Origin: Brevibacterium oceani
Lineage (GTDB): Bacteria > Actinomycetota > Actinomycetes > Actinomycetales > Brevibacteriaceae
Direction: 5' to 3'
NCBI RefSeq assembly: GCF_013623835.1
Contig: NZ_JABKDE010000004.1
Location: forward strand, 124,001 to 188,000
DNA length: 64,000 bases
In this document: piece after piece, positions 1 through 64,000 of the stretch
Numbering within the stretch: position 1 is the first letter of the stretch
Layout: every line of letters starts with the position of its first letter
Program-made: the position numbers and the translations under genes
The notes under the pieces: generated by a model
What the model was told of the DNA's origin: nothing
What the model saw: the letters and a program-made list of their open reading frames with translations, nothing else
Database searches by the model: none

Positions 1-2
1 CG

Positions 3-350
3 GGGCAGGCGGTGGCCACGGTTGCCGGTGACCTGCCCGCCCGCTGGGTGATCCACACGGTCGGGCCGAATCGGAACGCCGGTGAGGCCGATCCCGAGGT
101 GCTCGAGTCGTGCTTCGAATCGAGCCTCAACCTCGCCGAGGAGGTCGGTGCCACCTCGATCGCGTTCCCCGCCATCGGTGGCGGCGTCTATGGATGGTCG
201 CCCAGGGAGGTCGCCGAGGCGGCTCATTCGGTCATCGTCGAGGGCCGGTCGCGTGGGCGTTGGGAATCGATCGGTGAGATCCAGTTCGTCCTCTTCAGCG
301 AGCAGATGACGAGTGTGTTCTGCCAGGTCTTCGACCACGATCAGTGGTGA
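3..350 (+). CDS. Macro-domain (ADP-ribose-type) hydrolase, 5' end cut off by the window
   Basis: This is the C-terminal part of a macro-domain protein. The reading frame is open to the window edge, so the first residues (GQAVATVAGDLPARWVIHTV) are internal. Two stretches identify the family: the segment ending WVIHTVGPN, and FPAIGGGVYGWSPREVA, the glycine-rich loop that contacts the ADP-ribose diphosphate. Macro domains of this O-acetyl-ADP-ribose deacetylase type are about 170-190 residues, so roughly the first third is missing. The expected role is removal or hydrolysis of ADP-ribose derivatives in the cytoplasm. The exact substrate cannot be read from this fragment, and the upstream context is not visible. 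Confidence 0.85.
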   Translation, partial: GQAVATVAGDLPARWVIHTVGPNRNAGEADPEVLESCFESSLNLAEEVGATSIAFPAIGGGVYGWSPREVAEAAHSVIVEGRSRGRWESIGEIQFVLFSEQMTSVFCQVFDHDQW

Positions 351-362
351 GGGGACGACTGC

Positions 363-617
363 TCACGCCGGTCGGTGGCGAAGACCGGCGACTGCCTTCA
401 CGCTGAGCGCGGCGATCGCGCAGCCGGCCGCGAGGAGCAGCGGGACGCCGGAGATGACGGATTCCACGACGTACTCGGGTCCGGTCTGCAGGATCGGCCC
501 GACGATCTTGACGAGGAGGAAGCCGAGGACTCCGAGGAGGAAGAAGAACGCTGCTGACTTCCCGAGGCGGACCGGCAGACTCTTCAGAGTGCCATTGACG
601 TTGTACCGGCTCATCAC
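363..617 (-). CDS. Small two-helix membrane protein, unknown function
   Basis: An 84-residue protein with two predicted membrane segments, around residues 22-43 (AAFFFLLGVLGFLLVKIVGP) and 56-75 (ISGVPLLLAAGCAIAALSV), joined by a short loop and ending in a basic tail. The start is either GTG at 617 or the adjacent ATG at 614. An AAGG box at 624-627 suits both. It converges on the macro-domain gene with only 12 bases between. I do not recognise the family. The arrangement (basic N-terminus, two helices) suggests a small inner-membrane accessory protein, but nothing in the sequence shows a function. Confidence 0.6.
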   Translation of the reverse strand: MMSRYNVNGTLKSLPVRLGKSAAFFFLLGVLGFLLVKIVGPILQTGPEYVVESVISGVPLLLAAGCAIAALSVKAVAGLRHRPA

Positions 618-794
618 CGATCACCTTCGATCTCGATCATGGTCCAAACCGTTTGGGCTCTGCCTCGACGCTACTCCTCAAAGCAGAGAGGGTCCTGGGA
701 GTCGTAAAGATTCTGGGTGGGAGGAGACGGAGGTTGACTGACAATAAATCGGAATGGCGTGGGGTTGAACGTTGCAGTGCGATCGAGGCCAGCG

Positions 795-837
795 AACTAT
801 GCACATATATACCGATAGGGTATATTCTTGCATAGTT
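795..837. promoter_or_regulatory. Long palindromic operator in front of the abiE operon
   Basis: A 43-bp imperfect palindrome centred on 816. The outer arms AACTATGCA (795-803) and TGCATAGTT (829-837) are perfect inverted repeats. The inner arms ATATACC (807-813) and GGTATAT (819-825) also pair. The element ends one base before the GGAGG ribosome-binding site of the antitoxin gene and contains the TATATT hexamer at 821-826, a plausible -10. AbiEi antitoxins are known to repress their own operons through inverted repeats, so this is the expected autoregulatory site. Binding itself is inferred. Confidence 0.75.
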
Positions 838-849
838 GGAGGTGATGTC

Positions 850-1491
850 ATGGCTGAAGCAATCAGCTTCTTGAGAGCCGTCGCGCGCTCACCTATGCGC
901 ACGATGCGCTATCAGGATGCTCGCGGCCTCGGCTCCAACTCATGGCGGGTGCTCGATGAACTCGTCGACCAGGGCGCACTCAAGCGCTTAGCGCGCGGAA
1001 TTTACACAGCACCTCCCGATGGCCGAGACGCCAGGACCTGGTCGCCGAGTCTGGAGATCGCCGGACTCGCCGTAGCAACGGCGCGTCACGGCAGCCGCAA
1101 TGCCATCCTCATGGGGCTTGGGGCTGCGAGATTCTGGGGTGCGATTCCTCGCTCTGTGGGGGCTACGGTAGTGGCGGTCCCGGTCGCTGGAAGGCGCCCA
1201 TTGGAAGTCGGTACTGGCACAGTGCATTTCGCTTATCGGGAGTTGGAGCGAGTTGAGGCAGTGCTGCAGCGGACCGAGCTCGGTTCTGGACTGATCGCAA
1301 CAAGAGAACAGACCCTCTACGATCTCCTGATGCGTCCGGCACAGGGCGGCGACGCCGAGGCTGCGGTAGAAGGTGCTCGAAACCTGCTCCCGCAGATAGA
1401 TGTCACCGAGTTCAGAGATCTTGTCGCGACCGCTCCGCGAGTGAATGACCGAGTACGGAGTATCTTGGATTCGAGGCGGGGAGCCTCATGA
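850..1491 (+). CDS. abiEi: AbiEi-type antitoxin / autorepressor (type IV toxin-antitoxin)
   Basis: A 213-residue protein that neutralises the AbiEii toxin and probably represses the operon. The N-terminal 60 residues form a winged-helix domain (MAEAISFLRAVARSPMRTMR through LKRLARGIYTAPP). The phrase LARGIYTAP is typical of AbiEi antitoxin domains. The rest is the AbiEi C-terminal domain with a basic surface. I start at ATG 850 because GGAGG lies 7 bases upstream (838-842) and the operator sits just before it. An in-frame start at 772 would place coding sequence across the operator. The toxin follows after 33 bases. Base composition looks less GC-rich than the neighbours, which would fit horizontal transfer, but I have not measured it. 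Confidence 0.85.
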   Translation: MAEAISFLRAVARSPMRTMRYQDARGLGSNSWRVLDELVDQGALKRLARGIYTAPPDGRDARTWSPSLEIAGLAVATARHGSRNAILMGLGAARFWGAIPRSVGATVVAVPVAGRRPLEVGTGTVHFAYRELERVEAVLQRTELGSGLIATREQTLYDLLMRPAQGGDAEAAVEGARNLLPQIDVTEFRDLVATAPRVNDRVRSILDSRRGAS

Positions 1492-1524
1492 ACCCTGTGG
1501 AATACACATCGCAGGAAGGACCTC

Positions 1525-2271
1525 ATGGTCATGCTTGACGAGGACGAGGCAGTCTTCTTCGCGAACAAGTTCGAGGTCGCCGAATCGCAAGTAAGACGTG
1601 ACTATGTCATCTCTCATGCGCTCGGCGCACTCGCGGCATCTGTAGCGGACGACGTTGTCTTCTTCGGAGGTACGGCGTTGACTCGGACGTATCTTCCGGA
1701 TCTGAGGTTGTCCGAAGACATCGATCTGATCGCGAAGGGTCATCGCAGCGCGATGGCGGCTGCCATTCAGCGGGCCATCGTCAAGAACCTGCGTCGAACA
1801 GTGGGCGTCCCCGAGTTCACCCCGGCGCTGGTAGAAACGCGTCATCCAGAACCTTCGGTGATGGCAATCGACGAGACGCGCATCCAGATACAGCTTCTGT
1901 CACAGACTGGATACCCGGCCTGGCCATCGGAGATGCGACGCATCGAACAGCGGTACAGCGATGCTCCTCCAGCTCAGCTCAGAGTCCTCACCCCTCCGGC
2001 TTTCGCTGCTGCGAAGCTCTCGGCCTGGAACGACCGGAGAGCCGCTCGAGATCTCTACGATATGTGGGCAATGGCGACTCACGACATGATCGATGCTGAC
2101 GCTGTCAGATTGTTTTCACGGCATGGCCCATTGACGAGTCCTGAGGCAGTTTCGTTCGACGGTGTTCCCTCCGAGAAGCAATGGGCAAGCGCGCTGGCTC
2201 ACCAATGCCGACCGAAGGTCAGCGCCTCAGAGGCGGCGGCAGTAGTCCAGCAAGCTTGGTCGACGACCTGA
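1525..2271 (+). CDS. abiEii: AbiEii-type nucleotidyltransferase toxin
   Basis: A 248-residue AbiEii/AbiGii toxin of the DNA polymerase beta-like nucleotidyltransferase superfamily. The active-site pattern FFGGTALTRTYLPD followed by LRLSEDIDLI (about residues 46-69) carries the conserved GG and the D-x-D metal ligands. A second signature, AAKLSAWNDRRAARDLYDMW (about residues 156-175), is the K...R..RDLYD motif of the family. Related toxins transfer nucleotides to tRNA or other targets; the target here is unknown. The start ATG 1525 has AGGAAGGA upstream, and the gene is 33 bases behind its antitoxin, so the two are co-transcribed. It may act as abortive-infection phage defence or element stabilisation. 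No integrase or transposase is nearby. Confidence 0.88.
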   Translation: MVMLDEDEAVFFANKFEVAESQVRRDYVISHALGALAASVADDVVFFGGTALTRTYLPDLRLSEDIDLIAKGHRSAMAAAIQRAIVKNLRRTVGVPEFTPALVETRHPEPSVMAIDETRIQIQLLSQTGYPAWPSEMRRIEQRYSDAPPAQLRVLTPPAFAAAKLSAWNDRRAARDLYDMWAMATHDMIDADAVRLFSRHGPLTSPEAVSFDGVPSEKQWASALAHQCRPKVSASEAAAVVQQAWSTT

Positions 2272-2330
2272 CATATTGCCATGAAGTGACGTCGCCGAGT
2301 CAGAGATCCCGGACTTACCGCCGCAACGGC

Positions 2331-3089
2331 TCACACCGCGGTGTAGCCACCGTCGATGAGGTAGTAGGCGCCGGTGACGAAGGAGGCGTCGTCGGAGAGC
2401 AGGAAGCTCACGACCTTGGCGACCTCCTCGGCGGTGCCGAGGCGTCCGAGCGGGTGCTTGGCTTTGAGGCCTTCGAGGGTCTCGGCGTCGAGGCTGTTCT
2501 CCAGCAGGGGCGTCGTGATGTAGCCCGGTCCGACCGCGTTGATGCGCAGACCCTCGGCGCCGTATTCTGCGGCGGCGTTCTTCGTGATGCCGACGACGCC
2601 GTGCTTGGCGGCCGTGTAGGCGCCGTTGTTGATCGCCGCGACCGTTCCGTGGATCGAGGCCATATTGACGATTGCGGAGTCCGTCGCGCCCGCTTTGAGC
2701 ATGGCCGGGATCTGGTGGCGCATCCCATAGAGAACGCCGTTGAGGTTGACGTCGATGACCTTGTCCCACGAGTCGAGGTCGGTCTCTCCTGCAGGAGCCT
2801 TGACGCCGCCTATACCCGCGTTGTTCACCGCATAGTTGAGTCCGCCGTAGGTGTCGACGGCGAACCTGACGACCTTCTCGGAGTCTTCGCGCACGCTCGT
2901 GTCCTGCTGGATCGCCGAGGCGGTTCCGCCGGCTTCGGTGATTTCGCCTGCGACCCGCTGTGCGGCGTCGAGGTTGATGTCGGTGACGACGACCTTCGCG
3001 CCCTTCGCCGCGAGGTCCTTGCTGATGGCTTCACCGAGTCCGGAGCCCCCGCCGGTGACGAGTGCGATCTTGTTCGTGAAGTCTGCCAT
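2331..3089 (-). CDS. Short-chain dehydrogenase/reductase (SDR family)
   Basis: A 252-residue classical SDR. The N-terminal Rossmann motif TGGGSGLG lies near residues 13-20. NNAG and the catalytic Ser-Tyr-Lys set follow (MASIHGT then GAYTAAK). The C-terminal YLIDGGY matches enzymes annotated as glucose 1-dehydrogenase or 3-ketoacyl-ACP reductase-like. An acidic residue after the second strand (VVTDINLD) suggests a preference for NAD(H) over NADP(H). I use ATG 3089 because AGAAGG stands 8 bases upstream; ATG 3095 would leave only two bases. It is a single-gene unit on this strand with no pathway partner, so the substrate is unknown. Confidence 0.85.
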   Translation of the reverse strand: MADFTNKIALVTGGGSGLGEAISKDLAAKGAKVVVTDINLDAAQRVAGEITEAGGTASAIQQDTSVREDSEKVVRFAVDTYGGLNYAVNNAGIGGVKAPAGETDLDSWDKVIDVNLNGVLYGMRHQIPAMLKAGATDSAIVNMASIHGTVAAINNGAYTAAKHGVVGITKNAAAEYGAEGLRINAVGPGYITTPLLENSLDAETLEGLKAKHPLGRLGTAEEVAKVVSFLLSDDASFVTGAYYLIDGGYTAV

Positions 3090-3298
3090 TGCCATTGCCT
3101 TCTTTCGTCTGCTGTGACGGGCCGGGATCATTCGGCCCGTATCCAGTTCAACTGGGGATGCGCAGGTGGCATTCCTCGTGCGTGAGTCTCGTTGCTCACC
3201 CAGGCATTGATCGAGCTCGTAGCCATTGATCGAGCGGGTCGGACGTGATTGACTGTCCGCAGTTGCATTCTGCAATCACTGATGCTCGAGGGGGAGCG

Positions 3299-3862
3299 AT
3301 GGGAACAGTGGCATGGGGTTTCACCTGCTCGATCGACGGGTTCATCGCCGGGCCCGACCACGACATGTCGTGGCTCTCGGCCTCGGAGCCGATGGCGGAG
3401 GGGTTCACCGACGACATGGCCGCAAAGGTCGCCGTCATCATCTCCGGCCGTCGCGGCTACGACGCTGCTGCGGCGCAGGCCGACGAACGGGACGAGCTGA
3501 CGTCGGAAGCGTACGGAGGAGCGTGGTCGGGGACGGAGTTCATCCTCACCCATCGTCCCGAGGAGCTTGCGGGGGATGCCTCGGTGACGGCGCTCAACTG
3601 CCCAATCACCGAGGCGGTCGACCGGGCCCAGGCCATCGCCGGCGATCGCGACATCCAGATCATCAGCGCCGATATCGCCCGGCAGGCGCTCGAGGCCGAC
3701 CTCATCGACGAACTCCAGGTCTACGTCGCCCCGGTCTTCCTCGGCGACGGAACCCGGATCTTCGACGTTCCCGGTGGCAGACGTGTCGACTGGGAGCTCG
3801 TCGAGATCGACGAGGCCAACCGGCGCAGCTTCGGCCGAACCTACCGTCCGAAGCGCCGTTGA
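3299..3862 (+). CDS. Dihydrofolate reductase-family protein (RibD C-terminal-like)
   Basis: A 187-residue protein of the RibD C-terminal/DHFR-like fold, the group often annotated as dihydrofolate reductase family protein. The N-terminus GTVAWGFTCSIDGFIAGPDH is the characteristic first strand plus S-x-D-G-F segment. The middle has a nucleotide-binding segment (IQIISADIARQALEADLIDE), and the end FLGDGTRIFD is also typical. These proteins bind NADPH but are rarely true DHFR; the substrate is unknown. The ATG at 3299 has AGGGGGAG just upstream. It converges on the alarmone synthetase gene with 21 bases between. A 16-base sequence (CTCGCGCCGACTCAGC) is duplicated in tandem there (about 3873-3905). 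Confidence 0.8.
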   Translation: MGTVAWGFTCSIDGFIAGPDHDMSWLSASEPMAEGFTDDMAAKVAVIISGRRGYDAAAAQADERDELTSEAYGGAWSGTEFILTHRPEELAGDASVTALNCPITEAVDRAQAIAGDRDIQIISADIARQALEADLIDELQVYVAPVFLGDGTRIFDVPGGRRVDWELVEIDEANRRSFGRTYRPKRR

Positions 3863-3883
3863 GAGCTCAGCTCTCGCGCCGAC

Positions 3884-4615
3884 TCAGCCCTCGCGCCGAC
3901 TCAGCTCCCACAGGATCCGCAGAGCCTCCTCGTCGAAGTCCTCCCCGGAGTCGACATCGGGATCACCGTTGCGGACCTCGGAGTGGAGTCGTTCCATCTG
4001 CCGGTCGAGCTGATCGGATGCGGCGGCCGCCTCGGTGAGCTCATCGACGAGTCGGTCGGGGACATCTCCGTCGAACTTGTAGTGGATCTTGTGTTCGAGG
4101 CTGGCCCAGAAGTCCATCGCGATCGTGCGGATCTGCACCTCGCAGATGACCGGCACCGGACCGCCGCTGAGGAACACGGGCACCTCGAGGATCGCGTGGA
4201 GGCTGCGGTATCCGTTCGGCTTCGGGTTCGCGATGTAGTCCTTGATCTCCACAACCCGGATATCGTCCTGCGCCGTCAGCAGCTCGAGCACATGATATGT
4301 GTCGGCGACGAAGCTGCAGGTGATGCGGATGCCCGCGATGTCCGTGATCTTCTCTCGGATGGTCTCGATGTCGAGCGGCAGGCCGCGGCGGTAGACCTTC
4401 TCCAGCAGGCTGCGCGGCGACTTCACGCGTGAGGAGATGTGCTCGAGCGGGTTGTAGCTGTGCGTAGACGCGGATTCCTCGCGCAGGATCGAGATCTTCG
4501 TGAGGAGCTCTTCGACGACGAAGCGGTGCTGCATGATCATCTGGGAGAAGTCCTGGCGCAGCGTGCGAAGGCTCTCGACCTGACGCGGCGAAAGCGCCGA
4601 AACCACTGTCTTCAT
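3884..4615 (-). CDS. Small alarmone synthetase (RelA/SpoT-domain GTP pyrophosphokinase)
   Basis: A 243-residue single-domain synthetase of the RelQ/YjbM type that would make (p)ppGpp by moving pyrophosphate from ATP to GTP or GDP. The RelA/SpoT motifs appear in order: RVKSPRSLLEKVYRRG, DIAGIRI, KDYIANPKPNGYRSLH (G-loop for the acceptor nucleotide) and EVQIRTIAMDFWASLEHKI with the catalytic Glu. There is no HD hydrolase, TGS or ACT domain, so it makes but does not degrade the alarmone. The C-terminus is a short acidic helix, as in tetrameric enzymes of this class. I start at ATG 4615 with AGGAAGAG upstream. ATG 4633 is the alternative, 9 bases after a TAGACT -10-like box. Confidence 0.88.
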   Translation of the reverse strand: MKTVVSALSPRQVESLRTLRQDFSQMIMQHRFVVEELLTKISILREESASTHSYNPLEHISSRVKSPRSLLEKVYRRGLPLDIETIREKITDIAGIRITCSFVADTYHVLELLTAQDDIRVVEIKDYIANPKPNGYRSLHAILEVPVFLSGGPVPVICEVQIRTIAMDFWASLEHKIHYKFDGDVPDRLVDELTEAAAASDQLDRQMERLHSEVRNGDPDVDSGEDFDEEALRILWELSRREG

Positions 4616-4703
4616 CTCTCTTCCTGTCTCCATCGTGGGCTCAGTCTATCGAGCCGATGCGATGTCCCGCCCCTGACCTCTGGTCTGGTTCAGTGCCACC
4701 GCG

Positions 4704-4715
4704 TACCGTTGGATC
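4704..4715 (+). promoter_or_regulatory. -10 box of a probably leaderless DUF2277 transcript
   Basis: TACCGT at 4704-4709 stands exactly six bases before the ATG at 4716, and no ribosome-binding site is present. With transcription starting about seven bases after a -10 box, the mRNA would begin at the start codon. The same TAnnnT-N6-start arrangement recurs at several other genes in this window. Confidence 0.6.
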
Positions 4716-4979
4716 ATGTGCAGGAACATCAGGACACTCCATAACTTCGAACCGGAGGCGACCTCGGAAGAGGTCCATGCAGCGGCGTTGCAGTATGTGC
4801 GCAAGATCGCCGGCACGACGAAGCCCTCCCAAGCCAATGCCGAGGCCTTCTACGAGGCGGTCGAGCAGATCGCCCACATCACTGGCCACCTCCTCGATGC
4901 CCTGGTGACGAATGCGCCGCCGAAGAATCGCGAGGTCGAAGCCGCGAAGCGCCGAGCCAGATACGAGGCCCGCGCATGA
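4716..4979 (+). CDS. DUF2277 family protein
   Basis: An 87-residue protein with the invariant DUF2277 N-terminus MCRNIRTLHNFEPEAT, followed by a helical region with KPSQANAEAFYEAV and a C-terminal PPKNREVEAAKRRAR tail. The family is widespread in Actinobacteria and some Proteobacteria and has no established function. The Cys at position 2 and the basic C-terminal helix are conserved features. The stop codon overlaps the start of the DUF1304 gene (ATGA), so the two are translationally coupled. The transcript is probably leaderless. Confidence 0.9.
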   Translation: MCRNIRTLHNFEPEATSEEVHAAALQYVRKIAGTTKPSQANAEAFYEAVEQIAHITGHLLDALVTNAPPKNREVEAAKRRARYEARA

Positions 4980-5362
4980 CCATCATCGGCCTCGTGCTCG
5001 CCGGCCTCGCCGCAGCTCTGCACGTCTTCATCTTCTATATGGAATCCATCGCCTGGACGAGTCCGCGCGCTTGCGCGACCTTCGGCACCACCCCCGACGA
5101 GGCCGAGGCGACGAAGTCCCTGGCCTACAACCAAGGCTTCTACAACCTCTTCCTCGCAGTGGCCGTGATCATCGGAATCCTCTGCGTCTCCGGCGGTGCC
5201 GCCGAGGTCGGCTATACCCTCGTCCTCACCGGAGTCGGATCGATGCTCGCAGCCGCCTTCGTCCTGCTGTTCTCGAACGCCGATCTCGTCGCTTCGGCGA
5301 TCAAACAGGGCATCTTTCCCTTCCTCGCGGTGGTGATGCTCGTCCTGGGACTCTCCATCTGA
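4976..5362 (+). CDS. DUF1304 integral membrane protein
   Basis: A 128-residue protein with four predicted membrane helices: residues about 2-22, 48-68, 75-97 and 106-126. The first cytoplasmic loop reads FYMESIAWTSPRACATFG, and NQGFYNLFLA marks helix 2; both are hallmark motifs of DUF1304 (YqjF/DoxX-like small membrane proteins of unknown role). The start codon overlaps the stop of the DUF2277 gene by four bases. It converges on the IclR regulator gene, and I see no clear terminator in the 31 bases between them. Confidence 0.9.
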   Translation: MTIIGLVLAGLAAALHVFIFYMESIAWTSPRACATFGTTPDEAEATKSLAYNQGFYNLFLAVAVIIGILCVSGGAAEVGYTLVLTGVGSMLAAAFVLLFSNADLVASAIKQGIFPFLAVVMLVLGLSI

Positions 5363-5393
5363 TCGATGAGGTGCACCTGCGGTCGGTGACGGT

Positions 5394-6167
5394 TCAGCCC
5401 GTGGAGACCGTATCCTCGGCCGCCAGGTCCTGAGTGATCCTCGCCGAGGCTGTCCTCAAGGCCCGCATGATCGCGGGCACTCCTTTGCGGTGCTCCGAAT
5501 CGATGACGACGCCGAGCCCGGCGATGGCCAGGCCGCCGGCGTCGAAGACCGGGACCGTGATGCCCGTCGTGCCCTCGTCGATATGACCGGAGAGCTCAGC
5601 GAAATGGTGCGAACGGATCGACGCGAACATCCTGCGCAGCTCTGCGGGATCCGTCGTCGTCTTCTCCGTGATCGCCGCCAACGGCCCGCGCAGATACGCC
5701 TCCCGCACATGCTTCGGTGCATAGGCCAGCAGCACCAACCCACACGAAGAGGCATGCGCCGGCAGGCGCCCGGCCGTCTTCGACCGGTGGATGACAGCGT
5801 TCGGCGCCGACATCCGCTCGATGATGAGCACCTCACGCTCCCGCAGAATGCCCAGCTGGGTGTTCTCACCGACGAACTCGTGCACGGCCATCATGTGCGG
5901 GCGGGCCACCGATGCGAGATCGACGGCATCCGAGGCCCGATTCGACAGCTCCCACATGCCCACGCCGATGCGAATCCGCCCGGTCGGGTCGCGCTGCAGC
6001 AGATCATGGCGCATCATGTCGGTGATCAGCCGGTAGGCCGTCGACTTCGGCAGGTCGGCGCGATCGGCGATCTCCTCGGCGCCCAGGCTCTGATGATCCG
6101 GGTCGAAGGACGCGAGCACGCGGACGAGTCGATCGATCATCGAGTCGCCGGACGGGGAGTTCGCCAT
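5394..6167 (-). CDS. IclR-family regulator of the divergent mandelate/benzoylformate cluster
   Basis: A 257-residue IclR-type regulator. Residues 10-70 form the winged helix-turn-helix (LGAEEIADRADLPKSTAYRL is the recognition region). Residues 85-250 form the effector-binding domain (HASSCGLVLLAYAP, GITVPVFDAGGLAIAGLGVV). It is transcribed away from the benzoylformate decarboxylase operon, so it most likely controls that operon with an aromatic acid effector. The ATG at 6167 has no ribosome-binding site, but TAGACT lies seven bases upstream (6175-6180 on this strand), which fits a leaderless mRNA. The reading frame extends further upstream, but that would run across the intergenic region carrying the operon promoter. 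Confidence 0.88.
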   Translation of the reverse strand: MANSPSGDSMIDRLVRVLASFDPDHQSLGAEEIADRADLPKSTAYRLITDMMRHDLLQRDPTGRIRIGVGMWELSNRASDAVDLASVARPHMMAVHEFVGENTQLGILREREVLIIERMSAPNAVIHRSKTAGRLPAHASSCGLVLLAYAPKHVREAYLRGPLAAITEKTTTDPAELRRMFASIRSHHFAELSGHIDEGTTGITVPVFDAGGLAIAGLGVVIDSEHRKGVPAIMRALRTASARITQDLAAEDTVSTG

Positions 6168-6174
6168 ACCCCGG

Positions 6175-6266
6175 AGTCTAGCGGTTCTCGCCCAAAATTC
6201 TCGATCAATGGGACCACTATGGCTCCCCGTGGTCCGTGTCACTAATGTGGCGAGATATGCACCACA
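6175..6266. promoter_or_regulatory. Divergent control region with two inverted repeats
   Basis: This region separates the IclR gene from the decarboxylase operon. It holds the IclR -10 box TAGACT on the minus strand (6175-6180). It also holds a perfect 7-bp inverted repeat, GGACCAC (6211-6217) and GTGGTCC (6229-6235), and a 5-bp one, TGTGG (6246-6250) and CCACA (6262-6266). Both repeats have 11-bp spacers and share CCAC/GTGG half-sites in opposite order. They are good candidates for operators of the neighbouring IclR protein. Binding is inferred from position only. Confidence 0.5.
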
Positions 6267-6318
6267 GTCCGCAATCGACTGTGCCCGCAGATCCACCATC
6301 ACAAGGAGCATCACGTCG

Positions 6319-7935
6319 ATGACGACAGTCACGGTACGCCAAGCGGTCCACGAACTCATGGCCTTCCACGGGATGACCACGATGTTCGGAAATCCCGGCT
6401 CCAATGAGCTGCCCTTCCTCAAGGATCTGCCCGCTCGCTACATCCTCGGCCTCCACGAAGCCACAGTCGTGGCGATGGCCGACGGCTACTCCCAGATCAC
6501 GAACCGGCCCACCCTGATCAACCTCCATGCCGCGTCCGGCACCGGCAACGGACTCGGGGCCCTGACGAACTCGGCGATCTCGAAGTCGAAGCTCGTCATC
6601 ACCGCCGGCCAGCAGGTCCGTGACATGGTCGGACCCGAGGTCATGCTCGCCAACGTCCAGGCGACGAAACTCGCCGAACCCCTCGTCCACCAAGCGCTCG
6701 AACCGCTGAGCGCAGCCGATGTTCCCCGCGCCTTCTCCCAATCCGTCTTCGCCGCCGAAGACGGTCCCGTCTACCTCTCCGTGCCCTACGACGACTGGGA
6801 CGCCGAGGTGCCCGCCGAGGTCGTCGCCCAACTGAGCCGGACCGTGTCCTCCGCCCGCACCGTCGACCCTGCCGCCATCACCACCCTTGCCGACAAACTG
6901 CGCGACGCGTCCTCACCGGTGCTCGTGCTCGGCCCGGACGTCGACGACGACCGTGCCTGGGACACATGCATCGCGCTGGCCGAGGCCCTCGACCTCCCCG
7001 TCTGGGCCGCGCCCTCGCTGCCGCGCCTGCCGTTTCCCAACCAGCATCCGAACTTCCGCGGAGTCCTGCCCGCCGGCATCGCCCCGATCGGTGAGATCCT
7101 CGGCGCCCACGACCTCGCGCTCGTCATCGGCGCCCCCGTCTTCCGCTACCACCAATGGCAGCCCGGCCAATACCTGCCCGAGACCACTGAACTCATCCAG
7201 ATCGACGACGACTCCGCGGCCGCCGCCCGAGCCCCCCTCGGCGATGCCCTCATCGCCGACCCCGTCGACACGATCCTCGCATTGGCGGAGGCCCTCGACG
7301 TCACCCCGACCACAGCCGCCGACCGAGCCACAACGGCCACGGCGCGGGCCATTCCCGGTCCGGCTACCTCGGCGATCGATGAGGTCCTCCACCCGGAGGA
7401 GGTCTTCGCGAGCCTGCGCGAATCGATGCCACGCGTGACCCGCTTCGTCGTCGAATCGACGTCGACGAACGCCGCCTTCTGGACGCAGATGGACCTCACC
7501 CTGCCCGGCTCTTACTTCTTCCCCGCCTCGGGCGGCCTCGGGTGGGGACTGCCCGCGTCCATGGGTGTCGCCCTGGCCGACCCCGACCGCCCGGTCGTCG
7601 CGATCATCGGCGACGGCTCCGCGCACTACTCGATCTCCGCGCTGCGCACCGCCGTCGAGGAGAACATCGGCGTCATCATCGTCCTGCTGCGCAACGGCAC
7701 CTACGGGGCACTCGACTGGTTCGCGGACATGCTCGGCGTCGACAAAGCACCCGGGCTCGACCTCGGCGAGGTCGACTTCGTGTCCATCGCGCGCGGCTAC
7801 GGTATGACCGCCGAACACGCGGACACTGCCGCTGACCTCGACCGACTGCTCGCCGAGGCGGCCGACCGTGCCAGCCGCGGAGTGCCCACCCTCATCGAAG
7901 TTTCCACCGAGAAGACCCGTCCCGAGAAGAAGTGA
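6319..7935 (+). CDS. mdlC: Benzoylformate decarboxylase (thiamine diphosphate enzyme)
   Basis: A 538-residue ThDP-dependent decarboxylase that converts phenylglyoxylate to benzaldehyde and CO2 in mandelate breakdown. It follows the Pseudomonas putida MdlC closely. FGNPGSNELPF gives Ser28, LHEA holds the ThDP-activating Glu47, and NLHAASGTGN gives His70. APVFRYHQ (His278) corresponds to the second active-site histidine. The ThDP/Mg motif GDGSAHYSISAL...NGTYGAL lies near residue 435. I choose ATG 6319, with AAGGAG 10 bases upstream; earlier in-frame starts would cover the control region. The aldehyde dehydrogenase follows after eight bases. Mandelate racemase and mandelate dehydrogenase genes are not in the window. 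Confidence 0.92.
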   Translation: MTTVTVRQAVHELMAFHGMTTMFGNPGSNELPFLKDLPARYILGLHEATVVAMADGYSQITNRPTLINLHAASGTGNGLGALTNSAISKSKLVITAGQQVRDMVGPEVMLANVQATKLAEPLVHQALEPLSAADVPRAFSQSVFAAEDGPVYLSVPYDDWDAEVPAEVVAQLSRTVSSARTVDPAAITTLADKLRDASSPVLVLGPDVDDDRAWDTCIALAEALDLPVWAAPSLPRLPFPNQHPNFRGVLPAGIAPIGEILGAHDLALVIGAPVFRYHQWQPGQYLPETTELIQIDDDSAAAARAPLGDALIADPVDTILALAEALDVTPTTAADRATTATARAIPGPATSAIDEVLHPEEVFASLRESMPRVTRFVVESTSTNAAFWTQMDLTLPGSYFFPASGGLGWGLPASMGVALADPDRPVVAIIGDGSAHYSISALRTAVEENIGVIIVLLRNGTYGALDWFADMLGVDKAPGLDLGEVDFVSIARGYGMTAEHADTAADLDRLLAEAADRASRGVPTLIEVSTEKTRPEKK

Positions 7936-7943
7936 GGCAGACG

Positions 7944-9407
7944 ATGAGTGAGACCACGTTCTTAGGAACCGACTGGCACGAGAAGATCTTCACCGGCAGC
8001 TGGACCGACGGTGCGGGAGAGACCTACGACGTCGTCGAACCCGCGACGGGGCAGACGTTGGGCCGCCTCGGCGCCGCCAGCGCCGATGACGTCAGCGCTG
8101 CGGCCACCCGTGCCGCGTCCGCACAGAAGGAATGGGCGCGCACGACTCCGGCCGAACGCGCCGCCGTGCTGCGCCGCGCCGGCGCACTGTGGGCCGAACA
8201 CGCCGAGGAGATCTCCGGGTGGATCGTCCGCGAGGCCGGCTCGATTCCGGCCAAGGCCGCGCTCGAGCTCAGCTCCGCGGAGCAGATCTGCTTTGAATCC
8301 TCCGCCCTGCCCAGCCACCCGAAGGGGCAGGTGCTGACGTCGAACGAACCCCGCTGGTCCTTCGCCCGCCGCGTGCCGGCCGGGGTCGTGTCCGTCATCG
8401 CCCCGTTCAACTTCCCTCTCATCCTCGGCATCCGCTCGGTCGCCCCGGCACTCGCGCTGGGCAACGCCGTGCTGCTCAAACCCGACCCCCGCACCGCCGT
8501 GTGCGCGGGAGTGTCGATTGCGCGGATCTTCGCCGAGGCGGGACTGCCCGAGGGGCTGCTGCAGGTCCTGCCCGGCGGGCTCGACGCCGGGGAAGCCGTC
8601 GTCGCAGCCCCCGAGGTCTCGGTCATCTCCTTCACCGGCTCGACCGCGGCGGGACGGAAGGTCGGCGAAGCCGCCGGTCGCCTCCTCAAACGCTGCCACC
8701 TCGAGCTCGGGGGCAACAATGCGCTCGTCGTCCTGCCCGGTGCCGAGGTCGGTCCGGCCACCTCGGCGGGGGCCTTCGGATCGTGGATGCATCAGGGGCA
8801 GATCTGCATGACCACCGGCCGCCACCTCGTCCACGAATCGATCGTCGACGACTATGTCGAGCAGCTGGCCGAGCGTGCCCGGAACCTGCCGGTGGGCGAT
8901 CCCGCCACCGAGGAGGTCGCGATCGGGCCGATCATCGATGACAAACAGCGCACCCACGTCCGCGACATCCTCGACAAGGCAACCGCCGACGGTGCCCGCC
9001 TCGTCGCCGGCGGACCCGGCGAAGGGGCCTTCGTCCCGCCGACCGTACTCACGGATCTCAGCCCGTCGAACCCGGCATGGACGCAGGAGATCTTCGGACC
9101 CGTCGCCCCCGTGGCCACGTTCTCGACCCTCGAAGAGGCCGCGGAGATGGTCAACGCCAGCGAATACGGTCTGTCGCTGGGCATCCTCGGCGATGTGGGC
9201 ATGGCCATGGAGCTCGCCGACCTCGTCGACACGGGCAAGGTCCACATCAACGAACAGACCGTCTCCGATGAGGCCAACGTCCCCTTCGGCGGAATGAAGG
9301 ACTCCGGCAACGGCTCCCGCTTCGGCGGCGCCGAGGCCAATATCGAAGCCTTCACCGAAACCCAATGGGTGACGATGCGCTCGTCCATCGCGCCTTACCC
9401 GTTCTGA
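7944..9407 (+). CDS. Benzaldehyde dehydrogenase (aldehyde dehydrogenase superfamily)
   Basis: A 487-residue NAD(P)-dependent aldehyde dehydrogenase, probably oxidising benzaldehyde from the upstream decarboxylase to benzoate. Conserved features are APFNFPLILG (cofactor site), SFTGSTAAGRKVG (Rossmann loop), LELGGNN with the catalytic Glu, and HQGQICMTTGR with the nucleophile Cys288. EIFGPVAPV and NVPFGGMKDSGNG are also present. The sequence style is that of XylC/vanillin-type aromatic aldehyde dehydrogenases. ATG 7944 has a GAGG box overlapping the decarboxylase stop. The GTG at 7932, overlapping that stop, is a less likely start. The substrate assignment rests on operon position. Confidence 0.88.
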   Translation: MSETTFLGTDWHEKIFTGSWTDGAGETYDVVEPATGQTLGRLGAASADDVSAAATRAASAQKEWARTTPAERAAVLRRAGALWAEHAEEISGWIVREAGSIPAKAALELSSAEQICFESSALPSHPKGQVLTSNEPRWSFARRVPAGVVSVIAPFNFPLILGIRSVAPALALGNAVLLKPDPRTAVCAGVSIARIFAEAGLPEGLLQVLPGGLDAGEAVVAAPEVSVISFTGSTAAGRKVGEAAGRLLKRCHLELGGNNALVVLPGAEVGPATSAGAFGSWMHQGQICMTTGRHLVHESIVDDYVEQLAERARNLPVGDPATEEVAIGPIIDDKQRTHVRDILDKATADGARLVAGGPGEGAFVPPTVLTDLSPSNPAWTQEIFGPVAPVATFSTLEEAAEMVNASEYGLSLGILGDVGMAMELADLVDTGKVHINEQTVSDEANVPFGGMKDSGNGSRFGGAEANIEAFTETQWVTMRSSIAPYPF

Positions 9408-9439
9408 CCAGCCGAATATCTGACCCTCCGGAGACACCG

Positions 9440-10726
9440 ATGTCCTCACCTGCCCCTTCTTCGTCCACCGCCCCTGCTGCTTCGGCCGGGCGCTGGCCGG
9501 CCGTCCTCTGCTGGCTCGCCGTCGCCCTCGAGGGCTTCGACCTCGTCGTCCTCGGCGCGGTCATCCCCGAGCTGCTCGCCACCGAGGCGCTCGGCTTCAC
9601 CCCCGAGGCGGCCACCGTCGTGGCCACGCTCAGCCTGGTGGGAGTCGGCCTCGGCGCCGTGGCCGTCGGGCCGGTCGTCGACCGGATCGGACGCCGGTGG
9701 GCGATCATCGCCTGCGTCATCGGCTTCAGCGTCTTCACTCTCTTCGTCGCCTTCGCCCCGAACGTCGCCCTGTTCACGACGTTCCGCTTCATCGCCGGAC
9801 TCTTCCTCGGAGCCGTGATGCCCAGCTGCCTGGCCTACATCGGCGAATACACGAAGGCCGGCAACACCGGTAAGGCCACGACGCTGACGATGACCGGCTA
9901 CCACGCCGGCGCCGTCGCGATCTCCCTGCTCGCCGTGGCCTACTCGCACAATTGGCACCTGCTCTTCCTTGCCGGCGGCATCGCGGGACTGCTCATGGTT
10001 CCCCTGCTGTGGTGGAAGCTGCCGGAATCCCAGGCGTTCCTCGTCGCCGCGCAGGCGAAACGGGACCCGGCGGCCGCCTCGGCGACGGTGCGCGAAGCGG
10101 AAACGAACGACCCGACCGGCGCCGTCGATGCGAACGCGAAGACGGGCCTGGCCGGACTCTTCGAAGGCAAGCTGGCGCTCGTGACGATCGGCGTGTGGGC
10201 GGCGAGCTTCATGGGTCTCCTCCTCGTCTACGGACTCAACACGTGGCTGCCGAAGATCATGGCCGACGCCGGCTACGAGGTCTCGGACTCGCTCGTCATG
10301 CTCTTCGTGATGAACATCGGCGCCGTCGTCGGGCTCGTCCTGGCCGGCTGGCTGGCCGATAAGCACGGGACGAAGAAGATCGTGCTGATGTGGTTCATCC
10401 TCGCCGCGATCTTCCTCGCTGCCCTGTCGATCCCGATGACCAGCCAGGTGCTGCTCAACATCGCCGTGTTCATCACCGGAGTCTTCGTCTTCTCCGCCCA
10501 GGTGCTCGTCTACGCGTTCGTCTCCGCGATCTATCCCGCGCAGGCGCGCGGCACGGCGCTCGGCATGGCGTCGGGCATCGGGCGCATCGGCGCGATCGTC
10601 GGACCCTTCATCACCGGTGCCCTGGTCACCGCGGGCATCGCCTACCCGTGGGGCTTCTACCTCTTCGCCGCCGTCGCGGTCCTCGGCTTCGCCTCCATGG
10701 TCATCGTGCCGCGCACGGTGAAGTGA
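9440..10726 (+). CDS. MFS transporter, AAHS-like (aromatic acid:H+ symporter)
   Basis: A 428-residue major facilitator with 12 predicted helices. LEGFDLVVLGAVIPELL in helix 1 carries the acidic D of the AAHS family. DRIGRRWAI between helices 2 and 3 is the MFS A-motif. The long central loop (about residues 195-235) is charged. AAHS carriers import benzoate-type acids, 4-hydroxybenzoate or mandelate-like compounds with protons. As third gene of the benzoylformate operon it is likely the uptake system for the pathway substrate. The start ATG 9440 follows CGGAGA and lies 32 bases after the dehydrogenase stop. Confidence 0.85.
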   Translation: MSSPAPSSSTAPAASAGRWPAVLCWLAVALEGFDLVVLGAVIPELLATEALGFTPEAATVVATLSLVGVGLGAVAVGPVVDRIGRRWAIIACVIGFSVFTLFVAFAPNVALFTTFRFIAGLFLGAVMPSCLAYIGEYTKAGNTGKATTLTMTGYHAGAVAISLLAVAYSHNWHLLFLAGGIAGLLMVPLLWWKLPESQAFLVAAQAKRDPAAASATVREAETNDPTGAVDANAKTGLAGLFEGKLALVTIGVWAASFMGLLLVYGLNTWLPKIMADAGYEVSDSLVMLFVMNIGAVVGLVLAGWLADKHGTKKIVLMWFILAAIFLAALSIPMTSQVLLNIAVFITGVFVFSAQVLVYAFVSAIYPAQARGTALGMASGIGRIGAIVGPFITGALVTAGIAYPWGFYLFAAVAVLGFASMVIVPRTVK

Positions 10727-10783
10727 GCGGGCTGTCGGTGCCGCCGGGCGGTACTTCCGGGTGGTGACGTCGGTGCCGTCGGC

Positions 10784-10795
10784 TAGCCTAGCTCC
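10784..10795 (+). promoter_or_regulatory. -10 box of a probably leaderless PrpF-family transcript
   Basis: TAGCCT at 10784-10789 ends six bases before the ATG at 10796, and no ribosome-binding site precedes the ATG. This gives the downstream gene its own start of transcription, separate from the decarboxylase operon. Confidence 0.55.
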
Positions 10796-11950
10796 ATGAC
10801 GCGATGGATCGAGGCCGCCTTTGTGCGCGGCGGCACGAGCAAGGGCCTGTTCTTCCGCGAAGATGCGCTGCCCGTGCTGGGGGACGACGGTGACACTTCT
10901 GCGTGGGACGCCGTGTTCACCTCGGCGATGGGATCCCCGGATTCCTTCGGTCGCCAGCTCGACGGAATGGGCGGCGGCATCTCCTCACTGTCGAAGGTGA
11001 TGGTCGTGTCCGCCTCGACGCGGGAGGGCGTCGACCTCGACTACACGTTCGGTCAGGTCGCCATCGCCGAGGCCGCCGTCGACTACTCCGGCAACTGCGG
11101 AAATCTGTCGTCCGGGGTCGTGCCCTTCGCCCTGTCGGCCGGGTTGGTCACGGCCTCCGACGGGTGGCACGTCTTCCGCCTGTTCAATACGAACACGCAG
11201 AAGTTCGTCGACGTCGGGCTGGGCGTGGTCGACGGGCAGGCCGCTGTCGACGGAGAGCTCGTTCTGCCGGGTGTCAGCGGCACGGGTGCCCCGATCGAAC
11301 TCATCTACCCCGACCCTGCCGGCAGTCGGACCGGTGAGCTGCTGCCGACCGGAGTCGCGCGCGAGGAGTTCGATGTGGACGGGCGCCGGTTCGAGGCGAC
11401 TCTCGTCGACGCCACTCTGCCTTTGGTCGTCGTGCCGTCATCGCTGGTGATGCTGCGCGGCACGGAGGCTCCGGGAGCCATCGACGCCAGCGCTCCGACG
11501 ATGCGGCTGATCGACGAACTGCGGCGGACGGCAGCCGTGCGCATGGGCCTATGTTCGACGCCGGAGACGGCACCCGAGGTCGTGCCGAAGGTCGCGATCG
11601 TCAGCAATCCGCAGTCGACAACACTCCTCGACGGCACCGAGCTTCCCGCCGCCGACGTCGACATCCTCGTCCGTGTCATCTCGATGGGACAGGCGCACAA
11701 AGCCGTCCCAGGAACCGCTGCGATGTGCTTGGCTGCGGCCGCGCTGCTGCCCGAACGTGATTCGTTCGTCCGCGGAATCATCGAACGCAACAATCCCGAC
11801 TGGACCGGGCCCGAGGTGCGACTGGGCACACCCTCGGGAGTGGTGACCGCCTCGGCGGTGTGGGACGACGACGCGCAGACGGTGACGGCGACCTCCCTCT
11901 TCCGCACCGCACGGGTGCTCATGATCGGGAAGGTCGCCGTCAGCGATTGA
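10796..11950 (+). CDS. PrpF-family (2-methylaconitate / oxalomesaconate-type) isomerase
   Basis: A 384-residue PrpF-family protein with the duplicated diaminopimelate epimerase fold. The N-terminal RGGTSKGLFF is the family signature. DYSGNCGNLSSG near residue 100 holds the first acid-base Cys, and PGTAAMCLAAAA in the second half holds the likely partner. Members shift a double bond or cis/trans geometry in unsaturated tricarboxylates (2-methylaconitate, 4-oxalomesaconate) or act in aromatic and nicotinate pathways. No methylcitrate or protocatechuate-4,5 genes are next to it, so the substrate is unresolved. It starts at ATG 10796 from a leaderless-type promoter and converges on the nuclease gene with 21 bases between. 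Confidence 0.85.
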   Translation: MTRWIEAAFVRGGTSKGLFFREDALPVLGDDGDTSAWDAVFTSAMGSPDSFGRQLDGMGGGISSLSKVMVVSASTREGVDLDYTFGQVAIAEAAVDYSGNCGNLSSGVVPFALSAGLVTASDGWHVFRLFNTNTQKFVDVGLGVVDGQAAVDGELVLPGVSGTGAPIELIYPDPAGSRTGELLPTGVAREEFDVDGRRFEATLVDATLPLVVVPSSLVMLRGTEAPGAIDASAPTMRLIDELRRTAAVRMGLCSTPETAPEVVPKVAIVSNPQSTTLLDGTELPAADVDILVRVISMGQAHKAVPGTAAMCLAAAALLPERDSFVRGIIERNNPDWTGPEVRLGTPSGVVTASAVWDDDAQTVTATSLFRTARVLMIGKVAVSD

Positions 11951-11971
11951 GCCGTACCCCGGCTGCTCGTC

Positions 11972-14896
11972 TCAGCTCAGGCGGCGTCGGCGGACAAGGA
12001 GGACGACGCTCGTGCCGATCACGATGAGGCCCGCCGCGATCGCCATCATCACCGTCGGATCGGTACCCGTCCGGGGAAGATGGCCACCCGCGTCGCTGCC
12101 AGTGCTGCCGCTATCGCTCTCGTTGGCGTTGCTCGAGGCTGACGCGGTACCGCTCGCGCTGTCGGAGCCGACGGACGAGCTGCCGTTGCTGGCGGTGTCG
12201 GAGCCAGCGTTCGCCCTGTCGGCGTCGGTTCCGTCCGAGTCGCCGCCGGTGGGGTCGCTACCTTCGGCAGAAGAGCTTCCGCCATCGGCTTCATCCGAAC
12301 CGTCTGTGTCTTCGGAACCTTCGTCGGCACCGTCCGAATCAGCGGAATCCCCGCTATCCGAGCCACCATCCGAGTCATCCCCGTCATCCGAGTCCTCGTC
12401 GAAGAGTCCGACGACCACCGGATCGTGGTCCGAGGCGCGGAACTGGTCGGGTGCGAACAGATCGGCGATGTTGTAGTTGAAGCGACTGTATTCCAGCGCC
12501 AGCGCCTCAACCGAGTTGATGTTCCAGACATCGGCCCCGGTGATCGCGTCGAATCCGCTGGAAGGCAGGGCCGCCTCGGTGCCGGTGCTCTGTCCGTTCG
12601 CACTCGAGGAATCGAGGGCGAGCACATGGTCGAGGCTGCCGGTGCGCGAACCGTAGACGTAGGTCGACTTGTCAGTCTTCTCGGAGGCGACGTCCTTGAA
12701 GCCGGCCTCGTAGAAGACCTGCATAGGATCCTCCTGCGTGTACGAGTTGAAGTCGCCGAGGAGGTAGACGTAATCGCTGCCCGCGGCCTTCTGCCGGTCT
12801 CCGGCGAAGTCGACGAGCGACTTCGCCTGCTTGACGCGGTCGGCGTTCGACGCTCCCTGACCGTCACCGCTGTCCTCATTGCCCGGGCCGGAGCCCGAGC
12901 CCTTGGACTTGAAGTGATTCGAGATCGTCACGAAGGTCTTGTCCTTCTCGACTGCGCCGGACGAATCCTTCGGGGCGAACGCCTGGGACAAGGGTTCGCG
13001 GGCGTTGGAGAACGCATCTTCGTCCTCAAGGATCGTCGATTCGCTCTGCGGAGCCACCTCGGCGGGCTGATAGATCAGCGCGGTCCGGATGACGTCCTCA
13101 TCGGCGGGAACCTCGGCGGGGGAGGGGACGAACGCCCACTTCTCGGACCCGGCCGCCTCGTTGAGGCGATCGACGAGAGTCTGCAGGGCATCGTCGCGGT
13201 CATCGCCGAACGCAGCGGAGTTCTCGATCTCCATGAGCGAGACCACCGAAGCGTCGAGCTTGTTGATCGCGGTGACGATCTTCGTCCCCTGCCGTTTGAG
13301 GCTCTCGGCATTCGCGGCGCCGCGGGCATCGCAGCCGCCGCGAACGGTGATGTGATTGCCCTCGCGGTCGTCGTAGTATTCGCACCCGTCGAGCTGATCG
13401 CCGGTCGTGGTGAAGTAGTTGAGGACGTTGAAGCTTGCGAGGCTGACCTGCCCGCCCACGGATTCGGGTGCGTCGCTGCGAGTGTCGGTGAACGTGGTCG
13501 GCTGCACCGCCTCGGCGTTGTCCCCGGTCAGGCGGGTGGTCGGCTGGAACCGCCACTTCTCGTGATCAAAACCGAGCACCACCGGCGAGGTGAACGACGC
13601 CTTCGCGCCGACGCGGACCGGGGCGTCCTTGCTCAGGTAAGGCAGCGGCACGTCCGTGTCGGACTTGAGGAAGTTCACGGTGGCACCGTCGTCGAGGACC
13701 ACCTCGCGGTCGAGATTCTCCTCCTCGAGTGCCGTCGCCTCGGGGGTGCCGGGGCGTTCGACGTCGGTGGCCTGCGGCAGCGTGCCCTCGCCGGTGGCCA
13801 GCACGACCTCACCGTAGGTGTTCGTGTTGTAGTTGTCGGCCACGGTCAGCTCCTCGTCGGGCTGGAGGAGCATACCTTCGAGGGCTTCGCGCTCGGCATC
13901 GTCGGAGGGGAAGGCGTCCTCGACCGGCTTGACCGCCTCGGCGGGCTCATCGAGCGTGGTCAGCCCGCTGGTGGACACGGAGATCTGGGTCTGGCCGTAG
14001 CGTTCGGACACTTTGCCGGTGACCTCGACGTGGTCGTCGATGTTCACGTCCGCGACGGTGTCGGGGGAGTAGACGAAGACGCCGTCGGAGGCTCCCGGGG
14101 TCGCATCGTCGGAGCCGCCGGAGCCCGGTGTCTGAATGTAGTAGCCGTCGAGGCCGCCGTCGGAATACGCGGCGGTGACGAGGCCGCGGGTGGTCACCGT
14201 CTTGCCCTGAAGGGGACTGGCCTCGCCAGTGCCCTGGATGTCGGCGATCGGGGCGACCTCACCGGGGGTGGTGTCATCGCCGCCGTCGCCATCTCCATTG
14301 TCGCCGTCGGGGAGGGCGTTGGGGGTCGGGGAGGCGGAGGTCCAGGTGTCGTCGACGAGTTGGATCGAGTCTCCGCCCGAGGCGGTCGCGCCGGTCGGTT
14401 CGGCCTCCTGGCCGATGACGGGGGCGGGGGTGTAGGTGTTCTTCGTGCCGGTGACTCCCTTGCCGCCGACGGTGCCGCCGATCTGCTGGAAGTCGAGGAG
14501 CGCGCCGGACTCGTCGATGACGTACGCGCTCGAACCGTATTCGCCGTCAGCGGCCGAGCCGGCCTTGACGGAGTTCGTGATCGGCACCTCGAGCGCCAGC
14601 GCACCGGAGTCGCCGACCGTCGTGTCCTCCGGCACCGTGGTCGTGTTCTCCTGCGCCTGCACACTGCCACCGCGAGTGACCGAACCGACGGTCCAGCCAG
14701 AGACGTCGGTGCCGGGGTCAGCGGCGATCTCGATGAAGTCCGTGTCGAGCGTGTAGGCGATCTCGGAAATGTGGGTGCCGCCGACCGAAGCATCGGCGTC
14801 CGCGACGGTGGCAGCTCCGGCGGGAGCCGACGGGAGCGTCAGTCCCGCGACGAGACTGATCGCTGCGGCGGTGGAGAGGGTGGTGGTGACTTTCAT
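11972..14896 (-). CDS. LPXTG-anchored extracellular nuclease (ExeM/NucH-like, EEP fold)
   Basis: A 974-residue secreted DNA-degrading enzyme. A Sec signal peptide covers residues 1-28 (cleavage near PAGAATV). A lamin-tail-like domain (GGTHISEIAYTLDTDFIEI) follows, then an OB-fold region (VAPIADIQGTGEASPLQGKT, about 215-330). The endonuclease/exonuclease/phosphatase domain spans about 475-830: SLASFNVLNYF, SLMEIENSAA, VTISNHFKSKG, YLLGDFNSY and ASDHDPVVVGL carry the catalytic residues. A 100-residue Ser/Asp/Gly-rich spacer leads to LPRTG, a hydrophobic helix and RRRR, the sortase signal for wall attachment. The likely job is scavenging phosphate, nucleosides or carbon from external DNA. ATG 14896 has GAAAGGG upstream. 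Confidence 0.9.
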   Translation of the reverse strand: MKVTTTLSTAAAISLVAGLTLPSAPAGAATVADADASVGGTHISEIAYTLDTDFIEIAADPGTDVSGWTVGSVTRGGSVQAQENTTTVPEDTTVGDSGALALEVPITNSVKAGSAADGEYGSSAYVIDESGALLDFQQIGGTVGGKGVTGTKNTYTPAPVIGQEAEPTGATASGGDSIQLVDDTWTSASPTPNALPDGDNGDGDGGDDTTPGEVAPIADIQGTGEASPLQGKTVTTRGLVTAAYSDGGLDGYYIQTPGSGGSDDATPGASDGVFVYSPDTVADVNIDDHVEVTGKVSERYGQTQISVSTSGLTTLDEPAEAVKPVEDAFPSDDAEREALEGMLLQPDEELTVADNYNTNTYGEVVLATGEGTLPQATDVERPGTPEATALEEENLDREVVLDDGATVNFLKSDTDVPLPYLSKDAPVRVGAKASFTSPVVLGFDHEKWRFQPTTRLTGDNAEAVQPTTFTDTRSDAPESVGGQVSLASFNVLNYFTTTGDQLDGCEYYDDREGNHITVRGGCDARGAANAESLKRQGTKIVTAINKLDASVVSLMEIENSAAFGDDRDDALQTLVDRLNEAAGSEKWAFVPSPAEVPADEDVIRTALIYQPAEVAPQSESTILEDEDAFSNAREPLSQAFAPKDSSGAVEKDKTFVTISNHFKSKGSGSGPGNEDSGDGQGASNADRVKQAKSLVDFAGDRQKAAGSDYVYLLGDFNSYTQEDPMQVFYEAGFKDVASEKTDKSTYVYGSRTGSLDHVLALDSSSANGQSTGTEAALPSSGFDAITGADVWNINSVEALALEYSRFNYNIADLFAPDQFRASDHDPVVVGLFDEDSDDGDDSDGGSDSGDSADSDGADEGSEDTDGSDEADGGSSSAEGSDPTGGDSDGTDADRANAGSDTASNGSSSVGSDSASGTASASSNANESDSGSTGSDAGGHLPRTGTDPTVMMAIAAGLIVIGTSVVLLVRRRRLS

Positions 14897-14998
14897 GGGG
14901 CCCTTTCGTCAAGGCTGAGAAGCGGTGCACAACGTGACGCTCCACGCGCGCAGACTATTGCACCCTACCGGCCCACGCTTCGACGATGACGGCGAAGA

Positions 14999-15016
14999 TG
15001 TGAACAGCTTGTGAAC
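14999..15016 (-). promoter_or_regulatory. PHO-box-like direct repeat upstream of the nuclease gene
   Basis: Read on the minus strand, GTTCACA occurs twice with an 11-base period (units ending at 15010 and 14999). That is the layout of PhoP-binding direct repeat units in Streptomyces and resembles PhoR sites in Corynebacterium. It lies about 105 bases upstream of the nuclease start. Extracellular nucleases are known members of phosphate-starvation regulons in Actinobacteria. A third unit is not recognisable, so this is a candidate only. Confidence 0.45.
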
Positions 15017-15090
15017 ACTCGGGCAGTCCACTGAACGTCACGGATGTGATCGATCCTACACGCTGACTGCCAACCCACCTTCCCTCCCCA

Positions 15091-15154
15091 GAACTACGTG
15101 ACGGCGGCCCAGCAACCTCGCGCAAGGTTGCTGGGCCGCCGTCGGGTAGTAATT
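15091..15154 (-). repeat. Stop-codon-anchored palindromic repeat, copy A (3' end of putA)
   Basis: Read on the minus strand it begins AATTACTACC at the last base of the putA TGA. It continues with a perfect 19-bp stem, GACGGCGGCCCAGCAACCT paired with its complement (15125-15143 with 15100-15118) around a 6-base loop. It ends in a degenerate mirror of the first ten bases. The same element recurs at 50954, 56235 and 57441. The stem could terminate transcription, although no T-run follows. Confidence 0.9.
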
Positions 15155-18100
15155 CAGGATTTCAGGGTAATGGCGAGGGTGTGGAAGTCGCGGCTGGGGT
15201 TGCCGAAGCGGTGCAGCGTCATCGACACCGCCTGCTCCTGCACGTAGTACCTCAGCTCCACCCGCCCCGAGGTGGTCACCGGCTCATCGATGACCGCGAC
15301 CTCCGGACGGACTGCGGCAGCAGCCAGCAGTTCGTCCTCGAAACGGCCGAGGACGCGGATGCGGGCACCCACCGTGTCGTCGTACTTGCCTTCGCCCACC
15401 ATCTCGGCGAAGGTTGCCGCCGACTCCGAGCGGGCCGCGATCTTGGCGTTCGTGATGGCCAGCTTCACCTCGGCGGACACATCCTCGGCGACGGAGACCT
15501 GCACCGTCGACCCCACGGTCTCGGCCGCATGCAGCGATCGTTCGAAGTCGAACAGGCTCGCCTCGGCGGTCACACGCAGGGTCACCGGGCGAGGACGGTA
15601 GCGGAAGATGTTCGCCTCGGCATTGAGCCCCGTGAGGTCCTTGGCCGCCCCGAATTCGCGCTCGAACCAGCGGCGATCGTCGGCCTTCGCCGCTTCGAAG
15701 CGCTGGCTGTCGTCCTCGCCGGCACCCGGCAGCGAGGCCGGGTCATCGGAGAAGTGACCGAAGAGCATGAGGTAGTTCGGTCCGCCGGCCTTCGACCCCA
15801 GCCCGACCGAGGACTGCTTCCAGCCGCCGAAGGACTGCCGGCGCACGATCGCCCCGGTGATGCCGCGATTGACGTAGGCGTTGCCGACCTCGACGCGGTC
15901 GAGCCAGGTGGCGACCTCCTCGGGATCGAGGGAGTGGATGCCGCCGGTGAGCCCGAAGTCCACGGCGTTCTGGAACTCGATCGCCTCGTCGAGATCACGG
16001 GCATGCATGAGTCCGAGCACCGGCCCGAAGACCTCGGTGAGGTGGAAGAACGACCCCGGCTTGACCCCGTCCTTGATGCCCGGGCTCCACAGCCGACCGG
16101 TGTCGTCGAGCTGTTTGGGCTCGAGCAGCCAGGACTCGCCCGGCTCGAGCGAGGTCAGCGCCCGGCGCAGCTTGTCGGAGGGATCCTCGGTCAGCGGACC
16201 CATCGTGGCCGAGAGGTTCGCCGGCCAGTCGACGACCATCGACGAGGCGGCATCGACGAGCTGGCGACGGTAGCGCTCGGAATCGTAGGTCGAACCGACC
16301 ATGATGCCCAACGAGGCGGCCGAGCACTTCTGCCCGGCGTGGCCGAACGCCGAATACATGAGATCGGCCATCGCCAGATCCCGGTCCGCCGCCGGCGTGA
16401 TGACCAGGGCGTTCTTGCCCGAGGTCTCCGCATTGACGTGGAGTTCGGGGCGGAAGGACTTGAACAGAGCCGCGGTCTCCGAGGCACCAGTGAGGATGAC
16501 CCGGTCGACATCGGGGTGCGAGACGAGGTGCTGGCCGAGCTCGCGTTCGACGGGGGCGCACAGCTGGAGGACGTCCTTCGGCACGCCGGCCTCCCACAGG
16601 CAGTCGATGATGAGCGCCGAGCAGTGCGGCGTCGGCTTCGACGGTTTGTGGATCACCGCGGACCCGGCCGCCAGGGCAGCGACCGTGCCGCCGGTGGGGA
16701 TCGCGATGGGGAAGTTCCACGGGGGAGTGATGACGACCATCTCATCCGGGGTGAACGTCGCACCCTCGAGGTTCTCGAGTTCGAGAGAATTCAGCGCGTA
16801 GTAGCGGATGAAGTCGATGGCCTCTGAGACCTCGGGGTCCGACTGGGAGGGCATCTTGCCGACCTCAGCGGCCTCGACGGCGATGAACTCACCACGGCGG
16901 GCAGCGAAGATGTCCGCCGCCTTGTGGAGGATCTCCGCGCGACCGGCGGCCCCGAGTCCGCGCCACTCCTTCGCCGCGGCGCGACCGCGGGCGATCATCT
17001 CGTCGAGTTCGTCCGTCGATTCGACGGTCGGCGCATGAGGACGGTCGTCGAGGTAGCCCGGTGCGGTCGCCTCGGCGATGATCTTTCGCACCCAGGCCTG
17101 GTTCGCCGGCAGGGACGGATCGGTGTCGGGTTCGTTGACGAACTGCTCGGGGACCACCGAGGCGGCCGCGGCGGCCGTGGAATCCGCCTCGGCTGCGCGA
17201 TCCTGGGTCCGGTTCGGCTTCGGTGCGGTCTCTCCCTCGGCCTCGAGGATGCCCTCGAGCTGGTTGACGGCGGCGGTGAACCGGTCGGCCTCGCGCTTGA
17301 ACACCTCGTTGCCGTTGGCGAGGTCGAAGATGCCGGACATGAAGTTCTCCGAGGCGGAGTTCTCCTCGAGGCGGCGCACGAGGTAGGAGATCGCGACATC
17401 GAACTCCTTCGGGTGCACGGCCGGAACGTAGAGGAGGAGGTCGCCGACGTCCTCGGTCACGGCCGCGGCCTGTTCGCTGGCCATGCCCTGGAGCATCTCG
17501 AATTCCACGCGGTGGGTGACCTCGCGGTCATCGGCGAGGTGGTGGGCGAAGGCGATGTCGAAGAGGTTGTGCCCGGCCACGCCGATGCGCAGACCCTTCA
17601 TCCGCTCAAGCGTGAACAGCCAGTGCAGGACGCGCTTGTAGTTCGCGTCCGTGGACTGCTTCGAATCGCACGTCGTCGCCGGCCAGCCGGCGATCTCGGC
17701 GTGAACAGTCTCCATTGCGAGGTTCGCGCCCTTGACGAGGCGGACCTTGATCCCGACTCCGCCGTTCTCGACACGGCGGGAAGCGAATTCGCTCAGCCGC
17801 TGCACCGCTCCGAGCGCATCGGGCTGGTAGGCCTGGATGACGATTCCGGCCTCGAGATCCTTGAATTCCGGTTCGGAGAGCAGTCGCGTGAACACCGCGA
17901 TCGTCAACTCGAGGTCCTGGTACTCCTCCATGTCGAGGTTGACGAACTTCGCGCCGGTCGGGGCTTTCGCGGCCTGCTGGTAGAGCGGACGGAGGCGGTC
18001 GACGACATAGTCGACGGTCTCGTCGAAGGCCCACATCGAGATCTGCGAGGCCACGGAGGAGACCTTCACCGACACGTAGTCGACATCGTCGCGGGCGAGC

Positions 18101-18606
18101 AGCCGGTGGGTCTGCTCCAGGTGATTGTCGGCTTCGCCGTCACCGAGCACGGCCTCGCCGAGGAGGTTGATGTTGAGCCGGTGCCCGTCTCCGGTGAGCG
18201 TGGCCACGGTCTTGCCGAACTGCTTGTCGCGAGCGTCGACGACCATGTGCCCGACCATCTGGCGCAGGCGGGTGCGGGCGGCGGGCACGACGACCTGCGG
18301 GGCGATCCGGCCGAGCGCGGCGCCGGCCTTGATCTGGGCACGGTCGAGTGCGGACATCGTCTCGGGGGCGAGCTTGCCGACCTCGGTCAGCGCATCGGCG
18401 GCCGCGTGGACGTCATCGGTGCGCACCACGCGGTCGACGAATCCGACCGTGAAGTCGAGGCCGTTGGGATCGGAGAGGACCGCGGAGAGCCGTTCGGCCG
18501 CAGGGTTCTTCGCGGAGGTCTTCGACGTCGCCACCCGCAGCCATCGGCGGACGGTATCGATGGACCGGGCGGTGAGCGCTTCGAGATCGGTATCGGTGTG
18601 CAGCAA
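15154..18606 (-). CDS. putA: Bifunctional proline dehydrogenase / glutamate-semialdehyde dehydrogenase (PutA)
   Basis: An enzyme of about 1150 residues that oxidises proline to P5C with FAD and then to glutamate with NAD. The N-terminal half has the proline dehydrogenase barrel (LARDDVDYVSVKVSSV, NLDMEEYQD, LVKGANLAMET). The C-terminal half is the aldehyde dehydrogenase (TPPWNFPIAIPTGG, AETSGKNALVI, GHAGQKCSAAS with the catalytic Cys). It lacks the ribbon-helix-helix DNA-binding domain of enteric PutA. The best start is TTG 18606, eight bases after GAGGG. ATG 18663 is the alternative, but it has no ribosome-binding site. A repeat element begins at the stop codon. The divergent dual-HTH gene is the likely regulator. 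Confidence 0.9.
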   Translation of the reverse strand: MLHTDTDLEALTARSIDTVRRWLRVATSKTSAKNPAAERLSAVLSDPNGLDFTVGFVDRVVRTDDVHAAADALTEVGKLAPETMSALDRAQIKAGAALGRIAPQVVVPAARTRLRQMVGHMVVDARDKQFGKTVATLTGDGHRLNINLLGEAVLGDGEADNHLEQTHRLLARDDVDYVSVKVSSVASQISMWAFDETVDYVVDRLRPLYQQAAKAPTGAKFVNLDMEEYQDLELTIAVFTRLLSEPEFKDLEAGIVIQAYQPDALGAVQRLSEFASRRVENGGVGIKVRLVKGANLAMETVHAEIAGWPATTCDSKQSTDANYKRVLHWLFTLERMKGLRIGVAGHNLFDIAFAHHLADDREVTHRVEFEMLQGMASEQAAAVTEDVGDLLLYVPAVHPKEFDVAISYLVRRLEENSASENFMSGIFDLANGNEVFKREADRFTAAVNQLEGILEAEGETAPKPNRTQDRAAEADSTAAAAASVVPEQFVNEPDTDPSLPANQAWVRKIIAEATAPGYLDDRPHAPTVESTDELDEMIARGRAAAKEWRGLGAAGRAEILHKAADIFAARRGEFIAVEAAEVGKMPSQSDPEVSEAIDFIRYYALNSLELENLEGATFTPDEMVVITPPWNFPIAIPTGGTVAALAAGSAVIHKPSKPTPHCSALIIDCLWEAGVPKDVLQLCAPVERELGQHLVSHPDVDRVILTGASETAALFKSFRPELHVNAETSGKNALVITPAADRDLAMADLMYSAFGHAGQKCSAASLGIMVGSTYDSERYRRQLVDAASSMVVDWPANLSATMGPLTEDPSDKLRRALTSLEPGESWLLEPKQLDDTGRLWSPGIKDGVKPGSFFHLTEVFGPVLGLMHARDLDEAIEFQNAVDFGLTGGIHSLDPEEVATWLDRVEVGNAYVNRGITGAIVRRQSFGGWKQSSVGLGSKAGGPNYLMLFGHFSDDPASLPGAGEDDSQRFEAAKADDRRWFEREFGAAKDLTGLNAEANIFRYRPRPVTLRVTAEASLFDFERSLHAAETVGSTVQVSVAEDVSAEVKLAITNAKIAARSESAATFAEMVGEGKYDDTVGARIRVLGRFEDELLAAAAVRPEVAVIDEPVTTSGRVELRYYVQEQAVSMTLHRFGNPSRDFHTLAITLKS

Positions 18607-18748
18607 CGGTGCTTCCCTCTCTGTCTTTCCTGATGTTCTGTCTTTCGCGGTGCTCTCACGCATCGGCGCTGACCGTGGAGCTGTCGTCGGCTTCAGTATG
18701 CGCCGCGGAAATCCGGCGGTGAAGAGGTTGGATACACCATGAGAAGTG

Positions 18749-18770
18749 ATTGAGTCAGAAGTCGTAGTAT
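18749..18770 (+). promoter_or_regulatory. Promoter and operator-like element of the putA-divergent regulator
   Basis: TAGTAT at 18765-18770 lies six bases before ATG 18777 with no ribosome-binding site, so the mRNA is probably leaderless. Just upstream, ATTGAGTCAGAA (18749-18760) is an imperfect palindrome around TTGAGTCA. The exact reverse complement of these 12 bases recurs inside the gene at 19598-19609. The position between -35 and -10 suits a repressor site. Confidence 0.55.
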
Positions 18771-18776
18771 TGAGGC

Positions 18777-20318
18777 ATGTATTCGCCGGATTTCCGCCGT
18801 GAGGCCGTGGCGGCGCTGAGGACTTCCACCCTCGCCGAGGTGGCCGCGCACACGGGTGCGTCACCGTCGAGTCTGCGTCGCTGGGTCGCTCGCTCCGATC
18901 TCTCCGATCGTCCCCGCAGCGGGCGCCCGCCGATTCAGGAGACTGCCGATCAGGTCGTCGAGGCGCTCGTCGCCACTGCCGGGGCTCGAATCTCGGGGAG
19001 GGACTATTCCACACGGGCGCTGGCCGAGGCGACGGGGCTGAGTCAGAGCATCGTCTCGCGCTCCGTGCGCGGACTCACCGTCCCCCTCGCCGAGGCTGGA
19101 GGAGGACGCGATCTCACCCTCTTCGCCGTCGGTTTCCCCCTTCTCGTCCTCGGTGTGCGCACCGTCGATCCCGATGGCGAGGGCGGTGCCGGCGGACCTG
19201 CGGTGCCGCCTCGGCGGATTCAGCGGCGCATCGCAGGGGTCGCGGCCGCGCTGCGTTCGGCAGGAGTGGGGCGATGGGCGCAGCGCTTCGACAGCGAGCA
19301 TCGGCAGGTGCCGACGAAGGAACTGCTCGAACTCATCGACTCTGCCGGCAGCGATCATGTCCTCGTCTTCGACCCCCTGGGTGAGGTCGCCGGCGGCGTG
19401 CCTGAGGGACCCGGCTCCCGGGTGGAGGTGCATCGGGACTTCGCCGAGTTCCTCGAGGTCCTCAAGAGCGACCTCGCCGGATGTCAGGACATACCCGGCT
19501 CGCTGCTCGACCTGCTCTCCGGCCGAGTGAGGAACGGACTCGAAGGTGTGTTCTGGAGCGATTCGGGCAGCGCCGAGCCTGCGAGAAGTTTCAATAGTTC
19601 TGACTCAATGGAGATCTCCTCGTGGCTGCCGAAGGAGACGCGGTCGATCACCGAACACCTCGCGATCGCCCTGCGGGAGGAGATCATCGACTCCGCGTAT
19701 GAGCCCGGGGATCGGATCAATCCTCGCCTGCTCTCCCGACGCATGCGCGTGCCCCGGGCTTCGGTCGACGCGGCCCTGCGGAGGATGGTGGATGACAAGC
19801 TGCTCGACGGATCTCGCGGCGGTGCGCGGATCCCGCTGATCACGACCGTCGATGTGCTCGATCTCTATGCGGCCCGGATGGCCATCGGCGAGGTGGTGCT
19901 CAGATCCCTCGCCCTGCGCCCGCAGCGCTACCTCGTGCCCGTGCAGCTGGCTCTGCGGCAGGTCGAAGCGTCGGCGCCGACACGCAGCGGGATCGACGTC
20001 GAGGACGCCGACCTGCACTTCCAGCAGGAGTTGGCCAGGGCCTCGGGGCTGCGCGAGTCGGCCCGGGCGTTCGAGGCCCTGACGCTGCGGCTGAGGCTGT
20101 TCATCTCCGTGCTCCAGCTCGACTATTCGCCGGCCAGTGACCGCATCGTCAGCGACGACCGGGCGATGTTCGCGGGCCTGAGCCGCGGGGACGCGAAGAC
20201 CGCGATCGAGGTCTGGAGGGGAAAGGTCGACAATGCGGTCAGGCACATGGCGGGCCTGCTCGGGCGGCGCCGCTTCGACCAGGAGCTGTGGACTCAGCTG
20301 ACCCGCAGCCTCGCGTGA
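18777..20318 (+). CDS. Dual-HTH regulator: IS3-type HTH region fused to a GntR/FCD regulator
   Basis: A 513-residue open frame divergent from putA. Residues 1-75 look like a transposase-type helix-turn-helix (MYSPDFRREAVAALRTS, then AAHTGASPSSLRRWVARSD), with a second HTH-like stretch near 82-105 (ALAEATGLSQSIVSRSVRGL). Residues 115-277 are of unknown type. From Met278 the protein is a standard GntR regulator: winged helix (ITEHLAIALREEIIDSAYEP, VPRASVDAALRRMVDD) plus an FCD effector domain to the end. Met278 (ATG 19608) follows an inverted copy of the promoter element, so a 236-residue GntR form may also be made. Control of proline catabolism is inferred from position. Confidence 0.7.
   Translation: MYSPDFRREAVAALRTSTLAEVAAHTGASPSSLRRWVARSDLSDRPRSGRPPIQETADQVVEALVATAGARISGRDYSTRALAEATGLSQSIVSRSVRGLTVPLAEAGGGRDLTLFAVGFPLLVLGVRTVDPDGEGGAGGPAVPPRRIQRRIAGVAAALRSAGVGRWAQRFDSEHRQVPTKELLELIDSAGSDHVLVFDPLGEVAGGVPEGPGSRVEVHRDFAEFLEVLKSDLAGCQDIPGSLLDLLSGRVRNGLEGVFWSDSGSAEPARSFNSSDSMEISSWLPKETRSITEHLAIALREEIIDSAYEPGDRINPRLLSRRMRVPRASVDAALRRMVDDKLLDGSRGGARIPLITTVDVLDLYAARMAIGEVVLRSLALRPQRYLVPVQLALRQVEASAPTRSGIDVEDADLHFQQELARASGLRESARAFEALTLRLRLFISVLQLDYSPASDRIVSDDRAMFAGLSRGDAKTAIEVWRGKVDNAVRHMAGLLGRRRFDQELWTQLTRSLA
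19598..19609. promoter_or_regulatory. Inverted copy of the regulator's promoter element at an internal in-frame ATG
   Basis: TTCTGACTCAAT (19598-19609) is the exact reverse complement of ATTGAGTCAGAA at 18749-18760. It overlaps the in-frame ATG at 19608, where the GntR-like domain begins. CAATAGT at 19592-19598 could serve as a -10 region. Together this suggests an internal start for a GntR-only protein, possibly under the same regulator. Confidence 0.45.
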
Positions 20319-20357
20319 GTACGGGAGGCGGGAGCCGCCTCGGCGGGGGTGGTGGTA

Positions 20358-20369
20358 TAGATTTGGGGC
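20358..20369 (+). promoter_or_regulatory. -10 box of a probably leaderless udk transcript
   Basis: TAGATT at 20358-20363 (within TATAGATT) ends six bases before the GTG start at 20370. No ribosome-binding site is present. Confidence 0.55.
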
Positions 20370-20981
20370 GTGGAGACTTTGGTTGTAGGCGTGGCTGGCG
20401 GCACCGGCAGCGGAAAGACGACGCTGACTCAGGCGCTGTTGGACAAGTGCGCGGGACTGCCCTCCGTGCTCTACCACGACAACTACTACAAGCGGCGCGA
20501 CGAGCTGACGTACGAGGAGCGGGAGCAGGTCAACTACGACGACCTCGACGCCTTCGACAACGACCTCTTCGTCGACCACCTCACCGCGCTGCGGGCCTCG
20601 CAGGCGGTCGACAGCCCCGTCTATGACTTCTCGAACCACAACCGCAGCGATGACACGACCCTGGTCGAACCCGCCCCGGTGATCATCGTCGAGGGCATCC
20701 TCATCTTCGCCGAACCGCGCATCTGCGGTCTGCTCGACATCAAACTCTTCGTCGACACCGACGCCGATGTGAGGCTGCTGCGGCGGATCAAACGCGACGT
20801 CGTCGATCGCGGTCGGACCCTGCAGTCGGTGGAGGATCAGTATCTGGGCACGGTCAAGCCGATGCACGAGCTCTACGTCGAGCCCTCGAAGCGCAATGCC
20901 GACCTCATCATCCCCGAGGGCGGTCACAACATCGTCGCGATGGACATGATCCTCAACCGGATCCAGCGCGGGGTCGGCTGA
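20370..20981 (+). CDS. udk: Uridine kinase
   Basis: A 203-residue P-loop kinase that phosphorylates uridine and cytidine to UMP and CMP in pyrimidine salvage. The Walker A motif GVAGGTGSGKTTLTQ is at residues 7-21. YHDNYYKRRDEL is the uridine-binding segment, YDFSNHNR and PAPVIIVEGILIFAEP follow, and RRIKRDVVDRGR is the lid. The length matches the family. GTG 20370 is supported by the immediately upstream leaderless-type -10 box. It stands alone on this strand between the GntR regulator and the DUF222 gene. Uracil phosphoribosyltransferase, another salvage gene, lies at 41 kb. Confidence 0.92.
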   Translation: METLVVGVAGGTGSGKTTLTQALLDKCAGLPSVLYHDNYYKRRDELTYEEREQVNYDDLDAFDNDLFVDHLTALRASQAVDSPVYDFSNHNRSDDTTLVEPAPVIIVEGILIFAEPRICGLLDIKLFVDTDADVRLLRRIKRDVVDRGRTLQSVEDQYLGTVKPMHELYVEPSKRNADLIIPEGGHNIVAMDMILNRIQRGVG

Positions 20982-21096
20982 GGCAGAGCCTTTCCCGGCC
21001 GCCTGCCCACTGGCCGACTGAGGCGCAACGCCCCTCCTGACCGGGAATGATGGTCGCTGACGAGGTGATCGCGAAAGTCGTGTCAGTGCCGCGTCG

Positions 21097-21108
21097 TACC
21101 GTAGTTCT
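21097..21108 (+). promoter_or_regulatory. -10 box of a probably leaderless DUF222/HNH transcript
   Basis: TACCGT at 21097-21102 ends six bases before ATG 21109, the same hexamer and spacing as at the DUF2277 gene. No ribosome-binding site is present. Confidence 0.55.
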
Positions 21109-22803
21109 ATGGACACCGACCCCGCCCGGGATCCGATGGAGGATTCCGCAGCACTGACCGAGATCGCTCGGTTCGGTGCCCTCCTGCGCGGTTTCGACGT
21201 CGGCGACACCGAGACGGAGACGCTCGCGCGGATCACCGCGCTCGAGGAGCTCAAGGCCACCGTCGTCTCCGTGCAGGCAGAAGAGGCCGTGGCGTTCGAG
21301 ACACTGCGCGTCGAGCGCGACCGGGCCAATCGTGTGCCCGCCCGTGAATGCGGAGTCCGGGCCGGCGACGAGGTGGGGCTGGCGAAGAAGGTTTCGCCCG
21401 GTTCGGGACGGAAGTTCCTCAGCACCTCCCGCACCGTCGTGACCGGCATGCCCAATACCTTCAAGGCCCTGGCGGCAGGGGAGATCTCCGAGGACAAGGC
21501 GCGGATCATGGTCGAGGAGACTGCCGTGCTCGGCGATGCCGACCGTCGCCGAGTCGATACACGCATGAAGCGCAGTCTGGGGCCGGCGGGAGTGCGCAGC
21601 CTGCGCGCCGAAGCGCGAGCGCTGAGCGCGGAGATGGACGCCGAGGCGGCCGCGAAGCGTGCGGCGAAGGCGGCGGCGAACCGTCGGGTGAGCCTGACCC
21701 CGATCGAGGACGGCATGGGCAGGATCTCGGCGATCCTGCCGCTGCCTCAGGCGGTCGCCGCCTTCGAGAGCCTCCGTGACGGGGCCGAGACGATCACCGC
21801 CGGAGGCGGCGCGGACGGCCGGGGCCGTCAGCAGGTGATGGCCGACCTGTTCGTCGAACGACTGAGCGGACAGGCGGAGGCGGCCGCGGTTCCGGCGGAG
21901 ATCCATCTGCTGGTCGAGGCCGAATCGCTGTTCTCGGACGGAATGGTGCCGGCCTGGCTGCCGGGCTTCGGCCCGCTGCCGGCGAAGACGGCGCGCGAGT
22001 TCGTGTCCGCGAACGAGGCTCAGATGTTCATCAACCGGATCTTCACCCGCCCAGAGGACGGGCAACTGGTGGGTATGGAGGCGCGGGGCCGCGAATTCAC
22101 CGGTCGCCTGCGCCAGATGCTCGTCTTCCGCGACGACGTGTGCCGGACTCCGTGGTGCGATGCGCCCATCCGGCATGCCGACCATGCCGCGTCCTACGCC
22201 GACGGCGGGCAGACGAGTTGGGAGAACGGCTCGGGACTGTGCACGGCCTGCAATTACGCCAAGGAGCACCCAGGTTGGCTCCACGAAGCCACCGCCGAGG
22301 GGCTCAAGGTCACCACCCCGAGCGGCCGCACCTACGAGGTGACGACCCCGGCGTTGGCGCGCCGAATGAGGTTCCCCCGCGCCGAGGCGGTGCCCCGGTC
22401 GGGGAACTCCCCACCGGACGAAGCCGATTGGCGCCTCGCCTTCTCCCGATTCCTCGAACCGGAGAAGCCCGGTGGGAATGGCGCGGAAGGCGAGCCCGTG
22501 CCTGCGGACGGGACGGATCCGCCCGAGCCCGCCGACGATGCGGACCCGCGCGAGGTCGATGTGGGTCTTCCCTTCCTGCCGATCACCTCGACAGAGGCCG
22601 AGAAGCTCGCCGGGGTCTCGGGCGAGTGGTGGAGCATCGACCCGCCTGCCGAATTCGCCGAACGCCTTCCCCGCAGGCACTGCACCCGCGCCGAGAGGGA
22701 CGCCTGGAGGCGCACCGTCATCCGGCAGATGCGGTCGGAGCCGGTGCGCAGCGACAGCCAGGTCGAGCGGCAGCTGGTCGCGCAGATCATCGACCGTGGC
22801 TGA
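21109..22803 (+). CDS. DUF222 / HNH endonuclease-domain protein (13E12-like)
   Basis: A 564-residue member of the DUF222-HNH family that is multi-copy in many actinobacterial genomes. Residues 20-330 are the helical DUF222 region, with an alanine/lysine-rich coiled stretch (AEAAAKRAAKAAANRR) near 185. The HNH endonuclease motif follows near residues 345-390: CRTPWCDAPIRHADH, YADGGQTSWENG and LCTACNYAKEHP, with two CxxC-type zinc pairs and the catalytic His. The C-terminal 150 residues are acidic and proline-rich. The biological role is unsettled; members have been linked to repeat families and DNA metabolism. It is transcribed from a leaderless-type promoter and has no functional partner nearby. 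Confidence 0.88.
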   Translation: MDTDPARDPMEDSAALTEIARFGALLRGFDVGDTETETLARITALEELKATVVSVQAEEAVAFETLRVERDRANRVPARECGVRAGDEVGLAKKVSPGSGRKFLSTSRTVVTGMPNTFKALAAGEISEDKARIMVEETAVLGDADRRRVDTRMKRSLGPAGVRSLRAEARALSAEMDAEAAAKRAAKAAANRRVSLTPIEDGMGRISAILPLPQAVAAFESLRDGAETITAGGGADGRGRQQVMADLFVERLSGQAEAAAVPAEIHLLVEAESLFSDGMVPAWLPGFGPLPAKTAREFVSANEAQMFINRIFTRPEDGQLVGMEARGREFTGRLRQMLVFRDDVCRTPWCDAPIRHADHAASYADGGQTSWENGSGLCTACNYAKEHPGWLHEATAEGLKVTTPSGRTYEVTTPALARRMRFPRAEAVPRSGNSPPDEADWRLAFSRFLEPEKPGGNGAEGEPVPADGTDPPEPADDADPREVDVGLPFLPITSTEAEKLAGVSGEWWSIDPPAEFAERLPRRHCTRAERDAWRRTVIRQMRSEPVRSDSQVERQLVAQIIDRG

Positions 22804-22897
22804 TGCGACGGACGCGACCGGTCTGTCAGCCCGACCGTGGCGGATCTGCAACATCACGGGAACACCTGGAACACCCCCGCAGACGAGGATCGTTCCT

Positions 22898-23467
22898 ATG
22901 GGCAGGGAGCACAGCACCACGGACGCAGGATCGAGTGACGGCATCGGGTGGGGTCTCGGTCTCGTGGCCCAGGCACTGCCGTGGGGTGCTGTCGCCTGCT
23001 GGGTGATCACGATCTTCGTGCCCGTGCTCGACAGCGGTGAACCCGATTCCCTGCGGATCCGGGTCACGTCCCTCGGGTTCTCACCGATCGACATGAACGA
23101 CCTCGACGAGGTCTATCTTCTGCTGTGGGTCGTCATTATCGTCGGTGCCGTCACAGCGTGGCTCATGCGGGCCTCGAAGTGGTGGTCGGTGGCCGCGATC
23201 GTCCTCGGGACAGGGCTGGGCCTGCGCATGCTGCAGATGGTCGTCGATCCGCCCTACCTGCTCTGGGACGGACAGACCGCGAACGGCATGCCCACCGGCG
23301 GCATGGAGATCGCTTACCCGGCAGCGGGCTTCGTCTTCTGGATCGCCGGCAGCCTGTGCTTCCTCGCAGCCGGAATCTGCGGACTCATCGCGCAGGCGCG
23401 ACGGACACGCGAACGCCGCGATCGGATCAGACGCTGCATGAGGAAGAACCATGGCTCGGCCGTGTGA
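22898..23467 (+). CDS. Four-helix membrane protein, unknown function
   Basis: A 189-residue membrane protein. Predicted helices lie near residues 20-42 (LGLVAQALPWGAVACWVITI), 70-92 (EVYLLLWVVIIVGAVTAWLM), 96-112 and 142-167 (AYPAAGFVFWIAGSLCFLAA), followed by a strongly basic tail (RRTRERRDRIRRCMRK). An extracytoplasmic segment lies between helices 3 and 4. I do not recognise the family. ATG 22898 is preceded by AGACGAGGA. The gene starts 94 bases after the HNH gene and ends nine bases before the convergent monooxygenase gene. Confidence 0.65.
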   Translation: MGREHSTTDAGSSDGIGWGLGLVAQALPWGAVACWVITIFVPVLDSGEPDSLRIRVTSLGFSPIDMNDLDEVYLLLWVVIIVGAVTAWLMRASKWWSVAAIVLGTGLGLRMLQMVVDPPYLLWDGQTANGMPTGGMEIAYPAAGFVFWIAGSLCFLAAGICGLIAQARRTRERRDRIRRCMRKNHGSAV

Positions 23468-23476
23468 GCGACGATC

Positions 23477-25417
23477 TCACTGCACCGGGGCAAAGACCCC
23501 CGCGAAGAACTCACCGATCTCCTCATGGGCGTCGATGGGGAAGATTCCTGAGACGTACTGGTCGGGGCGGACCACGACGACGGCACCGTCGCGACTGATC
23601 TCGCGGATGTCGAAGATGTCCTCGTCTGGCAGCGTCGCATAGATCCTCTCGACGTATTCGAGGTCGAAGGCGCCCACATGCGGACGGAAGACCTGCGGCA
23701 CATCGGGGAACGCGAACTCCTTGTGCTCCTGCTGGTAGATCACACTGAGCTCGACCAGGGCATCGATGTCCTCACCCTCACGCCGGTAGGCGACCAGGGG
23801 AGAGGCCGGATCAGACTCCAGCCAGGAGGCCAATCCGTTCACCTTCGACCCGGCACTCACCGTCTGGGCGGCACTCACCCTCGGGGCGGCACGATCGGCG
23901 AAGACGTAGACGCGCCAGCGACCGTCGGCGCGGGCCTCGTGGCCGAGGTGGACGAAGTTCGCATCGCAGCTGCGCTTGACCCTCGCCGACTTGAACCGCT
24001 TGCCGATCGGGAAGCCGGCCGCCAGCTCCTGATGCCTCGTCGGCGTCGTGATCATCGACTCGGTGTACTCGGTCATGAATCCGGCCGGGAACTCTGCGGT
24101 CTTGACGTAGAACTCCTCGAGGTAGGTCTTGTCCGGCAGCTCTTCCTGCGGCGTCGCCATGAGCGTCGACCACTCCTTGTCGAAGTCGATGAGGTTCTTC
24201 GCCGCCACCTGACGCTCCGCCGAATAGGTCCGCAGCAGCTCCGTCGACGACCGACCCGAAATGACCTGCCCGAGCTTCCACGCGATGTTGAACCCGTCCT
24301 GCATCGATACGTTCATGCCCTGACCGGCCTTCGCCGAGTGCGTATGGCAGGCATCGCCGGTGATGAACACGCGCGGGCAGGGCGAGCCGGGATCCGACGC
24401 ATCGGAATCGTCGAAGGCATCCGTGAGACGGTGCCCGACCTCGTAGACGCTGTGCCACGCCACGTTCTTCACATCGATGCTGTACGGGGCGATGATCGCG
24501 TTCGCCCGATGGATGATCTCGTCGATGCTCGTTGACCGCACCTTGCGCGCATCGTCCTCCGGCACCTCGCCGAGGTCGACATACATGCGGAAGAGATGAC
24601 CGCCCTCGCGGGGGATGTGGAGGATGTTGCCGTGCTTCGACGAGATCGCGCACTTGGTGCGGATGTCGGGGAAGTCGGAGTTCGCGAGGACGTCCATCAC
24701 TCCCCATGCGTGATTGGCCTGGTCGCCGGTCATGGTCCGGCCGATTGCCGACCGCACCTTCGACCTGGCCCCATCGCAGCCGACGACGTAGCCGGCGCGG
24801 ATCGTCCGCTCTTGACCCGCGCGCTCGCCGGCGGTGTAGCGGACGGTGACGGAGACCGGATGTTCTTTCGCCGACGACGCGGCTTCCCCGTCGACGCCGG
24901 TGTCGACGCTGAGATCGACGAACTCGATGCCGTAGTCGGGTGTGATCCGACCCGGCGACTGAGCGGCGAACTGGGCGAAGTAGTCGAGCACGCGCGCCTG
25001 GTTGACGATGAGGTGCGGGAACTCGCTGATACCGTGCTCATCGTCCTTGGGGCGGCCGGTGCGGATGATGTGCTCGGGATTCTCCGGATCCGGGTTCCAG
25101 AACGACATCTCCGTGATGTGGTAGCCCTCGCGCATGATCTCCTCGGCGAATCCGAACGCCTGGAACGTCTCGACCGAGCGCGCCTGGATGCCGTCGGCCT
25201 GACCGATGACCAGACGCGAATCACGCTTCTCGATCATCCGAGCGTTGACGTCGGGGTACTGCGAGAGCTGCGCAGCCGCAATCATGCCCGCAGGTCCGCT
25301 GCCGACGATGAGGACATCGACCTCATCGGGCAGGTCCTCGCTGCGATCGACTCCGAAGCCTGCGGCCTGCTCGATCCGCGGGTCAGCAGAGACGTAGCCG
25401 TTCTGATGGAAATGCAT
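23477..25417 (-). CDS. FAD-dependent aromatic hydroxylase (3-hydroxybenzoate 4-monooxygenase / phenol hydroxylase type)
   Basis: A 646-residue flavoprotein monooxygenase of the PheA/MobA group. LIVGSGPAGMIAAAQLS (residues 36-52) binds the FAD ADP moiety. YVVGCDGARSKVRSAIG is the DG motif, and FITGDACHTHSAKAGQGMNV is the GD motif closing the flavin site. The last 180 residues are the thioredoxin-like dimerisation domain. The overall plan and length match 3-hydroxybenzoate 4-monooxygenase. Its upstream region shares a 14-base motif with the divergent promoter of the homoprotocatechuate genes, so the real substrate may be 3- or 4-hydroxyphenylacetate, giving homoprotocatechuate. ATG 25417 follows GGAGG. 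Confidence 0.85.
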   Translation of the reverse strand: MHFHQNGYVSADPRIEQAAGFGVDRSEDLPDEVDVLIVGSGPAGMIAAAQLSQYPDVNARMIEKRDSRLVIGQADGIQARSVETFQAFGFAEEIMREGYHITEMSFWNPDPENPEHIIRTGRPKDDEHGISEFPHLIVNQARVLDYFAQFAAQSPGRITPDYGIEFVDLSVDTGVDGEAASSAKEHPVSVTVRYTAGERAGQERTIRAGYVVGCDGARSKVRSAIGRTMTGDQANHAWGVMDVLANSDFPDIRTKCAISSKHGNILHIPREGGHLFRMYVDLGEVPEDDARKVRSTSIDEIIHRANAIIAPYSIDVKNVAWHSVYEVGHRLTDAFDDSDASDPGSPCPRVFITGDACHTHSAKAGQGMNVSMQDGFNIAWKLGQVISGRSSTELLRTYSAERQVAAKNLIDFDKEWSTLMATPQEELPDKTYLEEFYVKTAEFPAGFMTEYTESMITTPTRHQELAAGFPIGKRFKSARVKRSCDANFVHLGHEARADGRWRVYVFADRAAPRVSAAQTVSAGSKVNGLASWLESDPASPLVAYRREGEDIDALVELSVIYQQEHKEFAFPDVPQVFRPHVGAFDLEYVERIYATLPDEDIFDIREISRDGAVVVVRPDQYVSGIFPIDAHEEIGEFFAGVFAPVQ

Positions 25418-25464
25418 GTCAACCTCCGGTTCGTGACACGTCGTCGTGATACTTGAATGCTATC

Positions 25465-25480
25465 AGTTCATATACGATCT
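25465..25480. promoter_or_regulatory. Shared aromatic-cluster motif upstream of the hydroxylase
   Basis: TTCATATACGATCTG (25466-25480) contains the 14-base string TCATATACGATCTG that also occurs at 27003-27016 in the transporter/FAH-RraA divergent region. It lies about 50 bases upstream of the hydroxylase start. It is a probable operator for the GntR protein encoded at 28516. The left half of the palindrome is degenerate here. Confidence 0.55.
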
Positions 25481-25518
25481 GGTGTCGGCAGGGTGGTGCC
25501 GGTCACCGTCGTCGCTGG

Positions 25519-26910
25519 TCATCCGCGTGAGCTCTCCGCGGTGTCGGGAGCCTCTGTGGGCATCGACGTCGAGGACCGCCCGAATCCGATGATCGGGCTC
25601 ACGGACTGCTCGGCCTCGTGGTCGGGTCCCAGCGGGATCCCGGTGCGATCGCGGAGCATGAGCGTGGCGATGAGCGCGAGCAGGGCGACGACCCCCAGAT
25701 ACACCGCCACCGAGGTGGTCGTGCCCGTCGCGGAGACGAGGGCCTTCGCGATCGTCGGGGCGAAGGCCCCGCCGAGGATCGACCCGATCGCATAGGAGAC
25801 CGAGACCCCGGAGAAGCGGACGCTGGAGGGGAAGAGTTCGGCGTACATCGCCGGCTGCTGACCGTAGGTGAAGCCCAGGCCGACGGTGAGGATGACGAGG
25901 CCGAGCAGCAGCATCCGGATGCTGCCGGTGCTGACGAGCGGGAACAGCGAGGCGATGCCGACCAGCAGCAGGATCCAGCCGAGGATGTAGGTGCTCCGCC
26001 GCCCGATCCGGTCAGAGACCGCACCGGCGATGATCGTGAACACCAGCCAGGACACCGCCGAGGCGGCCACCGCCCACAGCACCGGACCGCGCTCGAGGCC
26101 GATGGGCCCCGCCGGGTCCGTGGCGAAGTTCTGGATGTATCCGCCCGTGGTCATGTACCCGGCGGCATTGTTGCCCATGAACACCAGGGAGGCGAGGATG
26201 ACGAGCAGCCAGTGGCTCTTGAACAGGCGGCCCAGGGGATTCGACACCCGCTCCTTGCGTTCGGCGATCTCGTGGAAGACCGGGGACTCCTCGACGCCGC
26301 GGCGGATCCAGTACCCGACGACCACGAGGACGACGGAGAGGTAGAAGGGCACCCTCCAGCCCCATTCGAGGAAGGCGTCACCCGGGGCGATCGACGTCAT
26401 CAGCGCGAGCACTCCGGAGGAGAGCAGCAGGCCGATCGAGACGCCGATCTGCGGGAAGGAGCCGCGGAGGCCGCGGGACTTCTCGTCCGCGTGCTCGACG
26501 GCCAGCAGCACCGCCCCGCCCCATTCGCCGCCGGCGGAGACGCCCTGGACGATGCGCAGGGCGATGAGCAGGATCGGGGCCAGTGCGCCTGCAGATTCAT
26601 AGGTCGGCAGGAAGCCGATGAGGGCCGTGGCCGCACCCATCGCGATGAGGGTGATGATGAGGACAACCCGCCGACCGAGCCTGTCGCCGTAGTGACCGGC
26701 GAGGAAGGCTCCCAGAGGGCGGAAGAGGAAGCTGATGCCGACCGTCGCGAAGGCGACCATAGTCGACATGGTCGAACCGAGCGGGCCGAAGAAGAGCTGA
26801 TTGAAGATCAGTCCCGAGGCCGCCGCATAGAGGAAGTAGTCGTACCACTCGATGCTCGTGCCGACGATCGTCGCGAACGCCACCCTCGTCTGGGTGTGCT
26901 GTGCTGTCAT
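25519..26910 (-). CDS. MHS-family MFS transporter (metabolite:H+ symporter)
   Basis: A 463-residue major facilitator with 12 predicted helices. TSIEWYDYFLYAAASGLIF in helix 1 and FRPLGAFLAGHYGDRLGRR between helices 2 and 3 are typical of the MHS (ShiA/ProP/KgtP-like) family. Other MHS marks are SAGGEWGGAVLLAVEHA and EESPVFHEI. It sits between the FAD hydroxylase and the homoprotocatechuate genes, so the natural inference is proton-coupled uptake of a hydroxyphenylacetate or a related acid. ATG 26910 has GAGGACACCGGAG upstream. It is transcribed away from the FAH-RraA gene, with which it shares a control region. Confidence 0.87.
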   Translation of the reverse strand: MTAQHTQTRVAFATIVGTSIEWYDYFLYAAASGLIFNQLFFGPLGSTMSTMVAFATVGISFLFRPLGAFLAGHYGDRLGRRVVLIITLIAMGAATALIGFLPTYESAGALAPILLIALRIVQGVSAGGEWGGAVLLAVEHADEKSRGLRGSFPQIGVSIGLLLSSGVLALMTSIAPGDAFLEWGWRVPFYLSVVLVVVGYWIRRGVEESPVFHEIAERKERVSNPLGRLFKSHWLLVILASLVFMGNNAAGYMTTGGYIQNFATDPAGPIGLERGPVLWAVAASAVSWLVFTIIAGAVSDRIGRRSTYILGWILLLVGIASLFPLVSTGSIRMLLLGLVILTVGLGFTYGQQPAMYAELFPSSVRFSGVSVSYAIGSILGGAFAPTIAKALVSATGTTTSVAVYLGVVALLALIATLMLRDRTGIPLGPDHEAEQSVSPIIGFGRSSTSMPTEAPDTAESSRG

Positions 26911-26940
26911 GACTCCGGTGTCCTCACGTGCGAATGCTGC

Positions 26941-26981
26941 ATCCGGGACAGCTGTTTCAGCGGTGAAGCTGTGTCCCGGAT
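26941..26981. repeat. Perfect 10-bp inverted repeat in the transporter leader
   Basis: ATCCGGGACA (26941-26950) and TGTCCCGGAT (26972-26981) are exact inverted repeats around a 21-base loop. They lie between the transporter start and the shared operator, inside the probable 5' leader of the transporter mRNA. It could be a leader hairpin or a regulator site. Nothing else indicates which. Confidence 0.5.
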
Positions 26982-26998
26982 TACTTGTCTGCTGGAAC

Positions 26999-27017
26999 CG
27001 TATCATATACGATCTGT
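26999..27017. promoter_or_regulatory. Palindromic operator in the divergent homoprotocatechuate control region
   Basis: CGTAT-CAT-ATACG (26999-27011) is a perfect palindrome with a three-base centre, followed by ATCTGTG. It contains TCATATACGATCTG, identical to the site in front of the FAD hydroxylase. Palindromes built on TATACG are common for GntR/FCD regulators. The site is 33 bases upstream of ATG 27050 and faces the transporter gene on the other side. Confidence 0.6.
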
Positions 27018-27049
27018 GATGAAGCCAATCGAAAAGAGGTGTGAGATCG

Positions 27050-28519
27050 ATGTCGACTCCAGCCGGTGTTCCCGCCCGACCGGGCAAGATCATCGCCGTT
27101 CATGTGGCGTATGAGTCCCGGGCCGCGCAGCGCGGAAAGCGGCCCGCCCAGCCGTCCTACTTCCTCAAGGCCGCGAGCTCCGTGGCCGGATCAGGGGAGA
27201 CGATCGCCCGCCCGGCCGGCACCTCGCTGCTGGCCTTCGAAGGCGAGATCGCCGTCGTCATCGGCTCTGCCGCCCGCAGCGTCACCGAGACCGATGCCTG
27301 GTCCCATGTGGCCGGAGTGACCGCGGCCAACGACTTCGGCCTCTACGACATCAAGACCCCCGACAAGGGGTCGAACCTGCGCTCGAAGTCCCGTGACGGC
27401 TATACCCCGCTCGGTCCCGAACTCATCCCCGCCGCCGAGGCGGACCCTGAGTCCCTGCGCATCCGCACCTGGGTCAACGGCGAGATCGTCCAGGACGACG
27501 GAACGAGTGCCGCGCAGCTGATCTTCAACCTGCCGCGCATCGTCGCCGACCTCAGTCAGCACCTCACCCTCGAACCCGGAGACGTCATCCTCACCGGCAC
27601 CCCCGCCGGTTCCTCGGTCGTCGCCCCCGGGGACACTGTCGAGGTCGAGGTCACAGCTACCTCGGCGAACGGGGAAGTGCGCAGCTCCGGGCGACTGACC
27701 ACGACCGTGGTCGAAGGCCCCGGTGATTTCGACGAGTCACTCGGCAGCACGCCCGCCGTGGATGAGGCCCTGACCGTCGACGCCTGGGGATCGCGCGAGG
27801 CCGCCGGGCTGCCTGCCGAAGATGACGCCCTCAGCGCCGACCTCGTCGCCAAGCTCACCGACGCCCCGACCGCGGGCCTGTCGGCACAGCTGCGCTCTCG
27901 GGGACTGAACAACGTCGTCATCGAAGGGGTCGCCCCGCTGCAGCCGGGAACGAAGATCGTCGGCACCGCGAAGACACTGCGCTTCGTACCCAACCGCGAG
28001 GACCTGTTCAAGTCCCACGGCGGGGGATACAACGCGCAGAAGCAGGCCTTCGATTCGATCCGACCCGGCGAAGTCATCGTCATCGAGGCCAGGGGCGAAT
28101 CGGGCTCCGGCACACTCGGCGACATCCTCGCACTGCGCGCGAAGTCCCTCGGCGCCGCCGGAGTCATCACCGACGGAGGAGTCCGTGACTCCGCCGAGGT
28201 GGCCGGCATCCTGCCCGTGTTCGCGACCGCGAGGAACCCCGCCGTGCTCGGCCGCCGCCACGTGCCGTGGGAGTCCGACGTGGCCGTGGCCTGCGGAAAC
28301 GCCACAGTCCTGCCCGGCGACGTCATCGTCGCCGATGATGACGGAGCCATCGTCATCCCCCGTGACCTCGTCGAAGAAGTCCTCGACGCGGCACTGGCCA
28401 AGGAGACCGAGGACGGCTGGGTGGCCGAACAGGTCGCCGCCGGCAACCCGATCGAAGGACTCTTCCCGCCCAAGGGCGAATGGAAGACGAAGTTCGAAGA
28501 CTGGAAGGCCTCCCGGTGA
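27050..28519 (+). CDS. Fused fumarylacetoacetate hydrolase-family and RraA-family enzyme
   Basis: A 489-residue two-domain protein. Residues 1-225 are a FAH domain (FEGEIAVVIG, AANDFGLYDIK, LEPGDVILTGTPAGS), the fold of HpaG decarboxylase/isomerase and of acylpyruvate hydrolases. Residues 255-450 are RraA-like (GAAGVITDGGVRD, PGDVIVADDDGAIVIP), the fold of HMG/CHA aldolase and oxaloacetate decarboxylases. HpaG normally has two FAH domains that decarboxylate and isomerise 5-oxopent-3-ene-1,2,5-tricarboxylate; here the second is replaced by RraA. The simplest inference is that the pair does both steps. ATG 27050 is first in an operon with the GntR gene, whose GTG overlaps its stop. Confidence 0.8.
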   Translation: MSTPAGVPARPGKIIAVHVAYESRAAQRGKRPAQPSYFLKAASSVAGSGETIARPAGTSLLAFEGEIAVVIGSAARSVTETDAWSHVAGVTAANDFGLYDIKTPDKGSNLRSKSRDGYTPLGPELIPAAEADPESLRIRTWVNGEIVQDDGTSAAQLIFNLPRIVADLSQHLTLEPGDVILTGTPAGSSVVAPGDTVEVEVTATSANGEVRSSGRLTTTVVEGPGDFDESLGSTPAVDEALTVDAWGSREAAGLPAEDDALSADLVAKLTDAPTAGLSAQLRSRGLNNVVIEGVAPLQPGTKIVGTAKTLRFVPNREDLFKSHGGGYNAQKQAFDSIRPGEVIVIEARGESGSGTLGDILALRAKSLGAAGVITDGGVRDSAEVAGILPVFATARNPAVLGRRHVPWESDVAVACGNATVLPGDVIVADDDGAIVIPRDLVEEVLDAALAKETEDGWVAEQVAAGNPIEGLFPPKGEWKTKFEDWKASR

Positions 28520-29247
28520 AGACCGAATCAGCAGCCACTGCCGGGGCCGGTCCGCCGTCACTGAGCAAGGCCGAAACCGCCTACCGGTGGATCCGCGAAC
28601 GCGTCGCCGATCAGACCTACCAGCCCGGGCACAAGCTCGTGCTCGCGCAGATCGCCCTCGAACTCGACACCTCGGTCGTGCCGGTGCGGGAGGCCATCCG
28701 CCGGTTGGAAGCCGACGGTCTCGTGACCTTCGAGCGCAATGTCGGAGCCCGCGTGGCCATGGTCGACCAGGGGTCCTACACCCAGTCGATGGAAACGGTC
28801 GCGATCCTCGAAGCCGCGGCCGTCGCCCAAGCGCAGGGCCACCTCGGTGCCGGTGATCTCGATGCCGCGGAGCAGATCAACGATCGGATGCGCGCACTGC
28901 TCGACGATTTCGAACCGGCCGAATTCACCCGGCTCAACCACGAGTTCCACGAAACGCTCTACCGGCGCTGCCCGAACGAGCGGCTGTGCACCCTCGTCGA
29001 ACTCGAATGGGACCGACTCAACCACCTGCGGGATTCGACGTTCTCCTTCGTCCCCGAACGGGCACTGGAGTCGGTGGAGGAGCACTCTCGCATCGTCGCC
29101 CTCATCCGTGCCCGCGCCTCGGCGCAGGAGGTCGAACGGGCCGTGCGCGAGCACCGCTCGGCCACACTGCACAGCTTCCAGAACTCCCAGACGACCGCAG
29201 AATCAGCCACGGATCTGCACACTGACTCACGAAAGGACAGATCATGA
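28516..29247 (+). CDS. GntR/FCD regulator of the homoprotocatechuate operon
   Basis: A 243-residue GntR-family regulator. The winged helix covers about residues 15-85 (KAETAYRWIRERVADQTYQP, LDTSVVPVREAIRRLEADGL). The FCD effector domain follows, with the metal-binding-type residues in FTRLNHEFHETLYRRCPN and VEEHSRIVALIRARA. The GTG start overlaps the stop of the FAH-RraA gene and has GGAAGG seven bases upstream. Its own stop overlaps the ATG of hpaE. It is therefore co-expressed with the pathway it probably represses. The palindromes at 26999 and 25466 are its likely binding sites, and the effector is probably a pathway intermediate. Confidence 0.88.
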   Translation: MKTESAATAGAGPPSLSKAETAYRWIRERVADQTYQPGHKLVLAQIALELDTSVVPVREAIRRLEADGLVTFERNVGARVAMVDQGSYTQSMETVAILEAAAVAQAQGHLGAGDLDAAEQINDRMRALLDDFEPAEFTRLNHEFHETLYRRCPNERLCTLVELEWDRLNHLRDSTFSFVPERALESVEEHSRIVALIRARASAQEVERAVREHRSATLHSFQNSQTTAESATDLHTDSRKDRS

Positions 29248-30746
29248 CAGAGTCCATCACACCCCCGGCCGGACTGCCGGAGAAGATCCGCCACTACATC
29301 GGCGGGCAGTTCGTCGACTCGATCGACGGGGAGGAGTTCGACGTCCTCAACCCCGTGACGAACGAGCCCTACATCACCGCCGCCTCGGGGAAGAAAGCCG
29401 ATATCGAAGCGGCTGTGACCGCGGCGAAGACGGCCTTCGACGAGGGCCCCTGGCCGACGATGCTGCCGCGCGAGCGCGCCCGGATCCTCTACCGCATCGC
29501 CGACATCGTCGAATCCCGCAAGGACGAACTCGCCGCGATGGAATCCTTCGACTCGGGTCTGCCGATCACCCAGGCCAAGGGCCAGGCGTCCCGTGCCGCG
29601 GAGAACTTCCGCTTCTTCGCCGACCTCATCGTCGCCCAGGTCGACGATGCCTTCAAGGTTCCGGGCCGCCAGGCGAACTACGTCAACCGCAAGCCCATCG
29701 GTGTAGCCGGACTCATCACCCCATGGAACACCCCGTTCATGCTCGAGTCGTGGAAGCTGGGACCGGCGATCGCGACCGGCAACACCGTCGTGCTCAAACC
29801 CGCCGAGTTCACCCCGCTCTCGGCCTCCCTGTGGCCGGGCATCTTCGAAGAGGCGGGACTGCCGAAGGGCGTGTTCAACATGGTCAACGGCTTCGGTGAG
29901 GAGGGCTTCGCCGGCGACTCGCTCGTCAAGCACCCGGACGTTCCGCTCATCTCCTTCACCGGCGAATCGAGCACGGGACAGACGATCTTCGCCAACGCCG
30001 CACCCTGGCTCAAGGGCCTGTCGATGGAGCTCGGCGGCAAGTCCCCGGCCGTCGTCTTCGCCGACGCGGACCTCGAAGCCGCCGTCAACGCCACGATCTT
30101 CGGCGTCTTCTCCCTCAACGGGGAACGCTGCACCGCCGGTTCGCGCATCCTCGTCGAGGACTCGGTCTACGACGAGTTCGTCGAACGCTACGCCGCCCAG
30201 GCCAAGCGCGTGAAGGTCGGTCTGCCCTCGGATCCCGACACCGAGGTGGCCGCCCTCGTCCACCCCGAACACTTCGAGAAGGTCATGTCCTACGTCGAGA
30301 TCGGCAAGACCGAGGCCCGCCTCGTCGCCGGCGGCGGACGTCCCGAGGGATTCGAGACCGGTAACTTCGTCCAGCCCACCGTCTTCGCCGACGTCGCCCC
30401 TGAGGCCCGGATCTTCCAGGAGGAGATCTTCGGTCCCGTCGTCGCGATCACCCCGTTCTCCTCCGACGAGGAGGCCCTGGAGCTGGCGAACAACACGAAG
30501 TACGGTCTCGCCGCCTACATCTGGACCTCGGATCTCAAGCGGGCGCATAACTTCTCGCAGGCCGTCGAGTCGGGCATGGTGTGGCTGAACTCGAACAACG
30601 TCCGCGACCTGCGCACCCCCTTCGGCGGGGTCAAGGCCTCGGGCCTCGGCCACGAGGGCGGGTACCGGTCGATCGACTTCTACACGGAACAGCAGTCCGT
30701 GCACATCAACCTCGGCGAGGTCCACAACCCGGTCTTCGGGAAGTAA
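29244..30746 (+). CDS. hpaE: 5-carboxymethyl-2-hydroxymuconate semialdehyde dehydrogenase
   Basis: A 500-residue aldehyde dehydrogenase that oxidises the ring-cleavage product of homoprotocatechuate with NAD. TPWNTPFMLESWKLGPAIAT, SFTGESSTGQTI, MELGGKSPAVVF (catalytic Glu) and SLNGERCTAGSRI (nucleophile Cys296) are present, together with the HpaE-type end NVRDLRTPFGGVKASGLG. The ATG overlaps the GntR stop (ATGA), and GAAAGGA is the ribosome-binding site. The dioxygenase that makes its substrate follows 11 bases downstream, which secures the assignment. Confidence 0.92.
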   Translation: MTESITPPAGLPEKIRHYIGGQFVDSIDGEEFDVLNPVTNEPYITAASGKKADIEAAVTAAKTAFDEGPWPTMLPRERARILYRIADIVESRKDELAAMESFDSGLPITQAKGQASRAAENFRFFADLIVAQVDDAFKVPGRQANYVNRKPIGVAGLITPWNTPFMLESWKLGPAIATGNTVVLKPAEFTPLSASLWPGIFEEAGLPKGVFNMVNGFGEEGFAGDSLVKHPDVPLISFTGESSTGQTIFANAAPWLKGLSMELGGKSPAVVFADADLEAAVNATIFGVFSLNGERCTAGSRILVEDSVYDEFVERYAAQAKRVKVGLPSDPDTEVAALVHPEHFEKVMSYVEIGKTEARLVAGGGRPEGFETGNFVQPTVFADVAPEARIFQEEIFGPVVAITPFSSDEEALELANNTKYGLAAYIWTSDLKRAHNFSQAVESGMVWLNSNNVRDLRTPFGGVKASGLGHEGGYRSIDFYTEQQSVHINLGEVHNPVFGK

Positions 30747-30757
30747 GGGAGGCGGAG

Positions 30758-31894
30758 ATGACCAATCGCGAAGATATGACACTGACCTCGGCCGGCTACT
30801 TCGTCAGCCAGGAGGCGCCGATCGTCACGGACAATCCCATCGCCACACCTCAGGCGAGTCCGCCCGATATCCTCCGCTGCGCCTATATGGAACTCGTCGT
30901 CACCGACCTCGCCGCCTCGCGGGAGTTCTATGTCGACGTGCTCGGACTCTATGTCACCGAGGAGGACGAGAACACGCTCTACCTGCGTTCGACGGAGGAG
31001 TTCATCCACCACAATCTCGTCCTGCGCAAGGGCGAGGTCGCAGCTGTGGCCGCGTTCTCCTACCGGGTCCGCAGCCCGGAAGAGCTCGACAAGGCCGTGG
31101 CCTTCTACACCGAACTCGGCTGCGATGTCCGCCGCAACCCGGACGGCTTCGTCAAGGGTGTGGGCGACTCCGTGCGGGTGGTCGATCCGCTCGGCTTCCC
31201 GTACGAGTTCTTCTACCGGTCCGACCACGTCGAGCGCATGTCGTGGCGCTATGACCTGCACATCCCCGGCGAACTCGTCCGCCTCGACCACTTCAACCAG
31301 GTCACCCCGGATGTGCCGCGGGCGGTGAAGTACATGCAGGACCTCGGCTTCCGCGTCACGGAGGACATCCAGGACGAGGAAGGCACGGTCTACGCTGCGT
31401 GGATGCGCCGCAAACCCTCCGTCCATGACACGGCGATGACCGGCGGCGACGGACCGCGCATGCACCATGTGTGCTTCGCCACCCACGAGAAGCACAACAT
31501 CCTCGCCATCTGCGACAAGCTCGGTGCGCTGCGCCGATCCGATTCGATCGAGCGCGGTCCCGGCCGCCACGGCGTCTCGAACGCGTTCTACCTCTACCTG
31601 CGTGACCCCGACGGTCACCGCGTCGAGGTGTACACGCAGGACTACTACACCGGCGACCCGGACAATCCGGTCGTCACCTGGGACGTCCACGACAATCAGC
31701 GCCGCGACTGGTGGGGCAACCCCGTCGTGCCGTCCTGGTACACGGATGCCTCCCTCGTCCTCGATCTCGACGGCAACCCACAGCCGGTGCATGCACGCAC
31801 GGACGATTCGGAGATGGCAGTGACGATCGGTGCAGACGGCTTCTCCTACACCCGCGCGGATGAGAACGAGGGCAAGCTGGGCAACCAGCTCTGA
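30758..31894 (+). CDS. hpaD: 3,4-dihydroxyphenylacetate (homoprotocatechuate) 2,3-dioxygenase, extradiol type I
   Basis: A 378-residue vicinal-oxygen-chelate dioxygenase that opens the ring of homoprotocatechuate next to the hydroxyls. From memory it is very close to the crystallised Brevibacterium fuscum enzyme, with a 23-residue longer N-terminus. The metal ligands are His178, His237 and Glu290, and the acid-base/second-shell residues are His223, His271 and Tyr280. These match His155, His214, Glu267, His200, His248 and Tyr257. The C-terminal segment DVHDNQRRDWWGNPVVPSWY is also shared. The family uses Fe(II) or Mn(II); the metal cannot be told from sequence. ATG 30758 follows GGGAGGCGGAG. 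Confidence 0.95.
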   Translation: MTNREDMTLTSAGYFVSQEAPIVTDNPIATPQASPPDILRCAYMELVVTDLAASREFYVDVLGLYVTEEDENTLYLRSTEEFIHHNLVLRKGEVAAVAAFSYRVRSPEELDKAVAFYTELGCDVRRNPDGFVKGVGDSVRVVDPLGFPYEFFYRSDHVERMSWRYDLHIPGELVRLDHFNQVTPDVPRAVKYMQDLGFRVTEDIQDEEGTVYAAWMRRKPSVHDTAMTGGDGPRMHHVCFATHEKHNILAICDKLGALRRSDSIERGPGRHGVSNAFYLYLRDPDGHRVEVYTQDYYTGDPDNPVVTWDVHDNQRRDWWGNPVVPSWYTDASLVLDLDGNPQPVHARTDDSEMAVTIGADGFSYTRADENEGKLGNQL

Positions 31895-31928
31895 CCTTCG
31901 AAGGCACTGACCGCTGAAAGGACACCAC

Positions 31929-32714
31929 ATGCTTGATGAAGCGACGATCGCCAGGATCGCCGACGACCTCGCCGAGGCGGAGCGGACCCGCACGAAGATC
32001 CCGCGGCTGACCTCGCAGTTCCCGGATATGACCGTCGAGGACTCCTATGCGGTGCAGAACGAATGGCGCCGTCGCGGTGAGGCTGCCGGCCGTCGGCTGT
32101 TCGGCCACAAGATCGGCCTGACCTCGAAGCCGATGCAGCAGGCCACGGGCATCACCGAACCCGACTACGGGGCGATCTTCGCCGACCAGGTCTACGACAC
32201 CGGGTCCGTGATCGATCATGCGCAGTATTCGGGCGTGCGCATCGAGGTCGAACTCGCCTTCGTGCTGCGCGAGGAGCTGGCCGGACCTGATGTCAGCCTC
32301 TTCGACGTCCTCCGCGCCACCGAATACGTCGTCCCGGCACTCGAGGTGCTGTCCTCGCGCATCGAGATGGAGGGCCGCACGATCGTCGACACCATCTCCG
32401 ACAACGCGGCGCTGGGTGCGATGGTCCTCGGCGGTCGTCCGATCACCGTCGACGCCGTGGACCTGCGCCGGGTGAACGCGCTGCTCTACCGCAACGAGAC
32501 GATCGAGGACTCGGGAGTCGCGGCCGCCGTACTCGACCATCCGGCCCGCGGCATCGTGTGGTTGGCGAACAAACTCGCCGAACACGGTGATGTGCTCCGT
32601 GCCGGAGAGACCGTGCTCGCCGGGTCGTTCACCCGCCCCATGTGGGTCCATCCGGGTGACACCGTCCACGCCGACTACGGAGAGCTGGGAGCCATCACAT
32701 GCCGTTTCGCCTAG
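31929..32714 (+). CDS. hpaH: 2-oxohept-4-ene-1,7-dioate hydratase
   Basis: A 261-residue hydratase of the FAH-related HpaH/MhpD family that adds water to 2-oxohept-4-enedioate in homoprotocatechuate breakdown. Typical segments are [20 protein letters not shown] near residue 58, [15 protein letters not shown] with metal-binding Glu residues, and [11 protein letters not shown]. The C-terminal [14 protein letters not shown] is also typical. It starts 34 bases after hpaD behind GAAAGGA, and its last 16 bases overlap the aldolase gene, so translation is coupled to the next pathway step. Confidence 0.92.
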
Positions 32715-33487
32715 AACTTCCGCAGACCTTCGCCGACCGGGTGGCCGGCCTCGGCGAGGGAGAGTACCTGGCCGGGATGTGGGTGTGCTCGGGTTCGCCC
32801 GTGGCCGCCGAGATCGCCGCGGCCTCCGGGATGCAGTGGGTGCTCATCGACGCCGAGCATTCCCCGATCGGTCTCGAGACGACGACGAGTCTGCTGCGCG
32901 CGATGAATGGCTATCCGGCCACTCCCGTGGTGCGGGTGCCGGTGAACGATCGGGTGCTCATCAAGCAGTTCCTCGACCTCGGTGCGCAGAATCTGCTCGT
33001 GCCGATGGTCGACACGAAGACCGACGCCGAGGCGGCCGTGGCCGCCGTCCGCTACCCGCCGAAAGGTGTGCGCGGAGTCGGATCGGCCCTGGCCAGGGCC
33101 TCCCGGTGGAATGCCGTGGACGGGTATCTCGGCCGAGCCGAGGAACTCGTTTCGCTGACCGTGCAGATCGAATCGGCGACCGCGGTCGCCAACGCCGCCG
33201 AGATAGCCGCGGTCGACGGCATCGACGGCGTCTTCGTCGGACCTTCGGACCTCGCCGCCTCGATGGGCCTGCTCGGCCAGCAGACGCATCCGGACGTCAC
33301 CGCAGCGGTGACTCGGACGTTCGAGGCGGTGCGCGCGGCCGGCAAACCGGTCGGCGTCAATGCCTTCGACCCCGAGCAGGCTCGTAAGTACTTGGAGGCC
33401 GGTGCCTCGTTCGTCCTCGTCGGAGCCGACGTCGGCCTGATGATGAACGGTGCCCGTGCCTGGGCGAAGGAATGGGTGCAGGACTGA
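32699..33487 (+). CDS. hpaI: 4-hydroxy-2-oxoheptanedioate aldolase
   Basis: A 262-residue class II aldolase of the HpcH/HpaI family that splits 4-hydroxy-2-oxoheptanedioate into pyruvate and succinate semialdehyde. WVLIDAEHSPI carries the catalytic His and an acidic residue. VPMVDTKTDAEAAV, RGVGSALARASRW, QIESATAV (metal-binding Glu) and DGVFVGPSDLAASMG (metal-binding Asp) follow in the family order. The start overlaps hpaH by 16 bases. It is the last gene of the operon, followed by a strong terminator. Confidence 0.93.
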   Translation: MPFRLELPQTFADRVAGLGEGEYLAGMWVCSGSPVAAEIAAASGMQWVLIDAEHSPIGLETTTSLLRAMNGYPATPVVRVPVNDRVLIKQFLDLGAQNLLVPMVDTKTDAEAAVAAVRYPPKGVRGVGSALARASRWNAVDGYLGRAEELVSLTVQIESATAVANAAEIAAVDGIDGVFVGPSDLAASMGLLGQQTHPDVTAAVTRTFEAVRAAGKPVGVNAFDPEQARKYLEAGASFVLVGADVGLMMNGARAWAKEWVQD

Positions 33488-33492
33488 CAACG

Positions 33493-33531
33493 CTTCACCC
33501 CCGGTCCGCCTGAGTGCGGTCGGGGGTGAAG
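33493..33531. terminator. Bidirectional intrinsic terminator after hpaI
   Basis: CTTCACCCCCG (33493-33503) pairs perfectly with CGGGGGTGAAG (33521-33531) around a 17-base loop. The site lies between the convergent hpaI and LPXTG-protein genes and can serve both. Only a weak T-rich tail (TGTGTTCATT) follows on the plus strand. Confidence 0.75.
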
Positions 33532-33547
33532 TGTGTTCATTCCGGAC

Positions 33548-35572
33548 TCAGTCCTTTCTGCGGCGGTTGCCGGAGATCAGCAGGATTGTGGACCCGAGGC
33601 CGACGAGGACGATGCCCAATCCGATGAGCATGCCGTTGCCCGTGGTGCCGGTTCGAGGCAGCTCGGCCGGTGGGGCCGGGGCCGCGGGAGTCTCGGCGAC
33701 CGGTGCGACCGGCGGGGTCTCCGGCTGTTCGGGAGGCGAGGTCGGCTGCTCGGGAGGCGAGGTTGGCTGCTCGGGCGGCGCCGGCGGCGAGCTCGGTTCC
33801 TCCGGTGGTGTCGGCGGTGCCGGGGGAGTGCTCGGCTTCTCCTCGGGTGGTCGGTGCACGGTCTCGGCGGGAACGCCCCAGTCGCTCGTCCACTCCGCAT
33901 TGACGTCGCTGCCCTCGATCGCCGTGACGTAGGTGACCCAGCCGACGGGCATGTCGATGGCCTCGGTGCTGATCTCGGCCCGACCGTCGGCATCGGCGAC
34001 GACAGTGAAGTCCTGAGTGGAGATCTCCTTGCCCTCGGGCTCCTCCGACTGCTCGGGTTCGCTCTCCACGTGGTAGGCGGTGACGGTGACCACAGCCTCG
34101 GAATCGGGCCGCAGCCCGGCCACGGCCACCTCGTCGTGGGTCTGCTTTCCTTCGAGCACCGCCTCGGTGTCGGCGGTCGGAGTCCACGGGACGAACCCCG
34201 TCTCTCGAGGTTGGCCGTGGATGCCCTTCCATTCCTTCGTCGCCTTGTCCCCGGCGATCGTCTCGGTGAAGTACAGCCAGCCGCGGAAGTCCTCGGGCAC
34301 CGTGACCTCACCGGAGGTATGAGTGCCGTTGCCGATGTCCTTCGAGGTCACCGACCCGATTTCGCGGGCGTCGTCGTTCTTCGTTCCCTGCTTCGGCTCC
34401 GTCGCCGTCCGCCACAGGGTGTGTTCGACGGTGACTGTGTGGTCGCCGATGAGTCCGGAGACGGTGAACTCGTCGGTGACGGTCTCGCCGGGCGTCGGCG
34501 TCTGGTCCGAGATCTCCGTGGTCACCTTCGGCTGAGAACTCAGGTCCACGGAAGCCTTTCCAGCGACCGAGGCGGGCGTGTCCGGGGTGACGACTCGCTG
34601 GACCCGGGTACCCGACGTCGGTTCGAACACCCGCACGGTCTGCGGGGCGACCTTCGCCTTCGCAGTCACGGCGAGTGTGCCGGGTGCGCTCGCCTGCAGC
34701 GTCGCGGTCACTGCCTCATCCCCGGTGGTCAGGGTCGTCGGGGCGTTCTTCGCGCCGCTCGCCTTGAGGGTGACTGGGACGTCGGGGACGTGTGCCCCGG
34801 AGGCGCTGAGCAGCGAGAGCGTCAGGGTCGCCTCATCGGTGGGAGTGCCGAGGATCCTGCCTGTGTCGTCGCCCTGGTCGTCCTTGTCGTCGCCGGGGCC
34901 GTTTTCCTCGGAACCGAGCCCCTTCGCATCTGTGCCACTCGAATCCGAGTCGGTCGAATCCGATGCCCAGGAGTCAGGAGAAGAGGCGGACTCCGGGGCG
35001 GTGTGGGGTTCGAGCACAGGCATTCGCAGGACCGGTTCGAGGCTGACTTCGAGGGTGTACGGACCGGCGTACTTCTTCGCCTTCGCGAGGATCGACGAGT
35101 GCTTCTTCGCGGCACCGGCGAACTTCTTGCCCAAGTCGGCAGGCTTCTGCGGCGGCACCATGTGGTCGTGGGGGAGCGCCGTGTCGAGTCGGGCGATGGC
35201 GCTGAGCCCGGCCTGCACATCCTTCGATGTCGAGCCGGCGTATTCGTGCAGTGCCCACGCAGTCTGCGCAGTGGTGACCTGCTCGGACTTCGCATCGTCG
35301 AAGTACTTCGGCAGCGGGGACTTCTTCCCGGCGTCGATGCAGTAAGACGAAGTGTCGGGGAAGGTCCGATACGAGCCGTACCAGGTCTTCCCCTGTTTCG
35401 CGTGATGCCAGATTCCGGGACCGTATGCGTTCGGAGCGGTCTGCACGGGCACCTCGCCGAGGTTGACCGGCGGACCCGCGGCCATGGCCGGTCCCAGCCC
35501 GATGAGGGAGGCCACGGTGAGGATGGTGAGAAGCAGGAAGGTGCGCAGCGATGCGAGTCTGAAAGTAGTCAT
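33548..35572 (-). CDS. LPXTG-anchored surface protein with Ig-like repeats
   Basis: A 674-residue secreted wall-anchored protein. A signal peptide covers residues 1-31 (LLLTILTVASLIGLGPAMAA). The first folded region (about 35-130) contains YGSYRTFPDTSSYCIDAGKK and a helical stretch. An Asp/Ser-rich linker near 205-245 separates it from two beta-rich, Ig-like regions (about 250-540). A Pro/Glu/Ser spacer with repeated PPEQPTS units follows. The end is LPRTG, a hydrophobic helix and NRRRKD, a sortase signal. I do not recognise a named family. The YCID segment recalls thioester-type adhesin domains, but I cannot confirm that. No sortase gene is in the window. The ATG has only AAGG one base upstream, so the start is uncertain. 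Confidence 0.8.
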   Translation of the reverse strand: MTTFRLASLRTFLLLTILTVASLIGLGPAMAAGPPVNLGEVPVQTAPNAYGPGIWHHAKQGKTWYGSYRTFPDTSSYCIDAGKKSPLPKYFDDAKSEQVTTAQTAWALHEYAGSTSKDVQAGLSAIARLDTALPHDHMVPPQKPADLGKKFAGAAKKHSSILAKAKKYAGPYTLEVSLEPVLRMPVLEPHTAPESASSPDSWASDSTDSDSSGTDAKGLGSEENGPGDDKDDQGDDTGRILGTPTDEATLTLSLLSASGAHVPDVPVTLKASGAKNAPTTLTTGDEAVTATLQASAPGTLAVTAKAKVAPQTVRVFEPTSGTRVQRVVTPDTPASVAGKASVDLSSQPKVTTEISDQTPTPGETVTDEFTVSGLIGDHTVTVEHTLWRTATEPKQGTKNDDAREIGSVTSKDIGNGTHTSGEVTVPEDFRGWLYFTETIAGDKATKEWKGIHGQPRETGFVPWTPTADTEAVLEGKQTHDEVAVAGLRPDSEAVVTVTAYHVESEPEQSEEPEGKEISTQDFTVVADADGRAEISTEAIDMPVGWVTYVTAIEGSDVNAEWTSDWGVPAETVHRPPEEKPSTPPAPPTPPEEPSSPPAPPEQPTSPPEQPTSPPEQPETPPVAPVAETPAAPAPPAELPRTGTTGNGMLIGLGIVLVGLGSTILLISGNRRRKD

Positions 35573-35725
35573 GCCTTGATTCGACACGGCGGACACAGAC
35601 GGTGACCAGGGTCGAATGTGAGCCTGTGGAAACACGATTCTGCATCCACAGGATTTCACGCTCGAGTGGCGCCGATGTGGGCGTGGCCCGAGGTGGCGAG
35701 TCACCCGCGGGAAACGGGGGATCTG

Positions 35726-35833
35726 ATGATTTCGACGACGCCGGACCCCGCCGAGGCGGCCGCTCCGTTTCCCTTCCTTCCACAGTCGAGTACGTCGGAG
35801 TGGGAGCTGATGGTGATCGCGGAGCGGGGCTGA
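35726..35833 (+). CDS. Possible 35-residue small protein in the 404-bp gap before prsW
   Basis: The interval 35573-35976 separates the divergent LPXTG and PrsW genes and has no large gene. It contains a short frame, MISTTPDPAEAAAPFPFLPQ through ELMVIAERG, with GGGGGAT six bases before the ATG. The frame can be extended to GTG 35618. There is no recognised homology and it may be chance. The rest of the gap is presumably promoter sequence for the two flanking genes. Confidence 0.25.
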   Translation: MISTTPDPAEAAAPFPFLPQSSTSEWELMVIAERG

Positions 35834-35976
35834 TCAGGCCCACTGCGCGCATTCGCGTGCGGTGACAGTCCGCTGAAGTGTTACTGGACGGATACAACTT
35901 CGGCAACGTGATGTCGGTGTTCGACTCTAAACTTAGAAGAGAGCGGTGCATTCCCCCAACGTGAGAAGGACGATCT

Positions 35977-37635
35977 ATGTCGGCACAGAACGGTCCCGGT
36001 CCTCAGGACCCGAACCAGCCAGGGCCGCGGCGCCCGCAGCCGCCCCAGGTACAGGGCCCCGGGACTCAGGGCGCTCCGCCAGCCCACGGGGTGCCGCAGC
36101 AGGTGCCGCCGCAGCAGAACAATGATCGGTTTCGTCCGCGCCCGCAGGGTACCCAGCAGCCGCAGCCTCAGGGCACCCAGCAGGCGCGGCAGCAGCAGCC
36201 AGCACCGGGACAGCCGCCGTTCCAGCAGCCACCGATGCAGGGCCAGCCGCAGGCGTACGTTCAGCAACCCATGCCGGGCCAGCCGATGCCGACCCAGCCC
36301 CCGATGCAGATGCAGCCGCCGATGCAACCGCCGCCGGCGCAGGCGCGCGTCTACGCCCAGCCCAGGTTCGCCCCGACCGTGACCCAGGAGATGCGGATCC
36401 GCGCGGGGATGCAGGCACCCCAACAGGTGGTCACCGAGACCCCATGGACCGGTGCGGTCCGACAGAACCAGCCGCCGACCGAGCCTGACTCGACCGGCAA
36501 CATCGTCCGGCTCGTCGCCGCCATCCTTGTGCTCTTTGTACTCGTCGTCGGGCTGATCCTCCTCGCCATCGCCGGAGGATTCAGCTTCGGCGTCCGTCTC
36601 TTCGCGCTCATCGGTCTCTCGGCCATTCCGCTCGTCGGCATCGTCGCCTATGTGCTCTGGCTGGATCGGTGGAAACCTCAGCCGAAGCTCCTCCTCGGCA
36701 TCTGCCTGCTCTGGGGTGCTGTCGCCGCGGTCATCCTCACCCTTGTGTTCTCCTTCTTCACCGATCTCGCGCTCTACATGGTCGGCATCAATGGGGTGCC
36801 CAACGTTCTCGGCGCCATCTTCCAAGCTCCACCCGTCGAGGAGTCGACGAAGACCGTCCTCCTCGTCGTCATCGTCCTCGCCGCCCGTCGCTACTTCGAG
36901 GGACCTCTCGACGGACTCGTCTACGGTTCACTCATCGGTGCGGGCTTCGCCTTCACAGAGAACATCCTCTATCTCGGCCAGTCATGGAACGACGGTGAGC
37001 TCGGGGGACTGGCCGTGACGTTCGCCATGCGCTGCCTGGGCTCGCCGCTGCTGCACATCGCCTTCTCGACCTGCGCCGGTGTGTCCATCGGCTTCGCGGC
37101 TCGCAAATGGCCCTGGTGGGCGACGGCCCTCATGTGGCTGCCGGGCCTCATCGTCGGCATCCTCCTCCACGGTTTCTGGAACGGATCGATGACGCTCCTC
37201 GGGGTCTTGGGACAGCTGACCCGTGACATCATGGGCGGTATGCTCCCACAGATCATCGGCCTCATCCTCCTCAGCATCATCCTCTCCGGAGCGTGGGTGA
37301 CACTCGGACTCATGCTGCGCCGCAGCGAACGGATGCACACGCAGAACATGCTCGGCGACTATGCGAACTCGGGATGGCTCACCCACGCCGAGGTCGACAT
37401 GCTCGGCACCTGGAAGGGACGGAAGAACGGCCGCGACTGGGCCAAATCGTTCCCCGGCGGAAAAGAGGAGATGCGCACCATGATCCGCACCTCCGGGAAA
37501 CTCTCGACGACACGGATGCGCGTCCTCGCCGGCATCGGCGGTGACCAGGAGCGCAAGATCGAACGTGCCGAACTCAAGCAGTTCTCCGATGCCCGCGAGC
37601 GTCTGCTGGCGGCGTCGAGAAGAACGGCCGGGTAA
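35977..37635 (+). CDS. PrsW-family intramembrane metalloprotease
   Basis: A 552-residue membrane protease. Residues 1-165 form a disordered Pro/Gln/Met-rich cytoplasmic region built on repeated QPPMQ- and GQP-type units. The membrane domain begins near residue 175 and has about eight helices. The PrsW catalytic motifs are present: PPVEESTKTVLLV (E-E pair), GAGFAFTENILYL, PLLHIAFSTCAG and ILLHGFWNGSM with the metal-binding histidines. A basic C-terminal cytoplasmic tail of about 100 residues follows. PrsW proteases cleave membrane anti-sigma factors in other bacteria; the target here is unknown. The MarP-like protease gene starts nine bases downstream, so the two are co-transcribed. Confidence 0.88.
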   Translation: MSAQNGPGPQDPNQPGPRRPQPPQVQGPGTQGAPPAHGVPQQVPPQQNNDRFRPRPQGTQQPQPQGTQQARQQQPAPGQPPFQQPPMQGQPQAYVQQPMPGQPMPTQPPMQMQPPMQPPPAQARVYAQPRFAPTVTQEMRIRAGMQAPQQVVTETPWTGAVRQNQPPTEPDSTGNIVRLVAAILVLFVLVVGLILLAIAGGFSFGVRLFALIGLSAIPLVGIVAYVLWLDRWKPQPKLLLGICLLWGAVAAVILTLVFSFFTDLALYMVGINGVPNVLGAIFQAPPVEESTKTVLLVVIVLAARRYFEGPLDGLVYGSLIGAGFAFTENILYLGQSWNDGELGGLAVTFAMRCLGSPLLHIAFSTCAGVSIGFAARKWPWWATALMWLPGLIVGILLHGFWNGSMTLLGVLGQLTRDIMGGMLPQIIGLILLSIILSGAWVTLGLMLRRSERMHTQNMLGDYANSGWLTHAEVDMLGTWKGRKNGRDWAKSFPGGKEEMRTMIRTSGKLSTTRMRVLAGIGGDQERKIERAELKQFSDARERLLAASRRTAG

Positions 37636-37644
37636 GCACCAGCA

Positions 37645-38835
37645 GTGACCGTCCTCGACATCCTCCTCATCGTCCTCGGGATCGGTGCGCTCTTCGCCGG
37701 TTTCCGCCAGGGCTTCATCACCGGGCTCGGAACCGCCGCAGGATTCGTCGTCGGATGGATCCTCGGACGCCTGCTCTCGCCGCTGGTCGAAACGCTGAGC
37801 GAGGGCACGACCGCGATGGAGAACCCCGGCGTCCTCATGCTGCTCGCCTCGATGCCGCTGGTCCTCAGCGTCCTCTTCGCATTCGCAGGCAGCGGCGTGG
37901 GCGCGTGGATCAAACGCTCGATGGACTCCGATCTCGGGCAGGGCATCGATGCAGTCGGGGGCACCATCACCGCGGGCATCGTCTACGTCCTGGTCGTGTG
38001 GCTCGCCGCCGGTTTCGTCCGCACCACCCCGCTGGTCGAACCGAACCGGTGGGTCGCGGACTCCGCCGTCATCGCCTCCATCGACCGTACGATCCCCTAC
38101 TCCTCCCAGATGGCCCTCGGCGGTCTGGCGAAGGGACTCAGCGCCACCGGATTCCCGCAGGTCTTCTCGGGCCAACCCGAACAGATCCGCGGTGTCGGCG
38201 AACCCGACGAAGCCATGGTCGACGTCGGCCGCAGCGTCGAAGACTCCGTCGTCAAGATCACGACCACGGCCACCACCTGCCCGACCGGCTCCGAAGGCTC
38301 GGGCTTCGTCTACCGCGACGGCCTCGTCGCCACCAACGCCCACGTCGTGGCCGGCTCTTCGGACCTGGCGGTCCAGGTCGGCGGCAAGGGGCGGCCCTAT
38401 CCCGCCGAGGTGGTCGAATTCGACGCCGAAGCCGACGTGGCCGTCCTCCGGGTTCCCGAACTCGAGGCTCCCGCGCTCGACTTCGGCGACGGGCTCGGAC
38501 CGGGGGATGACTCCGTGGTCGTCGGGTTCCCCGCCAACGGCCCCTACACGATCTCACCGACGCGGGTGCGTGAGAAGATCAACGCCCGCGGCCTCGACAT
38601 CTACGACGAGAGCTCGGTCGTCCGTGAGGTGTATTCGGTGCGCGGCATCGTCCGCGAAGGCAACTCGGGCGGCCCGCTCATCGATGCTCAGGGCAGGGTC
38701 GTCGGCATGGTGTTCGCACGCTCGGCCACCGACGACGAGACCGGCTACGCCCTCACCCGCGCCGAGATCGCCGATGAACTCGAAGCCGGGGCGAACAACC
38801 GCACCCCGCAGCCGACGGGACAGTGTACGAATTGA
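37645..38835 (+). CDS. MarP-like membrane serine protease (CvpA membrane domain plus trypsin fold)
   Basis: A 396-residue protein. Four predicted helices in residues 1-125 form a CvpA/colicin V-production-type membrane domain (TVLDILLIVLGIGALFAGF). The remainder is a periplasmic trypsin-like protease with the catalytic triad in TNAHVV (His), EADVAVLRV (Asp) and EGNSGGPLID (Ser). Cys in TTTATTCPTG and the C-terminal QCTN could form a disulfide. In Mycobacterium the homologue MarP supports acid and oxidative stress resistance and activates a peptidoglycan hydrolase. GTG 37645 is used; the ribosome-binding site is weak, as often for a gene coupled closely to its upstream partner. Confidence 0.88.
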   Translation: MTVLDILLIVLGIGALFAGFRQGFITGLGTAAGFVVGWILGRLLSPLVETLSEGTTAMENPGVLMLLASMPLVLSVLFAFAGSGVGAWIKRSMDSDLGQGIDAVGGTITAGIVYVLVVWLAAGFVRTTPLVEPNRWVADSAVIASIDRTIPYSSQMALGGLAKGLSATGFPQVFSGQPEQIRGVGEPDEAMVDVGRSVEDSVVKITTTATTCPTGSEGSGFVYRDGLVATNAHVVAGSSDLAVQVGGKGRPYPAEVVEFDAEADVAVLRVPELEAPALDFGDGLGPGDDSVVVGFPANGPYTISPTRVREKINARGLDIYDESSVVREVYSVRGIVREGNSGGPLIDAQGRVVGMVFARSATDDETGYALTRAEIADELEAGANNRTPQPTGQCTN

Positions 38836-38839
38836 AGCA

Positions 38840-38870
38840 GTGCACCAGCTGAACCGGTGCACCAGCTGAA
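38840..38870. repeat. Tandem 14-bp direct repeat between convergent genes
   Basis: GTGCACCAGCTGAA occurs at 38840-38853 and again at 38857-38870, in the gap between the MarP-like gene and the EEP-family gene. Each unit contains the GTGCAC palindrome. It may be a slippage product; no function is evident. Confidence 0.7.
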
Positions 38871-38873
38871 GGC

Positions 38874-39815
38874 CTACTTGAGGTCCAACCCGGCGAGCAC
38901 GGCACGGTGGTCGCTCGATCCCTTGTCGAGCACCTCGTCGCTGGTGGCGTCGAAGCCGCGGTAGAGGATGTGGTCGAGCCGGGTCACGGGGAACTGTGCG
39001 GGCCAGGTGAAGCCGAAGCCGCCTCGGGCCTGTTCCCGCGAATCGGTGAGCGGGGGAACCAGCGTGGACATGTTGTTGTCGGTCGATGCGGTGTTGAAGT
39101 CGCCGGCGACGATGACATGGTCGGCCCCGTCGGTCTCCACCGTCGTGGCCAGTCGACGCAGGGCGGCGTTGCGCATGGACTCATGCCCCGGACGGACCGA
39201 GGGCATGTGCACGGCATAGAACCGGATGTCGCCGTGGTCGGTCGAAACCGTCGTGGCGAAGGCGCGCGGCCACTGCAGGCCGAGGTCGACCTCTTCGGGC
39301 TCGGTCATCGGCCACTTCGACCACACCCCGACGGTGTCGAGGACCCGGGAATGGGCGAACGAGGAGTCGAGCTCCTTGTGGATGATCTTGCCCGACAGCG
39401 ACTCGAGCTCCTGGATCGTGACGATGTCGGGGTCGCGGTCGACGAGGTTCTGCGCCGCGGCCGTGGGCTGCGGCATCCGCGCACCGACGTTGTGGGTGGC
39501 CACCGTGATGTCGGGTTCTCCGGAGTCCTCGTTCGGCAGCAGTGCGGGCCCGAACATGCCCGCCCACACGAGAGCAGGAACGAGGAACCCGATGGCCGAG
39601 AGCCAGGAGAAGCGGATGAGGGTCATCAGCAGCACGAGAGCCAGGACGATCCCCGTCCACGGCAGGATCGTCTCGACGACGAGCGCGAAGCCCATCCTCG
39701 TCGGAAGCAGTTCGTGGAGAAGCAGGAACGCCGCATAGAGGATCCCGAAGATCAATGCGGTGATGCCCTTTGCGGGGCTGTGCCGTCTGCGCGCTGGAGA
39801 ATATGCCTGGTTCAT
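38874..39815 (-). CDS. Membrane-anchored endonuclease/exonuclease/phosphatase-family protein
   Basis: A 313-residue protein with three N-terminal membrane helices (about residues 17-36, 45-65 and 70-92) and a C-terminal extracytoplasmic EEP domain. Catalytic segments are ATHNVGARMP, IVTIQELESL (metal-binding Glu), FYAVHMPSV, VIVAGDFNTAS and SSDHRAVLAGLDL. Relatives annotated this way include nucleases and lipid or sugar phosphate phosphatases, so the substrate is not certain. The ATG at 39815 lacks a ribosome-binding site but has TAAGAT nine bases upstream, suggesting a very short leader. Confidence 0.85.
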   Translation of the reverse strand: MNQAYSPARRRHSPAKGITALIFGILYAAFLLLHELLPTRMGFALVVETILPWTGIVLALVLLMTLIRFSWLSAIGFLVPALVWAGMFGPALLPNEDSGEPDITVATHNVGARMPQPTAAAQNLVDRDPDIVTIQELESLSGKIIHKELDSSFAHSRVLDTVGVWSKWPMTEPEEVDLGLQWPRAFATTVSTDHGDIRFYAVHMPSVRPGHESMRNAALRRLATTVETDGADHVIVAGDFNTASTDNNMSTLVPPLTDSREQARGGFGFTWPAQFPVTRLDHILYRGFDATSDEVLDKGSSDHRAVLAGLDLK

Positions 39816-39947
39816 CGCTAAAGAATCTTAACCGCGAAGTCTGGCTCCACGCTGGGTGGGCGATGCGATGCGGCTCACAGCCTCCGGGCGCAGGACAAGG
39901 CATCCTGCACGAAGTCGTGTGCTCGGGTCTGGGCTGTCGCGTTCAGG

Positions 39948-40769
39948 TCAGCGACGCGCTGTCGCGCTCCAGACGGTGACGTCGGGATGCGTGTCGTAGC
40001 GGTAGCCCGAACCCCTCATCGTGCGCACCACGGGGGAGTATTCGCCGAGACGGCGGCGCAGTCGGCGGATGTGCACGTCGACGGTGCGCTCATCGGGAAC
40101 CTCGCTGCCGGACCATACGGCGCTGATGAGGTCTTCGCGGGGCAGGGTCTCATCGGCGTGGGTGACGAGCGTGGCGAGGAGATCGAACTCCTTGGTCGTG
40201 ACGTCGACGAGCTCACCGTCGATGCGGACCTCGCGGCGCGGAATGTCGATGCGCAGCCGCTCGGCGGCGGCATCGGCGTAGGTGTTCCCGGCGCGACCGC
40301 CGAATCCGCGCGGTGCCGGTGCGGCAGGCGCCTGGTCCTCGTCCCGCAACGTCGGCGGGTGGATGCGGTTGGGGATCCTCGAGCGCACCGGTCCATGCGT
40401 CGCCGCCGGCGCTCCGGTCGCAGCGGGGGAGCCGGTGGCCACGGCTCTGACGGCGTCGATGTCGCTGCCGCGCCCCTCGGGGGCCAGGGCGATGACGGCT
40501 TGGGTCTCGGCCTGGCTGGCCAGTTCCTTCGCATAGGCCTGAAGCTCGCCGGCGATGGCGGAGAGGTTCGTGCCGTCGGCGGCGGCCTTGGACTCGTCGA
40601 GTCCGATGTAGACGATGATGCCGCGAGCGGCCTTCGGTGAGGGTACGACTCCGGCGGGGCCGAAGGTGTGCGGGGCGTTCTGCGGGTCCACTGCGCTCAA
40701 CCTGGCTCCTGCGCGTCGGGTGGCCACGGCACTGCGTGGGTGGACGTAGGCGGGTTCTGGATTCGACAT
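39948..40769 (-). CDS. Winged-helix (OmpR/PhoB-type) regulator without a receiver domain
   Basis: A 273-residue protein. The C-terminal 100 residues are a canonical OmpR/PhoB DNA-binding domain (VTTKEFDLLATLVTHADETLPREDL, DERTVDVHIRRLRRRLGEY, TMRGSGYRYD). The N-terminal half lacks the phosphoacceptor Asp and other receiver motifs. Residues 48-110 form a small alpha/beta region (RGIIVYIGLDESKAAADGTN, TQAVIALAPEGRGSD), followed by an Ala/Pro linker. The input signal is therefore not phosphorylation by a standard kinase, and no kinase gene is adjacent. ATG 40769 has AAAGGACAG upstream. Confidence 0.82.
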   Translation of the reverse strand: MSNPEPAYVHPRSAVATRRAGARLSAVDPQNAPHTFGPAGVVPSPKAARGIIVYIGLDESKAAADGTNLSAIAGELQAYAKELASQAETQAVIALAPEGRGSDIDAVRAVATGSPAATGAPAATHGPVRSRIPNRIHPPTLRDEDQAPAAPAPRGFGGRAGNTYADAAAERLRIDIPRREVRIDGELVDVTTKEFDLLATLVTHADETLPREDLISAVWSGSEVPDERTVDVHIRRLRRRLGEYSPVVRTMRGSGYRYDTHPDVTVWSATARR

Positions 40770-41077
40770 GACTGTCCTTTGCTCCGACCATCGGGTCGAT
40801 ATGACTGAATGAGTCCGCTGCTTGAGTGTGCGTGTTCTCGTTCGAGGCCGGACAGCGGGAGGGCGATCACCGACCGCGAACGCAGCGCATACACATGGCT
40901 GCTGCGGGCATTCGCATCAGGTGAGTGGCTGAAGTCATGGCTTCATTATTTGTCACAAAACTTCGGCGGTGCAAAGGAAAAGCCGAAAATGAGACGACTG
41001 TGACGAAATATGACGACATCCTCGCCGAGGCGGCCGACCGATTTCGTCATCTGCGGGCACGCGCCGCCCGCGCGGCG
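40770..41077. other. 308-bp intergenic region without a recognisable gene
   Basis: The stretch between the winged-helix regulator and the 3' end of upp is markedly AT-richer around 40940-41010 (TTATTTGTCACAAAACTTCG). Two TGTGAC-like half-sites, TTTGTCACAAAA and CTGTGACGAAAT, could be regulator sites. Short open frames here lack convincing coding character. It must contain the promoter of the winged-helix gene. Confidence 0.5.
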
Positions 41078-41716
41078 TCAGTCGACGATTCCGTACATCC
41101 GGTCCCCAGCGTCGCCGAGGCCCGGGACGATGTAGCCCTTCTCGTTGAGCCGCTCGTCGAGGGCTGCGGTGCAGATCTTCACCTCGGCGGATTCGCTGTA
41201 GTCGCGTTCGATGCGTTTGACTCCCTCGGGTGCGGAGACGAGGCAGATCGCAGTGACGTCGCGGGCTCCGCGGGCGAGCAGGAAGTCGATCGCCATCGCC
41301 AGGGTGCCGCCGGTGGCGAGCATCGGATCGACGATGAAGATCTGCCGTCCGGTGAGGTCATCGGGCAGACGGTCGGCGTACGCGCTGGGCTCGAACGTCG
41401 TCTCGTCGCGGACCATGCCGAGGAAGCCCACCTCGGCGGTGGGAAGGATGCGCAGCATCCCGTCGAGCATGCCGAGCCCCGCGCGGAGGATCGGGACGAC
41501 GATCGGGCGGGGTTCGGCGATGCGGGTGCCGGTGAACGTCGAGACCGGGGTCTCGATCTCCTTGGCTTCGACGGCGACCGACCGTGTGGCCTCGTAGGCC
41601 AGCAGCATGACGAGCTCTTCCGTGAGCTGTCGGAATCGAGCGGAATCCGTGGTCCGATCGCGCAGAGCAGTGAGTTTGTGGTCGATGAGCGGGTGATCGG
41701 CGACGTGAAGATCCAT
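41078..41716 (-). CDS. upp: Uracil phosphoribosyltransferase
   Basis: A 212-residue enzyme that makes UMP from uracil and PRPP. The order of motifs fits the family: an N-terminal [31 protein letters not shown], the PRPP loop [19 protein letters not shown] near residue 130, and the uracil-binding C-terminus [17 protein letters not shown]. Length and end match bacterial Upp. ATG 41716 has no ribosome-binding site, but TACCAT stands six bases upstream, so the mRNA is probably leaderless. It is divergent from the tRNA deaminase-associated gene. Confidence 0.94.
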
Positions 41717-41728
41717 ACCCAAATGGTA
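41717..41728 (-). promoter_or_regulatory. -10 box of a probably leaderless upp transcript
   Basis: On the minus strand TACCAT (41728-41723) is followed by six bases and ATG 41716. It is the same layout as for DUF2277, the PrpF-family gene, the dual-HTH gene, udk and the HNH gene. Confidence 0.6.
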
Positions 41729-41788
41729 CGGGAGAACTTCCCCGATCCGGCAGTGGTCAACGCGGGTCCGAGCGTACACAATGGAGGC

Positions 41789-42340
41789 ATGTCGTACTTC
41801 ACTGAGATCCTGGCCGATTCCGGCGACGGCTTCCGCGCCCTCGACGTCGACGTCCGCGACGCATCCGACCTCGACGATCTGGTCGATACGATGCGTTCGG
41901 CCGCGGGGGAGGACGGGGAGGCGATCGCCGTCATCGAACACGAGGACGAATGGTTCGGCCTCGTGCGCCTGTGCGAGAACAACGAGGTCAAGGTCTTCCT
42001 CTCCGATCTCGCCGCGGTCGAGGCGAGCCCTTTCGCGGAGATCTTCGCCGACTTCCTCGACGCCCGTCCCGACGCCTACGAGGCCGAGCCCGAGGAGGAC
42101 TTCGGAGCCGAGGAGGTCGAGGCCGATGACACCGACGATGAGGATGGCGACGAGGTCGAAATGCTCGAATTCGACCCCGACGCCGAATGGGGCGGGGACG
42201 CCGACATCTATGCCGACCGGGGAGTGCCCGCCGCCACGCTCATCGAGCAGGTCGAGGCGCACCGCTCCGACCCGGCCCGCGTCGTCGCCCACATCGGGGA
42301 GACCGTCGGATTCGCCGATCAGCTCGAGGCCGCCCGCTGA
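41789..42340 (+). CDS. tRNA adenosine deaminase-associated protein
   Basis: A 183-residue acidic protein of the actinobacterial family named for its constant position before tad[23 protein letters not shown] and [23 protein letters not shown] are typical. The middle (residues 105-135) is almost all Glu and Asp, and the end ([20 protein letters not shown]) is helical. Function is unproven; partnership with TadA is assumed from synteny. The tadA frame begins at or just after this gene's stop. ATG 41789 follows TACACA by eight bases, so a near-leaderless start is possible. Confidence 0.9.
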
Positions 42341-42390
42341 GCGCTGGTGCCGGCACCCGTTCCTCTGCGGAGGCGGCGCGGTTCGATGAC

Positions 42391-42825
42391 TGGATGGGTC
42401 TCGCCCTCGCCGAGGCTGCCCTGGCCCCCGCTCATGACGACGTTCCCGTCGGGGCCGTCGTCATCGATTCCGGAGGTACCGTGGTCGGCCGCGGCCACAA
42501 TCGTCGGGAAGTCGATGCCGATCCGCTCGGCCACGCCGAGCTGATGGCGCTGTCGGCCGCCGCGGAGGCTGTCGGCCGGTGGCGGTTGGACGACTGTACC
42601 CTTGTGGTCACCCTCGAACCCTGCGCGATGTGCGCCGGGGCGCTGGTGGGCTCCCGCATCGCCCGCGTCGTCTACGGGGCCTTCGACGACAAGGCCGGGG
42701 CAGTGGGGTCGATGTGGGATCTGCTGCGCGACCGTGCTGCGCTGCATCACCCCGAGGTGGTCTCGGGGGTTCGGGCTGACGAGGGGAAGGCGCTGTTGCG
42801 CGAGTTCTTCGCGAGCCGGCGCTGA
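42391..42825 (+). CDS. tadA: tRNA-specific adenosine deaminase
   Basis: A zinc deaminase that converts A34 to inosine in tRNA-Arg(ACG). The catalytic GHAELMAL (His and Glu) and zinc-binding [10 protein letters not shown] motifs are present, with the family C-terminus [22 protein letters not shown]. The start is unclear. ATG 42391 is the first ordinary start near the domain, giving 144 residues. The preceding residues (ARFDDW) look like part of the first helix of TadA, so translation may begin further upstream, for instance at CTG 42337, which overlaps the stop of the preceding gene and has GAGG seven bases before it. An in-frame ATG at 42187 would give a poor 68-residue extension. Confidence 0.9.
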
Positions 42826-42888
42826 CGTGGCTCAGCTCACTCGATTCCGATTTGGCGGTCGAATCCACGCCGCTGTACAGTTGTCGGC

Positions 42889-42976
42889 GGTGGCGTGTCC
42901 GAGCGGCCGAAGGTGCAACACTCGAAATGTTGTGTACGGTAACCCCGTACCGTGGGTTCAAATCCCACCGCCACCG
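42889..42976 (+). tRNA. tRNA-Ser (anticodon CGA)
   Basis: An 88-nt class II tRNA. The acceptor stem is GGTGGCG/CGCCACC with discriminator G. The D-loop region is TGTCCGAGCGGCC. The anticodon stem CAACA/TGTTG encloses loop CTCGAAA (anticodon CGA, reading UCG). A long variable arm (TACGGTAACCCCGTA) is diagnostic for serine. The T-loop is GTTCAAATC. The 3' CCA is not encoded. Confidence 0.95.
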
Positions 42977-42984
42977 CCGAGGAA

Positions 42985-43016
42985 AACCCCTGACCGGCTC
43001 CGTCCGGCCAGGGGTT
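42985..43016 (+). terminator. Terminator after tRNA-Ser
   Basis: AACCCCTGACCGG (42985-42997) pairs with CCGGCCAGGGGTT (43004-43016) with one mismatch around a six-base loop, followed by CTCTCTGTCT. It lies nine bases after the tRNA. From here to the purine permease at 43282 I see no further gene. Confidence 0.8.
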
Positions 43017-43281
43017 CTCTCTGTCTGAATCCGGGTTCGGTGGCGGTCTGGCACCAGGTTCGACTGCGGTGCGCGTGCGCGCGTGAAGAAGTGTGATGAT
43101 TGACACATGTTGGTCGAACGGCGAGACTGGGCCGATGAAATAGAAGAAGTTTTCCGGGATGTGAAAGTTCTGGTGTCGGTGTCGCACCGATGGCTTGTCT
43201 GTTTCATTGCGCACGTTCAAGGCGCAGGGCCGGCGACGATGATGTCGGCGGCTGACCAAATCGAACAACCTGAGGTGGTCC

Positions 43282-44748
43282 ATGAAAATGGCAGACAATG
43301 ATCAAGCGGTACAGACCGCAACCGAGAGACCGGGGCTTCTCGACAGATTCTTCGAAATCACCCATCGCGGCTCGACGGTCAAGCAGGAGATCCGCGGCGG
43401 CATCGTCGCCTTCGTCGCGATGGCCTATATCGTCGTGCTCAACCCGCTCATCCTCGGAGGCAGCGAGGACATCGCCGGAGGCGCCCTCGACTTCGCCCAG
43501 CTGACCGCGGTCACCGGGCTCACCGCCGGGCTCATCACGATCCTCTTCGGCGTCGTCGCCCGGCTCCCGTTCGGACTCGCCGCGGGTCTGGGGATGAACA
43601 GCTTCCTCGCCGTGTCCGTCGTGCAGGAGGTCACCTGGGCCGCGGCGATGGGCCTGGTGGTCATCAACGGCATCATCATCGTCCTCCTCGGTGCCACGGG
43701 CATCCGGACGGCGATCTTCAACGCCGTCCCTCACGCGCTGAAGATCGCGATCACCGTGGGCATCGGACTCTTCATCGCCTTCATCGGCTTCGTCAACTCC
43801 GGCTTCGTCACCCGCACCCCCTCGGGTCCGCCGGTGCAGCTGGGCCAGGACGGATCGATCTCTTCCCTGCCGACGCTCGTGTTCGTCTTCGCGCTCGTGC
43901 TCATCGGCATCCTCGTGGCCAGGAAGGTTCCCGGCGGCATCCTCATCGGGATGATCGTGGCCACCATCGCGGCCATCATCATCCAGGCCTTCGCCAAGCT
44001 CGGCACCGTCGGCGACCCGGTCAGCCCGGATCCGAAGGGCTGGAACCTCTCCGCACCGGAGATCCCCAAGCAGATCCTGGCGCTGCCGGACTTCTCTCTC
44101 ATCGGAGCATTCGACCCTGTCGCCGTCTTCCAGCAGATCGGGGTCCTCGCGGCCACGATGCTCGTGTTCACCCTCGTGTTCACGAACTTCTTCGACGCGA
44201 TGGGATCGATGACGGGTCTGGCCCGCCAGGCCGGTGTCCAGACCTCTGACGGCATGTTCCCGCGCATCCGCGGAGCCTTCGTCGTCGAGGGTCTCGGAGC
44301 TGTCGTCGGCGGAGGCGCTTCGGCGTCGTCGAACACCGTCTTCGTCGACTCCGCCGCCGGCATCGCCGAAGGTGCGAGGACCGGTCTGGCCGCCTGCATC
44401 ACCGGTGTGCTGTTCCTGCTCTCGATCTTCTTCTCCCCGCTCATCGCTGTCATTCCGATGGAGGCCGGTGCCGCCGCGCTCGTCGTCGTCGGCGCGATGA
44501 TGGTCACGCAGATCCGCGAGATCGAGATGAGCGACTTCCGCGTCTCGCTGCCCGTCTTCCTCACCATGGTCACGATGCCGCTGACCTACTCGATCGCCAA
44601 CGGCATCGGCGTCGGCTTCATCTCCTGGGCGCTCATCCACGCCATGAGCAGCCGCGCACGCCAGGTCCACTGGCTCCTGTGGGTCGTTTCGGCCGGATTC
44701 CTCCTGTACTTCGTTCGCGGACCGATTTCGGCTATCTTGGGAGGATGA
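43282..44748 (+). CDS. NCS2 purine permease (AzgA type: adenine/guanine/hypoxanthine)
   Basis: A 488-residue membrane transporter with about 14 predicted helices. The N-terminal GSTVKQEIRGGIVAFVAMAYIVVLNP, GLAAGLGMNSFLAV and the mid-protein TNFFDAMGSMTGLARQAG are hallmarks of the AzgA-like NCS2 branch. GASASSNTVFVDSAAGIAEG is the conserved segment before helix 10. This branch carries purine bases rather than xanthine or urate. It is placed directly ahead of the xanthine dehydrogenase genes, fitting uptake for purine breakdown. ATG 43282 has GAGGTGG seven bases upstream. Confidence 0.92.
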   Translation: MKMADNDQAVQTATERPGLLDRFFEITHRGSTVKQEIRGGIVAFVAMAYIVVLNPLILGGSEDIAGGALDFAQLTAVTGLTAGLITILFGVVARLPFGLAAGLGMNSFLAVSVVQEVTWAAAMGLVVINGIIIVLLGATGIRTAIFNAVPHALKIAITVGIGLFIAFIGFVNSGFVTRTPSGPPVQLGQDGSISSLPTLVFVFALVLIGILVARKVPGGILIGMIVATIAAIIIQAFAKLGTVGDPVSPDPKGWNLSAPEIPKQILALPDFSLIGAFDPVAVFQQIGVLAATMLVFTLVFTNFFDAMGSMTGLARQAGVQTSDGMFPRIRGAFVVEGLGAVVGGGASASSNTVFVDSAAGIAEGARTGLAACITGVLFLLSIFFSPLIAVIPMEAGAAALVVVGAMMVTQIREIEMSDFRVSLPVFLTMVTMPLTYSIANGIGVGFISWALIHAMSSRARQVHWLLWVVSAGFLLYFVRGPISAILGG

Positions 44749-44832
44749 CAGTTGTGATCGGAAGCACAGCCTGGCAGAAGGGCCAGATCGCGCACGGGGT
44801 ATGAACCTCGAGGTGACGACCTCATCACCTGA

Positions 44833-44879
44833 CGTTCTTCGCTGCTGTTCGCATGGATAACCAGAAGTTCCGAAGAACG
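44833..44879. promoter_or_regulatory. Spaced perfect inverted repeat upstream of xdhA
   Basis: CGTTCTTCG (44833-44841) and CGAAGAACG (44871-44879) are exact inverted repeats separated by 29 bases, in the 195-bp gap before xdhA. Their spacing (about 38 bp centre to centre, near 3.6 helical turns) could allow looping or cooperative binding by a purine regulator. No regulator gene lies nearby. Confidence 0.45.
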
Positions 44880-44942
44880 ATGCCACTGTTCCAACCATGC
44901 ACTGTGCGTCTCAGTGATGAGACGTGGGAGGTATGAAGTGCA

Positions 44943-46448
44943 ATGTCGACCGCAGCAACGGATCTCGCCACTGCCGAAGTGACGATCAACGGGACCGTCA
45001 CCCGATTCGACGGTCCGCCTCATACGAATGCGCTGGACTTCCTGCGCGGTCAGGGACTGACCGCAGCGAAGGAAGGCTGCGCCGAAGGTGAGTGCGGGGC
45101 CTGTGCGATTCTCGTCGCCCGCCCCGATGCGTCCGGCGGAACCCGCTGGACCTCGATCAACTCCTGCCTGCTGCCGGCCGCAGCCCTCGACGGCGGAGAG
45201 ATCGTCACCGCCGAAGGACTCGCCGACGGCGGAACCGCCCATCCCGTCCAGGAAGAGATGGCCGTGCGCGGCGGATCCCAGTGCGGATACTGCACCCCCG
45301 GCTTCATCTCCTCGATGGCCGCCGAATACTACCGTCCCGAACGCGCGGCCGAAGCCGCCTGCGAGCCGGGCGATGACGGTGACCACCACTGCGGACCCAA
45401 CGGCTTCGACCTCCACTCCCTGTCCGGCAACCTCTGCCGCTGCACCGGCTACCGCCCCATCCGCGATGCCGCCTTCGCCCTCGGACAGCCGAGCGCCGAG
45501 GATGCTCTGGCTGCCCGCCGCGACCGCTCGGCCCCTGCCCCCGTCGCCACCGACTACCGCCGCGCCGATACCGCAACGGGCAAGGTCGGCCGCTATCGCC
45601 GGCCCGCCACACTCGCCGAGGCGGTCGAGATCCTCGCCGCCGACCCCGACGTCACCGTCGTGGCCGGGGCCACCGACTGGGGAGTCGAGGTCAACATCAA
45701 GGGCGCACGCGCGAAGAACCTCCTCGCCGTCGACCGCCTGCCCGAGATGCGCGGCATCCGCCGCACCGCAGACCACATCGAACTCGGCGCCGCACACACG
45801 CTGTCGGAACTCGAACGCGAACTCGCCGGCGACATCCCGCTGCTGGGCAAGCTCTTCCCGCAGTTCGCCTCCCGGCTCATCCGCAACGGGGCCACGATCG
45901 GCGGCAACCTCGGCACCGGCTCACCCATCGGCGACACCCCGCCGGCGCTGCTCGCGCTCGAGGCCGAACTCGTGCTCAGCTCGGTGCGCGGAGATCGCGT
46001 CGTCGCACTCGCCGACTACTTCACCGGCTACCGGCAGACCGTGCGGGAGACCGATGAGCTCATCACCGCCATCCGGATTCCGCTGCCCCTGTCGCCGCTG
46101 ACCTCGTTCCAGAAGATCGCGAAGCGACGCTTCGACGACATCTCATCGGTGGCCATCGGCTACGCCGTCGACGTCACCGACGGCGTGGTGAGGAAGGCCC
46201 GGATCGGCCTCGGCGGTGTGGCCGCCACCCCGCTGCGGGCCACCGCCACCGAGGCTCTTCTCGAGGGCCGGCCGTGGAGTCTCGAGACCGTGCACGCCGC
46301 TGCAGAGACGCTCGCCGGCGAAGGCACCCCGATGGATGATCACCGAGCGAGCGCGAAGTACCGCACCGCGATGCTGCGCTCCTCCCTCGAACGCTTCTTC
46401 GCCGAACAGCTCGGCCAGCCGGCCGTGACCGGACAGGAGGTCAAGTGA
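44943..46448 (+). CDS. xdhA: Xanthine dehydrogenase small subunit (2Fe-2S and FAD domains)
   Basis: A 501-residue electron-transfer subunit of xanthine dehydrogenase. It has a plant-type ferredoxin domain (CAEGECGACAILV plus the fourth Cys in INSC) and an all-helical 2Fe-2S domain (CGYCTPG and CRCTGYRP). From about residue 215 comes an FAD domain (VVAGATDWGVEVN, IRNGATIGGNLGTGSPIGD). It passes electrons from the molybdenum subunit to NAD. A 30-residue insertion (RAAEAACEPGDDGDHH) lies between the two cysteine motifs of the second cluster. It is first in xdhABC; its TGA shares one base with the xdhB ATG. Confidence 0.94.
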   Translation: MSTAATDLATAEVTINGTVTRFDGPPHTNALDFLRGQGLTAAKEGCAEGECGACAILVARPDASGGTRWTSINSCLLPAAALDGGEIVTAEGLADGGTAHPVQEEMAVRGGSQCGYCTPGFISSMAAEYYRPERAAEAACEPGDDGDHHCGPNGFDLHSLSGNLCRCTGYRPIRDAAFALGQPSAEDALAARRDRSAPAPVATDYRRADTATGKVGRYRRPATLAEAVEILAADPDVTVVAGATDWGVEVNIKGARAKNLLAVDRLPEMRGIRRTADHIELGAAHTLSELERELAGDIPLLGKLFPQFASRLIRNGATIGGNLGTGSPIGDTPPALLALEAELVLSSVRGDRVVALADYFTGYRQTVRETDELITAIRIPLPLSPLTSFQKIAKRRFDDISSVAIGYAVDVTDGVVRKARIGLGGVAATPLRATATEALLEGRPWSLETVHAAAETLAGEGTPMDDHRASAKYRTAMLRSSLERFFAEQLGQPAVTGQEVK

Positions 46449-48826
46449 TGAGCACTCTCTCCCAGCGCCCCGCCGACCCGATCGTCGGTGAACGCCACCA
46501 CCACGAAAGCGCATTCGGCCACGTCACCGGGTCCGCGCTCTACACCGACGACCTCGTCGGACGTCTCACCGGAGTCCTCCACGCCCACCCCGTGCAGTCG
46601 ACGACGGCGCACGCGCGGCTGAACTCCCTCGATGTGGCCCCCGCCTACGAAGTGCCCGGTGTCGTGCGCGTCATCACCGCCTCCGACATTCCCGGGGTCA
46701 ACGACCAGGGCGTCAAACACGACGAACCGATGCTGCCGACCGACGAGATCATGTTCTTCGGCCAGCCTCTGGCCTGGGTGCTCGCCGAGGACCTCGAGGC
46801 CGCGAAGGAAGGTGCCGCCGCCGTGGTCGCCGACGTCGACGAGCTGCCCTCGCTCGTGAGTGTGCGCGACGCGATCGCCGCGAACAGCTACCACGGTCAG
46901 GAGCTGACGATCGACAAGGGCGAAGCGGACGCCGCGTTCGCCGATGCCGCCCACGTATTCGAAGGCGAGTTCGAGTTCGCCGGCCAGGAGCACTTCTACC
47001 TCGAGACGCAGGCCTGCCTGGCCCACGTCGACGAGAACGAGCAGATCTTCATCCAGTCCTCCACCCAGCATCCGACCGAGACGCAGGACATCGTCTCCCA
47101 CGTCCTCGGGGTCCCCGCCCACGAGGTCACCGTGCAGTGCCTGCGCATGGGTGGCGGCTTCGGCGGCAAGGAGATGCAGCCCCACGGCTATGCCGCGCTC
47201 GCCGCACTCGGAGCCAAGCTGACCGGTCGACCTGTGCGCCTGCGGTTGAGCCGCACCCTCGACATCACGATGACCGGTAAGCGCCACGGCTTCCATTCGT
47301 CATGGAAGATCGGCTTCACCGAGGACGGGAAGATCCTCGCCCTCGACGCGACGCTCACCGCCGACGGTGGGTGGAGCCTCGACCTGTCCGAACCGGTGCT
47401 CACCCGAGCCATGTGCCACATCGACAACGCGTACTGGGTGCCGAACATCCGCGTCACCGGTCGCATTGCGAAGTGCAACAAGACTTCGCAGACGGCCTTC
47501 CGCGGCTTCGGCGGGCCCCAGGGCATGCTCGTGATGGAGGACATCCTCGGCCGCGTCGCACCTCAGCTGGGCCTGAGCGCCCGAGAGCTGCGGCGTCGGA
47601 ACTTCTACACCGAAGGCCAGGACACTCCCTACTACCAGCCGGTGCGCCACCCCGATCGGATCGATGCCTGCTGGGACCAGCTCATCTCCGAATCCGACCT
47701 CGAGGCACGCGAACTCGAGATCGAGGCCTTCAACGCCGGTCACGAGCACATCAAACGCGGCCTGGCGATCACCCCGGTGAAGTTCGGGATCTCGTTCAAC
47801 CTCACCGCCTTCAACCAGGGCGGGGCACTCGTGCTCGTGTACAAGGACGGATCCGTCCTCGTCACCCACGGCGGCACCGAGATGGGGCAGGGCCTGCACC
47901 AGAAGATGCTGCAGGTCGCGGCCACGACCCTCGGGGTGCCGCTGTCGACGGTGCGCCTGGCGCCCACGCGCACGGACAAGGTCCCGAACACCTCGGCGAC
48001 GGCGGCGAGCTCCGGCTCCGACCTCAACGGCGGGGCGGTGAAGAACGCCTGCGATCAGATCCTCGACCGGCTGCGGCAGGTCGCCGCCGGTCTGCTCGGG
48101 GCGCCGGCGCACGAGGTGAGCATCGACCGCGGCATCGTCTCCGCCCTGTCCTCGCCGAAGACCGTGACCTGGGAGGAGCTGATCAACACCGCGTACTTCC
48201 AGCGCATCCAGCTCTCGGCCTCCGGGTTCTACCGGACCGAAGGGCTGCACTGGAACCTTGCGCAGATGCGCGGCGAACCATTCAAGTACTTCGCGTACGG
48301 CACAGCTGCCGCCGAGGTCGAGGTCAACCGCTTCGACGGCTCCTACCGGCTGCGTCGGGTCGATATCGTCCACGACGTCGGGGACTCCCTGTCCCCGCTC
48401 ATCGACGTCGGCCAGATCGAAGGCGGCTTCGTCCAAGGCGCCGGCTGGCTGACCCTGGAGGACCTGCGCTGGGACGAATCCGATCGACCCAGCCGGGGCC
48501 GCCTGGCCACCCAGGCGGCGAGCACGTACAAGATCCCGAGCTTCTCCGAGACCCCGGACGTCTTCAACGTCTCCCTGCTGGACAAGGCACACGAGGAAGG
48601 GGCCGTGTACGGGTCGAAGGCCGTGGGCGAACCCCCGCTCATGCTCGCCTTCTCCGTCCGTGAGGCCCTGCGGGAGGCCGTGAGCGCCTTCGGGCCGGCC
48701 GGAACCTCGGTCGAACTCGCCTCACCGGCCACCCCCGAGGCGGTGTTCTGGGCGATCGAGGACGTGCGCCGGGCAGAGCCGGGGGCGGCCACCTCGGCGA
48801 CGGAAGGACAACGAGTTCCGTCATGA
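46448..48826 (+). CDS. xdhB: Xanthine dehydrogenase molybdenum-binding subunit
   Basis: A 792-residue catalytic subunit that hydroxylates hypoxanthine and xanthine to urate at the molybdopterin site. SAFGHVTGSALYTDDL opens the protein. LRMGGGFGGKEMQ and AFRGFGGPQGM are molybdopterin-contact loops, HGGTEMGQGLHQKMLQVAA lies at the cofactor, and the essential Glu is in KAVGEPPLMLAFSVREAL near the end. Length and order match bacterial XdhB. AGGAGG lies eight bases before the ATG. The xdhC start overlaps its stop (ATGA). Confidence 0.95.
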   Translation: MSTLSQRPADPIVGERHHHESAFGHVTGSALYTDDLVGRLTGVLHAHPVQSTTAHARLNSLDVAPAYEVPGVVRVITASDIPGVNDQGVKHDEPMLPTDEIMFFGQPLAWVLAEDLEAAKEGAAAVVADVDELPSLVSVRDAIAANSYHGQELTIDKGEADAAFADAAHVFEGEFEFAGQEHFYLETQACLAHVDENEQIFIQSSTQHPTETQDIVSHVLGVPAHEVTVQCLRMGGGFGGKEMQPHGYAALAALGAKLTGRPVRLRLSRTLDITMTGKRHGFHSSWKIGFTEDGKILALDATLTADGGWSLDLSEPVLTRAMCHIDNAYWVPNIRVTGRIAKCNKTSQTAFRGFGGPQGMLVMEDILGRVAPQLGLSARELRRRNFYTEGQDTPYYQPVRHPDRIDACWDQLISESDLEARELEIEAFNAGHEHIKRGLAITPVKFGISFNLTAFNQGGALVLVYKDGSVLVTHGGTEMGQGLHQKMLQVAATTLGVPLSTVRLAPTRTDKVPNTSATAASSGSDLNGGAVKNACDQILDRLRQVAAGLLGAPAHEVSIDRGIVSALSSPKTVTWEELINTAYFQRIQLSASGFYRTEGLHWNLAQMRGEPFKYFAYGTAAAEVEVNRFDGSYRLRRVDIVHDVGDSLSPLIDVGQIEGGFVQGAGWLTLEDLRWDESDRPSRGRLATQAASTYKIPSFSETPDVFNVSLLDKAHEEGAVYGSKAVGEPPLMLAFSVREALREAVSAFGPAGTSVELASPATPEAVFWAIEDVRRAEPGAATSATEGQRVPS

Positions 48827-49608
48827 CCTGGATGGACACCGCATCCGAGCTCCGCAGGGCTCGGGTGCCGGCCGTCCTCGTCACTCTCGCCTCGGTGCGC
48901 GGGCACGCCCCGCGCGAAGCCGGAGCGAAGATGATCGCCACCGTCGATGACCTGTTCGGGACCATCGGCGGGGGCAATCTCGAGATGACGGCCGTCACCC
49001 GTGCCCGGGAGCTGCTCGCCGAGGGCGTGCGCGCCCCGGAGATGCTCACCCTGCGACTCAACGACAAGGCGCCGGCGAAGTACGGCAGGCAGTGCTGCGG
49101 CGGGGAGGTCGCGGTGCTGCTCGAACCCCTGCCCGTGCCCGCCTCGGTGGCGATCTTCGGCATCGGCAACATCGGACTCGAACTCACCCGGATCCTGTCC
49201 CGGCACGACATCGACCTCGTCGTCTCCGACTCGCGGCCCGAACAGCTCGAGGCCATCGACGGAATCGGCGCCCCCGTGGCGCAGATCAGCCGCGAATTCG
49301 CCGTCGTGGGGGAGGAAGTGCTCACCGCACTTCCGGCTGGCAGCCACGTGCTCATCATGACCCACGATCATGCCGAGGACCTGCACCTGTGCTCCGCGGC
49401 GCTGACCCGCGGCGACCTCGGGTCCATCGGGCTCATCGGCTCGAGCGCCAAATGGCAGCGCTTCCGCAAGAACCTCACCGCCGAAGGCTTCGAACCCGAG
49501 GTCGTCGACACCATCCGCTGCCCGATCGGACTGCCCGACCTGCCGGGAAAGGCGCCGGCGACCATCGCCGTCAGCGTCGCCGCGGACCTGCTCTCCCGCT
49601 TCGCCTGA
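48823..49608 (+). CDS. xdhC: XdhC-type molybdenum cofactor insertion chaperone
   Basis: A 261-residue XdhC/CoxI-family protein that binds molybdenum cofactor, assists its sulfuration and delivers it to XdhB. The N-terminal region has PAVLVTLASVRGHAPREAGAK and GTIGGGNLEM. The Cys pair in GRQCCGGEVAVLLEP is a family hallmark. The C-terminal half is a Rossmann-like domain (VAIFGIGNIGLELTRILS, GLIGSSAKWQRF). It overlaps xdhB by four bases. The guanine deaminase gene follows 60 bases later behind its own AAGGAG. Confidence 0.92.
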   Translation: MTWMDTASELRRARVPAVLVTLASVRGHAPREAGAKMIATVDDLFGTIGGGNLEMTAVTRARELLAEGVRAPEMLTLRLNDKAPAKYGRQCCGGEVAVLLEPLPVPASVAIFGIGNIGLELTRILSRHDIDLVVSDSRPEQLEAIDGIGAPVAQISREFAVVGEEVLTALPAGSHVLIMTHDHAEDLHLCSAALTRGDLGSIGLIGSSAKWQRFRKNLTAEGFEPEVVDTIRCPIGLPDLPGKAPATIAVSVAADLLSRFA

Positions 49609-49668
49609 AGCTGCGCTTCACTACTGCTTTCACCACTGACCTTCACCACTGACTCAAGGAGAACCACT

Positions 49669-50955
49669 GTGGTCATCTACCGTGCCCGCGTCTTCGATAC
49701 GCCGGACAACCCCTTCGACGGAGGGCGGCTGCGCGCCGACTCCGACACAGCCCTCGTCGTCGAGGACGGGCTCATCATCGCCCGCACCGACTTCGCCTCC
49801 GCCCGCGCATCGCACCCCGACGCCGAGGTGGTTGACCTGCGGGCCGGCGTGCTCATCCCCGGCCTCGTCGACACCCACGTCCACTTTCCGCAGGTGCGCG
49901 CCATCGGCTACCTCGGCAAACCGCTGCTCGAATGGCTCGACGACTGTGCCCTGCCCGAAGAGGCGAAGCTTCGCGACGAGGCCTACGCCGGGGCGGTGGC
50001 CGGGGAATTCCTCACCGGCCTGACCTCGGCGGGGACCACCTCGGCGATGGTCTTCGGTTCGCATTTCGCCAACGCGGTGGACATCCTCTTCGCCAGGGCC
50101 GCCGAGGTGGGGCTGCGGATGACCACGGGCCTCGTCACGAGCGATCGGAACCTGCCCGAACCGCTGCTCACGACCGCCGAGCGGGCGACCGCCGAGAGCC
50201 AGGAGCTCATCGACCGGTGGCACGGGCACGGTCGACTGCGATTCGCCGTCACCCCGCGGTTCTCGTTCTCGGCCTCGCAGGAGCTCATGGCCGCCGGCGG
50301 GGAACTCCTCGAGGCCAACCCGGACGTGTGGGTGACCTCGCATCTGAACGAGAACCGCGACGAGATCGCCGGGGTTGCGGAGATGTTTCCCGAGGCGATC
50401 GACTACCTCGACACCTACGACCGGGCGGGGCTGCTCGGGCGGCGGACGATCCTCGCGCACAACGTCCACCCGAGCGATCGGGAGCTGGCGCGGATGGCCG
50501 AGGTCGGGGCCGCCTCGGCGCACTGCCCGACCTCGAATTCGGCGCTGGCCAGCGGATTCTTCCCGCTGCGCCGACACCTCGAGAACGGTGTCCGGGTGGC
50601 GTTGGGCTCGGACGTCGGTGCGGGCAACGGATTCTCGCTGCTCAAGGAGGGCGTGCAGGCGTACTTCATGCAGCAGCTGGACCCGGCCGGGGGACTGCCC
50701 CTGTCCGCGGCCCACCTGCTCCACCTCGCGACCGCCGCGGGTGCCGATGCGCTCGGACTTGCCGACGAGGTCGGGGACCTGTCCTTGGGCAAGCGCTTCG
50801 ACGCCGCATACGTCTCTCCCGCCGCGGGGCAGCCACTCGAGGTGGGCATCAGGCACGCCGAGGACGACGAGGCCGCGCTGGCGAAGATCTTCGCCCTCGG
50901 AACCCCCGCCGACATCACACAAGTCTGGATCGACGGCACCCCAGTCAAACCCTAA
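49669..50955 (+). CDS. guaD: Guanine deaminase
   Basis: A 428-residue amidohydrolase that converts guanine to xanthine, feeding the upstream dehydrogenase. Zinc ligands appear in GLVDTHVHFPQVRAIGY (HxH), VTSHLNENRDEI, LAHNVHPSD and LGSDVGAGNGFS. HCPTSNSALASGFFPLR is the guanine-recognition segment typical of GuaD. GTG 49669 has AAGGAG eight bases upstream. Its TAA overlaps the first two bases of a palindromic repeat, which separates it from the hydroxypyruvate isomerase operon. Confidence 0.93.
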   Translation: MVIYRARVFDTPDNPFDGGRLRADSDTALVVEDGLIIARTDFASARASHPDAEVVDLRAGVLIPGLVDTHVHFPQVRAIGYLGKPLLEWLDDCALPEEAKLRDEAYAGAVAGEFLTGLTSAGTTSAMVFGSHFANAVDILFARAAEVGLRMTTGLVTSDRNLPEPLLTTAERATAESQELIDRWHGHGRLRFAVTPRFSFSASQELMAAGGELLEANPDVWVTSHLNENRDEIAGVAEMFPEAIDYLDTYDRAGLLGRRTILAHNVHPSDRELARMAEVGAASAHCPTSNSALASGFFPLRRHLENGVRVALGSDVGAGNGFSLLKEGVQAYFMQQLDPAGGLPLSAAHLLHLATAAGADALGLADEVGDLSLGKRFDAAYVSPAAGQPLEVGIRHAEDDEAALAKIFALGTPADITQVWIDGTPVKP

Positions 50956-51019
50956 TTACTACCCGACGGCGGCCCAGCAACCTCGCGCCAGGTTGCTGGG
51001 CCGCCGTCATGTAGCAATT
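50954..51019 (+). repeat. Stop-codon-anchored palindromic repeat, copy B (3' end of guaD)
   Basis: It begins AATTACTACC at the second base of the guaD TAA. The perfect 19-bp stem, GACGGCGGCCCAGCAACCT and its complement, surrounds a 6-base loop CGCGCC. The far end GTAGCAATT mirrors the near end, so the whole 66-bp unit is palindromic. It is a likely terminator or RNA-stability element between guaD and the next promoter. Confidence 0.92.
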
Positions 51020-51028
51020 GGGAAGGTC

Positions 51029-51078
51029 TTGACTCTCGGGTCGCGGGCTGTCTATGCTTATTTCGTGAAACGGAAATA
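51029..51078 (+). promoter_or_regulatory. Promoter with overlapping operator for the hyi-glxR-gcl genes
   Basis: TTGACT (51029-51034) and TATGCT (51053-51058) are separated by 18 bases and form a good housekeeping promoter. Immediately after lies TATTTCGTGAAACGGAAATA (51059-51078), a near-perfect palindrome over the expected transcription start, as expected for a repressor. A related half-site series (TTCCACGATACGAAA) continues to 51096. IclR-type AllR repressors control such genes in enteric bacteria, but no such gene is in this part of the window. Confidence 0.7.
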
Positions 51079-51122
51079 AACTTCCACGATACGAAAACAG
51101 CGAGAAACTCAAAGGAGAGCCC

Positions 51123-51953
51123 ATGGTCCACGCATTCGATTTCACCGCTCCCGACAGCTATATCCTCAACTGCTCGACGCTGCTCACCGAACTGCCCGTC
51201 CTCGAACGTGCCCAGGCCGCGAAGGACGCCGGCTTCGACCAGGTCGAGTTCTGGTGGCCCTTCGACGGCAACCCGACCCCCACCTCGGCGGAGGTCGATG
51301 AGTTCATCACCTCACTCGAAAACGCCGGAGTCGAACTCAAAGGACTGAACTTCTGGGCCGGGAACATGGCAGGCGGCGATCGCGGAATGGTCTCCGTCAT
51401 CGGCGCCGAGGACGACTTCGCCGCGAACGTCGCCATCGTCGTCGAGATCGGCCGCCGCACCGGCTGCCGCGCCTTCAACGCCCTCTACGGCCTGCGCACC
51501 GAAGGCCAGGACCCCTCCGGTCAGGATTCGACGGCCGCGGCGAACCTCGACCTCGCTGCCCGCGCGGTCGCCGAGATCGACGGAACCGTCCTCGTCGAAC
51601 CCGTCTCCGGTGCCGAGGGCTACCCGCTCAAGCGCTACGCCGACGCCGCCGAGGTGGTCGCGAAGGTCCGATCGGAAGGCCCCGCGAACATCGCCGTCCT
51701 CGCCGACTTCTTCCATATGTCCGTCAACGGCGACGACGTCGCCGCCGTCATCGAGGTCGAAGCCGCGAACTTCGGCCACATCCAGATCGCCGACGCCGAG
51801 GGCCGCGGAGCACCGGGCACCGGCTCGCTGCCGCTGCGCGACTGGATCGACCGCGCCTACGCGCTCGGCTACACCGGGCAGGTCGCCCTCGAATACAAAC
51901 AGGACCGCGCCACCGCCTTCGACTGGCTGAGCCACGTCACCCAGACCGCCTGA
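51123..51953 (+). CDS. hyi: Hydroxypyruvate isomerase
   Basis: A 276-residue TIM-barrel enzyme of the xylose isomerase-like superfamily that interconverts hydroxypyruvate and tartronate semialdehyde. FDQVEFWWPF near residue 40, GCRAFNALYGLR, LVEPVSGAEGYPL with the metal Glu, LADFFHMSVNG, HIQIADAEGRGAPGTG and VALEYKQDR supply the metal site of the Hyi family. It opens the glyoxylate-to-glycerate operon (hyi, glxR, gcl) downstream of a regulated promoter. ATG 51123 follows AAAGGAGAGC. Confidence 0.9.
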   Translation: MVHAFDFTAPDSYILNCSTLLTELPVLERAQAAKDAGFDQVEFWWPFDGNPTPTSAEVDEFITSLENAGVELKGLNFWAGNMAGGDRGMVSVIGAEDDFAANVAIVVEIGRRTGCRAFNALYGLRTEGQDPSGQDSTAAANLDLAARAVAEIDGTVLVEPVSGAEGYPLKRYADAAEVVAKVRSEGPANIAVLADFFHMSVNGDDVAAVIEVEAANFGHIQIADAEGRGAPGTGSLPLRDWIDRAYALGYTGQVALEYKQDRATAFDWLSHVTQTA

Positions 51954-51981
51954 CCACCCTCACCTTCACGGAGGAAACCCC

Positions 51982-52869
51982 ATGAGCAAGACAATCGCAT
52001 TCATCGGACTCGGAATCATGGGCCTGCCCATGGCCACAAACCTCGTCAATGCCGGCTTCGACGTCCGCGGCTTCAACCGCACCCCGGCCAAGGCCGACGC
52101 CCTCGCCGAGGCGGGAGGAAGTGCCGCATCGACCATCGCCGAGGCGGTGACCGGGGCCGACGTCATCATCACCATGGTTCCCGATTCACCCGACGTCGAA
52201 GCCGTGCTCACCGGCGACGACGGAATCCTCGCCCACGCTTCCGCCGGGGCCACCTGGATCGACTTCTCCACCATCCGCCCCGATGTGGCCAAGGAGCTGG
52301 CCGGCAAGGCCGCCGAGGCCGGACTCAAGCCCCTCGACGCACCCGTCTCCGGCGGAGAGCCCGGCGCCATCGACGGTGTCCTGTCGATCATGGTCGGCGG
52401 GAACAAGGCCGACTTCGACGCGGTGTCCGATGTCTTCGAAGCCGTCGGCAAGACCATCGTCCTCGTCGGCCCCTCAGGAGCCGGCCAGACCGTCAAGGCC
52501 GCGAACCAGCTCATGGTCGCCGGCAATATCGGACTGCTCGCCGAGGCCGTCGTCTTCCTCGAAGCCTACGGAGTCGAAACAGGTGCGGCGCTGCAGGTCC
52601 TCGGCGGAGGACTGGCCGGATCCAAGGTGCTCGACCAGAAGGGGCAGAAGATGCTCGACCGTGAGTTCGGCCCCGGATTCCGGCTCGAACTCCACCACAA
52701 GGACATGGGCATCGTCGCCGCCGCCGCACGCGAAGCAGGAGTGGCCATCCCGCTCGGGGCCACCGTCGCCCAGCTCGTCGCTGCAACAGTGCGGCAGGGC
52801 AACGGAGGACTCGACCATTCGGGTCTCTTCACCGTCATCGAACAGCTCTCCGGAAAGACCGAGAACTGA
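51982..52869 (+). CDS. glxR: Tartronate semialdehyde (2-hydroxy-3-oxopropionate) reductase
   Basis: A 295-residue beta-hydroxyacid dehydrogenase that reduces tartronate semialdehyde to D-glycerate. The NAD(P) motif [17 protein letters not shown] starts at residue 5. [14 protein letters not shown] is the substrate loop, [15 protein letters not shown] holds the catalytic Lys, and [13 protein letters not shown] is the C-terminal signature. It is 28 bases after hyi behind CGGAGG. Two strong hairpins fill the gap before gcl. Confidence 0.92.
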
Positions 52870-52888
52870 CACGACCGCCCCACCAGCC

Positions 52889-52966
52889 GGGCGGGGCCGT
52901 CGGCCCAACGACACCGACGGCCCCGCCCACCACGAACCGAGCCGGCGACAGCGTCGTCGCCGGCTC
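52889..52966. repeat. Two perfect hairpins in tandem between glxR and gcl
   Basis: Hairpin 1: GGGCGGGGCCGTCGG (52889-52903) pairs with CCGACGGCCCCGCCC (52914-52928), 15 bp. Hairpin 2: GAGCCGGCGAC (52939-52949) pairs with GTCGCCGGCTC (52956-52966), 11 bp. No T-run follows either. Hairpin 2 ends 18 bases before the gcl ATG, next to its AAAGGA site. They could attenuate, partly terminate, or set the relative mRNA stability of the two genes. Confidence 0.75.
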
Positions 52967-52984
52967 ACGAACAAAGGACGAACA

Positions 52985-54778
52985 ATGACACGTATGCGCG
53001 CAGTCGACGCCGCAGTGCTCATCCTCGAAAAGGAAGGCGCCACCGAGACCTTCGGCCTGCCCGGAGCGGCGATCAACCCGCTGTACTCGGCGATGAAGGC
53101 TCACGGCGGAATCCGCCACACGCTGGCCCGCCACGTCGAGGGAGCCTCCCATATGGCCGACGGCTACACCCGTTCGGCCCCGGGCAACATCGGAGTCTGC
53201 CTGGGCACCTCGGGCCCGGCCGGCACCGACATGATCACCGGTCTCTATGCCGCCGCCGCCGACTCCCAGCCGATCCTGTGCATCACCGGCCAAGCACCCG
53301 TCGCCGTGCTCGACAAGGAAGACTTCCAGGCCGTCGACATCGCTTCGATCGCGGCGCCGGTGACGAAGATGGCCAAGACGGTCCTCGAGGCCGGGCAGGT
53401 GCCCGGAGTCTTCCAGACCGCCTTCCAACTCATGCGCTCGGCCCGCCCCGGCCCCGTGCTCATCGACCTGCCCATCGACGTGCAGCAGACCGAGATCGAC
53501 TTCGACATCGACGCCTACGAACCGCTCGCCCCCGCGAAGCCCGCGGCCACCTCGGCGCAGGCGGAGAAGATCCTCGACCTCATCGCCGAGGCGGCCCATC
53601 CGATCATCATCGCCGGCGGGGGAATCATCAACGCCGATGCCGCCGACCGCCTCGTCGAATTCGCCGAACTCACCTCGATCCCGGTCTCGCCGACCCTGAT
53701 GGGATGGGGTGCGATCCCCGACGACCACCCGCTGGCCGCCGGCATGGTCGGCATCCAGACTCACGTGCGCTACGGCAACGCCTCCTTCCTCGAATCCGAC
53801 CTCGTCATCGGCATCGGCAACCGCTGGGCCAACCGCCACACCGGCAACCTCGACGTGTATCGCAAGGGTCGGAAGTTCGTCCACATCGACATCGAACCCA
53901 CGCAGATCGGCCGCGTCTTCGCCCCCGACTTCGGGGTCGCCTCGGATGCCGGCGCAGCCCTCGACGCCCTGCTCGCCGCCGCGCGATCGCGGTCGGGCGG
54001 CCTCCCGGACTTCACCGCCTGGGCCGATGAGTGCACGGCACGGAAGTCGACCGAGCATCGGAAGACGAACTTCACCGAGATGCCGATCAAGCCGCAGCGC
54101 GTCTATCAGGAGATGAACCAGGCCTTCGGGCAGGACGTCACCTACGTCTCGACGATCGGTCTGAGCCAGATCGCCGGTGCCCAGATGCTCCACGTCTACC
54201 GGCCCCGGCACTGGATCAACGCCGGCCAGGCCGGACCGCTGGGCTGGACCGGACCCGCAGCGCTCGGCGTGGCCAAGGGCAAGCCGGGCGAGACTGTCGT
54301 CGCGCTCTCCGGCGACTACGACTTCCAGTTCATGATCGAAGAGCTCGCCGTCGGCGCGCAGCACAAGATCCCCTACGTCCATGTCGTCGTCAACAACTCC
54401 TACCTGGGGCTCATCCGGCAGTCACAGCGCGGATTCGAGATGGACTACGAGGTGTCGCTGGCGTTCGAGAACATCAACTCGGCCGGATCCGCATCGTCGG
54501 GATACGGGGTCGACCATGTGGCCGTGGCCCAGGGGCTCGGCTGCAAGGCCCTGCGCGTCGAGGACCCCGAACTCATCGGCGAGGGACTGCGCGTGGCCAA
54601 GGAGCTCATGGACGAACACCAGGTGCCCGTGGTCGTCGAGGTCATCCTGGAAAGAGTCACGAACATCTCGATGGGCACCGCACTCGATGCGATCAACGAG
54701 TTCGAGACCCTCGCCCAGACCCCGGCGGACGCCCCGACGGCACTGACGCCGATGGGTGAGCTGGCCGCCGCGAAATAG
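52985..54778 (+). CDS. gcl: Glyoxylate carboligase (tartronate-semialdehyde synthase)
   Basis: A 597-residue ThDP enzyme that joins two glyoxylates into tartronate semialdehyde and CO2. [18 protein letters not shown] and [15 protein letters not shown] open the protein; a Val stands where other ThDP enzymes have the activating Glu, a known peculiarity of Gcl. [20 protein letters not shown] is the family link region. The ThDP motif [17 protein letters not shown]...[15 protein letters not shown] is near residue 440. It converts glyoxylate from ureidoglycolate for the reductase upstream. ATG 52985 follows AAAGGACG. Confidence 0.95.
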
Positions 54779-54814
54779 GCCGGGTAAGGCCTGTGCCGAA
54801 TCGTCCGGGCCGAG

Positions 54815-54834
54815 TAGGCTAGAACGGTATACCG
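54815..54834 (+). promoter_or_regulatory. -10 box and palindromic operator before allB
   Basis: TAGGCT (54815-54820) is a plausible -10. The perfect palindrome CGGTATACCG (54825-54834) then covers the expected start of transcription. The string GGTATaCCGAA resembles GGTATcCCGAA in front of uraD (59283-59293), suggesting a common purine-responsive regulator. Confidence 0.5.
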
Positions 54835-54879
54835 AAAACGTGCCGCCGGCCTGCCGGGCCGGACGACTGAGGAGGAACA

Positions 54880-56235
54880 TTGAGCAATGACGCCAACTTC
54901 GATCTGATCATCCGCGCCGAGGCGGCCCTGCTGCCCGAGGGAATCGAGCCGGCAACGGTCGGCGTCAGGGACGGGAGGATCGCCGAGATCGCCCGCGGTG
55001 ACAACGGCCTGGATCCGGCCGCCTCGGCGGGGGCGGAGGTCGTCGAGGTCGGCGCCGATCAGGTGCTGCTGCCCGGACTCGTCGACTCCCATGTCCACGT
55101 CAACGACCCCGGCCGGGCCGAGTGGGAGGGCTTCGCCAGCGCCACCCGCGCGGCCGCGGCCGGGGGAGTGACGACGATCGTCGACATGCCGCTGAACTCC
55201 CTGCCGCCGACCGTCGACGTCGCCGCGCTCGAGACCAAACGCGAGGTCGCCGCACCGAAGGCATTCGTCGACGTCGGCTTCTGGGGCGGGGCGATCCCCG
55301 GCAACACCGCCGACCTGCGCCCCCTGCACGAGGCCGGTGTCTTTGGGTTCAAGTGCTTCCTCGAGGACTCAGGGGTCGACGAGTTCCCACCCCTGGAACC
55401 GGCCGAGATGCAGGCCGACATGGCCGAGATCGCGTCCTTTGACTCGATGCTCATCGTCCATGCCGAGGATCACGAGGTGATGACCGGGGCGCCGAAGAAC
55501 TCGGGCCCGAAATTCGCCGACTTCCTCGCCACACGCCCCCGTGAGGCCGAGAACGTCGCCATCGCGCGGGTCATCGACGCCGCCCGCGCCACCGGTGCCC
55601 GTGCCCACATCCTGCATCTGTCCTCAGCCGATTCGCTCGAACAGATCGCGGCGGCCAAGGCGGAAGGCGTCAAGCTCACCGTCGAGACCTGCCCGCACTA
55701 TCTCGTCTTCACCGCCGAGGAGATCCCGGACGGGGCGACGACACACAAGTGCTGCCCGCCGATCCGTGAGGAGTCCAACCGCGAGGCACTGTGGCAGGGA
55801 CTCATCGACGGCACCATCGACTGCATCGTCTCCGACCACTCGCCGTCGACGGCCGAACTCAAGCTGCTCGACACCGGGGACTTCGGTGCCGCATGGGGCG
55901 GGATATCATCCCTGCAGCTGGGCCTGTCGCTCGTCTGGACCGAGGCGGCCAAGCGCGGCATCGAACTCGCCGAAGTCGTCCGCTGGATGTCCGCGGCACC
56001 GGCGGCGGTGGCGCGGGTGGAGAACAAGGGCGCGATCGCGATGGGCAACGACGCGGACTTCGCCGTGTTCGCCCCCGATGAGGAGTGGACCGTGCGCGCC
56101 ACGGACCTCTATCACCGCAATCAGATCAGCGCGTACGATGCCCGCACCGTCCGCGGCCGCGTGTCCCGCACCGTGCTGCGCGGCGCCTCAGTGGACTTCG
56201 AGACCCCGACCGGTCGCCTCCTCACCGCCCGCTGA
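54880..56235 (+). CDS. allB: Allantoinase
   Basis: A 451-residue amidohydrolase that opens the hydantoin ring of allantoin to allantoate. Metal ligands are in LLPGLVDSHVHVNDPGR (HxH), FGFKCFLEDSG (the Lys that is carboxylated), LIVHAEDHEV, AHILHLSSADS and CIVSDHSPSTAELK. The ends fit AllB. The start is TTG 54880, clearly marked by GAGGAGG seven bases upstream. Its TGA shares its last base with a palindromic repeat. The next enzymes, for allantoate and ureidoglycolate, are not in the window. Confidence 0.93.
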   Translation: MSNDANFDLIIRAEAALLPEGIEPATVGVRDGRIAEIARGDNGLDPAASAGAEVVEVGADQVLLPGLVDSHVHVNDPGRAEWEGFASATRAAAAGGVTTIVDMPLNSLPPTVDVAALETKREVAAPKAFVDVGFWGGAIPGNTADLRPLHEAGVFGFKCFLEDSGVDEFPPLEPAEMQADMAEIASFDSMLIVHAEDHEVMTGAPKNSGPKFADFLATRPREAENVAIARVIDAARATGARAHILHLSSADSLEQIAAAKAEGVKLTVETCPHYLVFTAEEIPDGATTHKCCPPIREESNREALWQGLIDGTIDCIVSDHSPSTAELKLLDTGDFGAAWGGISSLQLGLSLVWTEAAKRGIELAEVVRWMSAAPAAVARVENKGAIAMGNDADFAVFAPDEEWTVRATDLYHRNQISAYDARTVRGRVSRTVLRGASVDFETPTGRLLTAR

Positions 56236-56300
56236 ATTACTACCTGACGGCGGCCCAGCAACCTTGCGCGGGGTTGCTGGGCCGTCGTCAGGTTGTTTGA
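56235..56300 (+). repeat. Stop-codon-anchored palindromic repeat, copy C (3' end of allB)
   Basis: AATTACTACC starts at the last base of the allB TGA, followed by TGACGGCGGCCCAGCAACC and the complementary arm. The right arm has one change (GTCGTC for GCCGTC) and the outer end has decayed (GGTTGTTT). This is the most diverged of the four copies. Confidence 0.88.
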
Positions 56301-56319
56301 GGAAGAAGTTATCCACAGA

Positions 56320-56352
56320 TTGCTGTTTTCTATTGCCGTTTTATAGTGAGTA
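56320..56352 (+). promoter_or_regulatory. Promoter of the orphan AbiEi-like/endonuclease-fold gene
   Basis: TTGCTG (56320-56325) and TATAGT (56342-56347) are spaced 16 bases. GTG 56353 begins five bases after the -10, with no ribosome-binding site, so the transcript is probably leaderless. The region is AT-rich compared with its surroundings. Confidence 0.6.
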
Positions 56353-57369
56353 GTGCACTTTGGTGTCATGTATCTGTGCATGACGACCGAGAAGCTCTAC
56401 CGGCTGGGTTTTTCCAAGGACGAGGTCCGGCGCGGCGAGAAGTGCTGCCTCTCGCGCATCGCCCGCGGCCGGTACGTCGCGACCGGATCCTGCGAGGACG
56501 CCCGCCATGAAGCCATCTGGGCGGCGCTGAGCGAGCAGGACTTCGAGGAGTTCGCTCACCGCGGGGACATGCGCGACGAGATCGAACCTCTGCGCGTGCT
56601 CATCCGCACTCGCGCCGAACGCATCCACACCGCCTCGGGGCGCTGGCGGGTGACGAAGGGGCGAGAGGTCTTCTCGCACCTCTCGGCCGCCCTCGTCCAC
56701 GGACTGCCGATCGCCTATTCGGCGCAGACTCGAGTCGAGGTGTTCCGTCCCAACGTCAGCCGCAGGTACCGACACCTCTACGTCCGCAACCGGGAGATCC
56801 CCTCGGCGCACCGGAAGATGGTCGGCATCTACGCGGTGACCACGCTCGAGCGCACCCTCATCGACGTCGCCCGCGACTACAGCCCGGACATCGCCGTGCC
56901 GATGCTCGACGAGGCGATCGGCCGCGGCCGGACGAGTCGGCTCCGGCTCGAGGCGGTCCTCGAGGAATGTCCCGAATCCCGCGGCGACGCAGCCGTGCTC
57001 CGTGCGCTGCACCTGACCGATGGGAGGCGAGAAGCGCCATCGGAGTCGATCGCCGCGGTCCGGTTCTTCGAGCACGGGATCGCAGGGTTCGAACCGCAGG
57101 TCGAATTCTTCGGCGACCACGGCGAGGTGATCGCCCGCGTCGACTTCTGCCACCGCGACGCCCGGCTGATCATCGAGATCGACGGGCTCGAGAAGTACAC
57201 GATGAACGGGCGGACTCCTCGTGAGAGCATCGCGGCAGAGAAGGCGCGCGAAGCGGCTCTCGAAGCCCGAGGCTACAAGGTCATCCGCTTGACCTTCGGG
57301 GAGCTCTTCCGCGCCGCACCGTTCGAACGGATCCTCGGTGTGCTCGCCACGCGGCTGCGCACCGAATGA
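56353..57369 (+). CDS. Orphan AbiEi-like HTH plus DUF559/Vsr-type PD-(D/E)XK domain protein
   Basis: A 338-residue protein. The N-terminus (LYRLGFSKDEVRRGEKCCLSRIARGRYV) resembles the AbiEi antitoxin winged helix. The middle is AbiEi-like (LSAALVHGLPI, VTTLERTLIDVARDYSPDIA). The C-terminal 90 residues resemble the DUF559/very-short-patch-repair nuclease fold, with VIARVDFCHRDARLIIEIDG (D...E-I-D core), a following Lys, and ARGYKVIRLTFGEL. Actinobacteria carry many such proteins without a partner toxin, and their role is unknown. No AbiEii-like gene is adjacent. The gene lies between two inverted copies of the palindromic repeat. GTG 56353 is preferred; ATG 56368 or 56380 is possible. Confidence 0.75.
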   Translation: MHFGVMYLCMTTEKLYRLGFSKDEVRRGEKCCLSRIARGRYVATGSCEDARHEAIWAALSEQDFEEFAHRGDMRDEIEPLRVLIRTRAERIHTASGRWRVTKGREVFSHLSAALVHGLPIAYSAQTRVEVFRPNVSRRYRHLYVRNREIPSAHRKMVGIYAVTTLERTLIDVARDYSPDIAVPMLDEAIGRGRTSRLRLEAVLEECPESRGDAAVLRALHLTDGRREAPSESIAAVRFFEHGIAGFEPQVEFFGDHGEVIARVDFCHRDARLIIEIDGLEKYTMNGRTPRESIAAEKAREAALEARGYKVIRLTFGELFRAAPFERILGVLATRLRTE

Positions 57370-57377
57370 ACGCCCCC

Positions 57378-57441
57378 AAAGAACCTGACGGCGGCCCAGC
57401 AACCTCGCGCCAGGTTGCTGGGCCGCCGTCGGGTAGCAATT
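57378..57441 (-). repeat. Stop-codon-anchored palindromic repeat, copy D (3' end of bcp)
   Basis: Read on the minus strand, AATTGCTACCC begins at the second base of the bcp TAA. The perfect 19-bp stem GACGGCGGCCCAGCAACCT with its complement follows. Its far end lies nine bases beyond the stop of the convergent endonuclease-fold gene, so the element could end transcription from both sides. It is in the opposite orientation to copy C. Confidence 0.92.
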
Positions 57442-57919
57442 AGGGGTGGAGGAGGTGGGTTCTCAGGCGGGCTACGTGGCCCTGGGCATCGACGTTGTAT
57501 TCCGCATGGGTGAGGGTGCCGTCCTCAGCGATGACGAACGTCGAGCGCAGGGTGCCCTGGAAGGTGTGTTCCCCGTCCGTCTTCTGCCCGTAGCTGCCGT
57601 AGGCCCGGGCGACGACCCCGCCGTAGTCGGACAGGAGCGAGAACGTCAGGCCCTCGTCAGCGGCGAAGGCCCGCAGCGACTCCGGATCATCGGGCGAGAC
57701 GCCGAGGACCTCGAAGCCGGCTGCCGCCAGCGCGGAGAGGTTGTCGCGGAAGTCGCAGGCCTCGGTGGTGCAGCCGGGCGTCGACGCCTTGGGGTAGAAG
57801 TAGAGGATGACCTTCCTGCCGGCGAAGTCGGACTTCGAGACGGTCCGTTCCTCTGAGTCGGTGAGCGTGAAGTCCGGTGCGATGTCTCCGGCTCGCAGCT
57901 GAGTCGTCGTCACGGTCAT
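57440..57919 (-). CDS. bcp: Thioredoxin-dependent thiol peroxidase (Bcp/PrxQ)
   Basis: A 159-residue peroxiredoxin that reduces hydroperoxides with electrons from thioredoxin. The active site is FYPKASTPGCTTEACDFRDN, with peroxidatic Cys50 and resolving Cys55, the PrxQ/Bcp spacing. LGVSPDDPESLRAF and RSTFVIAEDGTL complete the family pattern. ATG 57919 has GAAAGGA upstream. It starts 11 bases after the glycerate kinase stop and is almost certainly co-transcribed with it. That is notable because urate oxidase, encoded nearby, produces hydrogen peroxide. Confidence 0.94.
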   Translation of the reverse strand: MTVTTTQLRAGDIAPDFTLTDSEERTVSKSDFAGRKVILYFYPKASTPGCTTEACDFRDNLSALAAAGFEVLGVSPDDPESLRAFAADEGLTFSLLSDYGGVVARAYGSYGQKTDGEHTFQGTLRSTFVIAEDGTLTHAEYNVDAQGHVARLRTHLLHP

Positions 57920-57930
57920 GGTGGGTCCTT

Positions 57931-59142
57931 TCATCGTTGAATGGTGCTTCCAGGAATGGTGCTTCCAGCGGCCACGAGTGCACACGCATGCGCGGCCGAG
58001 TCCTCGATGAGCGCTGCGGCGCGCTCGGACAGCGTGTCCAGGTCCGCAGGCCCCGGCGCGATCGACAGAGCCGCGGTGATTCCCGCCTCCCGGCACTCGG
58101 CCGGGCTCAGCCCGACCCGTCCGGCGATGACGATCACCCGCGCCGAGGCGGGAGCGTGGTGCCGCACGGCCGCGACGACCTTCCCGCCCAGGGACTGCGA
58201 GTCGAACGAGCCCTCGCCGGTGAGCACGAGATCGGCCCCGGCGAGTGCCGCGCTCAGCCCGACGGCCTCGGCGACCATCTGCGATCCCGGCACCACCTCG
58301 GCGCCGAGCAGCGTCGTCAATGCCAGCGGAATCCCGCCGGCGGCGCCGAAGCCGGGGGTCGCGGACAGCGTCTCGGCCTCCTCCGCTGAGGAGGTGAGCA
58401 CCTCGGCGAGGTGGCCCAGACCGGTGTCGAGCACGGTCACGGAGTCCCCGTCCGCACCTTTCTGCGGACCGAAGACCGCCGCCGCCCCGCGGGGGCCGGT
58501 GAGCGGATTGTCGACATCGACGGCGATGCGCCAGCGCACATTTGTAGCCCGCGGATCGAGCTCTGAGACATCGACGGCAGCGACAGAGACCAGCCCACCG
58601 CCGCCGGGGGCGATCGGTTCGCCCTCGGCATCGGTGAATCGCGCGCCGAGGGCCGTGGCGATGCCGACGCCGCCGTCGGTGCTCGCCGAACCGCCGATGC
58701 ACAGCAGGATCTCCTCGACGCCGGTCTCGAGCACGGCGCGAGCGATCAGTCCGACCCCGAAGGTGTCGGCACGCTCGGGGCGCAGCGGCACGTCCGAGAC
58801 CTGCGGCAGTCCGTTGGCTTGGGCCGCCTCGATGACGGCGGTGGTGCCGTCGGGGGAGATCCCGAAGGCCGCCGAGGTGGCCCGACCGAGCGCATCGACC
58901 GTGTCCACCGTGCGCGGCTGGGTGCCCCAGACGGCGAGCAGGGTCTCGAGCGTGCCCTCTCCGCCGTCGGCGAAGGGCAGCTCGATCACGTCGGCTGCGG
59001 GGAAGGCGGTACGTGCGCCGCGGGCCATGGCGGCCGCGGCCGCGGGTGCGGAGGCCGAACCCTTGAAGGAGTCGGGGGCGCAGACGATCGTCGGGGCGCT
59101 CTGGGGCGCTGGGGTGGACTGTGGCACTGTGTCGTGACTCAT
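57931..59142 (-). CDS. glxK: Glycerate kinase
   Basis: A 403-residue type I glycerate kinase (GlxK/GarK family) that phosphorylates D-glycerate from the glyoxylate route. TIVCAPDSFKGSASAPAAAAAM, LPFADGGEGTLETLL, ILLCIGGSASTDGGVGIATALG and DLVLTGEGSFDSQSLGGK are the family signatures. The last residues GSTIPGSTIQR come from a tandem 14-base duplication. ATG 59142 is preferred, with GAGG close before it. It is divergent from the uraD-uraH-uricase genes and followed by bcp. Confidence 0.92.
   Translation of the reverse strand: MSHDTVPQSTPAPQSAPTIVCAPDSFKGSASAPAAAAAMARGARTAFPAADVIELPFADGGEGTLETLLAVWGTQPRTVDTVDALGRATSAAFGISPDGTTAVIEAAQANGLPQVSDVPLRPERADTFGVGLIARAVLETGVEEILLCIGGSASTDGGVGIATALGARFTDAEGEPIAPGGGGLVSVAAVDVSELDPRATNVRWRIAVDVDNPLTGPRGAAAVFGPQKGADGDSVTVLDTGLGHLAEVLTSSAEEAETLSATPGFGAAGGIPLALTTLLGAEVVPGSQMVAEAVGLSAALAGADLVLTGEGSFDSQSLGGKVVAAVRHHAPASARVIVIAGRVGLSPAECREAGITAALSIAPGPADLDTLSERAAALIEDSAAHACALVAAGSTIPGSTIQR
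57939..57967. repeat. Tandem duplication at the 3' end of glxK
   Basis: GAATGGTGCTTCCA occurs at 57939-57952 and 57954-57967, one base apart. It encodes the repeated GSTI near the C-terminus of glycerate kinase. It adds five residues in frame and looks like recent slippage. Confidence 0.75.
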
Positions 59143-59272
59143 GGCCTCATTCAACCTCATCGTCTGTCCGGGGTGATCCATGGTCCATTATCCACGATCC
59201 GGAAGAAAGTTTCCACAAAAATGTGTGAGCAATTTGACATCGGTGCAGGCGGCCAGCAGACTCGAACCAATC

Positions 59273-59294
59273 GTTCGGAAATGGTATCCCGAAC
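59273..59294. promoter_or_regulatory. Inverted repeat before uraD
   Basis: GTTCGG (59273-59278) and CCGAAC (59289-59294) are inverted repeats with a 10-base spacer. The centre contains GGTATCCCGAA, similar to the allB site, and the left part shares CGGAAAT with the hyi operator. It lies 50 bases before the uraD GTG. TTGACA at 59234-59239 is a possible -35. Confidence 0.45.
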
Positions 59295-59344
59295 CGTGAC
59301 AGTCTGATCAGAGACGGCCTTAACAGCCAGCCAAGGAGGTCATC

Positions 59345-59839
59345 GTGGACCTGGCCGAGTTCAACCGACTCCCAGCCGACGACGCACGCACGCTGCTGCG
59401 CCCCTGCCTCGACGTCGACCGCTGGATCGATGCCGTCGTCGCCGCACGGCCGTTCACCGACCTCGACTCCGCCCTCAACTCGGCGCGCGAGGATGCCGCC
59501 CCGCTGAGCAGCGACGAGATCGCAGCCGCAATGTCCCACCATCCGAGGATCGGTGAGAAGGCGAAGAGCGAAAGCGCCGAGGCTGCCCACTCGAGCCGCG
59601 AACAGGCCGGGCTCGGCACCCTTGAGGCCGATGTGCAGTCGCGGCTGGCCGCCGGCAACGCCGCCTACGAAGAGCGCTTCGACCGCGTCTTCCTCATCCG
59701 CGCCGCCGGTCGCAGCCCCGAAGAGATCCTCTCCGAACTCGACCGTCGCATGGACAACTCCGCCGCCGACGAGGAAGCCGAAGTCGGAGACCAGCTGATT
59801 CAGATCGCCGCCCTCCGACTCGAAGGAATCCTCGCATGA
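59345..59839 (+). CDS. uraD: 2-oxo-4-hydroxy-4-carboxy-5-ureidoimidazoline (OHCU) decarboxylase
   Basis: A 164-residue all-helical enzyme that decarboxylates OHCU to S-allantoin, the last step from urate. The catalytic His is in AAAMSHHPRIGEKAK near residue 65. LNSAREDAAPLSSDEI, YEERFDRVFLIRAAGRSPEEIL and EVGDQLIQIAALRL are conserved in UraD. GTG 59345 has AAGGAGG nine bases upstream. The following uraH start overlaps its stop (ATGA). Confidence 0.92.
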   Translation: MDLAEFNRLPADDARTLLRPCLDVDRWIDAVVAARPFTDLDSALNSAREDAAPLSSDEIAAAMSHHPRIGEKAKSESAEAAHSSREQAGLGTLEADVQSRLAAGNAAYEERFDRVFLIRAAGRSPEEILSELDRRMDNSAADEEAEVGDQLIQIAALRLEGILA

Positions 59840-60159
59840 GCTTCATCACCGCCCACGCACTCGACTCGACCGTCGGTACACCGGCCGCAGGCCTCGAGGT
59901 CACTCTCTATGACGGCGCCGAGGTCATCGTCTCCGCCCGCACCGACGACAACGGGAGGGTCTCGGACTTCGGACCCGACCACCTCGAACCCGGCGACTAC
60001 CGGATCGTCTTCGGCACCGGCGACTACTTCGCCGCCCGGAACATGGACCATTTCCACCCGGTGGTCACGATCGACTTCAGCGTCCAGGCCGGGCAGGCGC
60101 ACTATCACATCCCACTGCTGCTCAGCCCCTTCGCCTACAGCACCTACCGCGGCAGCTGA
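59836..60159 (+). CDS. uraH: 5-hydroxyisourate hydrolase (transthyretin-like)
   Basis: A 107-residue transthyretin-fold enzyme that hydrolyses 5-hydroxyisourate from uricase to OHCU. ITAHALDSTVGTPAAGLEV supplies the first catalytic His, GRVSDF the Arg, HFHPVVTIDF another His, and the C-terminal YRGS is the diagnostic signature. It overlaps uraD by four bases, so the two sequential enzymes are translated together. The urate oxidase gene follows after 161 bases. Confidence 0.95.
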   Translation: MSFITAHALDSTVGTPAAGLEVTLYDGAEVIVSARTDDNGRVSDFGPDHLEPGDYRIVFGTGDYFAARNMDHFHPVVTIDFSVQAGQAHYHIPLLLSPFAYSTYRGS

Positions 60160-60320
60160 GCCGCACCCTCAATCACCATCAGGGGAAGCAGGCCCCCTGC
60201 AGGATCCAGGTCCTCAACAAACCGCCGAAGCCGACCGGTGCTCACCACCGGCGGGCCTCGCCAATCGAATGGACACGGCGCGCGCAGGTGCGCACGCCGA
60301 CGAACTGGAGGAATACCGCA

Positions 60321-61205
60321 ATGAGCACAGTCCGACTGACATCGAACCAGTACGGCAAGGCAGAGAACCGACTCATGCGGGTCTACCGTGACACCGAACG
60401 TCACGAGATCCGCGACCTCAACGTCACCTCGCAGCTGTGGGGCGACTTCGAGACCGCCCACACCGAAGGCGACAACGCCCACGTAGTCGCCACCGATACG
60501 CAGAAGAACACGGTCTTCGCGAAGGCCAAGGAACTCGGCGTGAGCTCGCCCGAACAGTTCCTCATCGGCCTTGCCGATCACTTCACCTCGAGCTTCGACT
60601 GGGTCACCGGCGGCCGGTGGGAGGCCCAGGAATACGGCTGGGACCGGATCAACGACCACAACCACTCGTTCTTCAAGTCCGCACCCGAGGTCCGCACCGT
60701 CGTGTTCACCCGCGACGGAGACAAGGACACGCTGATCTCCGGCTTCAACGGCCTCACCGTGCTCAAGACCACCGAATCGGGCTTCGTCGGCTACCCGAAG
60801 GACAAGTACACGACGCTGCCGGAGACCGAGGACCGCATCCTCGCCACCGACATCGCCACCCGGTGGATCTACAACACCACCGACCTCGACTTCGAGGCCG
60901 TGTACACCCAGGTCAAGGAGATCATCCTCGATTCCTTCACTGACCACTTCTCCCACGCGCTGCAGCACACGCTCTACCAGATGGGGGAGAAGGTCATCGA
61001 GGCCGTGCCGCAGATCGACGAGATCCGCTTCTCCTGCCCGAACAAGCACCACTTCCTCTACGACATCGAGCGCTTCGGGCTCGAGAACCCGAACGAGGTC
61101 TTCATCGTCGCCGACCGCCCCTACGGCCTCATCGAGGCCACCTTCACCCGCGACGGCGTCGACGAGAACAAGGACGCCTGGGCACAGATCGCCGGTTTCT
61201 GCTGA
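60321..61205 (+). CDS. Urate oxidase (uricase)
   Basis: A 294-residue cofactor-free uricase (often named pucL or uox) that oxidises urate to 5-hydroxyisourate with hydrogen peroxide release. NQYGKAENRLMRVYRD carries the catalytic Lys and VVATDTQKNTVFAKAKE the active-site Thr. FTSSFDWVTGGRWEAQEYGWDRI, FNGLTVLKTTESGFVGY and CPNKHHFLYDIERFGLENPNEVF are the substrate-binding segments. Length and order match T-fold uricases. ATG 60321 follows GGAGG. A perfect hairpin downstream separates it from aceE. Confidence 0.95.
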   Translation: MSTVRLTSNQYGKAENRLMRVYRDTERHEIRDLNVTSQLWGDFETAHTEGDNAHVVATDTQKNTVFAKAKELGVSSPEQFLIGLADHFTSSFDWVTGGRWEAQEYGWDRINDHNHSFFKSAPEVRTVVFTRDGDKDTLISGFNGLTVLKTTESGFVGYPKDKYTTLPETEDRILATDIATRWIYNTTDLDFEAVYTQVKEIILDSFTDHFSHALQHTLYQMGEKVIEAVPQIDEIRFSCPNKHHFLYDIERFGLENPNEVFIVADRPYGLIEATFTRDGVDENKDAWAQIAGFC

Positions 61206-61240
61206 GCCGGCACACCTGCTGAGTTCGGACAGTTCCGACA

Positions 61241-61277
61241 CCGGACTCCCGGTCGCGATACGATTCCGGGAGTCCGG
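61241..61277. terminator. Perfect hairpin between uricase and aceE
   Basis: CCGGACTCCCGG (61241-61252) and CCGGGAGTCCGG (61266-61277) form a 12-bp stem with a 13-base loop. It is probably the terminator of the urate operon, although no T-run follows. It ends only 24 bases before the aceE ATG, so it may also lie in the aceE leader. Confidence 0.6.
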
Positions 61278-61301
61278 ACCCCGTGAGAAGGAAACCCCGC
61301 A

Positions 61302-64000
61302 ATGACACAGGACACCACCTCGGCGAACCTGAGGAGCACCACCACCGACGAAGAGGTCGATGAATGGCTCGAGTCCTGGGAGGGACTCGTAGGCGCGCGC
61401 GGCACCCAGCGCGCCGGCGAGATCATGGAGGCGCTGCGCCGCCGCGCGGCCACGAACTCCATCGCCCAGCCCAAGGTCACCACCACCGACTACGTCAACA
61501 CGATCCCCGCCGATCAGGAGCCGATCTATCCCGGTGAGGAGAGCGTCGAGCGCCGCTACCGCAGGTGGCTGCGCTGGAACGCGGCCATGCTCGTCCACCG
61601 AGCGCAGCGCCCCGAGATCTCCGTGGGCGGACACATCTCCACCTACGCCGGAGCCGCCACTCTCTATGAGATCGGCTTCAACAACTTCTTCCGCGGCCAG
61701 GACCATCCCGGCGGCGGCGACCAGGTGTTCTTCCAGGGCCACGCCTCACCGGGAATGTACGCCCGCGCGTTCCTCGAAGGTCGCCTGTCCGAGGCCGACC
61801 TCGACGGATTCCGGCAGGAAGCCTCGAAGGCACCGCACGGTCTGAGCTCCTACCCGCACCCGCGGCTGATGCCCGAGTTCTGGCAGTTCCCGACCGTGTC
61901 GATGGGGCTCGGCCCGATCAACGCGATCTATCAGGCGCAGATGAACCGCTATCTGCACAACCGCGGCGTCAAGGACACGAGCGACCAGCGGGTATGGGCG
62001 TTCCTCGGCGACGGCGAGATGGACGAACCCGAATCGCGCGGCGCCCTGCAGCTGGCCGCGAACGAGGGACTCGACAACCTCACGTTCGTCATCAACTGCA
62101 ACCTCCAGCGCCTCGACGGACCGGTCCGCGGCAACGGAAAGATCGTCCAGGAACTCGAGGCGACCTTCACTGGCGCCGGCTGGGACGTCATCAAGGTGCT
62201 GTGGGGCCGCGAATGGGACTCCCTGCTCGAGGCCGACCACACCGGCGAGCTCGTGCGGATCATGAACGAGACCCTCGACGGGGACTATCAGACGTTCAAG
62301 GCCGAATCCGGCGGATTCATCCGCGACAACTTCTTCGGTCGATCACCGACGACCAAGGGCCTCGTCGAGCATCTGTCCGATGACGACATCTGGAACCTCA
62401 AGCGCGGCGGCCACGATTACCACAAGGTCTTCGCCGCCTATCAGAAGGCCGTGAACACCAAGGGCAAGCCCACCGTCATCCTCGTCCAGACGGTCAAGGG
62501 CTACGGTTTGGGCACGAGCTTCGAATCGCGCAACGCCACCCACCAGATGAAGAAGTTTACCGCCGACGACGTCAAGGCCTTCCGCGATCGGATGGACATC
62601 CCGATCTCGGACAAGGTCATCGACGACGATCCCTACGCGGTGCCCTACTATCATCCGGGCGCCGACGACGACGCGATCCAGTACATGCTCGATCGTCGCC
62701 GCCAGCTCGGCGGATTCCTGCCTGCTCGCAAGCCGGAGAACAATCAGAAGACTCTGCCGGCGCCCAGCGACAAGGCTTTCTCGCAGTCGAAGAAGGGCTC
62801 GGGCAAGCAGCTCGCCGCCACCACCATGGCCTTCGTCCGCCTGCTCAAGGACCTCATGCGTGAGAAGGGTCTGGGGGAGCGGATCGTGCCCATCATCCCC
62901 GATGAGGCTCGCACCTTCGGCATCGACGCGTTCTTCCCGACCGCGAAGATCTACAACCCGAACGGGCAGAACTACCTCGCCGTCGACCGCGAGCTCTTCC
63001 TCTCCTACAAGGAGGCTGTGTCCGGTCAGCTGCTCCATGTCGGCATCAACGAGGCCGGAGCCGCGGCCGGGTTCACCGCCGCCGGCACCGCGTACTCCAC
63101 GCACGGCGAGCCGATGATCCCGATCTACGTCTTCTACTCGATGTTCGGCTTCCAGCGCACAGGCGATGCCTTCTGGGCAGCCGGTGACCAGATGACCCGC
63201 GGGTTCATCATCGGCGCGACCGCCGGGCGGACGACGCTGACGGGTGAGGGCCTGCAGCATGCCGACGGTCATTCCCCGGTGCTCGCGGCTACGAACCCGG
63301 CCGTGCGCGTGTACGATCCGGCCTACGGCTACGAGATCGGCCACATCGTCCGCGACGGCCTGCACCGTATGTACGGCGAGCACGACCTCGGCGAGGACGA
63401 GCGCAACGTCATGTACTACCTCACCGTCTACAACGAGCCGATGGTCCAGCCAGCCGAACCCGACAACGTCGACGTCGAGGGGATCCTCAAAGGCATCCAT
63501 CGCATCGCCGAGGCGGAGACCCCCGCCGAGGCTGGGCAGGGCTCGCGTCCGCAGGCCCAGCTGCTCGCCTCCGGGGTCGCCGTGCCCTGGGCGCTGGAGG
63601 CCCGCGAGCTGCTCGCCGCGGACTGGGGTGTCGATGCGGCCGTGTGGTCGGTGACCTCCTGGGCGGAGCTGCGCCGGGATGCCCTCGAGTGCGAGGCAGA
63701 GCTGCTGAGTGACGTCGAGGCAGAACCGTGTGTGCCCTACGTCCGGCAGCGACTCGGCGAGGAGCCGGGGCCGATCGTGGCCACGAGCGACTTCGACTCG
63801 ACCCAGCCCGACCTCGTCCGGCCGTTCCTCGACCAGACGTTCGCGACCCTCGGCGCCGACGGGTTCGGGTTCTCCGACACCCGTGCCGCAGCCCGCAGGC
63901 ACTTCAAGATCGATGCCCACTCGATGGTCGTGCGGACCCTTCAGCTGTTGGCCCGACGTGGTGAGATCGACCCCGGCACCCCCGCCGAGGCGGCCCGCCG
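61302..64000 (+). CDS. aceE: Pyruvate dehydrogenase E1 component, homodimeric type (3' end cut off)
   Basis: The first 899 codons of an E1 enzyme that decarboxylates pyruvate with ThDP and passes the acetyl group to lipoate. The frame is open to the window end. [20 protein letters not shown] and [21 protein letters not shown] open the ThDP domain. [20 protein letters not shown] with a downstream [13 protein letters not shown] is the ThDP/Mg motif. [16 protein letters not shown] and [22 protein letters not shown] mark the second domain. The homodimeric AceE form is normal for Actinobacteria. ATG 61302 has GAGAAGGA upstream. The full protein should be about 910-930 residues, so little is missing. 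Confidence 0.95.

Follow-up and report, generated by a model that had tools for sequence, protein, structure and literature searches.

In the 64,000-nucleotide stretch of the Brevibacterium oceani genome that we analysed (the window), a gene for a class A, single-component FAD hydroxylase of the MobA/phenol-hydroxylase fold (23477–25417, minus strand), a proposed hydroxyphenylacetate hydroxylase, lies near an operon for homoprotocatechuate (HPC) degradation. Between the two is the gene for an MFS transporter of the metabolite/H+ symporter family (25519–26910, minus strand; TIGR00883, 381 bits, shikimate-transporter-like), which probably takes up an aromatic acid and which occupies the same place in most clusters of the genus. 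The operon, on the plus strand, starts with an FAH-RraA fusion (27050–28519; NF009399, 766 bits, above cut-off; PF01557 and PF03737), to which we assign the role of an HpaG-type isomerase/decarboxylase on the basis of these family matches, and continues with a GntR regulator with an FCD domain (28480–29247; PF00392 and PF07729), which bears out the earlier claim that the operon encodes its own GntR protein. There follow HpaE (29244–30746; TIGR02299, 640 bits, above cut-off), the homoprotocatechuate 2,3-dioxygenase HpaD (30758–31894; TIGR02295, 426 bits, above cut-off), whose best PDB matches are homoprotocatechuate 2,3-dioxygenase entries (E 9e-184), the 2-oxo-hept-4-ene-1,7-dioate hydratase HpaH (31929–32714; TIGR02312, 348 bits, narrowly missing the cut-off of 351.5), and the 4-hydroxy-2-oxoheptanedioate aldolase HpaI (32699–33487; PF03328; TIGR02311 as best family at 298 bits, short of the cut-off of 368.8). 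HpaD, HpaE, HpaH and HpaI thus occur together, as in known HPC meta-cleavage operons with HpaD; here, however, the FAH-RraA fusion stands at the HpaG position, an FCD-GntR protein takes the place of HpaR/HpaA, and a class A hydroxylase that of HpaBC. The HpaB oxygenase family (PF03241) has no match in this genome.

The sequence-only reading of this DNA had reported that one 14-base string occurs both upstream of the hydroxylase and in the divergent transporter/FAH-RraA promoter, where it was taken for half of the palindrome CGTATCATATACG. A string search recovered the exact 14-mer, TCATATACGATCTG, at 25468–25481 and at 27003–27016; both copies are real, but the first had been placed one base off, at 25467–25480. 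The second copy is ~90 bases upstream of the MFS transporter gene, which is read divergently. These are the only two exact copies in the whole genome of 4,481,272 bases (4.48 Mb), all remaining matches have at least two mismatches, and by chance the two intergenic regions would be expected to share ~5e-4 identical 14-mer pairs. The palindrome CGTATCATATACG (26999–27011) exists as well, but it is imperfect and has the wrong centre: what is repeated at the two sites, and again in other genomes, is a 12-mer centred on TATA, and the true operator is the palindrome ATCRTATAYGAT/A. One copy, at 25467–25478 (ATCGTATATGAA on the hydroxylase strand), spans −61 to −50 from the hydroxylase ATG; the other, at 27002–27013 (ATCATATACGAT), lies at −48 from the FAH-RraA ATG within the divergent MFS/FAH-RraA promoter, and each covers most of the local copy of the 14-mer. 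Searched across the genome without mismatches, the degenerate palindrome ATCRTATAYGAW matches the two known sites only, so that there is no third perfect copy pointing to a wider regulon. In genome G032 the operator is the perfect palindrome ATCGTATACGAT.

Conservation of the operator was assessed both within and outside the genus. In every genome of the genus with a hydroxylase ortholog of at least 78% in a complete HPC cluster, the operator stands at −61 or −63 before the hydroxylase and at −48 before FAH-RraA. Both sites are kept in G005, G008 and G010, which lack the transporter gene and have the hydroxylase and FAH-RraA genes directly divergent. Outside the genus, the palindrome is present, with at most one mismatch, in 64 of 72 regions upstream of FAH-RraA; 179 composition-matched control palindromes had a median of 0, the few high scorers among them being close variants of the motif. 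The proposal that the hydroxylase and the operon are co-regulated is therefore supported by an operator that all through the genus holds a fixed position ahead of each gene, and by its deep conservation before the operon elsewhere. By eye, a possible −10 element, TACGAT, can be seen to overlap the operator at 27002–27013, 17 nt after TTGTCT; a scan of both intergenic regions missed it and returned no match to a sigma-70-type promoter. Were TACGAT a −10 element, the shared string could be a promoter element or a chance repeat instead of a repressor operator, a reading that we hold to be very improbable given that the string is palindromic, lies in opposite orientation relative to the hydroxylase and to FAH-RraA, has only two copies in the genome, and is conserved specifically when set against the control palindromes, quite apart from the empty sigma-70 scan.

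Shared control of the hydroxylase and the operon is not universal outside the genus. There the site precedes the hydroxylase in 32 of 112 cases, some of which are intergenic regions shared with the operon. Among hydroxylase genes with a promoter of their own, the site is found in five genomes (G116, G124, G143, G157 and G175) and is missing from seven (G056, G088, G118, G132, G173, G184 and G222), and several of the promoters that lack the operator belong to hydroxylase genes unlinked to the operon.

By its domains, PF01494 (FAD_binding_3) and PF07976 (phenol-hydroxylase C-terminal dimerisation), and by its substrate contacts, the hydroxylase is a class A single-component FAD aromatic hydroxylase, and this genome holds no second close relative of it. 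It scores 992 bits against NF006144 ('phenol 2-monooxygenase') and aligns over its full length (residues 1–639, 609 bits) with the 3-hydroxybenzoate 4-monooxygenase MobA (PDB 2dkh/2dki), with which it shares the order of domains. Asp75, His135, Lys255 and Tyr279, which are invariant in 138 orthologs, correspond to Asp75, His135, Lys247 and Tyr271 of MobA, residues that contact the phenol and carboxylate of the substrate (PMC3546652). Because these contacts are conserved, a phenol acid rather than plain phenol is to be expected as the substrate; because they equal those of MobA, 3-hydroxybenzoate and the hydroxyphenylacetates cannot be told apart from the sequence. Residue 267 (His here, Ile259 in MobA) was considered as a substrate marker and set aside, as it is Leu in half of the orthologs. 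Unlike MobA, the hydroxylase is tied to HPC genes and the presence of HpaD, not to protocatechuate genes, and it belongs to a separate group on a long branch. A tree from a short search unites the HPC-linked orthologs and the unlinked ones in a single group (SH-aLRT 100), to which MobA and six non-HPC paralogs do not belong; two long-branched non-HPC sequences (L066 and L207) are drawn inside the group and flagged as unsure.

Several lines of evidence connect the hydroxylase to HPC degradation. All 47 genomes with a clear HpaD among 198 genomes of the order carry it (Fisher p 2e-42), and only three of the 198 have the hydroxylase without a clear HpaD (G002, G182 and G201), the locus in G201 being cut by a contig end with FAH-RraA and GntR still there. 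Of these 47 HpaD genomes, in contrast, 4 have HpaB and 43 do not. While the association with HpaD is complete, that with protocatechuate degradation, as judged by the protocatechuate dioxygenase PcaH, is much looser: PcaH is missing from 22 of the 50 hydroxylase carriers and occurs in 16 genomes without the hydroxylase. The hydroxylase gene is moreover linked to the HPC cluster, inside it or beside it, across many families and in another phylum as well. It shares the strand of the operon in G038, Nesterenkonia, Saccharopolyspora and Prauserella; in Halomonas (Halomonadaceae) it adjoins a proteobacterial hpa operon (HpaA, HpaH, HpaG, HpaD, HpaE, HpaF) in a genome without HpaB. The surroundings of unlinked hydroxylase genes have little that is conserved, save for an IclR regulator in some, and the co-occurrence with HpaD extends to genomes in which the two genes lie at a distance from each other, which indicates more than mere linkage. 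A hydroxyphenylacetate function is thus strongly supported by the profile across the order, the gene linkage and the absence of HpaB. It is extremely unlikely that the protein genuinely acts as a 3-hydroxybenzoate 4-monooxygenase or phenol 2-monooxygenase and sits near the operon by chance or on account of shared uptake: the name of NF006144 and the standing of MobA as the closest solved relative favour such an enzyme, yet the profile tracks HpaD rather than PcaH, the carboxylate anchors speak against phenol, the hydroxylase groups apart from MobA, and it has both an operator in common with the operon and linkage to it across families.

Given that a conserved control site is shared and that the hydroxylase and the pathway occur together, we reasoned that the first enzyme of the pathway, so far missing, is very probably this hydroxylase. 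The earlier prediction that it makes homoprotocatechuate from a hydroxyphenylacetate is upheld by the HpaD profile, the cluster linkage and the missing HpaB, and can be refined to 4-hydroxyphenylacetate (4-HPA), the likelier main substrate judging from the neighbouring genes. In 24 of the loci examined, a ThDP-dependent enzyme is encoded near the cluster, frequently right beside the hydroxylase gene or ~2–3 kb from it. It has a 61% ortholog in this genome; families and solved structures do not assign its exact activity. A succinate-semialdehyde dehydrogenase gene is adjacent in several loci. These neighbours would fit a route from tyrosine through 4-hydroxyphenylpyruvate, 4-hydroxyphenylacetaldehyde and 4-HPA to homoprotocatechuate and on to pyruvate and succinate semialdehyde, and the frequent position of the ThDP enzyme beside the hydroxylase favours tyrosine-derived 4-HPA over 3-hydroxyphenylacetate. 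Homoprotocatechuate would also be the product if the enzyme acted mainly on 3-hydroxyphenylacetate by 4-hydroxylation, the exact positional analogue of MobA acting on 3-hydroxybenzoate and in keeping with the identical pocket contacts. We consider this unlikely in light of the tyrosine route suggested by the ThDP enzyme, of the lack of any other, HpaB-type 4-HPA hydroxylase in most carriers, and of the growth of Actinobacteria with this pathway on 4-HPA and tyrosine. Arthrobacter Rue61a grows on both of these compounds but neither grows on 3-hydroxybenzoate nor converts phenol to catechol by hydroxylation (PMC3534580); the presence of the enzyme was examined in the Paenarthrobacter relatives L252 and L262. 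HpaD could also be fed by way of tyramine, 4-hydroxyphenylpyruvate or a hydroxymandelate, and the hydroxylase might act on one of these precursors, which would later be turned into homoprotocatechuate; with carboxylate anchors that disfavour tyramine and no amine-oxidase partner among the annotated recurrent neighbours, there is little chance of this.

We therefore favour, as highly likely from the comparative evidence, a single FCD-GntR regulon with a class A ortho-hydroxylase for 4-HPA, possibly also for 3-hydroxyphenylacetate, that replaces HpaBC. The hydroxylase would convert its substrate to homoprotocatechuate, which HpaD would cleave and HpaE, FAH-RraA, HpaH and HpaI would degrade further. 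It is predicted to catalyse the reaction of HpaBC, the two-component 4-hydroxyphenylacetate 3-monooxygenase, at the corresponding step of the pathway, but it is an unrelated single-component protein that would stand in for HpaBC. More broadly, it is likely that this widespread and as yet unassigned class A flavoprotein serves as a hydroxyphenylacetate hydroxylase in actinobacteria and halophilic gammaproteobacteria, a non-orthologous replacement of HpaBC accompanied by a conserved FCD-GntR palindrome. In addition to what the sequence-only reading held, the present analysis contributes the correct operator and how deeply it is conserved, the phylogenetic profile, the finding in Halomonadaceae and the reasons for preferring 4-HPA as substrate.

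A literature search, with most subscription journals outside its reach, found no publication on this enzyme, and a 2024 review classes 4-HPA 3-hydroxylase as two-component (PMC10816480). Arthrobacter arilaitensis uses tyrosine, and its genome paper could not locate a 4-hydroxyphenylacetate 3-monooxygenase gene (PMC2991359); if our reading is true, the hydroxylase would fill this gap in Gram-positive tyrosine breakdown. The names 'phenol 2-monooxygenase' and '3-hydroxybenzoate 4-monooxygenase' would then be corrected on a large group of proteins, and a 4-HPA ortho-hydroxylase independent of a separate reductase component, as well as a repressor with its operator, ready for use in actinobacteria of soil and cheese surfaces, would become available.

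With regard to the regulator, the two sites would be the operators of one small regulon, and the operon-encoded FCD-GntR protein is the likely binder of both, as judged from its domains and from the palindrome. Regulators of the FCD (FadR-type) GntR family typically recognise operators of the pattern TNGT..ACNA, which TCGTATACGA resembles. The protein described here has the GntR helix-turn-helix and FCD domains of that family and a short palindromic operator conserved in its target promoters, as befits a local GntR-FCD regulon; the literature searched contained no characterised GntR ortholog that controls HPC genes. It would bind ATCGTATACGAT, in this genome ATCRTATAYGAT/A, before the hydroxylase and in the divergent promoter, most likely keeping the three transcription units repressed as long as no pathway compound is present. 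Three of the six loci in which no GntR gene was detected still have the site, some of these loci being cut by an end. The clusters in G167 and G207 have neither a GntR gene nor the site, a joint absence that may be taken as a weak hint of GntR binding.

Beyond the hydroxylase itself, a second group of MobA-like paralogs is present within the genus (loci L068-L074; 47-52% identity), and linkage to homoprotocatechuate genes is absent for this group. In other genera the hydroxylase is adjoined in about 20 loci by a gene specifying an IclR-type regulator (for example at 10885-11670 in L198, 11899-12615 in L232 and 2835-3551 in L190), which suggests a second mode of control for the enzyme in these bacteria.

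The same hydroxylase was also found in three loci of Halomonadaceae (L280, 4877-11878; L275; and L295), where it is divergent from a proteobacterial-type hpa operon that includes HpaA. No HpaB, the oxygenase of the classical two-component HpaBC system, was found in the genome of Halomonadaceae carrying both the hydroxylase and the hpa operon. Inter-phylum transfer is possible in this case.

The hydroxylase of genome G032 is split across two frames (L060, 9149-11085), and one TGA is reported inside the matched hydroxylase stretch of G005 (L058, 8986-10896). Genome G006 carries two copies of the cluster in inverted orientation on a single contig (L049), with one FAH-RraA copy in two pieces. The window operon has the FAH-RraA fusion (27050-28519) in the position of HpaG, and a separate gene for an HpaF isomerase was not observed among its members.

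The ThDP enzyme associated with the cluster has a 61% ortholog elsewhere in the B. oceani genome (contig C20, 5282-7087; L301), in a region that also encodes a second ThDP enzyme, a sodium:solute symporter, an arginase-family protein, a PucR regulator and an aminotransferase.

Follow-up and report, generated by a model that had tools for sequence, protein, structure and literature searches.

In REPtrons and TIRtrons, the gene of a DNA-cleaving enzyme is flanked by cognate palindromes or terminal inverted repeats (TIRs), and passages of PMC3733652 and PMC8266576 further describe REPtron repeats as enzyme-lineage-specific families whose numerous extragenic copies are scattered and lie close to the 3' ends of genes. 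The TnpAREP enzyme is usually encoded in single copy, and its own mobility is without evidence as far as the relevant passages of PMC8266576 go. AbiEi binds two 23-bp inverted repeats that are 3 bp apart (as stated in part of PMC7319586), and the EDxHD homing endonuclease I-Bth0305I dimerizes on its target, which spans nearly 60 bp (as stated in part of PMC3943268).

A single gene between two palindromes

The window analyzed here, i.e., the whole stretch of 64 kb, contains 2 palindromes of 52 to 66 bp (copies C and D) that bracket one gene with an AbiEi-like and a DUF559 part (Table 1). It is the single ORF between them, and no transposase is found in this 1.2-kb unit. We take the left-neighbor ORF to be allB and the right-neighbor ORF to be bcp, as the original prediction had named them, and downstream of the cassette bcp on the minus strand is presumably followed by a glycerate-kinase-like gene. 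The position of palindrome C is conserved in the orthologues.

Table 1. Features of the cassette, its neighbors, and solo palindromes in the 64-kb window.
Feature	Position	Strand	Remarks
Putative allB (allantoinase-like)	54880..56235	+	Left neighbor, site marker
Palindrome C, upstream copy	56239..56296	.	52-nt core 56242–56293; directly 3' of allB stop codon
TTATCCACA, DnaA-box-like	56309..56317	+	Between palindrome C and gene
TATAGT, possible -10 element	56342..56347	+	Read by eye
Gene with AbiEi-like N-terminal/middle part and DUF559/Vsr-like nuclease C-terminal part	56368..57369	+	333 aa (probable start)
Palindrome D, downstream copy	57383..57434	.	Between gene stop and bcp 3' end
Putative bcp (peroxiredoxin-like)	57440..57919	-	Right neighbor, site marker
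Solo family-A palindrome	15093..15150	.	Without gene
Solo family-A palindrome	50954..51019	.	Without gene

As originally predicted, the 2 repeats flanking the gene are related to each other, with a 90% match over 52 nt (56242–56293 vs. 57383–57434) and 90% complementarity over a 68-nt extension (56235–56302 and 57374–57441). They had also been described as plus and minus copies facing each other; both are present, but their orientation means little because each is a near-perfect palindrome in its own right (DNA folding z = -8.6 and -8.7 for C and D, with 0 of 200 shuffles equally stable). Long palindromes are rare in the window, and 4 of the 5 that we found belong to the same family, called family A, whose half-site gives 8 matches at up to 2 mismatches vs. 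0.30 expected. The arms of family A measure 24 bp around a 4-nt center, and their symmetry is kept by paired changes (8 of 24 pairs changed on both sides; 20 cells vs. 5.5 in shuffles). An Rfam search returned only a sub-threshold chance match (21.3 bits vs. a gathering score of 42).

Upstream of the gene, the motif TTATCCACA is, as we assume, identical to the DnaA-box consensus and has no second occurrence in the window. Among the 29 orthologues at the allB–bcp site, 27 have the same box at a distance of 41 to 42 bp from the projected start, and 6 of 360 control genes have a DnaA box within 250 bp. A sigma-70 consensus scan upstream of the nuclease gene, for which the original prediction had proposed a leaderless promoter, found no promoter site.

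The family and fold of the predicted AbiEi-like/PD-(D/E)XK protein were borne out by Pfam, PADLOC, and predicted folds, but its length of 338 residues probably was not: the start codon is probably ATG 56368 and not GTG 56353, because the methionine is invariant in alignment A1, which would make the protein 333 aa long. Pfam assigns DUF559 (PF04480; E 1.3e-5, 25.5 bits, above the curated cut-off of 20.6); with a limit of E <= 0.1 the domain is detected in 18 of 20 members, and PADLOC calls AbiEi in all 20 aligned homologues. This defense annotation was rejected as the whole answer, the PADLOC match covering the non-nuclease part alone. Structure prediction suggests an AbiEi-like DNA-binding part, with N-terminal and middle folds resembling S. 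agalactiae AbiEi (6y8q) and M. tuberculosis Rv2827c (1zel), joined to a Vsr-like catalytic part (EDxHD/PD-(D/E)XK) resembling I-Bth0305I (3r3p, TMt 0.75) and Vsr (1cw0), for which putative active-site residues were assigned from their invariance. Unlike the AbiEi antitoxins, the protein thus has a fused nuclease and repeats that lie on both sides of its gene as well as dispersed, and no toxin partner gene (AbiEii nucleotidyltransferase) was seen beside it at the allB–bcp loci examined, where the neighbors are allB and bcp. Unlike an EDxHD homing endonuclease, it sits in no intron or intein and comes with an AbiEi-like DNA-binding part and with flanking and dispersed palindromes; gene-free sites with one palindrome do exist. 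With a median dN/dS of 0.088 (105 pairs of 15 orthologues), the protein is under purifying selection.

Homologues of the AbiEi/DUF559 protein occur in 213 of 394 sampled Actinomycetes genomes. Carriage by plasmids or phages was rejected since no homologue was found among 72,556 plasmid and 50,697 phage records. A literature search, with most subscription journals outside its scope, found neither a function for the AbiEi/DUF559 protein nor a link between DUF559 and palindromes.

Gene and palindromes turn over together

Matched flanking repeats were found for 114 of 150 homologues, comprising 28 of 29 orthologues at the allB–bcp site, 30 of 54 homologues found at other places within the genus (24 without), and 56 of 67 in other genera (11 without), where they cover 32 of 39 genera and 18 of 22 families. 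Only 1 of 324 control genes has such flanks, and the association of repeat and gene is not chance. Flanked relatives at other places, which the original prediction had proposed to look for, thus do exist. The one control gene that scored (L097 899–1519, score 196) lies as an ORF within a region of direct repeats; it was unrelated on inspection and was kept in the count. P values from this analysis take no account of relatedness. These numbers leave out L078, a genus locus taken as a duplicate of the G046 site, and one of the 30 allB–bcp loci (taken to be L043) whose flank is cut by a contig end; the duplicates L101, L023, L025, L056, and L060, incomplete frames, and loci with <300 bp of flank were excluded before counting. 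Mismatched pairs of upstream and downstream flanks scored at least 40 in 32 of 1,502 cases, which we put down to orthologous loci, and of the non-Brevibacterium loci named by an independent scan only 4 of 9 have matched flanks.

The matched repeats have a median length of 73.5 nt and are self-complementary in 88 of 114 cases, and different gene lineages in many genera each have palindromes of their own. The idea of a cassette with terminal inverted repeats therefore needs to be modified: turnover and the flanks found elsewhere speak for a cassette, but its ends are mostly gene-lineage-specific palindromes and not classical TIRs.

The locus is not fixed among relatives, in agreement with the original prediction. 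allB is present in 42 of 57 genomes of the genus, 30 of which carry the gene at the allB–bcp site, and bcp was found within the stretch examined in 9 of the 12 others. Seven of these 9 gene-free junctions have one hairpin, and 2 have two unlike hairpins; the hairpin of G014 is a family-A copy, and those of the other 8 are of different sequence. Where the site is occupied, it holds one of 4 gene types (A, B, C, and D), each with its own palindrome pair. These types are non-monophyletic, and close hosts carry different ones between well-matched flanks (mostly 126 to 149 identities per 150 bp in such host pairs, compared to approximately 50% for the cassette). The original alternative of a chance element at each of the allB and bcp 3' ends is excluded because the gene and both repeats turn over jointly. 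A single transposon-like insertion was likewise rejected, since this one site, according to the host and gene trees, has several cassette types; the host tree was built from 3 markers flanking the site and has some weak nodes (support 0.0–0.5). Whole-cassette turnover at allB–bcp could be ordinary homologous recombination through the conserved flanks, as illustrated by L046 and L050, whose near-identity extends across allB and the cassette and breaks down only at approximately the start of bcp.

Solo palindromes and competing explanations

Palindromes of the same families are also dispersed without a gene. The genome studied here (G000) has 27 exact-core copies of family A, with 0 for the reversed-pattern control, and family-A solo copies occur in 19 of 57 genomes of the genus at 2 to 51 each. 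They accompany the A-type gene in 17 of the 19 genomes that have it and occur in 2 of the 38 others, and in a set of 10 genomes family B was found in 5 of 5 with a B-type gene vs. 0 of 5 others. In another genus, G119 carries an unrelated palindrome family at 24 places, of which 7 of 9 congeners have none and 2 have weak fragments. Presence and absence differ even between close relatives: one solo palindrome of G000 is absent from its sister species G003 (flanks 94% and 93%), and 4 other relatives lack it as well. Conversely, G003 has palindrome–gene–palindrome where G000, a genome with approximately 16 L096-type palindromes, has one palindrome (77 bp overlap), and the same holds for G028, with the gene, and G014, with one palindrome (69 bp overlap). 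G014 lacks the gene, has 23 family-A copies, and is nested among gene-bearing species, so that its single palindrome looks like a loss.

It seems unlikely, though not far-fetched, that the palindromes are mobile units spread by another enzyme, with the nuclease gene as a passenger captured or exchanged by palindrome recombination. Solo copies do exceed the gene-bearing sites in number and are retained where the gene is missing, recombination between palindromes would alone account for single-palindrome sites, and family A has CTAC/GTAG ends like GTAG-REPs; yet such ends are missing from families B, C, and D, palindrome sequence tracks the gene lineage, different lineages in many genera have their own palindromes, and Y1_Tnp gave 0 matches in G000 with a control that was positive in 5 of 14 genomes. 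Another reading is that of a homing-type selfish gene, in which the nuclease would cut an empty solo palindrome, and copying of the gene into the cut would leave a palindrome on each side. The two states of the sites in G003/G000 and G028/G014, the fact that gene types which are not monophyletic have repeatedly occupied one site, and the predicted catalytic fold with I-Bth0305I and Vsr as closest matches would all fit. We nevertheless consider homing distinctly unlikely, given that most of the family-A copies and the L096-type palindromes of G000 are unoccupied, that the state of G014 looks like loss, and that homing alone does not explain the spread of solo palindromes.

It is very unlikely that we are dealing with a stand-alone defense or regulatory gene, i.e., an AbiEi-like repressor/nuclease with palindromes as operators and terminators that is exchanged between strains like other defense genes. 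Although gene types do alternate among close hosts in this manner, the palindromes are located at the 3' ends of genes with terminator-like scores, and AbiEi proteins recognize inverted repeats within the promoter of their own gene (according to part of PMC7319586), the downstream copy is located just past the stop codon (median 8.5 bp) rather than in a promoter, no partner toxin gene was seen at the allB–bcp loci examined, and dispersed solo copies with presence/absence differences are unexpected for operators or terminators. Ordinary terminator hairpins made alike by convergence or gene conversion are an extremely improbable explanation: the extragenic position and the hairpins of other sequence at 8 of 9 gene-free junctions would agree with it, but the matched flanks are tied to this gene family, the palindrome families are gene-specific with a solo gain in one species, and long palindromes are as rare in the window as described above.

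A proposed REPtron-like unit on a different nuclease

We thus favor, as reasonably probable, a mobile cassette composed of an AbiEi-like plus Vsr-like endonuclease gene, 2 cognate palindromes around it, and solo copies over the genome. This unit looks mobile because, in related bacteria, the gene is exchanged, lost, and spread jointly with its repeats. Speaking against it are the persistence of solo palindromes without the gene in G014 and G000, the homologues without matched flanks, the lack of matches among plasmids and phages, and the possible turnover of the cassette by homologous recombination. Either the repeats or the gene product would move the unit, and we infer that the nuclease recognizes, binds, and cuts the palindrome and causes its spread. 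The geometry of the AbiEi and I-Bth0305I targets favors this reading, with 23-bp repeats 3 bp apart for AbiEi compared to 24-bp arms around 4 nt here. In such a mechanism, the protein would bind its own palindrome as a dimer and then nick or cut at palindromes or palindrome insertion sites, and repair would copy either the palindrome alone, giving rise to solo copies, or the whole palindrome–gene–palindrome unit. Recombination between the two palindromes would remove the gene and leave one palindrome behind, and binding to the upstream palindrome together with the DnaA box may control expression.

This cassette is best read as a mobile unit that resembles REPtrons but uses an unrelated nuclease. 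As for RAYT/TnpAREP and REPs, the gene lies between cognate palindromes, which also occur throughout the genome in lineage-specific families. The GTAG tag at one REP end has a counterpart in family A (CTAC...GTAG) but not in families B, C, and D. In contrast, the enzyme is AbiEi plus Vsr-like and not of the HuH Y1 type (PF01797), the repeats are longer and fewer, and the gene-bearing unit turns over and occupies several sites per genome, unlike TnpAREP with its usually single copy (as given in part of PMC8266576). MITEs and other IS-derived repeats similarly combine short dispersed non-coding copies with gene-bearing ones, but the unit described here has no transposase and its repeats are palindromes instead of TIR-flanked deletion derivatives. 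It looks like a previously unrecognized kind of mobile element that is widespread in actinobacteria. Chances are about even that there is a class-wide actinobacterial family in which an AbiEi-Vsr-like endonuclease recognizes, spreads, and co-evolves with its own 55- to 100-bp palindrome as a convergent counterpart of RAYT/REP without a HuH enzyme, its expression possibly being tied to replication via the DnaA box.

If this is true, AbiEi/DUF559 homologues would mark those members of a large group of palindromic mobile elements that carry a gene, and actinobacteria would have a REP-like system that runs on a different enzyme. A set of strain-specific extragenic palindromes would thereby be explained, and many natural enzyme–palindrome pairs would become available for studying the joint change of a nuclease and the DNA that it targets.

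Palindromes and a predicted nuclease gene at the allB-bcp junction

The gene at 56368-57369 on the plus strand, between allB and bcp, encodes a 333-residue protein with DUF559 at its C-terminus and a middle part matching AbiEi (PADLOC). Its predicted model is confident (mean pLDDT 84) and has AbiEi (6y8q), Rv2827c (1zel), the I-Bth0305I catalytic domain and Vsr among its best structural matches, with E < 0.001 for the first two only. Residues E231, D264, E275 and K281 (counted in the 338-residue frame from GTG 56353) are invariant across 20 homologues and would form the active site. The protein is kept functional, given that the dN/dS of orthologues has a median of 0.088 (range 0.04-0.13; median dS 0.71; 105 pairs from 15 sequences). 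A C-C-x14-C-x4-H pattern in the N-terminal part (alignment residues 31, 32 and 47 invariant, 52 at 90% or more) is possibly a metal site. Both palindromes flanking the gene are extreme in folded-DNA stability, and their exact core occurs 27 times in the genome.

Features of the window and palindrome families at the allB-bcp site
Feature	Position in window	Description
Upstream palindrome	56239-56296	near-identical to downstream copy, gene between
Downstream palindrome	57383-57434	near-identical to upstream copy
Two further palindrome copies	15093 and 50954	
TTATCCACA box	56309-56317	before gene, perfect DnaA-box-like
Palindrome family A		CTACCTGACGGCGGCCCAGCAACC...; similar pair around A-type gene
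Palindrome family B		CCTCCCCGACGTCACTAA...; similar pair around B-type gene
Palindrome family C		GAGCAACCTTTCGGGCGC...; similar pair around C-type gene
Palindrome family D		TGATGTGAAGGGACAA...; similar pair around D-type gene

The motif TTATCCACA, which equals the DnaA-box consensus, lies 41-42 bp ahead of the projected start in 27/29 site orthologues, though their palindromes differ. It occurs within 250 bp of 21/54 genus homologues elsewhere, 7/67 in other genera and 6/360 control genes, and replication-linked expression of the nuclease gene via this DnaA-box-like motif is possible. Its fixed distance is conserved across three cassette types.

Matched flanks across homologues

For each of 150 distinct homologues the two 500-bp flanks were aligned to one another (Smith-Waterman, threshold 40); they match in 28 of 29 homologues at the allB-bcp site. 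The original prediction of a cassette bounded by repeats is supported at other loci, where 30/54 genus homologues have matched flanks. The same holds for 56/67 in other genera (32/39 genera, 18/22 families); the loci from other genera were mostly the best-scoring matches, a choice that may favour full-length, active copies. Among other genes of the same stretches and the window, only one of 324 has matched flanks, through an internal direct repeat. A second, named homologue set, whose Brevibacterium loci overlap the first, gave 37/64 in Brevibacterium and 4/9 in other genera.

The repeats are self-complementary in 88 of 114 positives; with L078 added (115), the inverted orientation gives a clearly better alignment in 43 and the direct orientation in 17, and in 55 the two align about as well. 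Median repeat length is 73.5 nt. The median spacing is 87 bp from the end of the upstream repeat to the projected start and 8.5 bp from the stop to the beginning of the downstream repeat. The inverted flanking repeats of loci from several genera (L111, L117, L122, L127, L136, L142, L143 and L144) share an end motif that resembles AATGATCACGTTCA and is a possible common terminal signal. A weak homologue within a 630-aa frame (L026, G000:C16:342232) has its own hairpin pair, ACAAGTGGG...CCCACTTGT, on its flanks.

Turnover, probable loss and symmetry

Of 57 genus genomes, 42 have allB, and the gene adjoins it in 30 (including L036, where bcp is missing, and L043, whose contig ends on the allB side). 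Among the other 12, G051 and G033 are cut by contig ends and G001 has no bcp; the nine remaining junctions hold one hairpin in seven and two unlike hairpins in two. The palindromes of the gene-bearing loci fall into unlike families. Site-resident genes form types A, B, C and D in the gene tree, and 12 homologues from other sites nest among them (group support 1.0) in a clade with A, B and D that leaves C outside (support 0.997). On a host tree built from three neighbour genes of the site, the types are interleaved, as with G016 (A) beside G017 (C) at support 0.971, other nodes being weak. Flanks of A/C, A/B and C/B locus pairs match, mostly over 126-149 of 150 bp; identity drops to about half over palindrome-gene-palindrome and then recovers beyond. 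Loci L046 and L050 are nearly identical across allB and the cassette and ~82-93% identical from about the bcp start onward, a recent exchange; one of its ends lies just past the downstream palindrome, the second beyond the compared stretch, and ordinary homologous recombination would give this pattern too.

A gene-free strain with a single repeat, the case to look for under the original prediction, is G014: when it is aligned to gene-bearing G028, the two flanks overlap by 69 bp, equal to one palindrome. Because G014 groups with G028 among gene-bearing species (host tree, support 0.913), the simplest reading is gene loss leaving one palindrome. At another site, G003 has palindrome-gene-palindrome versus one palindrome in G000 (flank overlap 77 bp), seven of the other relatives examined (G028, G053, G018, G043, G025, G038 and G048) have neither, and G040 has a different homologue in opposite orientation. 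Locus L094 (around G003:C1:969301-970260) holds a homologue with an internal TGA and both long palindromes still present; the homologue that G040 carries at the matching place is flanked by different palindromes.

Among 22 distinct A-type palindromes, 8 of 24 pairs have changed on both sides, with 20 cells of paired changes versus 5.5 in shuffles and at most 3 in slid structures. Symmetry is thus maintained despite sequence drift, which fits a hairpin or cruciform and equally a duplex site under a symmetric dimer. AbiEi is described as bending DNA and binding a pair of inverted repeats of 23 bp each, separated by 3 bp (PMC7319586), and I-Bth0305I as dimerising on nearly 60 bp (PMC3943268). By analogy with both, our favoured picture is that the AbiEi-Vsr-like protein would sit as a dimer on the 24+4+24 palindrome.

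Dispersed palindromes and known systems

Exact-core family-A palindromes occur in 19/57 genomes, at 2-51 per genome: 17 of 19 genomes with the A-type gene versus 2 of 38 others (G014 and G017). The A-type genomes G041 and G045 have altered palindrome arms and no exact-core copies. Among 10 genomes tested, the family-B palindrome is in 5/5 B-type genomes and 0/5 others. The L020 palindrome occupies seven places in G000, and in G119, from another genus, the 88-nt repeat of homologue L167 occupies 24, each with two around the gene; nine congeners of G119 have none (seven) or short weak matches (two). G003, G053, G048, G043 and G018 lack, at the matching place, the solo L096-family palindrome that G000 carries at C15:188071-188138, so the lineage of G000 probably acquired it. 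By crude ORF calls, 15 solo family-A copies lie between tandem (7), convergent (4) or divergent (1) genes or inside predicted frames (3).

In G053, both sites orthologous to window positions 15106 and 50971 carry a nearly identical 1.55-kb element in the palindrome loop (L245-L248), with two overlapping frames that resemble IS3-type OrfA/OrfB; this suggests an IS targeting these palindromes. Likewise, ISPpu9 is described as targeting REPs (PMC8450116).

Homing endonucleases are nearest to the cassette protein in catalytic fold and AbiEi in DNA-binding fold. We found no description of an AbiEi-Vsr nuclease with cognate palindromes in the literature covered, which mostly excluded subscription journals. 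Closest in logic are REPtrons, whose enzyme is HuH (PMC3733652, PMC8266576), whereas that of the cassette is an AbiEi-Vsr-like nuclease; a search of G000 for a HuH enzyme of the REPtron kind found none. Although this defining feature of REPtrons is missing, "REPtron-like" is still a fair name for the probable working of the cassette.
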